Positions 1-64,000 of a stretch of 64,000 nucleotides of DNA are shown in pieces (within the stretch, counting starts at the first letter, position 1; each line of letters opens with the position of its first letter). The notes below the pieces were generated by a model. The model was not told the origin of the DNA. It ran no database searches and saw only the letters and a program-made list of their open reading frames with translations. Origin of the DNA: Paramacrobiotus metropolitanus (Eukaryota; Tardigrada; Eutardigrada; Parachela; Macrobiotidae). The DNA lies in contig NW_026570378.1 of the NCBI RefSeq assembly GCF_019649055.1, positions 62,001-126,000 of the forward strand. Direction: 5' to 3'. Made by a program: the position numbers and the translations under genes.

Positions 1-485
1 TCGAAACGGCCGCGCGTGAATATTTAAGTGAACATAACGCGGGAATTTGATTGCCATCCGGTGCACGCCTGAAAGTCAAACAACGGACGCTTTTGAGGTA
101 CATAGATTAACTTCGTTTTCTGTGAAAATCGGTATTGCATTAAATAAATAATTACCAGCACTATTACTGCAAACGCTTTGCAACTTAAGTACCCTGTATC
201 GGACGACGATCGGCAACGTTAATAGAACAGGCTGCTTATCTTGAGCAACCTTTCGTTTCCTTGTGGACATGTACGTACTACGTAGTATTGTATGTTCGAG
301 GTTACTTTATTTATGTGCGAATACAAAAACAATCTAACAACTACAAAAGAAACATTACATTGTAAATTTAACAAGCAGCGGAAACATGCGGCCGAATTAC
401 AGAGAACGTTTGATCTAAATTAGCCGAGGCTGGTGCCGTTCCCAGGATGGATGCCGCGTTTCCACGTTGGATTTCGATGCTGAAC
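1..485. other. Non-coding stretch at the window start
   Basis: I see no supportable gene here. About 45 bp at 224-269 (an aacaggctgc core and a cctttcgtttccttgtggac core) recurs in diverged form at 18036-18085, which suggests a dispersed repeat. Confidence 0.4.
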
Positions 486-656
486 CTATTCCGTTGCACG
501 CATCTCGCTTGTTTCCTGACGAATCATCTTACTCACTTCACCGATTAGCTGAGAGGCTCCCGGACCGAGTGGTCCCAATGCCTCAACGCCTACCGCACGG
601 AATAGATAGTCCTGCGTGATGTTCTGGTACTTCCCGATTTTCTCCCGTTCGGCTTA
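486..656 (-). pseudogene. Retroelement-like peptide remnant
   Basis: On the minus strand an open stretch of about 55 codons runs between an in-frame TAA at 656-654 and a TAG at 488-486. It contains KYQNITQDYLFRAVGVEAL and ends in a polar helix-like tail. The motif Y-L-F-x-x-V-x-V-E-x-L-G-P resembles a conserved short peptide widely seen next to reverse-transcriptase elements and in their derivatives in invertebrate genomes. There is no start codon, no RT catalytic core and no flanking repeat, so I read it as a fragment left by a retroelement. The family assignment comes from motif memory only. Confidence 0.45.
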
Positions 657-1205
657 GGCCACGCAATGGCACGCATGACGTAAGTACAGCATATGGTGTA
701 CTGAGATTTATTGGTATGGCAGCCATTTCAGTTGTGTTATGAAGTTCAAATTCAAAGTGTCCACCGTACTACTGTGATGGGCATGCGCCCATGTAGCAGC
801 AGTTACGTATAGCCAATACGGCATGCGATTGTTGGAGGCGAATGTTAATCATTGTGATGTATCTGTACTTCCGATTACTGTACTAGTACTTACGAGAGAT
901 ATCACTCAATATCAGCATTGAATGACAGGGTTCTCTGGCTTCTCTCCCCTCTCTGGATGTTGAGTGTTGACTAATAAAAATATTTATGGCTGTTCATTGT
1001 ATATTATAGACAATGTGTATGGTATTGGTTGTTTGATCCCTAATCTACGGTTTTTTGGCATCGATGGAATGTATTCTATTTCTTAACTTTGCCATTACAG
1101 TACAGTACTGTACTGAACACTGCAGAGCGAAGACCAGCGGTGCCGTCAAAGTCCGTTTTTCATTTCTTCCTCCGTTAATTTTCATTGCGTTGCACTGTTT
1201 CAACC
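657..1205. other. Upstream region of the F-box gene
   Basis: No gene is seen. A perfect 18-bp palindrome, cagtacagtactgtactg at 1098-1115, lies about 90 bp before the F-box start codon. It could be a regulatory site or chance sequence, and nothing else supports a function. Confidence 0.3.
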
Positions 1206-3141
1206 ATGTACGGCGGCATCCACCAAGCTAACGGTGTTGATGTTGTGGACGCCGACGGCCTGATCCGTTACGGACGCGTGGTGGATCTAGCTGACAACGG
1301 ATTCTTCGTGGATTTCCGATGTCCCACGGGAAGACGCCGATTTTTCCCTTTCGATAGCAATGTCTTCCTGACGAGGAGATCTCGTCATCTGGTTGGATTC
1401 GGTATGGGAGAAGTGTATGCTCAGCGCCGATCGATGATTCCTGTGGAGGTCTTGATGCGTGCGTCTCTTTCCAGCCCATGGAAGTGGTTTCCTGCGGAAA
1501 TGATCAATTTGGCGCGTGGCAAATGGCACGACCGGTACGATGTCGCCGTCGTGAACTGGGGCAACAACTTGGCACGTACGGATGTCGTCCCATGTGCGCA
1601 AATCCGCCAGAGAGTTCCGCAGACTTGGTGGAATGGGGTTGACAATGCACAACATCGAGTAGCACTTCGCGATGAATATGGCGGCCCGGTTGTAGGGAGA
1701 CGCGTTGGGAGGAACTCATTTATAATGCGCAGGATGACGTTAACCGGGAAACACTATTCGGTTTCGGTCGAAAAACTACAGAAGACGCTTCAGAACAGCA
1801 CCAACTGTTTTGACGAGATGGCTGAACGGGAAACCGCATTCCTGGAGACCAGGGGTGGGTTTATGTGGTATCTTGACCGTCGCGGCAACGACTATATGTT
1901 AGAAGATCCCGAGAAACCGTTTTCCTGTGAACACGATGTAAGTATGAGCCATTTTTTCCTCTAAAACTTCTGTTTATATAAAAGTTTGATGATTTTTTTT
2001 GCAGCAAGACCTGGAAGCATTCCATCGTATGGTCGGTGAATATCTTCCCTCTAATGCGAACACGTATAAGGCTTCGTCCGCGGGGTCTGCCCTGCTGGAC
2101 GACATCAAGGTGCTGTCGGTGGAATTGTGGCTGGAGGTGTTTTTCCATTTGAACACGCTGATGCAAAATAAACTGCGTGGGGTGTGCTCAACATGGGATT
2201 CCATCCTGCAATCCCCTCTGCTGACAGCTAACATTGTTACGGGATTTCCGAGCTGGGGCGATATGAACGACGGGACTATAATCTGACCGCTCCCATATTC
2301 AAATGTCTACGACCATCCACGCGCCGCATCACTGTAGTCGGTTACGCGGTAAACTTTGAACAGGTGAGTAGTTTTTACAAAATGGCGGACATGGTGCGGT
2401 ACGTTCAGGAGACCACTCCCCAAGTTCGGTTTACGGCGCTGAATGTGGTGCGACATACATTCCGGCTCAGGTGGGTGGGCTGCAACCATAGGCTGGAATG
2501 GTACAAATGTCCTTTGCATCATCCGGAGACAGCTGTGAGCGCTGCAAACGGTTTTTTCCAATGCGACAGTTCCCTGGATGAATTTATTGCCACATGCCGC
2601 CATCTTCCGTGTGATGGGATCCAGGTGAGCCAGTGCCGCTTTACACTGTCCTTCGGCACGATGCTCGGTGAATGTGTTATCGACATTCCCCGAGCGCGCC
2701 TGGCAGTGAACGCTGATCTAACCAGCACGATGTGGGAAGCGTTGGAGGCGGGGTTGCTGAGACCGAGTGAGGAGGAGCTGCGTACCCTGTTGACGTCTTT
2801 GGACCGGACTGCTGATCCATACAATAACGAAGAACCTCAGTTTCGATGGAAATACCGGACGTTGGTTTGCAAGGTGACGGACAGAGTCCGCAATGTAATT
2901 CGCGCTGTTTGTGCATTTCGAAAAGCTTTGACATTTTGGCTGATTTTTCCAGGTTCTGTGTGCGACGCAGACAGCTGATCCGCGCTCGTCGGTGCATTAT
3001 CGCGGCAAGAAATGGTGCGTCGATGGTCTGCAGGGATTGCAGATGGGGAAGTTGTCACGCATTGCGCTGCATTTCCTCATTCAGCTGGCGAAGAACATTG
3101 ATCAGTTATGTGCATTCTATCCGTACCTTTACGAGGAGTAG
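1206..3141 (+). CDS. F-box protein with Tudor/Agenet-like N-terminus, one frameshift
   Basis: Exons are 1206-1937, 2005-2873 and 2953-3141; introns are GTAAGT..GCAG (67 bp) and GTGACG..CCAG (79 bp), both phase 0. The start is the first in-frame ATG (MYGGIHQANGVDVV). Residues 1-110 contain two short beta-rich segments that resemble Tudor/Agenet modules, which is inference. Exon 2 encodes an F-box (LSVELWLEVFFHLN...LRGVCSTWDSIL), the Skp1-binding motif of SCF ubiquitin ligase adaptors. After TANIVTG the frame is lost by one base at a GGG run (2241-2243), and homologous-looking coding continues one frame over (SELGRYERRDYNLTAPIFKC) through the last exon to the TAG at 3139. The locus is therefore either a young pseudogene or carries a one-base sequence error. 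The third exon, ending in QLCAFYPYLYEE, is open and coding-like. Confidence 0.65.
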
Positions 3142-4824
3142 AATTTATGCAGGTATTGGAGGGGTTATTGTAATGAACACCTCAAGAAACGTCTGAAGAA
3201 TGGATTTCGAATGTAAATTTTGTTGTACTAATACTGATAGGGTGATCGAAAGCTCTGTTTCTACCGCTTGATTTCGGACTTACGATTACTTCTAAAGTGT
3301 TTCTCACCTAACGGTGCATGTTATAATGATGTCCCAAGTTAGGACAGATTATTGTTTGCTGGATCGCTTGTTGTTTTGCTCTGATACACCAATACTGAAA
3401 CTTCTGTTGCCAGATGAGAGTCCGATGACACGAGCTGTGAGAAGTCAAGGACACCCGGCCTGGGTTTTAGCGGGATGATGATGCTCTTATTACAACTCTT
3501 CATAATTACGTATTACACAGACGTAACGGTCGTTGTTTGCTCACCATGATGAAGAATAATACACTAAAACTGACAATAAAGCGAAATACCATAAAGTATA
3601 TCATTACAATCAGTTCTAACTTTTTTGGCGAATGACGCCATTGTGAGTGTGCCGGTAGATTATTGATTGTTCCGAAAGATCAGCTTTTGCTAGTCCTTCG
3701 GAATAATTAATAATCTTAGGAATAATCTCTTGATTAAGAACAGTAATAGCATCAACGCTAATTAGGTAAGCCAGCCGCAGCCAACAGCTCTGTTAACTGA
3801 TTGTGTAATATCGGTGCATCTCGTTTTTCTGTTGTCGGCCACCATTTTACTCCCATTGTTATTGGAATTATAATAGTTGGATTGCTCCTATGTTTTGTAT
3901 ATTAAATGTAGGTTTCTTCGTTTACCAAACAAGATGTTATCTTCCAACCAAAGCATGAAATAGTGATTTAAGCCAGTACCTTAAAGAGGTGAATACGCAG
4001 TTCCAGTTACGATGATCTTCCAGCATCGTTCAATAATTAATACCATCGACCGTTTAAACTTTAATGCATGAAATTTGTTTCATTTCATCGTTAATGCGGC
4101 ACCAGTGTCGGCACCAACGCATTGGGTTAATCAAAAGTTTTTTATCACAGCTGTGATGTGCAAAGGCAGTTTTGTAATATGCAGTTTAAAGAGAAGGCGT
4201 TGCACGTACGTACAGTACGTTACCGGGAAACGTGTGCCAGGGGGCCCTAATGCCGGTCCAGATTACTATTTCAAGCATGTTACAAATAGTACATATACAG
4301 AGTATAGTCAACGTTACGAATAGTACATACATACTCTACAAGTACTGCTAATGTTGTACATAGCCCAAACCGTAAATTTGCGGAATATCGGTTTTGGCTC
4401 ATTGTCAGTTTAATCATATTACTGTGTAAGGATAGTAAAACGGTATACCTGCACCCTGTTGGTAAAGTGACGGTCTGTCGTTAAAAATGCTGTGCCAGTT
4501 GATGGACTCAACTTTAACCGGCAGTCCATAGTTTCATAATACGATAATTGTATTTCTCCTTGCGAGTTGCCACACTTTCCTTCTTATTAACAAGATCACA
4601 ACGGTGTGATAATTAACTGAACTACAATGTCATAAATTCGAAACCGGTATCGAAGCCTGGAGCAGACAGAAAAAGCAGCTGCACGATTCAGTTTTACGGC
4701 AAATTGCGTTCAACAAGCCATACGTACACCCCGTTGAACGCAAATCGATCATAATTTTGCAGTGTGGTTGCAGTTTTCTCGACTGTTAGTAGTTATATAT
4801 ATATATTTTCGATTTGTACTAATA
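3142..4824. other. Intergenic region between F-box gene and cysteine-rich gene
   Basis: No gene is supportable. It contains the inverted repeat listed at 3657-3716. From about 4400 onward the sequence shares scattered blocks with 11810-12285 upstream of the paralogous secreted-protein gene, for example the common core tgtaaggatagt and the gtacacc..acgcaaa block before each gene. Confidence 0.4.
3657..3716. repeat. 60-nt near-perfect hairpin
   Basis: Two 28-nt arms (3657-3684 and 3689-3716) flank a TTTT loop. As RNA on the plus strand the arms would pair with three G-U wobbles and two mismatches only. It may be a solo MITE stem or a small hairpin RNA precursor; the sequence alone does not decide. 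Confidence 0.45.
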
Positions 4825-6135
4825 ATGTGGCTTTCCGTGGTTTTACTGCTTATTTGCACAGTACAGGGCGCACCATCAGTACAAAACGATACACCCACGG
4901 ATTTCAACTGTACGGCTTTAGAGGAGTTGTGTACTGAGCGTACTAGTTATTGGCTCACCGGAGATGATTTTGTTGACAATTTACCATGGCCCCTTACCGC
5001 CCACGACATCAGTCAATACAGTTCTTTAATACAAGAGTACTGCCGGTGAGTCTCCTCGTACAGGCATATTATGGTACAGTTCATCTACAGGATAAGAAGG
5101 GATGTCAGTAGCGCATTTCAATAATCCCTGTACTTGCTGCCTTCAGCCGGCTGGAGTATGACGTTGCGCAATACATATGGCTAAATCTGGTGTAAATAGG
5201 AACCATGTACATAAAGAACACCGTCCTGCTCCAGCTGCTGACTCCAGCCAGCGGCAGCAAGTACATGGATTATTAAATATTAATGCGCAACTGACATCCC
5301 CTCGTATGCACATTGTCACCATCATGCGCTTTTGGGTTTCGCTGTTTCTTTTCTCTTGAAAAGCTAATTTAATGATGGTAATTCTTATTACAATAGGCCG
5401 TAAGATTTGACTATGTATTTTTACATTTTATAACTGCAGCTGACTATTTCAGTAATGCGAAAGAATCGGGATCTTGTATGCTCGATATGACCTCGAAGTG
5501 TCGGCACATGTTATCGGACAACGATGTGATGCTCCAAACATTAAAGCAAGGTGAAACATATGCTGCTCTGGGAAAATTATGTGAATCGGTCGATGTGCTT
5601 CATTTTTTCGCTGTGCAGGATTGCGTACGCAGGATGAACATGTCAGACATAATCGATTTCGAGGCTGACGGAATCGCGAATCATTCAAGGGATGCCGAAA
5701 ACTTACAACTTTGCACGTACGTAATGCTAAGTAGGCCCATCGTGAGACCTTGATTAAGTTTTCCAAAAGATACTCCTCGTGCAATCTTAACAGCGATGTT
5801 TTTGAGTGCAACATCAAACTGAACGTACAATTCTTAACAGAATGATTGAGGCCTCAATAACCTTGTTCAAAATTTGCGAGCGACGTATAATGCAGTCCGT
5901 ACGAAAGTCAACAAACAGTATATTCTTTATTTCAACTTCAATGACCAAATAGGAATTTTATTCCCGTATTTGCAGAAACATGAAGAATGTTGCTGACAAA
6001 CTGAAAGTGAACGGCGAAGACAGAAGCAACGTAACGGAAAAGTGTGGATTGGACGCTGCACCGTTGTTGAGCACGGGATTTGAGAAGTTTTACATCGCTT
6101 ACGAATGCCCTCGACGTGTGCAAGGACAACAGTAA
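4825..6135 (+). CDS. Small cysteine-rich secreted protein, copy 1
   Basis: Exons are 4825-5045, 5453-5716 and 5976-6135. The spliced protein is about 214 aa. It starts with a signal peptide (MWLSVVLLLICTVQGAPS); an earlier in-frame non-ATG extension is rejected because the paralogue begins at the same residue. Cysteines are spaced through all three exons (for example FNCTALEELC, GSCMLDMTSKC, KLCESVDVLHFF, QDCVRR, EKCGLDAA, ECPRR), which fits a disulphide-bonded extracellular protein. Intron phases are 2 and 2, exactly as in the copy at 12286-13273. Intron 1 is about 150 bp longer than in the paralogue because it holds a foldback insertion. I do not recognise the family, and no enzyme motif is seen. 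It may be tardigrade-specific. Confidence 0.75.
5099..5300. mobile_element. Foldback MITE inside an intron
   Basis: Imperfect inverted repeats of about 60 bp (5099-5157 and 5241-5300, ends gggatgtcag and ctgacatccc) surround about 80 bp of spacer. The element sits in intron 1 of the cysteine-rich gene and is absent from the same intron of its paralogue. Confidence 0.6.
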
Positions 6136-7523
6136 ATTAGAGTAGATATTGTTAGAAAGATCGCTTATTGCATTCTGATGGACGCTACCCTTTCAGTTTC
6201 TGATTCGAATTCAGTTTTGGCCCCTATGTCCGGCCAGCGGAATCTGTCATTCTTTCCTAGTACAGTCGTATCTCATGACCTCACTTCTCGATTCCTAAAT
6301 CCGTAATTGAGATTGTTTGGTGCTTTTCCTTTCATCATGTTTGTACTCAGTTGTTTCTTCTTTCGAAGAGCTAAATAAGCAGTTCGAGTTAAAGTGCTCT
6401 AATAGCTCCGTTTTGATAGCATCGACGGTTGGACCTGTTAAGTACATCTGCATCAGTTCACCGTTAATGCGGCACCAGAGTCATAACAAAAACACATAAA
6501 ATCCCGGTGCTTTGGTTAATAATTGGTGGTGACTGATATCAGGCAACTCTGACTCTGTAGGGGAAACAGGAAGACAGAGTTAAAAGCCAATGCATTTTCT
6601 CATGCAACTGATAAAATAAAAACATTGTGGCTGCGTGCACGGGCAAACACGGGTGTTGGCTGCACGGATGACCTTTTGGTGTCCGCACGGGTGTCGGCTG
6701 CGGGTACGGAATTTCTGCACGGGCGTTAACTGCATGCACGGGTAATTTGTTTGTTTCAAATATTCTGTTTCGCGGATTTTAAACTAGGAAGTAGGAAGCG
6801 CTTCGCATTTTTTTAAAATTTAAAGTACATTTTTGTTACATAAATATTACGGAAACCTTAAGCAACTTGAAAAAAGTATTTTGAGATGGATGTTCAAGTA
6901 CAATTAATGCTCTAAATGCCACGAACATAAATCAGTCTCTCCTGCCACTGGCAAGATTGAAAAATTCTGACCCGGAAACGTGAAAAAAGTCCATTACTCG
7001 TACACAAAAGTACTGAGTTCGTAAATATACACAGACTACCTTTAATTATTCACAAAATCGGTTTCAGAGGCTCTAGCATCAAGTTGCCTTGGAATATAAT
7101 CGGCAACCAGGGTCGCAAACCGGAAATAAAATGTTCCATGCTCTGCGAGCTTTTGCTCAACTGCTCTAAATGCTGCGACATAGACACTGCAAAAGCGGTC
7201 ATGTTCCGGGCTGAACCGTCAACTGAACGGAATGCTAATCGCCAGTGTAACCTTTCATTTTTAGTGTAATGGGCCTAATGGCTATGGTAATTCGAAACGT
7301 TCCAAGAAAGTTAGTATTAGTACCGAAAATGGAGACCTACTCAGTAGGGTGGGTCTCAGATTTCAGGCGAATCTACTTACAAATTACAATATAGCAGTTT
7401 CAGTTACTGCGAAATTTTAAAAGCGAGGACCGAAAGAGAGCAGAAAAATGTCTTCGCTAGTTAATTCAAAAATCGAGAAAATCTGTCACACGGACGATTT
7501 AACAAATCCGTAGGGTTGCACAG
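6136..7523. other. Intergenic region with a degenerate GC-rich minisatellite
   Basis: No supportable gene is present. At about 6630-6750 a 30-40 bp motif built on tgcacggg and ggctgc repeats three to four times in degenerate form. An 18-bp word at about 6462 (cgttaatgcggcaccag core) also occurs near 4088. Confidence 0.4.
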
Positions 7524-7802
7524 GGCCGTCGCGAGCTTTTCGGGAGGAGGACGCTATTGTTCTCCCCGAGGGCGAATTATGGCGCCAAATGCGCCAGTCC
7601 CGATTTTTGTAAATTTTGTATAGGAATTTTCACACTTTTTCCCGGGAGGCGCCCCCTCGCGTTGGCCCTGGGGTTGCATCAGTGGATGGACCGTGGACGT
7701 CCATTGTTATTCGCCTAGCGAGTCGACCGTCCATTGCAGCAGGGACGTCGCGAGAGAAAAGGGCACTTGACCCCACCCCCACCCTCCGAGCTCGCGACGG
7801 CC
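7524..7802. mobile_element. Short TIR element (MITE-like), GC-rich ends
   Basis: A perfect 14-bp inverted repeat, ggccgtcgcgagct at 7524-7537 and its complement at 7789-7802, bounds about 280 bp. An internal copy of the end motif (gggacgtcgcgag) is at about 7742. No target duplication could be fixed with confidence. Confidence 0.5.
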
Positions 7803-8059
7803 TTCTCTTGAAGTAATTCTGCAAATTTTGTTTTTCACTTTTTCATAATAATATTTTGACTTTTGTATGCCTGAGTGCTTACGTATGCGCTGAGTGCTTA
7901 CGTTTATGAATGTTGATCAGATTCTATCTCCATGGTCTTACAATACTAACCGAAGGCGTGTGTGTACTGTGTATTTTTAGTCTTCATTTAACTTTTACTG
8001 ATTAGTAATCACCAGTCGCTCTTAATACGTCAGTAATTCAGTTTTGAAAAGAAGTGCAA

Positions 8060-10326
8060 ATGAACAGAGGCCATGTGTCCAATACAGCCATTAATGGTGA
8101 GACATTAACAGAAAGGACCTAGAAGTGCTCACGCCGTCACGCGACTGCATGACTATCGTACTTTTACGTTCCTTTCCAGCGAAAACTTGGAAGACAATGG
8201 GCCATGTCGTGAAGTTAATGTTCATTTGCTATTGTAGGCCAGAAACGGAAGCGAACCCGTTTGGAAACCCCGCCTGAAACATCAGTGACCATGGGTTTTA
8301 TGGATAAGATCGCCGCAATGGAAGACCAGTTTGTGAATAGGCTGAAGAATGTTCAGAAGCAAGTCATGGAATCGAAGAAAAGCCAAGGACTCCTCATAAC
8401 CTGTTGCGCCATGTATACCTTTGAGAAAGACATCAAAGATATCCAGAGCCTCCAGATGAATAATTACGGCTCGGGGAAATTGGAGCAGGTGCGGATGGTG
8501 GTCACGGGAGAGGAGATGCTGCCTGTGCCTGCGTGGATAGAAAGTAGAGTGGCTCTTCAAGCATACTGTAAGTAGCCTTATAGCAAGGAAGCAAAATGTA
8601 TTCGGATATTAGCATACGAGTGTCTTAATCGGAAGACTACTAGTAGTTTGTTATTCAGTAGCACATTCATACGAAATCAGAAAGTTTATAATTAACATTA
8701 TGCTGTGAAATCTTTATCAGTGGGACCGGGATTAGAGTCCTTGTCAGCAGTCCTTCGATTTATTTTATCACACTCCACCGCCGGTCGAAGCTCCGCCGTT
8801 GCATTTGTATCTGTTTATTCAAAGTTCCTACTACTCAGCGAAATGTGTAGTTTTTAAAAAATTTTTGCAGGTAGTATGATTGATAAAACGCTAGGTAGGC
8901 AACCTAAGCTTGCATAATAATGACATGCAACTACAGTGTAATGCTTTTTGTGAAGACATGCAAGCAGTTTTGTAGGTTCGGTTTTGAAACGGGCATCCAT
9001 GTAAAAATGCAGAACAGTGAGTCGATGTAGCGCGAAATTTATGTTTACTGTAAAGTTTATCTAATTTTGTGTGGTTTTTCAGTTGAGCGGAAACTGGACT
9101 CTACCCGCCGGCATTCATCAGGTGCCGCTCGTAAGCATGGTTTCGAAGTTCCGTGGCGCGCCAGCGTACAGCTGCAGAGCATCCCACCGGGTTGTTTCGT
9201 GGAGTCTGTCCAGTTATCCTTCATCAATCCGGCCTCCAACGGCAGTCCCACCATCAAAATGGACCAGTCAGCCGAAGGTGCCAGTAATTTATATCTGATC
9301 AACGACACACTGATGAACATCCGCGGCCACACTTACTCCGAGTGCTGTCAAGAGCTGGGCATCTTTCGGCGGGGATACTGCTACATCACGTTGCGCGTGC
9401 CGCTGCGACTGCTCATCCGCGAACAACTCAAACAGTTACGAATCGCTTTGCCGCATAGTGAAGTGGGTGCGGCCCTGGATGATTTTGCCGCACTGAACGG
9501 CAACGACAATGTCGCCTTGAAGTTCGGGCGTTCCAACATGAAAGTGGATCGTCAGTTCCTGGTAAGCATTACCCCCGAGACCCGCATGATATTTGGTCCG
9601 AAGATGGCGGGGCATGTGAGCACGTACGAGATGGATGTCAGTAAGGAAGCGGTGGTGGCTCTGTTGAACGTGGTAAAGGCGGCGACCGATTATCTGCCGT
9701 TGGATTTTGACCGAACCACACCGTTGTTTCTGTATGAATTGATGGCATTGGCCAGCGACTGGAACATCCCGTCAAGGAAACTGCGAACGCAGCTAGCGCT
9801 CCTGGAGCGTTTCTGTGAGCCGGGTTTCAATTTGCACTCGATCCCTGTTGACAAGCTGATGCAGTTTATCCGACGCGATTACATTGCGAATGAAGCCCAG
9901 ACTGGCGTGAAAATGGTATTACTGGGTTTCATGTTTGCGCTGCGGGATATGCTGCTGCCAGCAACGATGGTTGAGCAGTTTAAGAAGGATTTTGATCAGA
10001 TTTCTATGGATCCAACGCTGGACGATGTGTTTGAGCCAGTTGGGTCGCTGGTCAGCGTGGTGACCGACGGCGTCGTTAAGGTGGAATGCGAGTACACCAC
10101 AGTTCCCGTTATTCTTCAGGACGGTAATCAGCTTGAATTGAGAGTCCTGGAATCGGCTAACATTGAGCAAGTTAAAGCCGTACTTGGACGTCGCCTTGAG
10201 GTCCCCATTCACCAACAGATAATTGTATTTGATGGTCGGCGTTTGGCAAGCGACACACTGGTTTCGGATATTGACTTCAAGGATGGGGACATGCTGGAGA
10301 TGTACTTCGCGCAGACTGGTTGTTAG
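8060..10326 (+). CDS. BTB-like protein with C-terminal SUMO/ubiquitin-like domain, copy A
   Basis: Exons are 8060-8096, 8238-8567 and 9083-10326 (536 aa). Exon 1 was placed because an ATG..G segment before GTGAGA gives the phase needed by exon 2 and matches the paralogue at 49107-52953. A basic QKRKR stretch near residues 14-18 could be a nuclear signal. Residues about 262-357 fit a divergent BTB/POZ fold (NDNVALKFGRSNMKVDRQFL...). Residues about 462-536 fit a ubiquitin-like fold: an I-E-Q-V-K helix, then VPIHQQIIVFDGRRLAS, and DGDMLEMYFAQTGC at the end. This tail is closest to SUMO, but the terminal Gly-Gly is Gly-Cys, so ordinary conjugation is unlikely. BTB proteins commonly bridge Cul3 to substrates; that role is inference here. 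The 50 residues before FEVPWRASVQ are unassigned. Confidence 0.8.
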
Positions 10327-12285
10327 GAACTTAGGAAACACGTTCGCATGAACATTCCCTCAGGTTACTTTACCTGTTTACCATGATTGTGTTAAAGGTG
10401 TTGGTTTTCAAATTATTATGTTAATTCTGTCGGCAGGTGGTTTTATAAATGAACAATTAATAATGTCTTGCGTGAATATATTCGAAAATGCTGGCACCGT
10501 ATAATTAAATAAGTGACCTGTCTGCATTACATTAACAAAGCGGGATGATATATTGGTTGTAATATGGATATTTCTAGGGCTTGTATTGTATTGATGAAAT
10601 GCATGTAGGGAAAATATGTACTAGATAACTTAAGATCGAATTGAAAGACAGTAAGGTTGTTGAGTTTAGTATACATTTTGTTCTGTAGTCTGTGGTGAAT
10701 CGTTGTTAATGATTCCGCTTCCATGATTCGGTACGTGACTACGTTCGGATGGCTCCGCCTGAACAGATCTCCACATTCGGTGAAATCAATTGATTTACTG
10801 CAATACAAATGCCCAAAATGCCGCGAACTAGCTTAACACTGTCTTAGAAAGGAGCTTGACTGCGCTTCTCCAGTTTTTTTCCCACAAACTAAGATAAAAG
10901 GGTCCTTCCTCCTGAGTTTTGCAGCTTAAGGTCAAGTAAGCTTTTTGTTGGAGATTCGTTCTATGGCTTCGTTAACTTACGTAGCTATGCCAGACTATTA
11001 GATCAAGTTATGTCGGTCGAACAGGCGGGTAGGATGCATACTCGTAAAGTCGTGTTTACGAATCGCTGTATTTATTTATTATCCAAGTCTTCCGTTTCAC
11101 TGGATCTCAGTAGGAGTTGTCGGTCAACTTCCACGCGAGAACAAGGGAGCTGTGAAATACCACAACCAGAAAAAAAGGCGGTTTATGAGGTTTTTGTATG
11201 TAGCCCGCTTTCCGTTGGGATGTCCAAGCGTTGGCTCCGCTGTTTTATTTTACGCATTATATGCTTGGGATTCGAAGCGTACCCTAGACTGTGAGTGATC
11301 GTTTTCTTGAAAGTCCAAATTTTGCTGCTGATAATGCATACTTTTTACGGGATATCGTTATTTTAATCTTGTGTCATATGGCTTGTAGCTATTGTAAGTG
11401 TTTTATGGCTTGTAGCTATTGTAAGTGTTTTAAACCGACTTTGACATTTTTTCAATATGTACTACACACTCGCTTATTTGCAGCAGCTTTCTTAGCTTTA
11501 TTTAATACAGCAAATGTGTGCACTTTTATCCCAGAGGCCAGCCTGTACATGGGCATGTACATATGTATATATACTCGTGATATGTGGATGTTGACTAACA
11601 CATCCTGCAACTTAGGTTGTCAGTTACAAACACGTGCGCAAATCGCATCAGTTTTACACCAATCGTAAACTATTGTTAATTTATAAGAAATATCACTGAA
11701 TGCCTCTTACATTTGGAGAAACAAAAAGAATACGTCTGACAATATGAAATTTTAAAAAGTCGAAAATAGCTTAAAAAGAGGACATGCGGACCAATTGTGA
11801 ATTTTAGTCTTGCGCGGTTCTGACTACAGTGTAAGGATAGTGGACTTGTTCGCTTAAACCATAAGCATTATCTGTTTAACGAATCTTGTTTTATGTTCAG
11901 GTTAATCACTTTTCCCGTATAGAAATAAGTAATTTAAAGATGGTGCACCTGATAGGCGCTCAGCAATCACGTGCTTCGTTCTCTTGATGAACTAAACTTT
12001 ACCTGGTAGCCGATCGTTTCGCAATACGGCAGCTATTTTTCTCTTTATCGACTTCCTCACCATGAGATCCCCTTCGTCTGATAATAACTGAACTACATAA
12101 ATGAGACGCCGGTAGCGGTGGGTAGGTACAGTAGCAGTTGAAACTTGTTTCAACAAAACTCCGTTAAACTAGCTGTACACCGTTCAACGCAAAACATTCA
12201 GAATTTAGCAGTGCTGTTGTAGTGTGTCTCGGCCTTTTTTATTTTAGCTGTAAAGATAATGAGATAAGTCATCTACGGTATAATA
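10327..12285. other. Intergenic region with 27-bp tandem duplication
   Basis: No gene is supportable. A perfect 27-bp unit is duplicated head to tail at 11378-11404 and 11405-11431 (starts atggcttgtagctattg). From about 11810 the sequence resembles the region upstream of the first cysteine-rich gene. Confidence 0.45.
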
Positions 12286-13273
12286 ATGAAGTGGCTTTCT
12301 GTTATTTTATTGGTTGTTTGCACAGTGCAGTGCGCACCATCCGGGCAAGAGAATTCATCCAGAGACGTGGACTGTGCGGCACTAGAGGAGTCGTGTACAG
12401 AGTACTGGAATTATTGGCTCATCGGCGACGATTTCATTCAAAACCTACCTTGGCCCCTAACCGCCCAAGATATCAGTCGGTACACTCCCTTAACGCAAGA
12501 GTACTGCCGGTAAGCGATATCAAACAGCTAAAAAAGTTAAACATTATTATACACGTTCCGATATCATGCCTGTTATTACATTTATTGTTACTATAACACA
12601 TTTAGGACAATTATGACATCTTATTTTTCGCTGATCCTGTTCTTTCGAAACAACACTTTATTACGATATTAATTTTTATCTTCTACAAAACCAAGTCGCG
12701 AGTTTACACCGTACTGTTAAGTAAATATTTATTAATGTTTTGTAACAGTAATTTGACAATTTCAGAAATGCCAAAGGAGCGGGATCTTGTGTTCGCGATA
12801 TGATTTCTAATTGTCAGCACATATCAACTGCCACCACCTTTCGCGACAAATCGGCTCAAGGCGAATCATATACCGCTCTGGGGAATTTATGCGAATCGGT
12901 AGACGCCCTACAGTTTTTCGCTGTGCAGGAATGCGTACGAAGAAAAAGCATGGCAGATGTCATCGAATTCGAGCCCCAGGGAACCGAGAATCAGTCACGG
13001 GATGCCTTTTATTCACAACTTTGCACGTACGTGATCAACATAAATTATAGTCACCTTATTTCAATGAGTAAATAAGAACTCCTTCTCATACATACAATCT
13101 CGTTGTCTCGTGTTTGTAGAAACATGAAGAATATTGCCGACAAACTGAAAGTGAACGGTTTCGAAAGAGACAACATTGCGGAAAAGTGTGGGCTGGACGC
13201 TGCACCGGTGTTAAGTACGGGATTTGAAAAGTTTTATATCGCGTACGATTGTCCTCGGCGTATGCAAGGGTAA
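12286..13273 (+). CDS. Small cysteine-rich secreted protein, copy 2
   Basis: Exons are 12286-12509, 12766-13026 and 13120-13273, coding for 212 aa. A signal peptide (MKWLSVILLVVCTVQCAPS) is followed by the same block order as in copy 1: LEESCTEYWNYWLIGDDF, LPWPLTAQDISRYTPL, GSCVRDMISNCQH, NLCESVDALQFFAVQEC and EKCGLDAAPVLSTGFEKFYI. Splice sites and phases are identical to copy 1 (CG|GTAAGC, AC|GTACGT). A candidate poly(A) signal AATAAA lies at 13461-13466. The promoter-proximal 50 bp (gtacacc, acgcaaa, agcagtg blocks) is conserved with copy 1, so the two are probably regulated alike. Function is unknown. Confidence 0.77.
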
Positions 13274-14327
13274 TGATGATAAAGTATAAAAAGTGCTGTT
13301 ACGTTATGATATTATTGGTCCGTCTCTGAGGCTCTCTGCTAGCCAGCATAAGCGAGTACATTTCTTTTGTCCATCTACATAGACTTTACTCGTGAGCCCG
13401 ACCATTAGAATATACACTGTATCATTCTTTCTATGAACGGCCGAGCAAAGTTAGTGTTGCAATAAAGATAAAAAACTACTTGATATGGAACCTGATTTCG
13501 CGACCCTGCTTCTCGCTTCGTAATCTGATCATTCTGGCCTGTATAAGACCTTGTGTCTTTTGTTATTTCTTGTTCCAGTTAAATCCAGCCTATATGCACC
13601 GGGCCATTTCGTCCCTTGCGGAGAGCTGATTAAGCAGCTCGATTTGAGGGGTTCTTGTGAAGACTACAGAGGTAGTAATATCATTATGTGGGCGAAAGAC
13701 ATAACAGAGCACAAAATTTAATGCTCTGACGAGGTCGTACAATATGAATAATCGCGACATCGATCATGTCAAAAAAGAAATCAACAACAAAACAACAACT
13801 TATTAACAGCCGCCATATTATCAAAAAAGCCGGTATACATAAACCTTGATCGAGATGCAGAGCAGTTTTAATTTTTGCGACCAACCGCATCCAGCGGAGC
13901 ATTTGAATGCTACCGACATAGCGACCTAATCTTTGGGTGAAACTAGGACGGGATTGCAATGGGATTGGGGTTTGCGCATTTCATACCGTCAACGTGAAAA
14001 GGTAATTGACCGCACCATTGAAAAAGGTTCGCGCCAGTCGGAATCTCGGCAAAGCAGCGAAGCATTCTTTACATAAAGCAGGAAAACGTTCTTCACGACC
14101 GTATGCGCACACCCTACACTTAGAGTCATCAAAACGTAAAACAGCGCGTAGAACAGCACAAAGGCAACACTTAACGTTCCGTAAAAAGTAAACAGGTACT
14201 CTGTATAACAGTGCCATAAACTGCGCTCATAAACTTCGGCTTTTCACAGCCCGCCATTACCGATCGGGACGATTTACGGCACAATCAGCTTATACTTCCG
14301 GCAATTTCGATATGTAGTTGCTAACTT
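13274..14327. other. Intergenic region with poly(A) signal
   Basis: AATAAA at 13461-13466 probably ends the preceding transcript. A minus-strand open frame at 13981-14217 contains several cysteines but has no recognisable domain or paralogue, so I do not call it. Nothing else is seen. Confidence 0.35.
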
Positions 14328-14944
14328 GCTATAATAATAATCAAATATTTAATGTTAATTGCCTAGCCTGGTGGTAATACGTCTGGCTTTAGATTGTATG
14401 TCCTGGATTCGGTTCCTAGGTGGGTAACTTTTATCTCATAAAATCAAACCAAAAAATGTATATAATTTTCAAAATTAAACAAAAAAATTTTCCAATAGCC
14501 TAAACACCTAAAGGTTTTCACCTTAGGGTTAAAGTCTCCTTTACTGGAGTTTGGCTACTGTAGTTGCTATAATAATAATCAAATATTTAATGTTAATTGC
14601 CTAGCCTGGTGGTAGCACGTCTGGCTTTAGATTGTATGTCCTGGATTCGATTCCTAGGTGGGTAACTTTTATCTCATAAAATCAAACCAAAAAAAGTATA
14701 TAATTTTCAAAATTAAACAAAAAAATTTTCCAATAGCCTAAACACCTAAAGGTTATCAACTTAGGGTTAAAGTCTCATTTACTGGAGTTTGGCTACTGTA
14801 GTTGCTATAATAACAATCAAATATTTAATGTTAATTGCCTAGCCTGGTGGTAGTACGTCTGGCTTTAGATTGTATGTCCTGGATTCGATTCCTAGGTGGG
14901 TAACTTTTATCTCATAAAATCAAACCAAAAAATGTATATAATTT
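14328..14944 (+). repeat. 238-bp tandem array carrying a tRNA-like element
   Basis: The unit repeats with a period of exactly 238 bp, starting at 14328, 14566 and 14804; the third copy stops after about 140 bp. Each copy contains a 69-nt tRNA-like segment (14359-14427, 14597-14665, 14835-14903). Its ends TTGCCTA and TGGGTAA pair as a 7-bp acceptor stem, with an A-box-like TAGCCTGGTGG, a B-box-like GATTCGATTCC and a T-arm CCTGG/CTAGG. The anticodon stem no longer pairs. The copies differ by only a few bases, so the amplification is recent. It fits a tRNA-derived SINE or a tandem tRNA pseudogene array. Confidence 0.7.
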
Positions 14945-15604
14945 AAATATATAACTGTCTATCTGTCTGATTTTTAATCAGCATTCAGTCTTGGCCGGTG
15001 AGCTAAATCAATACCATCTACTAGTATCTATCTTTTTTATTAGTTAAATCGAATGTAGTGTCACGTACTGTTTACTGAATTATTAAGCAGTGAAATAAAT
15101 CCTAAAAATGCATTAAATTTTTTGCGGAACAGTCATAGCTAGAACCCTGCTTCCCTGTTTGTGCAGCCGTGATTTGACCAACACCAGTTCAACTAGCGTA
15201 GTTCAACTTTGTGGTGTGCGTGGGTCGAGTATTTTGCTGTCTCCATAGGAAAAGCATTGTTGCTTAGGCAGGATAAGGTCTCGAATTTTTTGAATGAAAA
15301 GGTCTCAGCTGTTTCAGTTATCAATGAAATTTTGGTCCATCTCTTTTAGAACGCTGAAAGCCATCATTTTACATATACGCGTACATGCTTTGATAAGCGA
15401 TCGAAATAGTGGCGAGCGCTAATACCCTACTTGACAGCTAAAAATTAATATCAAAAGCATCAATGTTGACATCTGTATTTTGGGTATTTAGGAAGTTAAT
15501 GTTTAGTGCAAATGTAAGCCCCCAGCCTCGTTGTTGAATAATTTGAACCGTTACTAGTACTTATATTTATTAAATCAGGATGGCATTTTTCAGCTGACGA
15601 ATGC
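14945..15604. other. AT-rich intergenic sequence
   Basis: I see no gene, repeat or site that I can support here. Confidence 0.3.
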
Positions 15605-15945
15605 AGTTAGTATTCATACTACTCAAGCCCCATCTCATTCGAGTGTAAGTCATCATCAGAAATTTTCCCCCCATGCCATTTTTCAACTAAAAACCAACAT
15701 TTCCAAAACCAACATTTCAGTATGTTATAATTTTTCTACATAATTAAGAGGAGCTTTTTCATGGCTCAGTTGCAATCAACCGGCAGCCGCTGCACCATTA
15801 ACGGTGCACGTGTGCTATATACTGTACACACAACACCTGGACGACAGGGCATGGGAGGTCTCCTCGGCGGCCACGGTGACCTCGGCGATCACTTCGATGG
15901 TAACGAGCGTGTTGGTGGTGGCAGCCTTCTGTGCTGACTTCTGGG
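15605..15945 (-). pseudogene. Relic of the CBM14-gene 3' exon and 3' flank
   Basis: This segment aligns base for base in blocks with 37055-37455, the last exon and downstream flank of the chitin-binding gene at 37198-38479. Shared blocks include the caaccggcagc/ccaccggcagc segment, ggtctcctcggcggcca and ggtgacctcggcgatcac, in the same orientation. The central alanine/threonine-rich part is missing and replaced by about 50 unrelated bases. No reading frame survives, so this is a degenerate duplicate. Confidence 0.7.
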
Positions 15946-15948
15946 CTT

Positions 15949-16041
15949 AATGGCATCGAAAGAGAAGCCATAACGGGAGGGTGTGGGTTGGACGGAGCAC
16001 AGGTGTTAAGTAATGGCTCTACGGATAAATCAGCCTTCTAG
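15949..16041 (+). pseudogene. Relic of exon 3 of the cysteine-rich secreted gene
   Basis: The frame reads NGIEREAITGGCGLDGAQVL and ends in TAG at 16039. It parallels NGFERDNIAEKCGLDAAPVL in exon 3 of the copy at 12286-13273. No exon 1 or 2, splice site or signal peptide accompanies it. It abuts the CBM14-gene relic directly. Confidence 0.65.
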
Positions 16042-16384
16042 AAGGAGACCGGCGTTTCTCTTGACTGCATTAACCTAAGTTAACAATAAATCGCTAACTT
16101 CTATTATCGATTTTAGAAACCACGGGGTAATTTTGATTGCTTACGTCTCTAATGCAGCAATGCCGGTGAATGGAGGCAAACGAAAATGTCAATGTTATTA
16201 AAATGATGCCCAAAATTATGATAGTTTGCCGAGATACTACGTACATTGTACAGTACAGCTCTGACCAGTGTGTATTCACTTTTCACTGGCTAGAGTATGA
16301 TTGTAAGTAGGAAGCAGAGTAAGTACGAAGTCGCTGCTCTACCTAGGCAAAAGAAATTAACCTGCAAAATTATTCTGTTGTTCA

Positions 16385-17607
16385 GCGCTTGTAGCCGGCA
16401 GGAAGGTGGACGGGTGGATGTTGGATGTTCAATGAAATCGTATCCACCTTTTTACCAAAGGGCCGCAGGTTGAAGGACGAATCTCCACCTTTTTTGTAAA
16501 GGTTATCCACCTGCCGAAGGTCGGCCGGAAATTGGTGGATGCTCCGGAAATTGGTGGATCTCTTGAAAGAGAATGCTGCGTGCAAAATATAAAAGCACGA
16601 AATTATTTCAACTGACGATTTTCTTCGGTATGAAGCAGTTTTACTTTCCCCTTCCACTTTTTGGATATCCAGTTCAAAATAAGCAACCGAATAATGAATT
16701 TTCCATAATGATTATCAATAACTTCGCCACGACCAGAATTTTATCGGCACAATCGGGTTATCCTTTCCTAACGGCGACCCAGTGCCGGACAAAATCACAG
16801 AACTTACAAAAGCAAAGATTTTCCGCTCGAAGTTATCAAGACGATTTTGCAGCTTATTAAAATTCGGAAATCTCAAATCTAATAAACCGTTACCCAAAAT
16901 TCCAAGAACTATACGAGCCAAATTCTGGGGAAAACTACATGTCATCCAGTGGAAGAACGGTGGAATGATTTTCCATGTCCTGGTTACATAGCGATCGAGA
17001 GTCGAGACTGTCTGATGTCGGCGATGCATTAGAAACTTATAATAAATTAGAAATTATTGAAACTTGATTGTCGAAAGTGATTTCTTGATTTTTCGATCCA
17101 CTTTTTAAGGATTGCATTGGACATATAAAAACAGAATCTGCTCCACACAGATAAAAATCGCCGGTTAAAATAAATGTTTTTAATCGAAGTTTTAGTTTTA
17201 GTTGCCCACAGTGCAGTTAATTACTGTAATTACTGTAGTGTACTGTAGGCGCGCGACGAGATTGCAATGATTGCGACGAGCGTGTGCGATGATTTCCGTA
17301 TACCAGACTCTGTGGTGCAATCTGGTCGCGCGGCTACATTGAGTGCTGGTACGGAGATGCGTGCAGACCAAGGGACTAAAACGTACATTTATGGTAACTG
17401 TTATTAATTCTGTAAGTAAAAACTCGTCCACCAACCTGCCGATTTTCGGCGGAAAGGTGGATGGATTACCTTTAAGAAAATGTAGATGTCCCCCCGCAGA
17501 TTGGTGGATGCCGGATGGCTCATCCACCATTCTGCCGACCTTCGGCAGAAAGGTGGATGCGATTTCACTGAACATACACCAACCACCTTCCTGTCGGCTA
17601 CAAGCGC
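16385..17607. mobile_element. Foldback-like TIR element with TTCA target duplication
   Basis: Imperfect terminal inverted repeats of about 180 bp lie at 16385-16560 and 17425-17607. They begin gcgcttgtagcc and end ggctacaagcgc, and are full of short ggtggat / atccacc words. The flanks read TTCA at 16381-16384 and TTCA at 17608-17611, a plausible 4-bp target duplication. No internal transposase is recognised, so it is non-autonomous. Confidence 0.65.
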
Positions 17608-17611
17608 TTCA

Positions 17612-18256
17612 GTACAAGAAAAATGTTTGGAGACGGAAGGTAATTTACCGTAATTACAAGATGTTTCGTTTATCTCAGACTGCGAATATGACATAGTGAA
17701 AATTTAATGTCGTTACGAGAATCGCCGAAAAAATTGTAATTATTATTATGTTTTTTACAAATCCGTTTATTACACCCATATGTTTGTGACGCCCATGGAA
17801 AGAAAGGTTGGTATACCATAGGAATCCTATGATAGGATGATAATCTTACACGTACATTTTAATGGTCTGCCTGATCCTAGGGACAAATTAGATGGATAGC
17901 TTCCCTCAGAGCGTCTGGTCAACGCAGAATATGGTAAGCGAGTATGGTCGTAGAACTGCTCCGTACTCTTCGAGCTTTGTTAGCTTTGTTAGTTAGCACA
18001 CTATGAACGCAACCTCGTTCGTGGTGCGCAGTCGATTGAGCAGGCTGCGATCATCCCGTTTCAACCTTTTGTTTCCTTGTGGACAAGAAAATACTTAACG
18101 CTAGCATTTGGGTCTATACAACCAAATAAGTTTGATACCTAACGGAAGCTTCGTTATGATGTACAATAATGTACGGAGCGATGTAAGGTTATGCATGTGT
18201 AATGTAAAGTAATGTACAGAGTGTGCATTATATCTTTAGGCCGTCCATGTTTTGCT
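17612..18256. other. Intergenic sequence
   Basis: No gene is supportable. The second copy of the dispersed 45-bp fragment also present at 224-269 lies at about 18036-18085, and short agtaatgtac/tgtacaataatgtac words cluster at 18160-18220. Confidence 0.35.
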
Positions 18257-18460
18257 ATGGTCGGCGACGTTCACCGGTGTCGTACATGTGTATGTAGCAT
18301 ACATGGCGATCCAACGCAATCATTGGAAAACGGCTCCACACCGTCGACCACCTTGGAAACAGACTGGGATTACGAACTCATGTTTCTGTACATCTTCGCC
18401 ATCGTCATATTTCAGCTGAAATATGTTGCTCGTTGCTATTTGCATGCATGGGACCGGTGA
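18257..18460 (+). CDS. Possible small single-pass membrane protein
   Basis: The frame from the ATG at 18257 (MVGDVHRCRTCVCSIHGD...) runs 67 codons to TGA. It holds a polar serine/threonine region and one clear hydrophobic helix, ELMFLYIFAIVIFQLKYVA. Composition looks coding. No homologue is recognised, and it may instead be the last exon of a longer gene, since TGTAG just before CATACATGG could act as an acceptor. Support is weak. Confidence 0.25.
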   Translation: MVGDVHRCRTCVCSIHGDPTQSLENGSTPSTTLETDWDYELMFLYIFAIVIFQLKYVARCYLHAWDR

Positions 18461-18605
18461 CTACGACGCTCCAAACGGAACGCCAAAGCCGTAACCGTTT
18501 CTTATGTTTAACATGACCATAGCAAAACCGTTTCTACCGTAACAGTAAAAACTGGCGAATACAGTACAGAACGCAAAAGTACAGTAGTTACGAGTGCACA
18601 GTGTA

Positions 18606-19682
18606 TCAGATTACGACGGCAACATTTGGAATGGCGTTCGGAGTCTTTGCGCTTTCCGTAGCGGCGGCTGGCAGCTGAGCCCTGTCGCTAGATGTCCCGA
18701 CTTCGTTATTATTCGTTCTGCTGCAGAATCGACGAACATAATTCCGTACACCGCCAATGGTAAGACAGAAAAAAAGCGGATCCAAAATAGATTCCACGTT
18801 ATACAGATTGGACGCGGCTTGGTAAAAGGTTGGGCTCAACTTAACAGTGGGAAAATTACTGGCAATAGTATAAAAGCACATAATCGGCATCCAAGACACC
18901 ATGGTACTGAATGTATACAGCGTCAGCAGTATGAACGGACGGTGGATAGCTTCCTGTCTCCCGTCGGGCCGACGTCGTTCTGGATTATTAACCCTTCTCA
19001 TCCGTCGTCGGGACAGCATTTTCCACAGTAGAGGTGGATAGACGACAGTAACGCCCACACAAGGTACGTCGTATATCAAAATAGATGTAAAATAATTCAG
19101 AACAAACTGGCGGTCGGTATTGAGCCGACATCCTTTTTCCAGTGGTAAACGGTAGTACAGGTGATCGCGTATCAGTTGCGGCAGCATGAAAATATGCACA
19201 TAAAACACCACAGCGCCGCACAAGATGCCAGCAGTAGTGCGATTATGGCGGGCACGGTAAGAGATGGGCCCGAACAATGCCCAGGTGCGATTCAGTGTGA
19301 TCACCCAGTGAAGGTTGTAAACCAAAGGGGCTAGCATGTATAAAGAATAAAGGCGCACGGTGCACAGGGAATTACCCAGCCACAATGTTCCGTAAATATC
19401 CGCAAGGGCGAGTAGCGTACGATCCGTACTCACAAACACTACATTACTGCACATCAAGGCCACAATGTACATGTTGAACGGTGTTCGCAATGATGCTTTG
19501 GTCAGCGTCAAGAGCAGCGCTACGATGTTGCACATGACGGCCAGGATCCCGGTGCTAGTGAGACTGTTTAATAACGCATGCCCAAGCGATGCGTTGGACG
19601 GCGGTGGAACATGCTGTGTGGTATTCATGTGGGGCATCGAGAAGCCCGACAGATTCTGAGCTGTTGTTACGTTGGAATCCAT
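18606..19682 (-). CDS. Divergent rhodopsin-class G-protein-coupled receptor
   Basis: An intronless frame of 358 aa shows seven hydrophobic segments, at about 42-60, 70-88, 105-128, 150-170, 193-216, 250-274 and 286-310. The N-terminus (1-40) carries several N-glycosylation sequons (NVT, NLS, NTT, NAS) and is probably extracellular. Class A landmarks remain in altered form: N52 in helix 1, Cys107 with Cys185 for the usual disulphide, NRT (131-133) where DRY is expected, SWMP (263-266) for CWxP, and DPLFF (301-305) for NPxxY. The helix-2 aspartate is replaced (ALMCSNVV). The ligand cannot be inferred; a peptide or chemosensory ligand is possible. The single-exon structure is common for lineage-expanded receptor families. 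The start is the first ATG and gives a full-length receptor. Confidence 0.85.
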   Translation of the reverse strand: MDSNVTTAQNLSGFSMPHMNTTQHVPPPSNASLGHALLNSLTSTGILAVMCNIVALLLTLTKASLRTPFNMYIVALMCSNVVFVSTDRTLLALADIYGTLWLGNSLCTVRLYSLYMLAPLVYNLHWVITLNRTWALFGPISYRARHNRTTAGILCGAVVFYVHIFMLPQLIRDHLYYRLPLEKGCRLNTDRQFVLNYFTSILIYDVPCVGVTVVYPPLLWKMLSRRRMRRVNNPERRRPDGRQEAIHRPFILLTLYTFSTMVSWMPIMCFYTIASNFPTVKLSPTFYQAASNLYNVESILDPLFFCLTIGGVRNYVRRFCSRTNNNEVGTSSDRAQLPAAATESAKTPNAIPNVAVVI

Positions 19683-22632
19683 TTACGGCGGCTCAAGTGT
19701 TTACCTTGAGCGGTTAATGAACAATGTGGGTCGTTTGTAGCTTAAATACAGGGATGGTACTTAACTGGTAAGTGAGACTGGAAATTAAAGCAAAAAAAGT
19801 CAGTGCGGTAACTTATTCGTAAACTTCATTGCTTCTACTCACCGCAGCGAGGCGCTACAAAATTTAATAAGCCTTCACCGATAATCTAAACTTTTGTTTG
19901 TCGCCTCGAGAGCACGATGTAACAATTTTCCAGCTCCACAATCTTGAGTTTCTCGGGCAAACAATTGTTGTTTCCGACGACTACGCAGACGACACTGCAG
20001 CGACTACGCCGCGCTCTTATTATAAAAACTAAAAGTTAGTAAGTCGCTTGTTACGACTTGCGCGTAAATTATGTTTGTAAATTGTAGGACATAGATATTC
20101 CAAGAAAGATAGAATAATAGTAGAAAAGCAAGCCCGCTCGGTACGAATCCTAATATGATAACGTTTATCGGCGTTGCCTGGCTGAATATTGGGTCTATCG
20201 GCTGGTTATTATTGCTGCAGTGTCACGAGGGGGTTGGTATGTACAAATTTACGTATACATGCCACAAAAATTAATCCGGTTTGACGATGCAAACATGAGA
20301 TCCAACGTTAACCAGTGCTGCTCACACAACGTAACCGTAAAATTCGCTTCTTTTGGTAGTGTATCCTGCCGTAATTAATTGTGTGTTGATATGAGCATAA
20401 CTGTTCAGATTACCACAATTTTCTCCCCGCGTTACACAATCTGGCTCTTGGATCACTTCAAGCAACGCATAACACATCCCAATTAGCAGCAAGTTTGGGT
20501 GGTGAAAGATTGACACTGATGGGTTTCGCTTGAATAGTTAAGAATTGCAAAATTATGAAATATTGTTTATAAAGCTGCTGCGGTACAGTGCTGGCTGATG
20601 GTGAAGCTTGGCCGGTGTCGCATTTTGCCATTGTCACCTTGTCCGATTCATTTCCCAGCCTCTTTCTCGTTGGTCTCTCTCTTCTCCATGAGCGAGCGAA
20701 CTTCGTGACTGACTGGCCCATAAAGTCTCGCTTTGCTAAACATAGAGGGGAAACATAGAGTCTCACTTTGGTCAATTAATAGATAAGGAGGTCAGCGCAA
20801 CACTCTGAGTTAAAATTTCTTAGCTTTGACTGGTTATAGTTTATTTCGCAAAATATTAATATCAACGTTGCCATTGGTTTCTTTACTGATCCAACAACAA
20901 AGTTTATTCACATGTCTGTACATCAGGAACAACCGCCAAACTCTGCTCTGATATGTCAAAGCAAACTTTTCACAATGCATATTTAATGTGTTATCGGTTA
21001 ATATTTTAATATGTACAATGTACATGTTTCCAAAAAAATGTTTCAAAATTTCAAGGTCGCACTGACGCACGGGTTCAATCGACTGCGGCATCATGGCGGT
21101 ACGAGTCTGGTAGGAAGAATTCAAAAACAAAAATCATATGAGGCAGTTCTGAACTACGGCCGGTCTAATGGTACGTGGTGTCAGTTTCTTTTGAAATGCT
21201 CTGGTTAGTGAGATCTCAAAACTATGGGGAGGTCGCACGCGGTATATGTAGATCCTATTCTTAATACTTACTGTACTCGTTACATGTTGCATCGTATACA
21301 TCCAAGAAGCGTATGCTTTTGCGCATCGCAAAACACGTTTTTATTTTCATATGGTTTCTTATCATTTTACTGTCAAGAATTTTTGGAGATTCTTTTGTGT
21401 GAGTAGCATCCGGTTGGTAAGGTATGCCGAATGACCAAAACGTTTAAACAGTTTTTTTAGCACCAAATGCCAAACACAGCCACATGGACTGTGCTTGTTT
21501 TACACGAAGTGTGGCCCCTGAGCCCGTAGATTCCCTTTAGTCAACATCATCCACGTAGCTACATGGTTACGACACGAGTGTGACTGCTGTAGAGACTGAC
21601 AATAAGTGGAGAGCCTGTTACGGCGACTTCGACCTTTCAAGAAAGCCGTGTTATCAAAAGTCGCGCTGCCATCGCATGGCGCTTAGTTGATATACTAAAT
21701 TGTGATTGTGATCCATGCCGCCTTTAGTGAATTTTGTTTGATTAAGCTTAATTGTAACAGATTTCGCAATTCATATTTGCCAACTTAACGATTTTTAAAA
21801 GCATTTAGAGCTGATTCGTATAGACCAAAAAGCACTGAGGATTATCAGCCTACGACTATAAATAAATGCTTGAAATTATTGTAATTACTGACCGCATTGG
21901 CTTCTTGTAAAACTGCGGATCTGTCCACCACATATTTTCGGCTTTCTAATAAATACTTCACTTCGTTCTTTAAACATGACTTTTTATCAAATTTTGCATG
22001 CAGCAAGCGCTCACGCAGAATTCGCACAATCCATTACAAAGTACAGTAACGGTTGCACAAAAGAAAGTAGGCATTCACCAACCCTAAAATGTTACGGTAA
22101 TATCAATGAAATATGTACGAGACGTATAGCCGTAATAGAACTAAACGGGTGAGGTATAAAATTTAATACGATTACATTTACTCCGTTTAATTAATTATTA
22201 TGACTGCGATTACGTACGAATACCATGATTGACAGTTTCTACGTCGATTTGATCGCGTTTTGCCGGCTGGCCACGTTTTGGGCTCATTCACCGTGAACGC
22301 GCGCTCGTGCGATGAATCAATCCGGCAAAAGATTAGGATTTTTGTAGCAATGTAGGTATGTAGACGTAGTCATTTAGCCGGCACGGATTTTTGGCTATGA
22401 GCAATAACAGGGAGTCGACCTTTGCCAGGAAGTCAAACGCTGATAGCCATTGTGATCGATGCGTGACACTGCATGCTCTGTGCTGACTTTAAATATTTGC
22501 GCTAACTTTATAATAGTTAAACTGTTAAACAGTATCAAGCGAGGCGCGATACATAAGTCGTCGGACCTTACTGGCAACTATAGCCGTATAGTACGTACAT
22601 TTTTCCGGGAGTGCTGTATCATACGATTCGAT
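19683..22632. other. Large intergenic region
   Basis: About 3 kb without a supportable gene. Open frames are short, lack recognisable domains and have no paralogue in the window. Confidence 0.35.
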
Positions 22633-25600
22633 ATGGATTTTTCTCAAAAACGCGCATGTTTTGTGATTTTGTTCGGATTGCTGGCGGAATGTCGTGCTCA
22701 GGTGATCAAAAATTCCAGTGCCATCCAGACGAAAAGCGCAAGTAAGCGTCATTGAAAAGTTAAAGACGGAAGTTATTATTAAAAACAATTCAAGTCTACA
22801 CAGGTCTGCTACCACGTCTGAGAGTACTTTATATGCGAGTAGATGTACTCGTTCTATGTAAAACAAAAATTCACTCGGTTTGCTCACCGATTGCCATAGT
22901 TAATGCAACTTGATTTGGTTGGAAAGTCACTTTTGTAATAACTTACTGTAGTTTTACCTTTTATCGAGCAATAAATCATAGTAACTGTTATGTACAGATA
23001 CGCATGTATTAACTGGCAAGACAGGAGTTTAACTTCATTAATACTGCAAATTTCCAAAAGCACACCGGATTTCTGCATGTGCTACTATTTGCAAGCATTA
23101 ATTAACGAACTGTACGAATAACTGAATACGAACTATAGTCAGAAAAATACGTAGACAGAAATGTATCACATTTGCTTATCAATTAAAACTATTATTATAA
23201 ACGTTCCAGGTTCCAGTGGATGGGGTCTCTTGGAAATATCGCCGAACGCTTTCATGTCGATAATCTACAAGAACAACTTTCGCATTTCTGTCTACAGAAA
23301 CCAAGCCGTCGACCCTGCGCTGGTGCAGTACTTTTACTCACCCGCTCTGATCATCGACCCCAGTTCAGCTGTCAGCTCTTTTAACCGCTTCACGGAACGC
23401 TTCGAGATGACCTTCTCAGTGCTGATGTGGGATGAGGAGTTTGAGAGTTTTGTCTGCAGTGAAATCAGCAAGAAGCTTGGTGCACCGGTGGCCACAAGCA
23501 GCGTCCGCACATTACCCATTGAGGAGATCCGTATCGACGCCATTGGTCATGCGGATAAGTACGACATTGTCAACAAATGGACGTCATATGCCAGTCAGCC
23601 GTCGACTTTTACGTTTCGATTGAACTGTCTGAAAAACGATACATGCTCCGAAGCCGCACAGAATATGCAAAAAAATCCACAGAATTTTGTCGCGGAAATG
23701 GTTGTCTATTACAGTCTGCGCTCACAGAAAAGTGCTCGTCGCGTGATTCAGGTAAGTTCATGTACACGTATTCTGCAAATAGCTATCGTCTTACATAGTA
23801 TTAATTTAACTTTTATGGGATTAAGCTGTATAAGGCTACAACCTCAGTACTTTAGTGGCAGAAATTGGTATATTGCCTGGAATCAAAAAAAGTCTGTCTT
23901 GAGTAAAATATTTCAAACTTTTATTAAAAATTTGAATATCTTTTATTAATCTTTTCTCTATGCAGGTTTAGCTTTTACTATACGTACAGCAATGCAGTTA
24001 TCCTAATCTATAGGTTTTACGTAGGCAATTCACGAACAATAGTGCGCAAAAATGGAAAACTTGCACCTTTACTCTCTGGATATGTACATGCATAGTTTTG
24101 CAGGTCAAAGCGGAACATGTGCAAAACGGTGCCCTTTACACAACACTGAATCAGCGCTTTCCCGACCACGATGTTGTCTACATGAAAAGCGACGACCTCA
24201 AACAACTTACCCTGGAGATTGCTAGTAACGTGGTCGCCACGGAAGTCACCGACGACGAATTTGTCAGTCAAGACCAGTCCATCACCATCGGCACTCTCCT
24301 AGAAAACGTACTGAAAGCCAAGACCGTCTCCACGGTGACCTTTGAGAGTCAAATGTGGAGTTCGGTATTCTGGCACGATGAAAACGCCAGACCGGATAAA
24401 ATTACGCAATCGCTGAATGACGTCTACAATAAGAGCGACAGCAAACTGAAGGACATTATCAAGAACTACATGTCCAGTGAAAGCAGTGGCAGCGGTTCCG
24501 GTGCGGTCGGGGGGAATGTGAATATTCTGGGAATCATCGATATTGGCGGTTCCGCTTCAGGGAGCGGTAGCACATCCTCGCAGTCGATTTCCAATGAAGA
24601 GAAAGAAAAACTGGTTGAACTTCTGACGGAAGCTAAGCATGTCAGTCAGTGGAATGGCGAGAAGTTTGTTCCCAAAGCAATGCAACTTAGTCGAATTAAT
24701 TTGTCTGGTGCGTCACCCACTGGTCCTCCTTTTTGTCGGTGTTGAAATATTCTCTAGTGCTTTCTTCGAGTTAAGTAATTCTCCAGTTATAGGTAAATTT
24801 TAAAATTGTCTATTATCCATTGCTTTACAAATCGGTAATTACATAATTAGTTTCGCGATTAGTTTTATTATTATTAGATTTAGTTATTACCTAACTGATA
24901 GTGAAATAATTTTAGCATGAGCAAGTTTGAGTAAGTTAACTGATGCCATCTGATGATATAACGCTATCAGTAAAGATCATTTAATATTTTAGTAACAATT
25001 TAAGCAGCAGTGACTTAGTGAGTACTTTATTACTTGCGTTCCAGGTCTTCGCACAACGTCGATCATTACGTCCACGCAAGTGCGCGTCACGAAGACCACA
25101 TCAGAATTAAGCAGCCGAATTAATATTCTTCCTTCCGCATCCAACGCTGGCGAACTCGTGCAGCAACGTGCTGAAGTTTTTCGTTTAGAGCGCCGCATTC
25201 AGTCACTGGAAGTCCAAACGGGGCGAATCATAACCACCGGCACGACTGCCATGACCTTTTCACACAATGTTCCCACCGGATGGTTGCCGTGTAACGGCAT
25301 GTCGCTCGACTGCTCCGGTATCCATCAACGCTTATGCGAGGTCACCAACTCCACAGCGACACCAAACTTCCAAGGACGTTTTCCCGTGGGATTCAACAGT
25401 TCTTTTGCCGAACACTTGGGGGCGGTCGGCGGTGAGGAACAGCATACGCTAACCGTCGCCGAAATGCCCTCGCATCAACATGACTACGGGCACATGGTTG
25501 TTTACCCGGATTATGGCGGTGGGAAGCATTACGAGGCAGGAAAGCACAGATTCGAGAATAACGTTGGGGCCACCAGTGGTGCAGCCGGTGGTGGTCTGCC

Positions 25601-25652
25601 ACATAACAACTTGCCACCGTATTTCGCCGTTCAGTTCATAATTAAGATTTAA
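22633..25652 (+). CDS. Secreted protein with C-terminal phage tail collar-like domain
   Basis: Exons are 22633-22741, 23210-23751, 24104-24707 and 25045-25652 (620 aa); all junctions are GT..AG and keep frame (phases 1, 0, 1). A signal peptide (MDFSQKRACFVILFGLLAEC, then RAQ) leads into about 320 residues of an unrecognised beta-rich region that includes GWGLLEISPNAFMSIIYKNN. A glycine/serine-rich linker follows at about 341-378, then a short coiled-coil-like helix (RAEVFRLERRIQSLEVQ). Residues about 483-620 match the phage tail collar fold: PTGWLPCNG, PNFQGRFPVG, MPSHQHDYGH and a final NNLPPYFAVQFIIKI. In phages and bacteria this domain sits in tail fibres and related surface adhesins. Here it is intron-bearing and secreted, so an adhesive or recognition role is inferred. 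The gene is complete, with no internal stop. Confidence 0.85.
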
Positions 25653-26875
25653 TTTTGTTTTTGACACTAAGTTTTTCAGAATGTCAGTTCGTAACTTCCA
25701 AAGCATCATGAGGAAACCAAGCGTGATGCTGCAAAAAATTTCGATTATCCTGGTATATAGGTTTTATTAAAATAAGATAGGTTTGCACTAATTTGATACT
25801 AGAGAATCCCAGCGTGTTAGAAGTGATATTAAAGTCGTATTTACCAACGCCAGCAAAACTGTCCGATGCGTTTGTGTCTGTTTTATCGCTGCTGTAGCAC
25901 TGTAATAAATCAATAAAATATATGAAATATAGAGTACTTGCAATAACACTAATTATTGTAATACTATTATGTCAAAGGTGAAATAAAATAGCCCTACAGT
26001 CTCTCGGTAGCGGTAATCGCCTACTGGAGTGTCGCGCATGGTTTTGTTCGTACACATATCGTGCCGCTGTTTACTATAATAATACAACAATGAATAAGTA
26101 ATAAGTATACTCTTATCGACTTATTCGTATCTCGTTTTTACTCGTATAATATCTGTTCATGTGCTGACCCGACCTGTATGCTGATAACACAGTTTTCTGC
26201 AAATACAATAGATCAAATATTATTGATATCATCCGACAATCTACTGCATAAATTATGGTTGTACTAATACCGGTTTCATAAAGTAGGAGTTCCATGGTTC
26301 TTGACAGCACAAAAACAGCGCTCATGCTTTTGTACAAAAGTACACTTTTTTCGTGCGGTCATATCGTGCGGTCTTTTTTCGTGCGTAGTATTTGCTGGTA
26401 ATGCTCTGAATGCGCACTCCTACGGATAGCAGTTCCAGTCAGTCTGTACATGTTAGCAGTTAACACTGTGCAATATCCGAATAATCTGCTTCCACTCAGA
26501 ACAAAATCTGCCCCTTCGTTTCCCCCTCGTTCGACAACCCATCAATTCCGATACCGATAGTTCACAGTCTGGTTGTCTTTTTGATTTTGCAGTAAATTTT
26601 CTTGTCAAAACTCTATCACCGTTTCTTTCTTGCACAAAAAAGTGTTTGGGAGGGAGTGCGCGAACGCAGTGTTTCCGTGGCGCAAACATACGAATTTGGT
26701 ACTCGTACCACATGTATCCGGGTCACTTCTTTTAAAACGATTCCGAACGAATAAAGCAATTAAAAAAATTCAGGTGTATGAAATGAAAAATTTTCTCGTC
26801 CGCTGAAAACTAGCTGGACATGCAATAATATCACTTGCAGAAAGAAGTGCCAGCGGTGCTTCAAACATTGAAGTA
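25653..26875. other. Intergenic sequence
   Basis: No gene is supportable. AT-rich sequence holds a few AATAAA-like words after the collar-domain gene (for example near 25905-25915), one of which could end its transcript. Confidence 0.35.
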
Positions 26876-27324
26876 AAGGTGTCCACATGCATTGGCGTAA
26901 TAATGCACGTTTGAAGCAAATCACATGGAGTAGAGCAAAATGTTATGATTTAAAACTGACGTGAAACTTGCCGATGAATGTTTCGTTTTGCGGTTTTGAA
27001 TGGCGATAGTCGACTACATATACTTCATGCCATGAAACAACTGGCACGGCACCCGCCCGGTGTATCGGCAATCCACCCGCCCACGGTAGCGGTAGGCAGC
27101 GATAGTGATTGGCCAGAAAGTTTCATTCATGAATGAAAAGGAAGGATTTCCCCTCCCTCTTCATTCACTGATTTTTTGGATGAATTCACGTGATCGTCAT
27201 CCAGATTTTCGTTTCCTACATACTTTGAATTCATTCAATGCATGATAATTTCTACACATAGTTCCTGCTGAATGATAAATTTGAATGAAAAAACGTGCAT
27301 TCATTCAATGCATGTGGACACCTT
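26876..27324. mobile_element. TA-flanked MITE with perfect TIRs
   Basis: Perfect inverted repeats (left end AAGGTGTCCACATGCATTG) lie at 26876-26894 and 27306-27324, flanked by TA at 26874-26875 and 27325-27326. The interior is rich in attcattcaatgcatg words and has no coding capacity. The TA duplication fits a Tc1/mariner-superfamily non-autonomous element. Confidence 0.7.
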
Positions 27325-27461
27325 TACCAGTACAGATTTTCGAACAAGCAGGGAGAAACAAGTGCGCCAAAATGTGTTACAAAGCAAAGATGCACATTTA
27401 GAGAAACAAGTTCCTACCGTCCCGTTAACAGTTGCCAGAACGTACGTCTGCAACCGGAACC

Positions 27462-27695
27462 TGATTTTCTTGGTTAACCTGCACTTAGCCGTCAAGAATT
27501 TGGCGTTTCCAGACAGCGCCACGGGGAGGAGGCAGGAGGTCAAGAAGTAGCCTTTGCTGTCCACCCGCGCTCCAATCATCGTCCTGCCGGGGTCAGGACT
27601 CGAGCGACGAGAGGCCGGCTGGTCGGGAGACCCAACATGTAACCCCGGATCAATAAACAGTCATACAATTACGGGCAACAGTTGCCGGTACATTC
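27462..27695. repeat. Dispersed repeat, copy 1 of 3
   Basis: About 230 bp beginning attttcttggttaacctgca and containing cagacagcgccacg, gctgtccacccgcg and a tail with aaacagtcata. Diverged copies lie at 34193-34392 and 34830-35075. There are no clear terminal repeats and no coding capacity; it may be a SINE-like or MITE-derived family. Confidence 0.65.
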
Positions 27696-28349
27696 CCTTT
27701 TTACACCATAAAGAAAATTGTTGCCTTAGATTTTAATTCAGTTAATACTAACTTATTTAACAGTCACACCTGAAAACCGTTTTATATAAAATTTTTGAAC
27801 TTCAGTAAAAATATACACTCGTATAGTTGTTAGCGAATAAAGTGGTCAGTGTGTTACAACTGAAAAATGTATTTTTTTGGCATTTTCGATCTTTACTTAC
27901 CGCACTGCAAATGTGCCAATAAATCAAATCGCATTGATTGCAAAATTACAACTATTATGCCACTTAACTTCAAGTTCACAGAAAAATGAAAATCGTTGAT
28001 AATCACTTTTCATAGGTATTTAGAATTATTTGGAGATTTTTGGAACGCGTTTTTCCAATTGATTTGGTTTTCACATTTGAGCTGCTGTTGTGGATTTTAA
28101 GTTACACGCAGATTACCGAGCCCTTATAATGTTTATTCACAATTACTTACTATATTTTTTTCGAAAGCGCAATACTGCAAGCGCTTTTAAGTTTTCCATC
28201 TCAATTAACATTGTGTTTTCATATTAATAATCCGGTTCACTGCACGTAAAACGGGTGATCCAGGTTTTGTAATTCTTTTCTTATATTTCTTTTAAAACGA
28301 TTGACAAGATTTAGTGCTACTTTATCTACTATAACCTTTGTGTTTAAAT
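27696..28349. other. AT-rich intergenic sequence
   Basis: I see nothing supportable here; the minus-strand RRM exon begins after it. Confidence 0.3.
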
Positions 28350-28689
28350 TTAGGGTTCTGTGTATTGAATCTTTTTTTCGCGCTTTTTAAGCAGCTTTTT
28401 TGGCGCATCCTGAGATTTACTTATAGTGGCAAAGGAATTTTCTATGAACGGCATTACGTGTAACCGTCTTTTTTTAATAACGTGTTTCCGGCATTCCAAC
28501 GCGCTACGAGCGTCGGCAGCATTGACAAATTCAATAAAGCCATCTCTCGCTTCTTCATTACCATCATACATTACCGTTATTTTAATTGCGCCAAACTGCT
28601 CAAAATGGCGCCAAACAGATCGAAGCTTGTTTTTTGCCAAGTCTTCGCACAGGTTTTTAACAAAGAGTATTGTTGTAGAGTATCTGTAC
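28350..28689 (-). pseudogene. Terminal exon of an RRM protein, first exon not found
   Basis: After a CTGCAG acceptor the frame reads YRYSTTILFVKNLCEDL and continues through GFIEFVNAADARSALE to KKREKKIQYTEP and TAG. This is one RNA-recognition motif with an RNP2-like ILFVKN and a weakened RNP1 (RDGFIEFV), followed by a basic tail. It parallels the intact two-exon gene at 35669-36314 and has the same leading phase (one base completes the split codon). No matching first exon is found upstream, where a hAT-like element lies only 160 bp away. Either the first exon is distant, or the gene was decapitated and is now a pseudogene. Confidence 0.55.
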
Positions 28690-28848
28690 CTGCAGAGAAT
28701 AAAACTCCATTATAAAATAATTACCAAAAATGATAGCTTTACAGTTAACGATAACGAGCAAAATAACGAAACTATTATTTGTATTATTCAAGGAAACTCA
28801 AATCTGTACCGTTAAAAGTTCATGTACTTGCTGTGTATCTGTATGTAC

Positions 28849-29996
28849 CAGACCTGGGCAGTTATACCTTAACTCATAACTTAACGCGAGTTATTTCCGA
28901 GTTATCGAGTTATAACGTAACTCTGAAGCGTAACTCGCGACAAACAAAACTTAACTCTAGCGTAACTCGGAATTAAAATAGTGCAACGTAACTATAGCGT
29001 AACTTTGTGGTTTCGAGTTATCCATAAAAATATTTAACATAAAGCGCAAAACAAAGTTAATGACTCAGGCCACATTACGTTCCGAAAATTCGTGAAGCAT
29101 TTTTAATCAACATCGCTTGATCTGATGTACACCACGACCGCCCTAGGAACTCTCCCTATGGCTCGCTGTGATTGTGAATTGTCTAATATTGGTTTCGATG
29201 TGAATTGTCTAATATTGGTTTCGATTGTACGCAGTCGTAAGAGGTAGTCAGTGTTCACGCCGCACGGCTTTCTTAAAAGGGACTGCGGCACCGGTTTGAT
29301 ACCCTTTACGGCTTCACCCGACAGGGATAAGGTGCTTAATGGAAATGGCTAGCATTGTTTTCTTGGTCTTAAAAGCATTATAATATGTAAACATAATTTC
29401 TAACTAATTCAGACTGAACGGGCAAGGTACACGCCAAGACAGATGTTTACGAGCAGGAACGAATAGGTAGCAACCAACCAACCAACAACCAAGTTAATAG
29501 GTACCAACCAATAAAGGTAAAAAGGAGAAATGTTTAAAGGTAAAATGGGGTAAAAGGTAAAATGCCTAGCTCAGCTGTACCAAAATTGGTGGAATGCGCT
29601 CCCCCTGGCAAATCCCTAAGTGTGCCGCCCGTGAAACAGACTTGAAAACGCTTACAGTTAGCGCCGATCTAAAGGCAGTTCCAGCGTTTTAATACACTAC
29701 TTGTACAAACTTTAGGAACTGATGTTTGGCTACTGTTTTTTTGGAATGGAAAGTCAGTTATTTATTTCGAACGATAACAACGGCCTGTGCTTAAAATCTG
29801 GTGGAAGTAACTAGTCCAAAAAATTACTTAAATTGATCAAAATAGCAAATGAAATTTTTTTACTGTAGCGTAACTCGCGCTATAACTCTTAACTCAAGTT
29901 ATTTGTAAATAGCGTAACTCGTAACGTAACTCGCGCGCCGCGGCTAACTCGTAACTCTAACAGTATGGGTCCATTTTCCATAACTGCCCAGGTCTG
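28849..29996. mobile_element. Non-autonomous hAT-like transposon with 8-bp target duplication
   Basis: The ends are inverted copies of CAGACCTGGGCAGTTAT, and the flanks are perfect direct repeats GTATGTAC at 28841-28848 and 29997-30004. Subterminal regions on both sides are packed with taactcg-type words. An 8-bp duplication is the hallmark of the hAT superfamily. No transposase is present. A 26-bp internal tandem duplication lies at 29174-29225. Confidence 0.85.
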
Positions 29997-30004
29997 GTAT
30001 GTAC

Positions 30005-33000
30005 TTACTATCGGACTTGGTACGTCGCGCATATTAAATCAAATTTCAGTTTTCAGTCATTTCACATATACTTAATTTTACGAGTAACTGCTAATACACT
30101 CAGTACTCATACTATTTATTACAGTTTCGTGCGACAGAAACGCCAGAAAAATACATGGTGATGATTAAAATGGGTAATTCTTACCGCTAACGGTGTTACG
30201 GTGCTGGATAACATTTTCACCGTAATGGTCCATGGCTATAAGATAAAATTATTTTTTAAAAAACTGTCACCACAGTACGCTGGTGGGCTCTTACCAAAAA
30301 TAAAAGCTGGAGAAACAAATGTTTGGATAAAAATTCGGCTGACAGTAACGAGTGGTGAGTTGCGAATGGCAGACGCTTATTATTTATTGCCCCGTCGTTG
30401 CGGGTGAAGGAGGAGTTCATCGGCGGGGCTTTTCTATTGGCCACCTGTGCCTTTAACACGGATCCAAGTTGTCATCCAACTGGTTTCAAAACTACAACAA
30501 TGTTAAACCTTCATTTGACCTTTATTTCGTCCGCAAATTTGCTACGTCAGTTTTAGTGACTAAATTATTGCCGATGGTCCCTTTGCTTGACATTGACTAC
30601 ATTTTGCAGTTTGCACATCCGGAAATTTGTGTTGCCGATCATTTTTCAATTTGACAACATCGGAACTCAGAGAAGCGCTGCAGGCAAACCATTATGAGTA
30701 TGAATTCTGGATTAGAAGGATGAGTGGGAGGACCGTTATGAGTACAAGCTCAACCTCGGCCTCCGGCCTCGGTTGAGAACTTCTAGAACTGAAGAAAGTA
30801 ATGTGGTAGTTTTATAAAGATTTAGGAAACGGAATTTAATTGGATCGGAAAAGCGGTTTGTTTTGGATTATACAAACGGTATATGTATACAGGTTCCGTT
30901 ATAATTAACGGAACGTGTATCGGTAAGAGGTTGGACGAAATGTATTACGTACTGAAGTGATTTTCTGTTTCGCGAATGTATACTTATGTAAATAAAAAAC
31001 CGACTAAAAGGCGACCAGCAAAAAAAACGGAACGTGTATACATATAATTCAGTTTATTGAGGTGTCATCGTTAAAATCGTCGTCAACAAAGAAGGTTGAG
31101 CCAAATAACATATCAGCCAAAAATTTTATTAATAACGTATCAGCCAAAAGCCAAACACCTCCTCGTCCATCTGACAAAAAGATTTTTTTTTTGTATAATC
31201 GGCAAAAATCATTCCACCTCCGTCTAACCGCCGAAAATCCCTGCCCCTGTGTCTGTAATCCTGTAATTCAAGCATGATTACGCAAGCATGATTATGATTA
31301 TGACGAGCAGTATGAGTATGACTATGAATTCTATTACTTTGAGGAGTGTCATGGGTTTTTGACTTTTAATTTCCTACCTATCCCAGAGAGTTGCAATTTT
31401 CTTGTTTCACACATTTCACATTCACATATTATTGTAAATAGATCTGGTACTCGTAATAGTGTTTTGTTATCTACTCGTCATAAATTTTTTCACTAACAGA
31501 GAAAATATGCATTCCTGCTGTCGAATACATTTTGTGTATCGTGTGATTCCCTACAAGTACAGTATAAATCGTATAGCAAAAAGTATCTAACGGCTTAAGA
31601 AATAAACGAAAGTAAATATGCACAATTACCGTATTTATGTAATGGAGTTATACTACTCGTATGTCTTAGCAACGGCAACGGTATCTGCGAATACCAGCTG
31701 CAGACAGTCAGTCGAGTTTTGTACGAGCAGCAATAATCAACAGCGTATTTGGCAATACGTGACAGTATACGTACTCTATTCATTTGGTTTCACTCGAGGC
31801 TGTTACTTCTGGCGAATTTACGTTAGTACTTACTTATGTGGCGCATTTCGGCTTCTTTTGGTCAAGCACGAAACGGAGTACGTACAGAAGTGCAGCGGGT
31901 AAGTGCAACTATTAGGCACTGTTCAAAAAATCGTTCGCGTTTGCACTATTCATTTAGAAGGGATTTACTCATTATGCATTTATACAAATATTCGTATTTA
32001 AACATAACTGTATTTTTTTTAATTTCCAAATGAAGAAAATGAAATGATTCCAAATAATTCCGTGCTCGGTATCATTGGAACGTGTACTATTACAGGTGTG
32101 TATTATTACCGGTATAATTATATGAATACTGATTATCTGTGCCAGGACTTCGGCCCCTGTCCTTTGAGGCAAAGGATCTCGGCTTCTACTTCACCAATTT
32201 TGTTGCTTTAAAGTGCATCCAAATTCTCTAGGTGTAGCGGTGGATCCAAGATTGTTGACTTTTTGGCAAAATCATTTGTCTAGGTCCAGTGGTCAATCAT
32301 AAGCTTGTTACCATGGACGCGATAAGAAATGCACACTGTTCTAACACAACTCGACCCAGAACAGTAGAAATATCTGAGCTGCTACTTAACAATAAGTACG
32401 AGTACGCTACAAAGTAAAAAATTCATGTAACTTAACACGTCAGTCATCATTGCAAGTTATGTACTGTATGTACAAGTAAACAGTCAGTCATAATATTACT
32501 CGTACTAAACATACGTACGGGTTTATTAATATTATGACAGTCTGTAAGCGACCGCAAATCAACACATCCTTGGAATTACTTATTTTTTAATAGTCATCGG
32601 CCAATATTCATCCGTGCTGGGCTTGTATGTATACAGATATGTATACTATGTTTCTCAAGGGTAGTAATTCAAACTTTGCTTGTTACTCACACATACTATG
32701 TATGTTATTAATTGTAAATGGACTTTGGCAGCAGGAGATTGCAGTAGCAACCGTGTACGATATATGCATAGGGCAATATGGATAACTGGATATGTAATAT
32801 AATAATTATGTCAATAGACGTAAAGCTGTTGAAGGTAAAGTTTACAACAACTAAATGAATATCTATTTACGATTAATTCTTAGCGATAACGGAAGATCAT
32901 ACTGGTGCGCGGAAACCACAAAGCTGATAACATTTGTCAACCATAAATCCTCAAACCAAGGGATTTAGCCGTCGCAAATCATAACGAGGCAAACTGACCG

Positions 33001-34192
33001 TTTCCGGCCCTTTTATCTTCGCTGTACACAATAATAAAAATGGCAGAAACTTTGTAACTTTTTAAGCAGCATAACAACGAAATCTAGGGACCCAAAACAG
33101 AACCACTTGCATAAGTATCGGTACATTGTAGCACAAGACAAATATGAATCATAATTCATAAACAAACCACAATTCAATAAGAAATTGCCGATTAACTTCA
33201 AGTGAGAAACCTCTACTAAATATTAAAACGCCGTATGCTGCTGTATGCTTGGATGCTTATGATGATAATCTATAACTGGAAATTCGAAATCCCGCGAGAG
33301 TAGGTAATGGTGCGCTAATAACCAGCAGACAAGCTATCCTTCACAAATCGGTATAATATAAATATAATATTAGAATACATAAAGGGAATAAAAATTTCTT
33401 TTTTTTAAACTGGGCGAAAACTATCACTGACGTTACGGATGGACAATAAGGTGACCGTCGCCAGTATATTCGCTTAATAATAATTGTTGGCCTTCATAAC
33501 GTCATATCCTTGATGATTCAGAACGGAAACGCATGGGCCAACCGTTTTCAAAATGCGTTCGGAACTTTCCAGCAAGCGTTTGCCGTTACAACTTTCCCCT
33601 CTTGTTTATCTCGACGGGCGGCAGCTGTTGATGTTCGTTGAACTGGCAGACCTACTTGAGAACGGATGCAATTAAGTCTAAGGTCAAAGTTAAGCGTTAC
33701 CGACGCTGTTGCCAACTTCGTGCTCTTGTAGCTTGCATACAAATACAATAAAAATGATAATGACATTGTATGAAGCTTGATGTACGTACAGATACGAGTA
33801 AGTAATTTGATAGAGACTATTGGCCAGTAGTTTGTCCGTACAGTCTTTCTGTACAGTTTGTATAATAGTGTTCTTAAAAGATCTCGAAGTGCGATCGACG
33901 CCGCACCTGTATCTAAATTCATAGTCCATCAATACTATCAAGTATCAGCATATCTTAGCCGTAATTCTACTCTGCCGGAAAATAACGTGGGGTAAATGCT
34001 AAATGAATCAAATAGATCGGCGGTAGTGATTAAAACTTCGAAACTGCTTTTTCAACGAGCGGCTAACGCGGGCGCTGACACAGCAAACTAAAACAGGTGC
34101 GGCAAGCTGCTAAGTGCCAACTTCTGATGATACACTGAGCGCAAATTTAATTCACGCTTATTTGCAATGCGTTTTCGAAATCAACGTTCATC
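30005..34192. other. Large gene-poor region
   Basis: About 4.2 kb without a supportable gene. Open frames are short and unsupported. A small imperfect palindrome (ctcaacc..ggttgag around ggcc repeats) lies at about 30749-30777. Confidence 0.35.
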
Positions 34193-34392
34193 ATTTCATT
34201 GATTTTCTCGGTTAACCTGCACTTGGCCGTCAAAACATAACGTTTCCAGACAGCGCCACGAGGAGGCGGCAGGAGGGCGAGAAAATGACCCTTGCTGTCC
34301 GCCCGTGCTCCAGTCCTCGTCCTGCCGGGAATCAGGAGTCTTGGGACGAGATACGGGCTGGTCGTGAAACCAGACAAATTTCCCGGATAAAA
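34193..34392. repeat. Dispersed repeat, copy 2 of 3
   Basis: Same family and orientation as 27462-27695; it shares ttaacctgcacttggccgtc, cagacagcgccacgaggag and gacccttgctgtcc with copy 3. Its 3' end is shorter and lacks the aaacagtcata tail. Confidence 0.65.
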
Positions 34393-34489
34393 AAGATCTC
34401 AGCAAATCTCAAGCAAATGTCTAAATAATCGAGACAAATCCAAATCTGGTGGAAAAATTTGGAACTTTAAAATTTCTCTTCAACTTTAA

Positions 34490-34665
34490 ATCGGAACTTC
34501 AAAATCGGAATTTAAAAAAAAAATTATGACACAGAGTACAGCTCAAAGTTGCTGCGTTTGTCAAAAAATAAAAACAAATCTGGTGAAAACAATCGCAACT
34601 TCAAAATCGGAATTTCAAAAAAAATAAGGAAACATCTCAAAGTTGCTGCGTTTGTTCCCAGTGCA
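34490..34665. repeat. Direct duplication of about 100 bp
   Basis: The blocks acttcaaaatcggaattt and ctcaaagttgctgcgtttgt occur in the same order twice, about 100 bp apart (about 34496-34560 and 34598-34656). This is a diverged tandem duplication between repeat copies 2 and 3. Confidence 0.5.
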
Positions 34666-34829
34666 AATTTTAAGACCTCGTGCCAACCGGAAAAGGGCCA
34701 CGTGCAAAAGGGCCTGTTTACCGGCATAAAAATGGTCGAAAAAAATGTTACTATCGTGACCAGTAAACGTAATGCCCCTTTCTGAAACACATAGCAATAT
34801 CTAGGTGGTATAATTAAATTCATGATGAC

Positions 34830-35075
34830 TTTTCTCTCTTAACCTGCACTTGGCCGTCATATAAGTTGATGCAACATGACGTTCCCGGACAGCGCCACGA
34901 GGAGGCGGCAGGAGGGCGAGACTGTGACCCTTGCTGTCCACCCGCCTCCAATCCTGCCCTGCCGGGATCAGGGGTCGAAGGACGAGAGGCGAGCTGGTCG
35001 TGAGACCCAACATATTTTTGCCCGGGATCAGTAAACAGTCATAAAATTACCGGCAGCATGCTTACCGGTATACAA
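34830..35075. repeat. Dispersed repeat, copy 3 of 3
   Basis: Third copy of the family at 27462 and 34193; it includes the tail with aaacagtcataaaattacc also found in copy 1. It abuts the AAATTCTT microsatellite. Confidence 0.65.
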
Positions 35076-35086
35076 TATATATCCCT

Positions 35087-35486
35087 CTTAAATTCTTAAA
35101 TTCTTAAATTCTTAAATTTTTAAATTCTTAAATTCTTAAATTTTTAAATTCTTAAATTCTTAAATTCTTAAATTCTTAAATTCTTAAATTCTTAAATTCT
35201 TAAATTCTTAAATTCTTAAATTCTTAAATTCTTAAATTCTTAAATTCTTAAATTCTTAAATTCTTAAATTCTTAAATTCTTAAATTCTTAAATTCTTAAA
35301 TTCTTAAATTCTTAAATTCTTAAATTCTTAAATTCTTAAATTCTTAAATTCTTAAATTCTTAAATTCTTAAATTCTTAAATTCTTAAATTCTTAAATTCT
35401 TAAATTCTTAAATTCTTAAATTCTTAAATTCTTAAATTCTTAAATTCTTAAATTCTTAAATTCTTAAATTCTTAAATTCTTAAATA
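35087..35486. repeat. (AAATTCTT)n microsatellite of about 50 units
   Basis: An 8-bp unit repeats without interruption for nearly 400 bp, apart from a few aaattttt variants near 35116-35148. The unit is far too short and unspaced for a CRISPR array. Copy number is likely to vary between individuals or assemblies. Confidence 0.95.
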
Positions 35487-35668
35487 ATTCTTAAAGTGCA
35501 CATTTCGAGTATAGCACTTCTTTCAAACGTTTAATAATTTAAACCTTAATAAAAAATTCTGATTCTGCTTGACTTATAACAATCTTCAGTTTTAATTTGT
35601 CTATATCTTACTGTATATTTAAATTTAACTTTCTAAATTTAACTTTCTAGGTGTTAAATCCCCGCTTT

Positions 35669-36314
35669 CTAGCCCGCATTTTCGGCACTGGGTGGTCTAC
35701 GTAGAGTAGTAAACGAATCTTCTATGCAAGGCAGTACCTGTATTTCTGTTCTTTTTATAATATGCTTTGGATGATCTATCGCCTTACGAACAGCTTCAGC
35801 GCTCTTAATTTCGGGAGTGTCGATGAATTTAATAAAGCCGTTTCTGGTTCTGCCGCCTTCATATATGACGACATCTTGGACTCTCCCAAACTGTTGGAAA
35901 TGACTGCAAATCGCGTCAAATGAATTTTGCTTTTTTTCTTTTTGGAGCCAGTCTTCGGGTACGTTCTTCAGAAAGACTCTTGAGCGCGAATGCCTACACA
36001 AAAAAAGTAAACATTATTGCAACTTGCAGGGAACGATGATTCTGTAAAATTATCGTAACAAGAGCCACCACTTCTACAATCAGTAAAAAAATTTAACGCC
36101 GATTCGTGTCGCATTCGGTAATTGCGGTCTATGAACAACTGTCGCAGTTTTTGATCAATCCACGTACTCTTTACTTAAAAGTAGCTTACAGGTAGGTACT
36201 AGGTAGCTTGTATACCTAGTTTGTTTTATTATTAAAATAACAAAGCTGCGGTAATGAGTAGATGAATACTCACTTCTGTTGGTTCTGGTGTATATGTCGA
36301 CGATAGTAATCCAT
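35669..36314 (-). CDS. Single-RRM RNA-binding protein
   Basis: Exon 1 is 36314-36274 (MDYYRRHIHQNQQ, then a split lysine codon), intron 36273-35994 (GTGAGT..TGTAG) and exon 2 is 35993-35669, together 121 aa. Exon 1 was placed by its ATG, its GTGAGT donor and matching phase. Exon 2 holds one RNA-recognition motif: an RNP2-like VFLKNV, a helix with HFQQFGRVQDVVIYEGG, and an RNP1-like RNGFIKFID, followed by helix 2 (AEAVRKAIDHP) and a last strand (EIQVLPCIE). The protein is essentially a lone RRM, so it probably binds RNA as part of a complex. It is the intact paralogue of 28350-28689. Confidence 0.72.
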
Positions 36315-37197
36315 CGCTATGAAATAAACATATTTAAAGGTCACCATAGCCTGTACTGTAATATACTAATATTGTACTCTTACCGGGCAGAAATGTTTGA
36401 GAAAGATATGCGGGGATAACCATCCGTGCGTTGACGAATGATGATTTTTATATGGCATACGCTTGGTTTTTATATCTCCTCGGTGGCCGTCGTTATAAAC
36501 GAAGGAGGATCATACTGTGACGTGTCCAGCGACGTGACCATCCTATTGGGTGGTTGTTTACTAAACGAGCGTGCTTTGTGTCTAATTGCTGTTACTCATA
36601 TGCCCGTATTGCGGCCTATGATCTCACTTGACATTAATGACATACATACATGTATGATGTAAAAGCACGCCTAATTTAGGAACTTCAGTTATTTTCAGTT
36701 TTGACTCGACACCAAAAAAATGCAAAAGCGTTTGCAGACAATAGCCGATGACAAGTAAACGTGCGATGCATTATTGTTGTATGGTTCTTTACCAACCAAC
36801 AAGTATCTCGTAACTACAGGCCATGAGCGATGGCATACTACACTGCTTATTCATTTACTCGCAGATAAAAACTTGCGTGAAAACTAACCGGCATTTATAC
36901 GCAAATACATGAATACAGAAGCAGGTCGTGTAGAACGGGAATTACAGTCCACTGTACAATATCTAATGCCAACCAACGTCCTGTGACTGCGGTTAAAACC
37001 TTTCTCGGCAGTACTCCAGCGTTTCTCATGATTTAATTTCTGTCACCGCTACAATCAGTATTAATACTGCTTAAGTCCCATCTCAAACGAGAGTCAGTCT
37101 GTAAAATTTTTTTTTCATCCACATGCCTTTTCTTTTAATAACAAAAAACCAATATTTTGAAATTCAGTACGTTATCTAAAGAGCCCATATAGGAAGT
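36315..37197. other. Intergenic sequence
   Basis: No gene is supportable. The part from about 37055 is the 3' flank of the CBM14 gene, which is duplicated in the relic at 15605-15945. Confidence 0.35.
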
Positions 37198-38479
37198 TTA
37201 TTCGTGGCTCTCTTCCGATCCACCGGCAGCGGCAGCACCACCGGCGGCGGCACCTTCACCGGCAGCCTGGGTGGTGGCCTCAGCGGCAGCACTGGTCTCT
37301 TCCGCGGGGGTGGCAGCGGAAGTGGTCTCTTCGGCAGCAGCAGTGCTCACTTCAGCGGCAGCGGAGGTGGTCTCCTCAGCGGCCATGGTGACCTCGGCGG
37401 TCACTTCGACGGTAGCAGGCGTGGTGGTGGTGGTGGCCTTCTGGGCTGGCTTAGCGGGCTTGGGGGCCGGTCGGGACGGGAGGGGCACAAAAGGTCCACC
37501 GGGGACTTTGCCGCCAGCCATGGGGATGATGTATTCGGCAGGTGGGGTGTCGAACAGCGGTTGGTTAGTGTACAGACGGGAGTTGGCGAAATTCTCAACG
37601 CTTGGAGACCTGGGAAAATAAAACAAATACATTTAATCCGTGTACTTTGACATGCAACGAAAATGTATATACATCTATCGATCACGCAAAAGGTTTTGCG
37701 AAAATGCATTGGAATATTTACAGCATATAAAGATAAGGAATCATACGATATAAAGCATCATTACATATGGGCTATAAAATACAAAATATAATTCAATCTG
37801 GTGTCTTGGCAAATAGCTTTAAATCTGCTTAAGTATAAACAAATATGCAAATAAATCCGTCAATATTCTAAAGACTGATCAATAAAATGAATGGTCGATA
37901 ATATTTTAATTAGGGTTTTCTAAATTAAAATTAATTAAGATAAAATATACATTTATTTATATCGGCAGTTTAGCTTCTTTACAATTTGCTGATACGCATT
38001 TTAAACGGATAAAATTACCTATACTTGTATTAATAAGGAGCTGCACTATTAATTAGATAACATGTGCGAAATTTACTATGAAGTTCCTTCCGCATTACTG
38101 CTGACTAACTGATGCCGGCCGGCATTCGTAATACTCACTTGCTGCAGTCAACGTTGAAGAAGTAATCGCAGACCAGGGTGATCTGGTTGAACACCGTGGT
38201 GTTCACGCATAGATAGCTGGTACGATTTCCGTTGATATCGCAACGATGGAACACCTGACACTGCGCATCCACATCGGCATAGAATCCGGGCTGCTTCTTG
38301 GTGTTGCAATCAAAGTTGGTCTGGGGGATTTCGCTGTAGGTCGGGTACTGGCCTTCGGTGCGGCTGGCCAGGATGGCCTGCACTTCGGCGGCATTCAGCG
38401 CCGGCTTGAGGAGATCCCAGACATATTGCGGCGCCGCAGCCGACAGGGCAACCAAGGAGAGAACGACGATGACCTTCAT
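37198..38479 (-). CDS. Secreted chitin-binding (CBM14) protein with Ala/Thr-rich tail
   Basis: Exon 1 is 38479-38139 and exon 2 is 37609-37198 (250 aa); the intron is GTGAGT..CCCAG and splits a lysine codon. A signal peptide (MKVIVVLSLVALSAAAPQ) precedes YVWDLLKPALNAAEVQAILA. A peritrophin-A/CBM14 domain follows with six cysteines (FDC, AQC, HRC, YLC, LVC, VDC). Such domains bind chitin in cuticle or peritrophic matrix. Exon 2 begins ENFANSRLYTNQPLFDTPPA, a block shared with the paralogue at 40752-42750, then a proline/lysine stretch and an alanine, threonine and glutamate-rich low-complexity tail ending GGSEESHE. A TATATAA box lies about 105 bp upstream of the start. The overall design suggests a cuticular protein of the one-domain peritrophin-like type. 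Confidence 0.87.
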
Positions 38480-40751
38480 GGTGATGAAAGGTTACGCGGT
38501 GTTTTTTTACGGAAGGTATTTTAGGAACTGAGCAGTAAATGCTGGAAGGCAGTGTGAGGACGGAAACAGCAGGTGCACAGCGTTATATACGACCCGGCAG
38601 AGAAATGGCTCTTGGCACCGGTTTTGTAGCCGGCGTATATAGCCGGCTAACACAACGGTCTCGAGAAAATTGGAGAGGATTTTTTTCTTCACTTCACGAT
38701 TCATTGGTTCCTTGTCTGGCGCCGTGTCAGTGGGAACAATGGGCGGTCGTTGTGTGACACAGCGGCACAATTTTGCTATATGCCCAATAGCAGTGAAAAG
38801 CGGTTACGTAACGGGAAGGCACACAATGGTATTGTAACAGTTTTGAACGGCAGTAGATTAGTAGTGCAAAAAAAATTTCGCCGGCTTTCGATGCGCGCGC
38901 TGAAAATATGGGCCATGATTTATCGCCATTAATATGGTAATCAATTCTCCTCGTGGACAGAGAATGATCAATTTCCAGACGACAAAAGTTAATTCTGGTT
39001 TGGCAGCTGCACCTATTCTGCATTGAACATTTCTTTTCTGCGTGGTCACGTTTGGCGCAGTTAACGTGTTTTTCTTCGTTATGTGAATTATATGCAAAAA
39101 ATAGGCAAAAACGTATACCTTTTCGGGACATTCAGAAATTTTAAAATTATCTGTTGACACTTATGCGTAATTTGATTTAATGTGCATAATTTTTTATCAA
39201 TTAATATCTTTTTTACAGCGCTACTTGAAAGTCATTGTTGGCTTGTGCGACGATTACATATTTTTCAAGTTGTTTTTATTTCTTCGTTAACAGAGGCATT
39301 TTAACAACGCTCCAAGTTTTGTTTATCCACAAAATGATGTTCGGCATCCCGTTTGTTCCATAATCCTGAAAATTGTGTATGTGTATTTGTGTGCCACTGA
39401 TTTTGAATATTTTTTATTGACCTCCAGCTACCGGCGTTGTTGGGCCATTTGTCCGCGCATTTGTATAAAGTATCAACGAATAATAACGCTACGATATGTT
39501 GAATAATTGCTGCTTTTTATGGTTTGTTTTGGCATGCCCAACGTTTTCCGTAATAAGAAAAGCTTTAAAACATCAACTTCCCTCAACAAGCAATTATTCT
39601 GCTCATTCATGGTCGGCCACAGTTGTAATTTAGTTTGATTGTTGAATTTCTTAAATCCTTAAGCGCCTGCAGCAATTTCTGGCCTGGCCTTAAACTTGAA
39701 CCTTTTTTTCACGCATTTCTTTGAAGAACTGAATCCTAGGATACTTTTGACACAAAAATACTGAAACGCAATTTAACATAAAAACCGTTTCTTAGTAAAA
39801 AATGCGGCCGCTGGAAAATCTGGCTCATGACCTCTGCCAGCGCAGGTACTCATTAATTTGTTTCCAGTTTTGCCGGCAACAAACTGTCAATTTTTTCACC
39901 GAGGCGTGGTCATGGAGTTTCAGCATTAATCTGTTTGTTTTAAGTCAGGCATAAAGGAGCACACGTAAAATTTTAAGATAATTCCGAAACTGTTTTACAT
40001 TTCATTTTGATTTGAATTGTTTGACTGAAGCATTTGCGTTTTACTACTACAGAGTACATGGTTAAGCGTGAAAATAACCGGAAGCAGCCTATGTGTTACA
40101 GTTCAGTGTGTTTGGTATTCCGGCCCCATGCACGATATTTCTTTGCCTTGTGGGCATTTTGCTGCGTTAGCAAACGCCGGTTGCGTCTGGAGCGCCGCTT
40201 AGCTGACGGTGGTATGTACCTGTTAATTTGTTAACTATATAAACTTCAAAAGTTGTTAATACACAACCTCCTTATCATTTTTATGTACTCTGCTGTTTGT
40301 GGAATAATCATCAAACGACTATACTTATCGTTGGATTTTAAACAACCGGTTGCCATGTAGAATTTTGTTACGTAACTTTCATCTCTTCGATGGTCAGCAA
40401 GACTCGGAATACGAAAGGAAAGGAAACGTATTGTGCAAGAGGCCGAAATCGAAGTATGTATTCACAGAAGTACTTACTGGTAATATTATTAATGCAATAC
40501 GCATTCGATGCATGACTAGCAGATTATTTATACTGCACAATACAGAAATCACAAATCACAGTGTTTAGTTGCTTTAGATTTCCCGTGAAAACCCCATCGA
40601 GAGAAAATTAAACTATCCACCGAACTCTACAATCGCCCCCAGGACATTTCCATTGGTTAGCGTTAATCATAGAACACCGCGACAATATCCGGCAGGGACG
40701 TTTGCCAAAAACCGGCAAACATTGTCAACTACAAAAACACTGACTAGCAAT
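38480..40751. other. Promoter of the CBM14 gene and gene-poor sequence
   Basis: The first 110 bp contain the minus-strand promoter. The remaining 2.1 kb shows no supportable gene or repeat. Confidence 0.35.
38583..38589 (-). promoter_or_regulatory. TATA box of the CBM14 gene
   Basis: TATATAA on the minus strand, about 104 bp upstream of the ATG at 38479; the spacing leaves room for a short 5' UTR. Confidence 0.55.
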
Positions 40752-42750
40752 TTACTGAGCAGCTTGCTGCTGATCGGAGCTGGAAGCTGACTGGGACGCC
40801 GCGTTCGCGGCTTGTGGGGAGACGACGGCCACCGTCAGCGTGTTCTGGCCTTGTGCGTTGGCTCCGGCTTGCGGAGTGCCCATCTTATTGCTGATTTGGG
40901 CAGTTCCGCCGGCTTTAGCACCACCAGCTTTACCGGCAGCGGCTGCCGCTGGTTTCTTCTGCTGCTGCTGACCACCGGGCGCTTGGATGGGCGCGGCCGC
41001 TGCGGCACCGGCGGTTCCGGGGATGACGTAATCGGCCGGTGGGGTGTCGAAGAGGTCTTGGTCGGTGTACAGGCGGGAGTTAGCGAAGTTCTCTAGTTCT
41101 TGCGATCTGTAAAGACATCGGTACGTCAAGTAAATTAACGGGAAAAGAAAATAGCGGTGTCAGGCATGAATACCGCAGCGCCACCTGGAACTGCGATCTG
41201 CAGCCGGTCTTAGACCGTGGTGCCTGGCGTCACCATTCGCTTATGAGCGTTAACTATTGATAAGTGCAAACCGGTAGTTCGTTGCACCGAGTACAAGCTG
41301 CACTGTTGGTGTACGTACAGCACGTGCGTTATAATATGCCAGCAATTATGGGAAAACACAGCTGCAGTCCTGTAAGCAATTAATCCTAGGGTAGGCTACG
41401 GTATGTTTCACTCTTAGTAATTGTTAAGTTTCCGGTGCCAAAAGTACGCGAGTTCTAGCGTTTTGCTTTCAAATTCACCACATTGCCATTCCCGCGGTCT
41501 TGTTTACCAGAAAATTTTCTAGCTAGTCATGTGAATATGTCATTTTAGGAAATTATAATTGATGGTTTGGATAAAAATGGGAGACAAACAACCGGCTTGA
41601 AATAATTTTTTCATTTCGCTGCCAATTTTTAAAAGATTTTGGGATTTGTTTAATAAACGGATAATTATGTTTGTACTCTTACTAATATTTTGTTATTTCC
41701 CGAGATTCACAATAGAATTATACAGAGCGGAGTACGGTGACTGAAACAGCGCTTTTGTACCAATAATAAGAAAATTATTTGCAGTGCCACAGTGTAATTA
41801 ACTGCAACACCCACCCAATGCTAACATTGTCGTACTCTGTACTTTGCATCAAGTTGTTCAGTTTATTTTTGTACGTAAACAGCTTTTGTCGATACAATAT
41901 TTTACTAAAACCATTAGTAAAAAGCTGGGAATATTGCAATAAAAATGCATTTAAACCATCACTTCTCTTTTTTATAAAAAATAAACTTTGAGTGCAAAGC
42001 TTCTACTGTATGCGCATTAATATTTTACAAAATTAAAGTCATCAAAATTCGGCTAAGAAAACTACTGCTCCTGGTTTCCTACATACTTGTAACTACATCG
42101 AGCATATTTTTGTCGAGCATATTTATATGCGTAATTGCAATTTCAACTAGTATATAATTTACGGCTAATATCTCACATTCAGTTTTCTGTAGATTTATAT
42201 GCTGAAGCTGTGCGGAAATGGGAAAACCGGCCTGAATTAAATTAGGTCAATAATTTCCAGTTCTGAACTAGTTTCTATCAGTTTTTCACGTTCGTAAAGG
42301 TACTCACGCTGACACGCAGTATACACATAGGTATCTGTAGGTCTACAGTATAGAGCGGTTATACGTACACTTACAAATAATCTTACGTAATTACACCATT
42401 GTTTTGACTTACCGGCTGCAGTCGACGTTGAACCAGTAGTCGCACACGAGAGTGACCTGGTTGAACACGGTGGAATTCACGCAGATATAACTGGTCATAT
42501 TTCCGTTCAAATCGCACCGATGGAACACCTGGCACTGGGTCTCAGGGTCAGCATAGAAACCCGGCTGTTTTTTGCTGTTGCAATCAAACCCAGTCTGCGG
42601 GATACCGTTGTACATTGGGAATTCGTTGCCTCTGGATGTCATGATGTTCATCACCTCATCCGCCGTTAGTGCCGGTTTGAGATAATCCCAGACATACTTC
42701 TGCTGGGCACTGGCAAAGGTCACCAGGGCAAGGAATACTAGCAGCTTCAT
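40752..42750 (-). CDS. Secreted chitin-binding (CBM14) protein with Ala/Gln-rich tail
   Basis: Exon 1 is 42750-42413 and exon 2 is 41106-40752 (230 aa), joined across a 1.3-kb intron (GTAAGT..TACAG) that splits an arginine codon at the same place as in the paralogue at 37198-38479. A signal peptide (MKLLVFLALVTFASA) leads to KYVWDYLKPALTADEVMNIM and a six-cysteine CBM14 domain (FDC, TQC, HRC, YIC, LVC, VDC). Exon 2 starts ENFANSRLYTDQDLFDTPPA and then becomes alanine, glutamine, glycine and lysine rich, with a QQQQKK block. The structured part is strongly conserved between the two genes while the tails differ completely. A GATAAAA element near 42852-42858 on the minus strand may serve as TATA box. 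Likely a cuticle protein. Confidence 0.87.
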
Positions 42751-43248
42751 TCTTTACAGTCGAGGGAAAAATAAAAAAATTATTGTAATGGAATGTAAAT
42801 TGCCGGTTGTGTTTGTTTGAGCGTGTGACGATAATTTCGACGGCCCGTGTATTTTATCCTTTTCGTTCTTCTTTGCCTGGCAGGTGTTTATTTTCTTCAG
42901 TTGTGTGCCACATGAGCAGACGTGAAATTTTATTGTATTAGTACGAGCATGCTGATGAACCGTAAAAGGATTCGCATGTACCACGATGAAAATCGGCTAA
43001 GGAAACCTGTTTGTGTTTTCATGGAAGACACACCGCACTGACTTAATGATCGGCATAAGCCATATGGTTGCGCAACGATGAAATTATTAATCATGATTTG
43101 CTACATTAATGGTGTGCTTATAAAGCACGTATAGTTTCGTACAACGATCAAACCACGTGCGGTCGGAATCATCCCAATGAAATGCGCTATACATTCAAAA
43201 CTGCACATTCACTAGTTTTATACGAGAGAATTTTGTTTTCGGGATATT
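42751..43248. other. Spacer between CBM14 and Gr-like genes
   Basis: Contains the putative promoter of the CBM14 gene on the minus strand. No other feature is supportable. Confidence 0.3.
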
Positions 43249-45783
43249 TTATTGGCGTGAGTCCCAGCATAGAAGAATGTAAGTTGCGAATGTGCCAACC
43301 AGCTGCAACAAACAAAACGAACGAAATTCAAAATAATATTAATTGTATTTACATTATACTACCACTAATTTATATTAATACGTTTTTATACGTTCCCACT
43401 GAAATTATGATGTTATGAAAACTGATTATTGCTAAACATTAATTTAAAATTGCGACTGATTACGTGTAAAACAAAAATTACACTTGTACCATTTCATAAT
43501 ATTTTTAATTGTAGAACAATTAAAATGCATTACTTTTGATTGGTAACTTACAATGGCAATGAATGGACGATCGATTCTGGCCATGCCCCAAACAGTAATT
43601 GCCGGTGGTGTGGTGATCAGACGCTGAACTTCTCCATTTAGCCACAATGCTTCCGGGAGACTTAATTTTTCATATTGCGCTTGGTCTTGCAGTAATGGGA
43701 TAACTTCCTGTCCCTGAAAGTTATAGTGTGATTAGTGTCTATCAAGTTGCGTGATCAACCAGCTGAGTCGTGAATAAATTATCCAATCTTACGCACGGCC
43801 GGCCGGGATACCTTTTTTACTGTTTGCAAAAGTGTACCAGAATAAACAATAACATTTGCGTATACTGCAATTCAGGCGTATACTGCGTTTCAAAGGTTTT
43901 ATCTCCTAAATCTGTAAAGTACACAAAGAAGCAATCGCGGTACGTGCACACTGTAAACTGTAAACATAACTTATACCACAATGTATACAAAAATACAATT
44001 ATTGAGAAATAATCGGTTGTATGAACAGAAGTAACGATTTTTACATGAGTTACATGTGCATAAATTTTAATTTGGACGAAATGTTGTGTGCGATTAACCC
44101 TTTATTTCCACTGCCTGCTGAGTAACCAGCACAAAGGCCACAGACCTTGAGTTTTTCAAGAAAACGTGCGACTGTATTGTTCATAATATGATAATACCAC
44201 CAATCTGATTTTTTAATGAAAACCATTTACAATATTAAGCAAAACACCTAGATACCTACTCTGCGGTCTGCACATCATCATCACATGTAACTAGCGATTA
44301 AATACGATTCCCTCGTACGTACAGCAGTATTGCAGTTTTCTGATCAATAATAGAAGTATGCACTATGCATACAATGCATTGCATTGTATTGTATTCTGTT
44401 GTGTTGTATTATATTGTATTGTATTGTATTGTTAATTGTATTGTATTGTATTGTATTGTATTGCATTTCTAAACTCACTTGCAGCATTAATTACTAGTAC
44501 AGTAGTACTTGATATTTGATTAGATCAAGTGCTTGATGATCGAACTTCTACCAAGAATTTCAAAACAGAGTAAAAGAAATTAGGAGAAATTTTTGCCGTT
44601 GACCCAAAACTGACAAATGTTATGCAAAGGCTATTTATTGCTTTTTGATTTGAATCAATCGGTACAAGGCACTACAAGCACATAAAACGCTGTTGAGTGA
44701 CCATGCAAACTCCACTTCGACTGAAACTCGAAGCCATACATAATTAAGTGTTATTACCTCGTAGAAGGTTTCGTGTCTATTCTATCTACTATGCAGGCCA
44801 CTATCTGTAACCACAAACACTTGTAGCAGTACCTTATCCGTCACGAAAACGAAAGCCAGTGTCCGTACGAACATCATCATCTGTTGGTTGGCGATATCAG
44901 CCAACACCGGTATAGTCGGTGAAATGCCCCGGATGACGTACTGCGCGGCACAGAACAGCGTCCACACAACATCACTGACGTACACGACGCACACATACAT
45001 CCCAATGTCCTCATTCAAACCGCCGACCAATCGGCTGACGATATAATGGCTCTTCATACGCGCTTGCAAATCCTTCGGTGCCACACAACCTTTGGTAATT
45101 CGGGTGAAACACAACCCGAGACACACGGCCCAGATAATGAGAATCCATTGGATGATCTCGTTCAGTACATCTATCAGTGAAATATAACCAAAGGTTATGG
45201 AGTAGAAAATGCGGATCATCGTGTTGTTAGCCAAGGGAACCAGGATCCATGTCCCTGAGTCGTTGCCAAAGTTTCTTGGCTTTAAACTCTGGACGAGGAT
45301 AAAAGTTTTATGTCCGGCATAGGTCACGCAAATCAAAGCCGCAGCGCTCCATATAACAATTATTATTAATCGGTCTTTTTTCAATAAGTATCTTTTAAGC
45401 AGCGCATCACAGTGATCGATATGCTGATGGATCCTTCGAAATCCGTAGACAACAGACAAAGGAATCGCTAGCTGCAGAATGCCAGATAAGAAGATGGTGG
45501 CATTTTCCAGAAACTCACTTGGAGATTTGCCCAAATTTTTTCCATTGTATTTGACATCGAAAATTTTGGATACAGCAAACACGACCCCGCTAATTGTAAA
45601 ACAAAGAAAATTTACAAAACAAAGCAGATTTATAATCCTGTCAACGGTATTTTGATGCTTTTTAAAAACTAGCCGCCGAAGTGAACCGGCATCAAAATCG
45701 ACGAATCCGAATAGTTTAATTACGAGCAGAAATGGCTGCAGCAAAACTCGTAAAATATTTTCATCTGATTTAATGGCCTTCAT
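43249..45783 (-). CDS. Gustatory-receptor-like seven-TM chemoreceptor, copy A
   Basis: Exons are 45783-44833, 43713-43552 and 43302-43249 (388 aa), with all introns in phase 0. The protein has about seven hydrophobic segments, begins MKAIKSDENILRVLLQPFLL, and ends LVGTFATYILLCWDSRQ. The terminal G-T-F-A-T-Y-I-L-L segment, in its own 18-codon exon after a phase-0 intron, matches the C-terminal TYhhhhhQ-type signature and gene structure of the arthropod gustatory receptor (7tm_7) family. These are ligand-gated ion channels of the Gr/Or superfamily with inverted topology. The exon 2 block VWGMARIDRPF is nearly identical in copy B. Intron 1 carries an ATTGT microsatellite. Ligand unknown. Confidence 0.8.
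44372..44466. repeat. (ATTGT)n microsatellite in a Gr-like intron
   Basis: About 95 bp of pentanucleotide ATTGT units with a few variants, within intron 1 of the Gr-like gene. Confidence 0.85.
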
Positions 45784-46658
45784 GGTAAATCAGCTAGTAT
45801 TCTGCTTCCATATGCTGGAAAAATAATCCTTTGACGCGCTGCATCAAATCTCCCTCGGATCATCCTGACGATTGCGGTTTGCGACAGTATGTTGACTCTG
45901 GGTAAACTTGCCTAGTCATTGTAACGTAATCGGTAAGTAATCGAACGTGACTTTTATTGACCATGTAAACAGAGTGGTTCTTCATGCTTGACAATTTGAC
46001 GGATGTTATCGTTTGTGTGGGACAATTCAACAAGGACGCAATTGAAGTTATTTTATTTATATGTAGAGCAATGTGGTGCAATTAAGTTTGAACACATTCC
46101 GCAGCCCGAGGCTGCTTTCATGTGGAAGGAACTACCGCAACTGAGCTGGAGAAATAATTATACGAGTACTCTGTACAATCAATTAGAAGCCGTGACCTTT
46201 GAAAATGAATAGATCACTGCATGATGTACTCTGTCTTAAAAGTGAGTCTAGAAAATCCATCCAGTAAAGCCACTGACACATTAGGACAAACACCGACAGC
46301 GTGGGATAAGGCCATGGGAAGTTAGCGACGGTCATTAACTTCAAGTTACAGCTTTGTACGAGTACTAACGTTTGATGTGTTCCGTGTTTCAAGCTGACGT
46401 TGTGCAAACAAGAGATCTACGAGTAGACAGATGCAGGGCACTTTTCAGTGTTAATCCTGTTTAGCAAGGTTGGCAAATATGCATTTTTACTACAAAAATC
46501 TTTACTGTTGCTTTTATAACAAGGAAATTTATGCTGTTCGACAAAAACTGATAACCAGAAACAACCATTTCACTGGCAGTTCATATAGGTAATTAAGCGA
46601 CAAAATCTCTTTCCGGCTGCACTTTCGAGAAGGTGCAATCTGTTCCGAGACGAGAGAA
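45784..46658. other. Spacer between the two Gr-like genes
   Basis: About 0.9 kb with no supportable gene. It should hold the promoter of copy A and the 3' end of copy B, but I see no clear signal. Confidence 0.3.
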
Positions 46659-47977
46659 TTATTTGCCAGAATCCCAGCACAGCAGAATATAAGTTGCAAA
46701 CGTGCCGACAAGCTGCAACAGAAAGCATTTACTTATTATTAATTTTATGCTGTACTAGGGAAATACTACATGCGCATAATTATCATTGCAGAGGTTGGAA
46801 CACACACCACGACAATAAATGCACGGTCCATTCTGGCCATTCCCCACACGCTGAACGCCGGCGGCGTGTTGGCTAGCCGTAACAGTTCGCCATTCAACCA
46901 AACCGTTTCCACGGGATCTTTCTCGAATTGTGCTTGATTTTGCAAAAGTGGAACAACCAGTTGTGCCTGCAGCAGATACAGACGAACTGTATATGTATTG
47001 TACTTTGTAAAAGCAAAATGTTTATTGATTTGAAACAGAATATTGTGTACCTGATCGAAGACAAAGACAAATGCCAACGTCCGCACAATCCACATCAGCT
47101 GCTGATAAGCCACATCAAAGATCTCCGAATACTGCGGCGAATCCTCTTGTATGACGTAATGCGCCGCCGTGTACAGTACCCAAATGATATCGTTAAGGTA
47201 CATCACCGCAATATACATGCCGAAATCGTCGCTCAAGCGACCCACACAACGGCTCAGACTGTAGTGATCCGGCATGTGACATCGCAGACCATGTATCGCA
47301 CACTGTTCCGCCATTCTGGCAAAACACAATCCCGCGGTTACTGACCAGATTATCAGGGTACACTGGGCGGTTTCGTACAGAATATCCATTATGGAGACGT
47401 AGATAAAGTTGACTGTGGACATCGCCTGGATGGCCGTGTTATTGACCGTTGACGCCAAGAACCACGCATTGCAGGTGGCGTTGGTGTTGTTGGCCAGTAA
47501 ATACGCTTTCTGTGCGGTATATCCCAAGATGACAATAATGGCGGTGATCCAGACAAAAAGAGTAATAACTTTATCACGTTTTTTGAAGTATTTCTGGAGA
47601 AGGTGATCGCATTCATGGATATGTTGCTGGATGTTCTGCAGTCCGTAGATAACCGACAGGAACAAGAAGAACTGCAGAATGCCGGTTAAGAAACTAGCTG
47701 TATTCTCCAAGAATTCACTGGGCGATTTCCCGAATCCTTTATTGCTGAAGTTGACCTCCAGAAATCGACTGGCAGCATAGGCGGCTGCGTTTAAAACAAA
47801 CCAGAGAAAGTTCGCTAATGAACATAATTTAATGATGGTGTGCAGCGCGGACTGCCGCTTTGTGGAAGTGATTGTACCGAATAAACTGCGAAATTCAACG
47901 AAACCCAAGAGTCTCACAATGATGAGAAACGGCTGCAGTATGGTGTTTAACAGATTAGCGTTATTTGTAATTTTCAT
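46659..47977 (-). CDS. Gustatory-receptor-like seven-TM chemoreceptor, copy B
   Basis: Exons are 47977-47051, 46966-46808 and 46712-46659 (379 aa). The start at 47977 (MKITNNANLLNTILQPFL) matches the start of copy A; a 38-codon in-frame upstream extension is rejected for that reason. Exon 2 (LLQNQAQFEKDPVETVWLNG ...) and the last exon (LVGTFATYILLCWDSGK) align with copy A, and both introns are again phase 0, with donors GTACAC and GTGTGT. The GKSPSEFLENTASFLTGILQ block in exon 1 is also shared. The first intron is only 84 bp against 1.1 kb in copy A. The tandem, same-strand arrangement points to local duplication, as is usual for chemoreceptors. Confidence 0.8.
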
Positions 47978-49106
47978 GGTAAGATTTCGATAATTAGCAA
48001 CACTGCATACGGAAAAGATATTAAGTAATAAAAAGAAAGATGCACAATATCTTTTACAGCATTCCCTGATCATCATTCCCGCGATGTTCAATGACGTGCT
48101 TCGGTAGATTGTACTCAGTACAATCAGTAATCACCGGTAAGCTGAAGGGCTCTCAACAACCTGACAAGTTGGCGGATGCGATCGTTTACTTTGACGACAA
48201 GAGCGTGTTTACTTTTCCGGTCAACCAGGATACCCAATACAAATACAGAATCGATATTTCCTACTAACCAAAATTCTTTTTAATACATTTTACCGCATAC
48301 ACAGTTTTCGGTATCCACGGTTGTGGTTGTAGCTTGGTTAGAAGAAGCCGCGCGCCATTCAGATAAGTCCAGCTTGCTCGAAATCGTACGAAAATGCTGA
48401 TGTTGGAAGCATCGGCAGCAATTCCAGGTCCACCCCAGTACAAAATGGTTACACTGGTGAAATTCTTTGAGTGGAGGCCTTTGGCAGATCTTCGTGATCC
48501 TCGGTATGTATCGTGCAACGAGCTCGCCTTCGCATCACGGTGTAGTACACACCACAATACAGTTTACTTGTACACCAGTTTCGGAGCGTCTTCTTTTGGT
48601 TTAATTTCGTTGAGATTCGACGACAGGCAGTAAAATGCATCTACTATATGATCCGTCATGAAGTATCACGTAACGTTTTTCGACCTTTGTTAATTACTTA
48701 TTTTGGTAATACAGTTAGAAGATTTTCCATCAGTTAGCATTCTTTAATAAATTTAATAACTGGTTTGTTCTTCGCATCCGGTGGCTTGGTCATTCTTTTA
48801 GAATAATTCTGTTTTTTTGCTGTGCTTTTCATTAAATAAAGTTTATGACAAAGAAAACCATTCATGGTCAGCCAAAGAAGATTTTTTATTAATGCATATC
48901 CATCAGAAATCTGTCATAGTCAAGTGTGCACTGATTATTGGTATGAATAAAACTTTCCAGGATAAAACCAAACACAGCACATGTGTCAACCCGAATCTAC
49001 AGATACATGCCGCCAGAACGAGAACATCTTTATAAAAAGAAGAAACAAACAGCCAAAATCATGTTAAAAATGAGAAATGTCTAGGAACATTAGAATTAGT
49101 AGTTAT
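47978..49106. other. Spacer between Gr-like and BTB-UBL genes
   Basis: Contains the short open frame listed at 48091-48267 and, on the minus strand, an open frame ending at 48264. Neither has a recognised domain. No other feature is seen. Confidence 0.3.
48091..48267 (+). CDS. Short open frame of unknown status
   Basis: Fifty-eight codons from an ATG at 48091 to TAA, including GKLKGSQQPDKLADAIVYFD and a polar end QYKYRIDISY. The composition looks coding, and it starts 114 bp upstream of, and divergent from, the Gr-like gene. It may be chance or a terminal exon entered at the CTCAG near 48117. No homologue is recognised. Confidence 0.15.
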   Translation: MTCFGRLYSVQSVITGKLKGSQQPDKLADAIVYFDDKSVFTFPVNQDTQYKYRIDISY

Positions 49107-52100
49107 CTAACAACCGACCAGCTCAGTATGCGCTTCGATAACGTCTCCGTCGGCGAAGCCGCATTCCGAAACCCGACTGAAATCATCCAATCGCCTGTCC
49201 TTAAAGATCATTCGCTGCTGGTAAACGGGAATCCCAGATTGACGTTCAAAGGCGGCTTTAATTTGGCCAATTCTAATCGATCCCCCAACTCGCACGTGGA
49301 GGCGGTCAATATTCCAGAAACGAATCGTAAGCGTAATCTTCATGGCCTGCTCCTTAACGACATCACTAACAGCCGGACTCGCCAATGACTCCGCCGGTTG
49401 AAACACATCCACCAGAAATGGATGTGCAGAAATCCGATCAGGATCTCCTTCGACCTGCTCATACATCGTCGCTGGCAGATTTTCCACCAGACACATATCC
49501 CGCAGCGCAAACATGAAGCCCAAGAGCACCATTTTCACACCCGTCTGCGCTTCATTGCCGTCGTTATCGCGTCGGATCAATTTAATTAGCTTGTCAACCG
49601 GGATATGTCGCAAATTAACGCCCGGGACACACAGACGTTCCAATAGTGCTAACTGCGTCCAAACTTTCACTGACTGAACGTTCCAGTCGGTAGACAACGC
49701 GAGCAGTTCGTACAGAAACGACGGTGTTGTGCGGTAAATGTCCAAGGCCACGTAATCAGATCCCGCCTTTACCGCGGCCAGCAATGCAGCAAGCGCTTCT
49801 TTACTGACACCCATCTCATAGAAATTTACTTGCCCAACCATCTTCGCACCAAAGATGACGCGGGTCTCTGTGGAAATGTTCATCAAGAGTTGACGATCCA
49901 CTTTTATGTCGGAGTCTCCCAACTTCAGTGTAACATTGTCGTTGCCGTCCAGTGCCGAATAATCATCCAGTGTACTATGCGGTAAATCAGTCCACAAAGG
50001 TTTTACTTGTTCGCGAATGAGCAGTCTCAGCGGCACGCGCAGCGTGATGTAGCAGTATCCTCGTCGAAAGATGCCCAACTCCTGACAACATTCAGAGTAT
50101 GTCTGGCCGCGGATGTTCATCAGTTTGTCGTTAAGCAGGTACAGGTTACTGATGCCATCTTCCGCGTGGTCCATTTTGATAATGGGACTGCCGTCGGAGG
50201 CCGGATTGATGAATGACACCTGGACGGACGCAACCATACAGCTCGGCGGGATTTTCTCCAGCTGAACACTGGCACGCCATGGCACCTCAAAACCCCGCTT
50301 GCCAGCAATACCTGATGAATGTGGGCGGTTGGTGTCCAGTTTCCGTTCAACTGAAAAATAACAACAAAAATCAGACTGACTTTAAACATAAGTACACATC
50401 ATAAGAAGTGCAACATAAGTTCAAAACTACGAGTACCATTTTGTCACATTATACATGAGTACCAGTTTTTGAGCCTATGATTAGTCGATTACGCATCTTA
50501 TACACTGCTGCATAGGCTCTTCAAATTTTCTACGAGTTTTCTAGACAAGATAAAAGTTGTATAAAGACGTTAGCTTAAGTGGCTGCTTAGCCAAACTGGG
50601 TACTTCTTCTTGCAGGCACATACGAGCTCAAGATCGAAATACTCTTCAAGAGTATTCGTCCCTTTTACACCGATAAGTGCCGATAATTGTTCGTCTGTTA
50701 CTCTATGTTGTACAAGAAACCGCTGCGGCTTCGCCTCCGCGTTTCTTGTGATCCACGGCCGCTTTGAACAAATCATTCCGTTTGCAGTAATTCGTTAGTA
50801 AATTCACTAACTGCCTTAGCAGTTATTGTAGAACTTCTTAGGCAAGGAGTCTAGCTCGGTCACTTACTCATCTATTTTTGTTCACTGGACAGTGGTGGTA
50901 GCTCGATCACTTACTAACGGTGTCACCAAGCGATTTTCTTCACTGGACATTGGTGGTAGCTCAGTCACTGAATCATCTAGCAATTTTGTTTACCTAGGGT
51001 AGTAATTTATTGCTCGGTCATCACCTAGCTAGTGATTTCGTTTTGTTCACTGAACAGTGGCGGTAGCTAGGTCGCTCACTGCCTTAGCAGTTTTGTTCAC
51101 TGGCTTTTGTTTCCTTCGAAACCTGGGCTAATTCAACCAAGGGAATCGGATTTTTTAGACATTTAAAAACTGAACATTTGAACAGCAATCAGGCGATTAA
51201 AATTCAACATGTTTGCAAATAAAATACTACAAATTTATTGTATTACATACTTAACACTTTAATAAAATAATGTTCTAAGCAACTGACTGGCATTGCTATT
51301 ATTCTCAAGGTCACCGTGAAAGCCTTACCGGAGCCAGTTCTGCCGAAACCGGCATCGGTGGGACGGGTTTAAATATGTAATTTTTTTAAGAAACAAAATG
51401 CACGTGACACAGTTTCTGAACATGCTGAATCTAATGGGGTTTACAGTTTCTTTTATTAGGTTCTGGTTTTTCCGATCTCGATGCCTCAGCTTTTTTTGTA
51501 GTTACAGGTCGATCGCACCAAGTGTGGGCAGTAACAAAATATTCCCATTTGCTACCGTTGAACCACATAATCGTTCTCTTATTTTTTTTATGATAGTTCG
51601 TGTTCTAGAGAAACTTTTTTAGTCATATTTCTGCGGCAGAAGTTAATACGCAGGGAACGGAAGCGGAATTTTTAGTTTCAAATTTGCCCCAAAACTCGCA
51701 CTGCTTAATAGGAAAAATTCATGTCCAGTCAATAATTTTTTAAAAATTTTGGATGCGTGAGAACTATCAAAGAATATTGTGGTTTTCTAGTGGTCCTTTT
51801 CTCACGTCTTTTGAATCAATAACATCTGACCCAAGGTGATCCGCGCTCTAGGCAACCACATTCTTCGGATGGTAGCTTTTAACATATAAGTCTATGGGAG
51901 ACACTTTTGTTTAAGCTTGCTACCGAGCACTGTGCGCTCCAGAATCTTTTGCCACCCCTTAACGAATTCCTTTAAAGCCACTCCATGGTTTACAAAAAGG
52001 TTTGTAGAAAAACATCAGATGCTGAATTTTTGAGAAGGGCGGTTGTAATCATTAAAAAACTGACCCCTACCCTCTCCCATTAAGCCCCGCCCTACTCGTT

Positions 52101-52953
52101 CTGGACGCATCAACGGATTTCAGGTTTGACATCACTGGATCCGCAATAAAAAGTTGCACTAAATAAGATGAAAGTAAACAACAAAAATGTTCACAGAATT
52201 ATTTTTCAAATTATTTTACTCAACTGCCCACACTTGGTGCGATCGACCTGTATATTATAGATCTAGTTCCTTGATAACATCATGTGGATACGGATAAAAC
52301 GAGTAGACTACATGTTTCAGAAACTCTATAATTATTTGTTACGATTAACTACCACAATCGTGCTGAAATTAATTTCTCTGTGGACTTGTCAGTGATAAGC
52401 TCTCACTTACAGTATGCTTGCAGAGCCACACCACTTTCCATCCACGAAGGCACAGGCAGAATCTCTTCTCCCGTATCTCCAATCCGCACCTGCTGCATTT
52501 TCCCGGTTCCGTAGTCATTCGTCTGCAAACTCTTAATATCTTTGATATCCTTCTCGAAAGTATACAGAGCGCAGCAGGTGATGAGGAAGCCTTGGCTTTT
52601 CCCTGATTCCGTTATCTCTTTTTGGCAGTTCTTCAGCATGTTCACAAACTGGTCTTCCACTGCAGCCACCCTACCCACAAAACCCATGGCCGATGCTGTT
52701 TCAGCCGGTGTTTCCGAAGAGGTTCGCTTCCGTTTCTGGCCTGCAAGAAGAGCTGAATATTAAACCGGGTAATATGATCCAATGAATTCAGAAATGTCGC
52801 TGGGAACTTGCGGATTAAATGTGAAAACTGGCTCTTGAAAAGCAGCCCATGGTAATTACATACTACCATCTGTCATGTGCAGACTCCAGAGTCTGCAGAC
52901 TTTCTCCTTTCAGCCTCGTTTAGTTTCTTACCGGTAGTGGCTGAATTGGACAT
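49107..52953 (-). CDS. BTB-like protein with C-terminal SUMO/ubiquitin-like domain, copy B
   Basis: Exons are 52953-52932, 52740-52411 and 50350-49107 (531 aa). Exon 1 (MSNSATT plus a split glycine codon) was placed from its ATG and GTAAG donor and gives perfect phase into QKRKRTSSETPAE. Exons 2 and 3 have exactly the same lengths (330 and 1244 nt) as copy A at 8060-10326. The BTB-like core (GNDNVTLKLGDSDIKVDRQL...) and the ubiquitin-like tail are conserved: IGQIKAAFERQSGIPVYQQR, then MIFKDRRLDD and DGDVIEAHTELVGC. As in copy A the protein ends Gly-Cys rather than Gly-Gly. The 2-kb intron 2 contains a minisatellite and a MITE. Lengths and frames are intact, so both copies appear to be under constraint. 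Confidence 0.82.
50815..51112. repeat. Degenerate 60-70 bp minisatellite in BTB-UBL intron 2
   Basis: Four to five diverged units share the words ggtagctcggtcactta, catctagcaattttgttcac and tcactggacagtgg in that order. It lies inside the intron at 50351-52410. Confidence 0.65.
51505..52250. mobile_element. TA-flanked Tc1/mariner-like MITE in BTB-UBL intron 2
   Basis: Perfect 28-bp terminal inverted repeats (51505-51532 and 52223-52250) start CAGGTCGATCGCACCAAGTG and are flanked by TA at 51503-51504 and 52251-52252. No coding capacity remains. The end sequence resembles that of the element at 59231-60150 (CAG, then GC-CCAAGT). Confidence 0.82.
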
Positions 52954-53209
52954 TTTTGTGCCTCCGCTCTTGCAATATTTTAAAACTGACGTAAAAATAT
53001 CCTGAGAACACTAATCAGGAAAGTGTCGCAAATCGAAGATTACTTTTTATTCCGCGACCCAGTTGGAGGCAGAATTGATGTTTGAACAACTGACAAACGA
53101 AACTTGTGGAAGCTCATAGCAACAGGAGGGCAGTTACACTAGCCCGCACTCACACAAAGGCAACAGCGCAAACCGTAAAACGCTGCAAAGTGCAAACTGC
53201 AAGCGCTAA

Positions 53210-53688
53210 TTATAACAACTGACCCGATAAGTCATTAATAATATCCTCAGGTTCAGTGCATGTCGCCTCTTGGACGGCACTGTTCAATTTCCGCTTCCTC
53301 CGCGAATTCCTCTCGCATCCTTGCAGACTAGGTAGTAGATGACTTTCATCGGCATCTTGGATCTGCTTCATTTTGTTCCCGTAAATCTTGCAGATAGATA
53401 ACGTAGGAGATGCAAGCAGCGCTTGATTTAACTCTTGTCGCAAGACGTGCTTCCGGCATTCCACTTCGTTGGTTATGCTCCTTAAAATCCACCAGCAGTT
53501 TCGTCAACAAATTAACTCGCAAAGTCCCTGGACAATCCGATATTCTGCATCGGAAGTAAGCTCTTTCCTCAGGAATATTCGGACTAGCTTTACGGGTATG
53601 GTAATGACCCCGATAAATAATCGCCGTCTGATTACGTTTGATCTGGTATATATAAGCTCGTCCATTTTCAAATGTATTACAATTACTT
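53210..53688 (-). pseudogene. FLYWCH-type zinc-finger gene remnant with frameshift
   Basis: The minus-strand frame reads NTFENGRAYIYQIKRNQTAI, YRGHYHTRK, then YFRCRISDCPGTLRVN and KEHN. This fits the FLYWCH zinc finger: aromatic core, C-x4-C, and an H-x-H pair at the end. Just after KEHN (near 53474-53480) the frame slips by one base, and the logical continuation (VECRKHVLRQELNQALLASP ... SGQLL, stop at 53210) lies in another frame. No clear start codon or 5' exon is present; the upstream MMYSYADEF extension carries a GTAAGT that may be a splice remnant. FLYWCH domains occur in regulators and in transposase-derived proteins. Probably a pseudogene. Confidence 0.5.
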
Positions 53689-53750
53689 ACTCCAGTTATG
53701 TATTCCAGTAACACGATACACAGAAACTCATCTGCATAAGAGTACATCAC

Positions 53751-54657
53751 TGATTAGCATCAATGGGCAGCCCAACTATCTGTAACTTGCAAGGTCAAAA
53801 TAAAAGGTAGAATATATTGAATCGCGTCTACGAAATGTCGAATCGGTAGTGTGAATGACAATGGACTCGGATTCCCTATTGCACAACCGGATCAGCAAGA
53901 ATCCGGGTTTGCTGAAATGCCTCTGATGTAGAAGTTAAACTAGCGAAGAGCGTTTGGCAAGGCTACGAAGACTTCTGAATTTCACGTTCAAAAAATTGAC
54001 TGAAAGGGAATACCGCCTGTTCCAGGATTAATACTATAGCGATAGAGTAGAGGCTCTGCAGAGTACCTGCACTGGATTATTTTTATTTTTAATTGGCTCA
54101 TCTTTCGCGTGTCATCTGTGAAACGCCGGGACCATGACTTCTTGCCCGATGCATCGTACAGTAATTATGCGCCAAATAACTGAATTCTACAAATAATTAC
54201 ATAATTAAGATAATATATAATTAATAAACAGCTAAATGTCCGACGGTGCTTATTCTATAGATAGCGTCACTTTCAATGTACATGGTTTATACCTACATGT
54301 ATATGCACCGTAGATATTTGACAGGAACCTGAAAACACATTCGCCCTACAGCAACCGTACCTAAAATTTTAAGCTAACTGTGCCTAAAGGCTAATGTACA
54401 CTGTTATCTTAACGGAATTCATGCTAAGAACAGAAAATTTTGTGATGGAAATGTTTAACTGCTCATAATCACCGCCTAAAGCTTAAATGTAATTTTGCTG
54501 CTGCTCAAGCGACAACCATTTCACTCTGCAAAAGAACAATAATCTACAGTGTCAATCAGGCACTCGCTGTAAACGGTCTTCACAATATTGCTCAAATACT
54601 CGCGTTAGTAGCGCCAACAATCGCGTTATGATAATATCAGGTTAAAACTGCATCAAA
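53751..54657. other. Intergenic region upstream of the LRR gene
   Basis: No gene or repeat is supportable; it must contain the LRR gene promoter, but I see no decisive TATA element. Confidence 0.3.
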
Positions 54658-57600
54658 ATGATTCTTTTCAGTTTTCCATTGTTTATTGTCATTGGCCTTG
54701 GTTTGTTGGCCGATGTCGACGCGTCATGTTCTCGTTTACCGTCCGGAAACTGCTGGGTACGTAAATTATATGACACTGTACCATCTGACGCTAAACTGCC
54801 TTACAAAATGTTAGAAAATAAATAAATTTTAATTGGACAAGATTAAACATGCAATCTTGGAGAACAATTATGACTCATCTGTAACTATCGTTTTTCCAAT
54901 TCGATCTTATAATTATGTAGTACATACGTATTGGCGGTATTACAAAGTAATCCTTGTGTGCAGTACGATACAAATTTTTTTTCATTCTTGTACAACGCTT
55001 TGTGAATTTTAAACCTAAAGTGGTAATGCCTTTAGCATACGTATTTACCGTAAGAAAATGTTGTTAATAAGTCACTCTGCAGGTGAACTGCATGATGGAC
55101 ATCTTCGATGTCATCTGCAGCAACGTCACCGCCAAAATGGTCCAGTCAGATCTGCGTGTCTTCGCCGACACGTCGCAAGAGCTGCGCGTGTATATCTGGG
55201 ATTCACCGAATATCAACCGTCTCTCCAACGAAGTCTTCAAATCCGTCACCAATCAGATCACGCAGTTAGATTTCCAGGACCTAACATCATTGAGTACCTT
55301 CCCGGAACTTAAAGCCGTGCGCAACCTCAACCGCCTGAATATCTGGAACTCTCCGCTGATCGAAAGTATCGCGCTGGAACAGATCCCACCGTCACTGCAG
55401 CGCCTCTCCTTGAACAAGATGGGCGTCACGTTTCTGGAGGTGGACTTTTCGGAACTGAAAGCCCTGGCCAATGTCGTCACCCTCCGTCTACGGAATATGA
55501 CACTGCACGGCTGGCAGTCCAACTTCTTCGACACCTTTCCCAATCTGGAGACACTAGAGATTTCTAACAGTACCTTCAGTTTCCAGCAACGCTCCCAGCA
55601 GTTTAATATTAAAAATTTAAAGGAGCTGGTTTTGCACACGAACACTTTCATGGGCAATGATACGGTGAAATCCGGTATTCTGCTGAACCTTCTCTCGTCC
55701 GTGTCTTTCCAACCCAGTTCCTCCTTGATCATCGAGAACGACAATGTCACCATTGACACGGATTTGGCGCTGACAATTCAGAAGAAAACCTCTTTGCAGA
55801 AGATCGTTCTACGCGGCAATCCTATTACAGCAGATGCAAAGGTCATTCAGCACTGGTACCAGAGTTTTCCGGATGTGCGCCTTATCGATCTGGGTGAGAC
55901 GGCCATCCAGCCCGTAGAAGGATTACTCGGCGATATGCCCTTACTGCAAAGCGTCCTCATCGATCGTAATAACATTACGACGTTTGCCGGGCACCGTATC
56001 TTCCAAGGGTCACGTTCGAAGATGTTGGATTATGTCGACTTGTCGTACAACGGTCTGACGGATCTTCCGCTCGCGGGACCGCTCGTTGACATTGCCGACA
56101 CCATCACCCGGTTGAATCTGCGCGGGAATAATATGCAGTTTTTCAATAATGACACCGTCAGCGATGAAGCACGCTCGGTGCTCAAGAAATTCATCAGCTT
56201 GAAATCGTTAGATCTATCGCGGAATGGGTTTAGTAAGTTCTATGGAAACCGGCTGACTTTGCCGGCACTGGAGACACTGGATCTCAGCTGCAACAATTTC
56301 ACCAATGTCACCCGGTCGTTTTTTGACGGATTTCCCAAGAGCCTCACGACGCTGTACTTTGATTTCTGCGATCCGGACTGGCCGCCCCACTTCGAGGTGG
56401 GGGCGTTTGCTGAGTTGACCAACATTCGCACACTGAGTATACGCAATGGCAGTTTACGCAAGTGGATCTTCACGGTGTTGGCCAAAGCCGGTAATGCACT
56501 GACGGAATTACGAGAGCTCTATCTGGATGAAAATGATTTTGCCTTTATCCGCAACGACACCATACCGGAAATGAAAAACCTGAGAGTATTACGGTTGAGC
56601 CGAAATAAATTGCAGTCGATTCCTGTTAATGCCTTCAAGAACGTGGAAAAACTGGAAGAATTGTATCTGAGTGCCAATCGTATCACAACCATCAGCACAA
56701 CGCAGTTTGGAGCCAGGACGACACAACTACAAAACCTTAAGGTAAAAACTCTTGAACGTTTTATGTAGGTATGTAAGAGCTTTTATATTAATTTTATGTT
56801 TTGTTTACCAAAGTGCGGTTTGGGTTTCTAAGGAATTTTTCCCTTATATTGCCGGAGAAGAACCTAAGCGCCGCTCTGGTTCGTCGCTGTGCCGGTTGTT
56901 GGAAGTTGTAATAATTGTTATTTTATTAAATAGTTATTACAAAAATTTTGCAAAACGTGGCAACAGTAATTTACATCGTTATGATCCGGCGTAGCTTATT
57001 TTTTATTAGCAATATAGCTGCCACGGCAAATTCATGCATATTCAGTTATTTTCCTAGGAAAACCATTTTTGCATTTCATTGGTTTTTTTAAGCACAAGGA
57101 TGATCAATTGCTTGTGGTTACAGGTACTAGACTTGTCCCACAACGGTATCTACAGCATCGCTCCTGGAGCCTTCGACGGCCTGAAGTCTCTCACCAGTCT
57201 GATGATCGGCTGGAACCACGCTCCGCTCAGTCCTAACCTCTTCGGCACGGACTCTCCCAAGTTCCTCAAGTATCTGGGCGTTCAAAATTACGACCACGGG
57301 TGTCTCCCACCCGAATTCTTTGTCAACCTGGCAAATCTGAGCTGGCTCTTCCCGGATGACTATAACTTCTTGTCACTGAATCCCGACGGGAATAAACTGA
57401 AGGAGTACGATCCGTACCTGGTGAAAACCCTGCCAACTTGCGAAGGCGGTCAGGTCATACCGGATCACGAGTTCTATCCTGGACTAGGGAACTTTGTCAG
57501 TGTGACGATTCGGGATGCGGATGAGCCGACGATAGCCAACAGTCCGCCGTATCCCATTATGGTGGCCTTTGTACCGTTGAACTACTGTCCCGAGGACGAT

Positions 57601-57696
57601 TATATCAAGAGTGTCGGGGGATTGGTTTGTGGAGATGCCGATGTTATGCAGAGTTTCGACGATAATGGCGCTTCTGGCCAGTCAAAGAAGTCATAG
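54658..57696 (+). CDS. Secreted leucine-rich-repeat protein
   Basis: Exons are 54658-54756, 55083-56741 and 57124-57696 (776 aa), all joined in phase 0 (donors GTACGT and GTAAAA). Exon 1 encodes a signal peptide (MILFSFPLFIVIGLGLLADV) and a short cysteine-containing N-terminus (SCSRLPSGNCW). Exon 2 is almost entirely leucine-rich repeats, with classic x-L-x-x-L-x-L-x-x-N units such as LNLRGNNMQF, LDLSRNGFSK, LDLSCNNFTN and LYLSANRITT. Exon 3 continues with LDLSHNGIYSIAPGAFDGL and ends in a non-repeat region with a few cysteines (LPTCEGG, YCPEDD, LVCGDAD), perhaps an LRR C-terminal cap. There is no transmembrane helix or cytoplasmic domain, so it is probably an extracellular binding protein. 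Many N-x-S/T sequons are present. I do not assign an orthologue. Confidence 0.87.
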
Positions 57697-58042
57697 ATAT
57701 AAAAGATCTAAACAAATTGGGTAGAATTGCATTGCAACGATGTGATTACGAAATAAGAAAGCGCCTTCTTGGGTGTATTTACTTCAACGGGTGAACCAAA
57801 TTAGGTATACTGTAGCCGTTCGCACTCCATAAATGCTCGAACATGCATAAAAAGTAAGTTTAAAGCAATTAAAACACAGTAAAAGTGTTATTCAAACTTT
57901 ATATCAGTGAAGTGCCTTTTTCTGCGTACCGTTTATTACTCAATCATTCAGCTCTAAATAAGATTCGACCATATACAGTATTATCATTGCATCTGTTGCT
58001 TTTCATATACAATTTTTAATGGTAATAAATAATTTTAAATTA

Positions 58043-58193
58043 CTCAAGTCGGATTATCCGATCGGATTCGGATTATCCGATCGGATTCGGAAAGCAAAAT
58101 AAGACAAAAGTTCGGATGCGGATCGGATTTGGATTTTTTAAAAATTTCTCGGATCGGGTTCGGATTGTAAAATTGGATCCGATGCCCATCTCT
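58043..58193. repeat. GGAT-rich repeat, possible hAT remnant
   Basis: Tandem cggattatccgatcggattc words followed by variants of atcggatt, ending gatgcccatctcta. That terminus resembles a hAT-type end (tagagatgggc). No left end was found, so the element, if any, is truncated. Confidence 0.35.
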
Positions 58194-58990
58194 ACCATAC
58201 AGATTACTTGATTAGTCGTTACGTTTTTAATAATATATTACGACGAGACATAATTGTGAAATATTCATAAGTTTTCTTTTTCCTTGATCCATTGAAGCGT
58301 TTTTTCGTCTTTATGTCGTGAAGAAAATTAATAAGAACAAAATTTGAACAAAAACTGGGTTGTGGAATGATGATGCAAGGTTTTAATTTGGCAAATATGC
58401 CGCTGCCTTGGCGGAAATTAATAATATGTCCCGAGCTTATGAACAGAAATTTAATTTCAATTTAATTTAACCGCTCCTGAAATTTTTTCACCGCTCCCGG
58501 AAATGTGTCTGTTTACTACCTGCATGACCTTCGGGATTGTTGGACTCTGTCTGTTCAACGATTTTGTTGAGTTACTATGCCCCGCGCCGTGTACTGTAAA
58601 TTGCAAATGGGAACGTTAATGCGCAAGTTACGGGATAAGGAAGTGATTTCGTAATAAGGAAGTGATCTTCCAATTCTGTAACAGACAGCCAGCTTTTCAC
58701 TTTTGTTGAATTAGAGGACCTCGCTGCGCTCCGGTCGATTACCGCCCCAGCAACTGGAATGTACTTCCCTATTACCTAATGTAACTATTACCTAATATTT
58801 CCGCTGGGTCGATATAGGGTTCTATCGACCCAACGACAAAAAAACATTTTTTGGTTATTTTAGAAAGTATTCTTCCGAATCGGTTCGACTGTACTCTGTA
58901 ATTGTCGCCACATAGCTATTAATCTAAACCATCAGATCAGCTGACAGGTCAGCAATAAAAAGCGCCAAAAATAAAATCACGTGTCTGTAC

Positions 58991-59062
58991 GCAAACCTAA
59001 GCAGAAAAGTTAAAATAATGAAATTTGCAAACCTAAGCAGAAAAGTTAAAATAATGAAATTT
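58991..59062. repeat. Perfect 36-bp tandem duplication
   Basis: Unit starting gcaaacctaagcagaaaagt occurs at 58991-59026 and again at 59027-59062 without mismatch. Confidence 0.85.
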
Positions 59063-59230
59063 TGATGTTATAAAAATGTTGATCGTTTTAATTATTATAA
59101 CAATTACGTTGTACCACAGGTGAAATAAAATATATAGCGCAAGCACGTAAGATGTTATGGGCTGTAATTTATAAGTAAGGTTAAAAACCTGTTGATAGAT
59201 TATTACCAATGGTTGTAACAAAAAACACTA

Positions 59231-60150
59231 CAGCGTGGTAGCGCCAAGTTGAAGCGCCCCCTCACTTCCCTGTACTTGTTAGTTCTGCTTAATTATTATG
59301 GATAAAACTATGGTTCACGGTTCACCTATTTGAAAAAAAATTTTTGCTGTCTTTTGTATAGATCTCATATTATTTATATTTTAATTTCATTTCCGGTGAG
59401 TTTTCGACTGACCAGCGTTTTCAGGATATTTTGGCTTGAAACTTTTTAACGGTCTTCGTACTTTTCAGTGTTTGTTTTTTTTCTCATGTACCTTTGTCGC
59501 CTATTTCAAGAAAAAAATAAGGTGGTTGGCTTTCCTTATCTTCCACAGGAAAGAGGAATGTTTTAAAATATGCTGTTTTCAAAAACCGACCGGGATTTTT
59601 TAGGTCGCCGTGGTAAATTCCCTGTACACTTGTAAGGCATTACTCGGCTTCTCCCGGCTTATTTTCGCACAGACACAACTGTTAGGTGTTCTAGTTTTGT
59701 GTCTGCTTAGGGGGTAGTCGCTATTAGCTACACTTGTCCAACAAAATCTGGAACCTAGTGTGTCATCCAGGAATCTTCCCTTTGGGAGACCCTGCAGAAT
59801 GGGAAACCAATCCGAATTTTGAACAATTTTGTTTTGTTCGTTTGCACAAATATCAGCCTTTACGGTGATATAAAGTACGAAAGAGACCCAGACGATCTGG
59901 ATTTTTTTCGTAATTTTTTTGTTGATCCTCCCCCTTTGCATTTTACGAAGTGGTCACTGGTCAAATTCCAGTGACCACTTCCGAAAAAAATCCGAAAATT
60001 CCAAAAAGAGTTTATCCACCAAAACAGAGTTTTTTTCTAGTTCTCCAAACATAGCGTTACTAGTTTTAGCAATAAGAGAGTTAAAAGTACCAAACTCTGA
60101 AATTTTAATAATTGGCAACCAACTGTCTTCAACTTGGCGCTACCACGCTG
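59231..60150. mobile_element. TA-flanked TIR element (Tc1/mariner-like MITE)
   Basis: Perfect 24-bp inverted ends (59231-59254 and 60127-60150) start CAGCGTGGTAGCGCCAAGTT and are flanked by TA at 59229-59230 and 60151-60152. A perfect internal hairpin with 14-bp arms (gaagtggtcactgg, loop tcaaatt) is at 59947-59981. Internal open frames are short and do not resemble a DDE/D transposase, so the element is non-autonomous. Confidence 0.82.
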
Positions 60151-60173
60151 TACATCGTCCTTCTCCAAAACGG

Positions 60174-60491
60174 TCACTTTGGATTCTTTTTTCCATACTG
60201 GTGATGTACTCCATTTTGGAGCTTCTTTCCCTGGCCGTCGGTAGAGTGGAAATGTGGCCGGCGACCCTTTTCAGATGGATGGTGGATGGATCCTGCCTTT
60301 CTGCGGCTTGCAAGTTGAGCAGCCTGCTGTGCGCCTTTTCGACTGGAGTGCATAACATTGTGGATAATCGCTTTGCCGCTCGGCCCTACTCCGCGCCAAG
60401 CTGATGCTAAACCAATTCTACTGTCGCTGCTCCACAGAGACGGATTGATGGCAAGAGCCATAAGAAGAATAATGTGCCACAGTAATGCCAT
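60174..60491 (-). CDS. Putative amidated neuropeptide precursor
   Basis: An intronless 105-aa frame starts MALLWHIILLMALAINPSLW, a good signal peptide. The rest is basic and hydrophilic. It contains RK at 51-52, RRK at 63-65, and then three consecutive glycine-dibasic sites: GRR at 76-78, GKK at 88-90 and GKK at 100-102. Prohormone convertase cleavage and C-terminal amidation at these sites would release AGSIHHPSEK-amide, PHFHSTDGQ-amide and LQNGVHHQY-amide. A TATATAAA box lies about 104 bp upstream. No cysteines fall in the processed region. I do not recognise the peptides as any known family. Alternatives are a different small secreted basic protein or a chance frame. Confidence 0.45.
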   Translation of the reverse strand: MALLWHIILLMALAINPSLWSSDSRIGLASAWRGVGPSGKAIIHNVMHSSRKGAQQAAQLASRRKAGSIHHPSEKGRRPHFHSTDGQGKKLQNGVHHQYGKKNPK

Positions 60492-61747
60492 GATATGCAG
60501 AGCGAAAAGTGTAATCTTTTGTACAAACTGCTTAAAAGTTAAAACATAGCAGGCGTATTTTGACAAAATGGTTGTGTCCTGTTTGGGCCTGTGGTTTATA
60601 TACTGTACTTGAGCCGTGGAACTACGGACAACAGTTAATGTGAAAATACTACTGTACATTGTACATATGGGTTAGTGGTTACAATGTCATATCCTTAGTG
60701 CAGCAGTGTTAACTCCAAAGTTCCTTGCTCATTTGATGCTCATTTTACGTCAAATCCTTGGGCAGGTAGAGATACAGCCAGCCGTCGCTGGGTGCGCCAC
60801 TGGTGAATGACGATCAACCGATACGTATCTGCATGTCATAAGCGATCGAAGCCTTAACGTTTCTTGTCCTTAGGACCTTAGGTTAGCTGGCATGCCAGCA
60901 TATATTTTGTTGTTACTATAAACGAGTCGACTTCCCATGCCGATGCTATCGTTTAGCTGGATTAGCAAAGATCATAAGTTGTATTACTCGTACGCTGTTG
61001 CCCCATATACGTAAAAGTCAGTAAACAGGATGTCATCCTCTTTTATCTGAAAATTAGTTTTCCGGTCAGCAGCGTTTCTCGTCGGCGCGGTATTATAATA
61101 AAATTATGTGCCATTACATCCGATTTTGGTACCCGACCCACTTCCGAACTAACGTAAGCCGTACAAATTAAAACAGTACTATACATTCCATCTCGAGGGC
61201 TTACTATGTGTTTTATACCTCTGCTTAGAATGCAACCAAGGGATTCTGTGTTCAAACTTCAAAAAATGCATGCATGTGCGGGACTGCGAATCAGTAACCC
61301 GATGCGTGAAATTTTACACATAACGCAAAAAACGGTTTGATGAATGAAGACAAAAAAAACTATTGGATCCGTTTACCCATGTAGCAAAAGTGTACAGATG
61401 TATTGGCTGTAGTGAGTACAGAATTTTGGTCAGCTGGTTTCACCATAAGTCTGGCGGTCCGACAGATATGTAAATTACTACCTTGAATCTTATGCAGAAA
61501 TATACTTTGAGTTCTAAAAGAGTACATTAGAAATGAGTCTGTTTTCTTATAGCCGTCGTACGAGTATTTATTGCTAACAAGTACTATTTATTCATCGGTT
61601 TAACAAAGCATTTAAAAGACTGCATGCACATCTTGTCTCCATTTTAGTCCACGTCCCACGAGGTAGGTAGTAATTATCTGCATTTCAGATTCAGTTGTAC
61701 GGCATGTTGTAAAAGCAAAACATTATAATATTATCTCCACTGCCGCT
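60492..61747. other. Peptide-gene promoter and gene-poor spacer
   Basis: Beyond the TATA box near 60600 I find nothing supportable in this 1.2-kb stretch. Confidence 0.3.
60595..60602 (-). promoter_or_regulatory. TATA box upstream of the peptide precursor
   Basis: TATATAAA on the minus strand, about 104 bp before the ATG at 60491, the same spacing as in the CBM14 gene at 37198-38479. Confidence 0.45.
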
Positions 61748-62972
61748 TTAAAAAGCAGCTACAATCTTGGCAGCTTTCTTCTTCAACTCCTTTATTTCGT
61801 AGCGGACAGCAAAATCTAAATAACGATCAGCATTGTCCTTGTGAAGCCCCACATCATCAAATCTCCGCAAAGGTAACGCAGATCCTCCAGCTCATACCTG
61901 TGGGCAACTACTCGTATCTCTTCGGTATTATTCTTTAATTCACCCGAGACGGTGCGGCCGTACAAAAACTCAAAAATTATTTTCAAAATATTCCCGTTGA
62001 CGTCGGCAATCTTGCAGATGCCGGTGGATTTCTCCGACATGTGCGTGGTAAACATGGTGGCAAAAACTGCCGATTGGGCAGCGAGGATGGCGCGATGTAC
62101 AGCAAATTCTACATTGTCCGAAGAAATTATCTTAAAGTCAGCAAAGTTTTCCGACTGGAGGATATTGCCAAGTTTGTCGGCCAAGCTTTGCGGTCTGCCT
62201 AACGCTGCCGGTGGTGTATGAACCAACAACTCGATGGATCATGGAACACCGGGTGTCACCGGTTAAAGCGTTCTCAGTGAATACTGGCGCAACACAAGGA
62301 ACCGTCAAGATTCCTGGGTTACATTTGCACTCTTTACTGTTCGGTTGAAAAGTAACATCGCCTCGAGTTGACTGGATCGCCTCGCCTGAACCAGCACGAA
62401 GACTGTAATTGTTCAAACCTTAATTTATAACACTGCACTGACACAGCATTTTTTACTACTGTGTACAGTGTAATAAGTACACATGGTACTAAAACATGTT
62501 CCCGTTAGTTTTCAAAACATCGCTCACCGGTACTGTAAAATGCGAGTACGAGGCTACTACGAGCACATATTCGCAGCCTCGCACTTACGTAAAGGTGAAA
62601 TCCATCATAGTACCGGTATACGTGTTACGCTGAATTCCACATCTTTCGGTGATAAAACCAGTCCGTGGTTCGATCAATGCTTGAATGCTTATATCTCTTC
62701 GTTCGGATGTACCATCCCACGTGTGCAGAATTCTTTGTATCGAAAACGTCCACAATCCAACAGGAAGGTCGGGATATTGTGGGGATGTATCATGCATCCA
62801 TAGCAAGGTCCATTTTATATGTCAAAATGTGCTGGTCTACGCGAGGAATATACTTATAATCTCTCTTGGTCTCATGGTGCATGTGGAAATCGGAGGCAGC
62901 GGCTTCGAACTTCACTCGGACCATGGCAACCGGTGCAGTGGCAGGATACGCGTGCCAATGTTTTTCGGCCAT
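61748..62972 (-). pseudogene. BTB-domain gene (SPOP-like layout) with three frameshifts
   Basis: From an ATG at 62972 (MAEKHWHAYPATAPVAMVRV) coding-like sequence runs to about 62800, where one extra base shifts the frame (near 62790-62800). It continues as LPVGLWTFSIQRILHTWDG and ERRDISIQALIEPRTGF to a GTAAGT donor at 62588. The intron ends at TTACAG (62403), and the phase matches the next exon (LRAGSGEAIQSTRGDVTFQ). A second slip near 62205-62225 leads into a good BTB/POZ domain: SLADKLGNILQSENFADFKI, VHRAILAAQSAVFATMF and KIIFEFLYGRTV. A third slip near 61850 leads into DNADRYLDFAVRYEIKELKK and TAA at 61748. The N-terminal part may be a MATH-like substrate-binding domain, which is inference. 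With three frameshifts in 1.2 kb while neighbouring genes are intact, this is most likely a pseudogene. Confidence 0.6.
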
Positions 62973-64000
62973 AGTAGAACACCAGTAGGAAAAAAGCTTT
63001 CAAAGTTATCACCGAAATGATTTCAAATTCCCGAATTTTTTATCGTGCTGTATTTGTTCTGCCGCCGACATGGAAGCATTCCATTAATATCGCTCCACAC
63101 CTGTGCTTGGGGCTAACAAAAATTCGACGGCGATAATAAGTACTTGTATCCTCTTCAAAACTGCACAGGAACGTAAAACACATTTGCGTTTTGCGAAAAC
63201 ACTAACCGGTAGTCCATGATGATATCTAACGTACGTGGCTGTGCATCAGCAAAATGTGCAACGGTATGCAACTCACCATGGTCAGTCACTTTTAAGAGAG
63301 CTTATTTTCATTATCATGTTCAATATCGCCCACAAAGGATGGCTCAAAACTGCAGCGAATCAACACACGCTTTAATCGATGAAGCAGCGGCCCTTGGCCT
63401 TCCATGGCTGATGGTCACCATCCTCGATCACTGCGATTGACGCCTTTTCAACGTGAAACCAAAATTACAGATAATATTACTAAAATTTACACACATTCAG
63501 TGCAATGTACCCGGTACTATGCATGAGTAGGTATGTAGTGACTATGTACTATTAGCACTCGTAGTAGCATGTACTCGTACTATGGCAATTATTGTAGTTA
63601 AACTGCAATGAACAGCCATTGTTCTACTTATCGCTGCAGTGTTACAGAGGAGTATGTAGAGATACCACGTATTAAATTTAATTTAAAGTCCCATCTATGG
63701 ACTGATGTTTTATCAGAGAAAATTGCTATTTACAATGAACTTCAGTTTTGGACGAAGTTATTCAAGTTTTGATTTTCTTTTTGGGCGTTGTGCCGTTCTT
63801 TATAAACGCGGGCAAACGTAATTGCCCTCTGGCGGCGTTCAGCCTGCGATAGTCTGATAAAATATTATGTTATGCCCAGCTGACTCGTTGACGGTTGATC
63901 AGCAATGTTTTACAGTACGTAGTGCGTACGAGGTACTTTTACTGTACAGCAATATCAGTTTAACTGACACTGTATTATGTCTGTATATCACCGTTATTTT
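62973..64000. other. End of window, no gene seen
   Basis: Short unsupported open frames only. Repetitive gtac/tact words occur around 63510-63600. Confidence 0.3.

Follow-up and report, generated by a model that had tools for sequence, protein, structure and literature searches.

Two genes with a BTB region and a ubiquitin tail

The window (the whole stretch of 64,000 nucleotides analysed here, from the tardigrade Paramacrobiotus metropolitanus) carries two related genes, one on each strand (Table 1). The plus-strand gene at 8060-10326 has three exons joined across GT..AG introns and encodes a protein of 536 residues that ends DGDMLEMYFAQTGC-stop; its minus-strand paralogue at 52953-49107 is likewise built of three exons and codes for 531 residues ending TELVGC-stop. 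These two ends bear out the preliminary description of this DNA, which had reported Gly-Cys in place of Gly-Gly in both paralogues. In each gene the tail and the BTB-BACK region share one exon and one frame, and the ubiquitin fold is predicted to be an integral part of the longer protein. Exon 3 of the plus-strand gene has at least 60 matched stretches in the genome (60 of the 60 candidates scored), and family membership is a lower bound, as the searches scored 60 and 75 candidates, all in one genome (an assembly of 169.8 Mb). The window also holds two related minus-strand frames at 44782-45789 and 46766-48130 that look by eye like multi-pass membrane proteins, perhaps receptors.

Table 1. Positions of the exons and predicted domains of the two BTB-ubiquitin genes in the window.
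Feature	Position	Strand	Basis or remark
BTB-ubiquitin(G76C) gene, exon 1	8060-8096	+	start ATG, open frame, phase-1 GT donor
BTB-ubiquitin(G76C) gene, exon 2, N-terminal conserved region	8238-8567	+	AG acceptor, GT donor; 32 genome matches
BTB-ubiquitin(G76C) gene, exon 3: remaining N-terminal domain, BTB, BACK, ubiquitin tail	9083-10326	+	stop TAG
Predicted BTB fold	9475-9813	+	model residues 131-243; Foldseek and VIA against PDB
Predicted BACK-like helices	9847-10032	+	model residues 255-316; SPOP/KBTBD4 alignments reach residues 306-320
Predicted ubiquitin-fold tail, ubiquitin positions 1-76	10096-10323	+	Pfam; 1ubq 1-76 against model 338-413
Gly75-Cys76 codons GGT TGT, immediately 5' of the stop	10318-10323	+	
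Paralogue, exon 1	52953-52932	-	
Paralogue, exon 2	52740-52411	-	
Paralogue, exon 3, coding for BTB-BACK and a Gly-Cys-ended ubiquitin tail	50350-49107	-	63% identical to the plus-strand exon 3

Predicted domain architecture

We modelled exon 3 with AlphaFold2 (413 residues, 32-row family alignment, mean pLDDT 80, pTM 0.64) and produced a second model from which the tail had been removed (333 residues, pLDDT 78). The top Foldseek match of the tail-less model was SPOP (E 1.1e-5), and VIA-align against the PDB returned NPR1 (Z 10.5, rmsd 4.2) and SPOP (Z 9.6, rmsd 4.5), each over 166 aligned positions, with further matches to KLHL22, KBTBD4, KEAP1 and NS1-BP (Z 8.0 for the last). Among the best 50 VIA-align matches listed, 49 were BTB proteins by title, the exception being Mini spindles TOG3. 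Because the VIA-align and Foldseek matches are BTB-BACK proteins, the middle of the protein is expected to consist of a BTB fold and BACK-like helices. The preliminary description of a BTB-like protein is thus upheld by the match of the model to the BTB-BACK folds of SPOP, NPR1, KEAP1 and KBTBD4, and the limits it had proposed for the BTB region (residues 262-357) and the tail (462-536) agree with those of the model (about 254-366 and 461-536). At the level of sequence profiles, Pfam BTB had no match in the two window proteins nor in 32 family members. The best PDB profile match for the region, ZBTB7A, was weak (E 0.021), as was the hhalign comparison of the family BTB with ordinary BTBs of the same genome (E 0.0023, probability 12.7).

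Residues 338-413 of the model superimposed on residues 1-76 of ubiquitin (1ubq) with Z 14.1 and rmsd 1.4 over 76 aligned positions, and Pfam ubiquitin (PF00240) matched the tail with an E of 7.5e-11 (42.1 bits, cut-off 25.4), both in agreement with the earlier view that the C-terminal 75 or so residues have a ubiquitin fold. Based on this alignment, the terminal Cys is expected to occupy the position of Gly76, in a stretch where the exon-3 model has low confidence (block mean pLDDT of 52 at the last three residues). The predicted architecture is therefore a divergent BTB-BACK region followed by a ubiquitin fold.

Conservation within the family is highest in the N-terminal domain, with a mean column identity of 57% (19 rows), compared with 45% for BTB-BACK (24 rows) and 33% for the tail (26 rows). 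PDB profile searches with this domain gave nothing of note and no recognised relative, and hhalign against three MATH domains of the same genome gave a probability of 0.5 over 11 columns. With the model searched whole, Foldseek aligned about 300-390 columns to full-length SPOP, MATH being without a profile match. The conserved motifs of the N-terminal part (window 8240-9450) are GFEVPW, FINP..GSP, GQTYSECC.ELGIFR..YCY and RVPLR.

Origin of the tail

The preliminary description had seen a SUMO-like character in the tail, and this was not supported as an account of its origin. Among the 33 tails that we tabulated, 32 resemble the ubiquitin of the genome more closely than its NEDD8, with one tie, and identity to that ubiquitin reaches 44-45 of 76 residues (L001 second copy, L005). 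Several tails end LVLRLRGC-stop (L005 first copy, L006, L023 and L030), and the one family spans a gradation from such ubiquitin-like LRLRGC endings to the diverged copies of the window. In the gene tree (25 of the 33 rows, with frames of at least 200 aa), the window copies lie inside a supported clade of 11 (98/98) together with ubiquitin-like members, and in a tree of the tails only, ubiquitin falls among the family tails. The tail thus appears to be of ubiquitin origin and not SUMO. In these comparisons SUMO (L040), NEDD8 (L032) and SF3A1 (L036) were named by eye.

A derivation from SUMO would be suggested by the QTGC ending of a window copy, since SUMO1 ends QTGG, and by phmmer, in which the exon-3 tail aligned with SUMO1 chains up to the penultimate residue (E of about 1e-6). 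The AU test (76 columns, 27 of the 33 rows) also left a grouping of the window copies with SUMO standing, without formal rejection (p 0.148). Nevertheless, Pfam ubiquitin outscores Rad60-SLD on the same tail (34.3 bits for the latter), and the 98/98 clade that holds the window copies includes the two loci with 44-45 ubiquitin residues, one of which, L005, ends RLRGC. As these paralogues retain ubiquitin-like tails, the SUMO-like look of the window copy is probably misleading, and we regard a SUMO origin as hardly tenable. The AU test likewise did not reject a tree in which all 27 tails were held together (p 0.102), and the capture of ubiquitin may have been one event or two, as both are compatible with the tail data.

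The end of the tail across the family

The set of 33 tails comprises 35 frames minus five pieces (the second frame of L007, L017, the first half of L023 and two of L024), plus L030, L034 and L035. A complete tail was not found in L014, L017 or the third gene of L018. L017 and L030 (C63) have in common the stretch LREDSSQQLHKRRITPVSNTVYMTMRHTA, in one frame, which follows the first half of the tail in one and precedes the second half in the other, and which is perhaps a repeat within a tail intron.

Exact Gly-Cys-stop was found in 20 of the 33 tabulated tails (21 of 34 with L031) and Cys at position 76 in 23 of the 33 (24 of 34 with L031). The other tabulated tails have a gap at this position in seven cases and a different residue in three, of which L013 and L022 are frameshifted and L034 is clean, with Phe. 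Thirteen of the 34 located ends lack exact Gly-Cys-stop. Three of these still hold the Cys, either followed by one extra residue (L016 first copy, L020) or preceded by Val (L003). The remainder have a frameshift near the tail end (L007, L013, L022), a tail that stops two residues early (L008, L018, L019), or an end that is extended (L015) or altered (TTVSR in the second copy of L002, LMSG in the first copy of L010), in addition to L034. The placement of the gaps depends on the alignment: ungapped, positions 75-76 of L010 first copy would be Ser-Gly, and position 76 of L002 second copy would be Ser. The Cys that had been proposed for a test of invariance is therefore frequent and not invariant, and the endings that would have spoken against the preliminary description occur in part, in that 13 of the 34 ends depart from exact Gly-Cys-stop; the tail does fold as ubiquitin in the model, and a Gly-Gly ending was found in none of the 34 located tails.

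Four of the 20 Gly-Cys tails are weaker witnesses, namely L009, L023, L030 and L035. The last three are tail ends with their first part in a different frame or exon, and the copy in L009 has many stop codons, so that a probable pseudogene, too, has kept Gly-Cys. The Cys is encoded by TGT or TGC and the Gly by GGT, GGA or GGC, each of the three stop codons is used, and because these codons vary, silent changes appear to have passed while the Cys stayed.

The two regular polyubiquitin genes of the genome end RLRGG-stop with no added residue (GGAGGTTGA, GGAGGTTAA). Comparison of the tail end of L030 (GGATGTTAA) with the polyubiquitin GGAGGTTAA indicates that a single base turns Gly76 into Cys, GGT to TGT being a one-base step at codon 76, and the tail end of L006 (GGATGTTGA) is likewise one base away from Gly76. 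Human UBB ends Gly-Gly-Cys, and we considered whether the Cys was inherited from such an extension of the donor gene; the direct Gly-Gly endings of the regular polyubiquitin genes speak against this. Prenylation of the tail was also rejected, based on the lack of any CaaX, CC or CXC ending, the motifs for this modification, among the tail ends. A third ubiquitin repeat gene, L027 (C3:1401100-1402800), has diverged units, the last of which ends LPGG-stop.

Conservation of Cys76 and of other tail residues

Site rates were estimated from 25 rows and 301 columns with gaps as missing. On this treatment Cys76 was the 32nd slowest of the 301 sites and the 7th of the 76 tail sites, and it rose to 9th slowest of 301 once the two frameshifted rows were removed. 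Positions 71-74 are among the fastest sites (ranks 222-285 of 301), and Gly75 ranked 56. By parsimony with gaps as missing, Cys76 required one step, fewer being required only by K27, Q40 and Q41; with gaps as a state, it required six steps and stood 13th to 19th of the 76 sites. The rank figures thus depend on gap placement. Taken together with the endings, these sequences indicate that the tail end is lost now and then and, where present, is nearly always Cys, and that Cys76 is retained across much of the family while its neighbours change fast. Placed on the tree as a label, Gly-Cys occurs on both sides of the midpoint-root split and requires at least seven changes, compared with a mean of 8.4 for shuffled labels, 107 of 500 shuffles being as low. 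Because this clustering is not significant, a single gain of Gly-Cys is not shown by the tree alone.

The family as a whole appears to be under purifying selection, as each of the 19 comparisons made between paralogues, domain by domain, gave a dN/dS below 1. The values were 0.12-0.23 for the N-terminal part and 0.25-0.33 for BTB-BACK; those for the tail were 0.13-0.68, several dS values there being near saturation.

Within the 33 tails the most retained residues of ubiquitin are Q41 (33), Q40 (32), K27 (31), R42 (28) and D58 (28), and the counts for lysines are K63 in one, K48 in 10, K29 in two, K33 in three, K6 in 12 and K11 in 12. The core of the tail therefore seems to have stayed, and the lysines for chain building are mostly gone. 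We assigned two clades by hand (12 and 17 rows, with L008, L015, L018 and L019 in neither). The C3/C63 clade has R42 in 17 of 17 tails, R72 in 13 and R74 in 12. The window's clade mostly keeps the Cys and has R72 and R74 in three of 12 tails each; the exact residues of the hydrophobic patch are present in five (L8), five (I44) and four (V70) of the 12, often with other hydrophobics instead. Since only three of 12 retain R72, the tails of the window's clade are unlikely to make the usual contacts of the C-terminus of ubiquitin. Among other cysteines, Cys59 is present in 15 of the 33 tails, in both clades, and a common helix change, VNLAYWVYQLKC or close to it (Cys28), is found in L006, L010-L013, L016 second copy and L020-L022.

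Proposed explanation: a captured ubiquitin with a terminal thiol

To our knowledge, ubiquitin's last glycine, its working end, almost never changes. We give about an even chance to the reading that the family carries a ubiquitin acquired by capture and barred from conjugation by G76C, that this ubiquitin serves a divergent BTB-BACK adaptor as an integral domain for docking, and that the thiol itself is under selection. A ubiquitin unit would have been acquired at the C-terminal end of a divergent BTB-BACK protein, and codon 76 would have changed from Gly to Cys by one base in most copies. As Gly76 is absent, E1 would not be expected to activate such a tail, nor would the tail be passed on; it would stay an integral ubiquitin domain, through which the protein, a putative adaptor of the cullin-3 type, would most likely dock on partners that bind ubiquitin. 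In the version that we favour, selection would keep the terminal thiol for its chemistry, a bond to a partner's cysteine that is reversible by redox or made by thiol exchange. The analysis shows the predicted architecture, the ubiquitin origin and the position and retention of the Cys; the non-conjugatability of the tail, its docking role, the link to Cul3 and the thiol chemistry are inferences. The end of ubiquitin is closely monitored by E1 and E2 enzymes, the selections in the part of PMC3731359 drawn on here having concerned positions 71-75 and not 76.

One alternative is that only the loss of Gly76 matters, the Cys being a one-base escape from activation by E1 or from reading as a C-degron that was fixed because reversions are harmful. 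KLHDC3 and KLHDC10 bind the Gly76 end of ubiquitin as a C-degron (PMC11568203, in part), which a Cys-ended tail would escape, and UBB+1, which has lost the terminal Gly, is unable to build chains (PMC4727241, in part). The Cys is indeed one base away, and several members end otherwise, which would follow if every ending but Gly-Gly sufficed. Neither C-degron escape nor non-activation alone would demand Cys in particular, however, and codon 76 would be predicted to vary freely. The observed Cys frequency at this codon does not fit that prediction, as the departures from it are mostly gaps (two of them readable as substitutions) and two of the three other residues lie in frameshifted tails. This alternative is accordingly one that we hold to be possible and yet doubtful, and the preference for Cys specifically suggests thiol chemistry. 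Decay or drift of the family, with the Cys merely inherited and useless, would account for the frameshifts or stops in L007, L013, L022, L009 and part of L005, and for the Gly-Cys that L009 still has. It is very improbable, considering that dN/dS was below 1 in every comparison, that the three-exon genes of the window are intact and that Cys76 is slow beside fast neighbours.

If the thiol is what counts, the tail could be a mimic that makes disulfides with the catalytic cysteines of E2s, HECT ligases and DUBs and acts as a trap or inhibitor, perhaps in drying or oxidative stress. The cytosol is a reducing environment, which weighs against such bonds. Ub-G76C does form disulfides with the catalytic cysteines of some DUBs and of E2 and HECT enzymes (PMC10619426 and PMC4734694, both in part), and some DUBs of the panel tested were unreactive with it (PMC10619426, same excerpt). 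The second-best PDB single-ubiquitin sequence for the L006 tail was 5bnb, which is Ub-G76C according to an excerpt of PMC4734694 (82.6 bits, against 78.9 for the commonest ubiquitin sequence, taken as wild type). Mimicry is also consistent with the arginines kept in the C3/C63 clade. Set against this is the window's clade, which keeps the Cys yet has mostly lost R72 and R74, together with many of the exact patch residues, and whose loss of these arginines would argue against simple mimicry of ubiquitin contacts. We therefore consider a trap of this kind unlikely. A broader suggestion, which we put forward tentatively and think rather improbable, is that the family is a natural, amplified ubiquitin-G76C carried on BTB adaptors, the thiol of which would form reversible covalent bonds with catalytic cysteines of the ubiquitin system, by disulfide or thioester exchange, and so act as a switch, as a trap or as a relay cysteine in the transfer of ubiquitin near a cullin complex.

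Genome setting and comparison with known systems

Pfam BTB has at least 150 matches in the genome (150 scored of 1036 candidates), and the MATH model PF22486 has six, this being one MATH model only, so that a missing match does not show absence. The neighbouring exons of several BTB copies had no clear MATH domain by eye. Since BTB matches are many and those to PF22486 few, the BTB-ubiquitin family is probably one divergent branch of a large BTB expansion. An ordinary BTB exon of this expansion lies in the window at 61858-62163 on the minus strand (PF00651, E 4.2e-16). The clustered, duplicated adaptors recall the expansions of MATH-BTB proteins in nematodes. Grasses show a comparable MATH-BTB expansion (PMC6883508, in part). 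No description of a BTB protein with a ubiquitin tail, from tardigrades or elsewhere, was found in the open-access papers searched; in the portions of two tardigrade papers drawn on here, one names BTB solely among its references (PMC6797769) and the other lists it as a single orthogroup of a table (PMC5531438).

This multigene family carries a ubiquitin in which Gly76 is Cys in most copies, the Cys being kept while the adjacent residues drift. If the thiol works, it would provide a natural counterpart of the Ub-G76C tool that traps E2s, HECT ligases and deubiquitinases, and a route by which redox state could be coupled to ubiquitin ligases in a stress-tolerant animal.

The tail has the same fold as ubiquitin and the same length to position 76, with identity of up to 45 of 76 residues, and shares its G76C end with the engineered Ub-G76C. 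Unlike the ubiquitin of polyubiquitin genes, it sits behind a BTB-BACK region, lacks the di-glycine and has mostly lost K48 and K63. A BTB followed by BACK-like helices is shared with the SPOP-type MATH-BTB and the KLHL and KBTBD adaptors; however, the BTB of the family is too divergent for Pfam, a ubiquitin tail has been added and, in comparison with SPOP-type proteins, the N-terminal domain is not recognised as MATH. Integral ubiquitin-like domains are also carried by ubiquilin, Rad23, parkin and OASL, with most such proteins having them at the N-terminus. The ubiquitin fold of the family would likewise be permanent within a larger protein, whereas its position is C-terminal and it mostly ends precisely at 76 with Cys. 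UBB+1, for its part, resembles the family in being without Gly76 and is unable to form chains (PMC4727241, in part), but it arises aberrantly and carries 19 inserted residues at its end, while the tails described here belong to a gene family with a Cys end.
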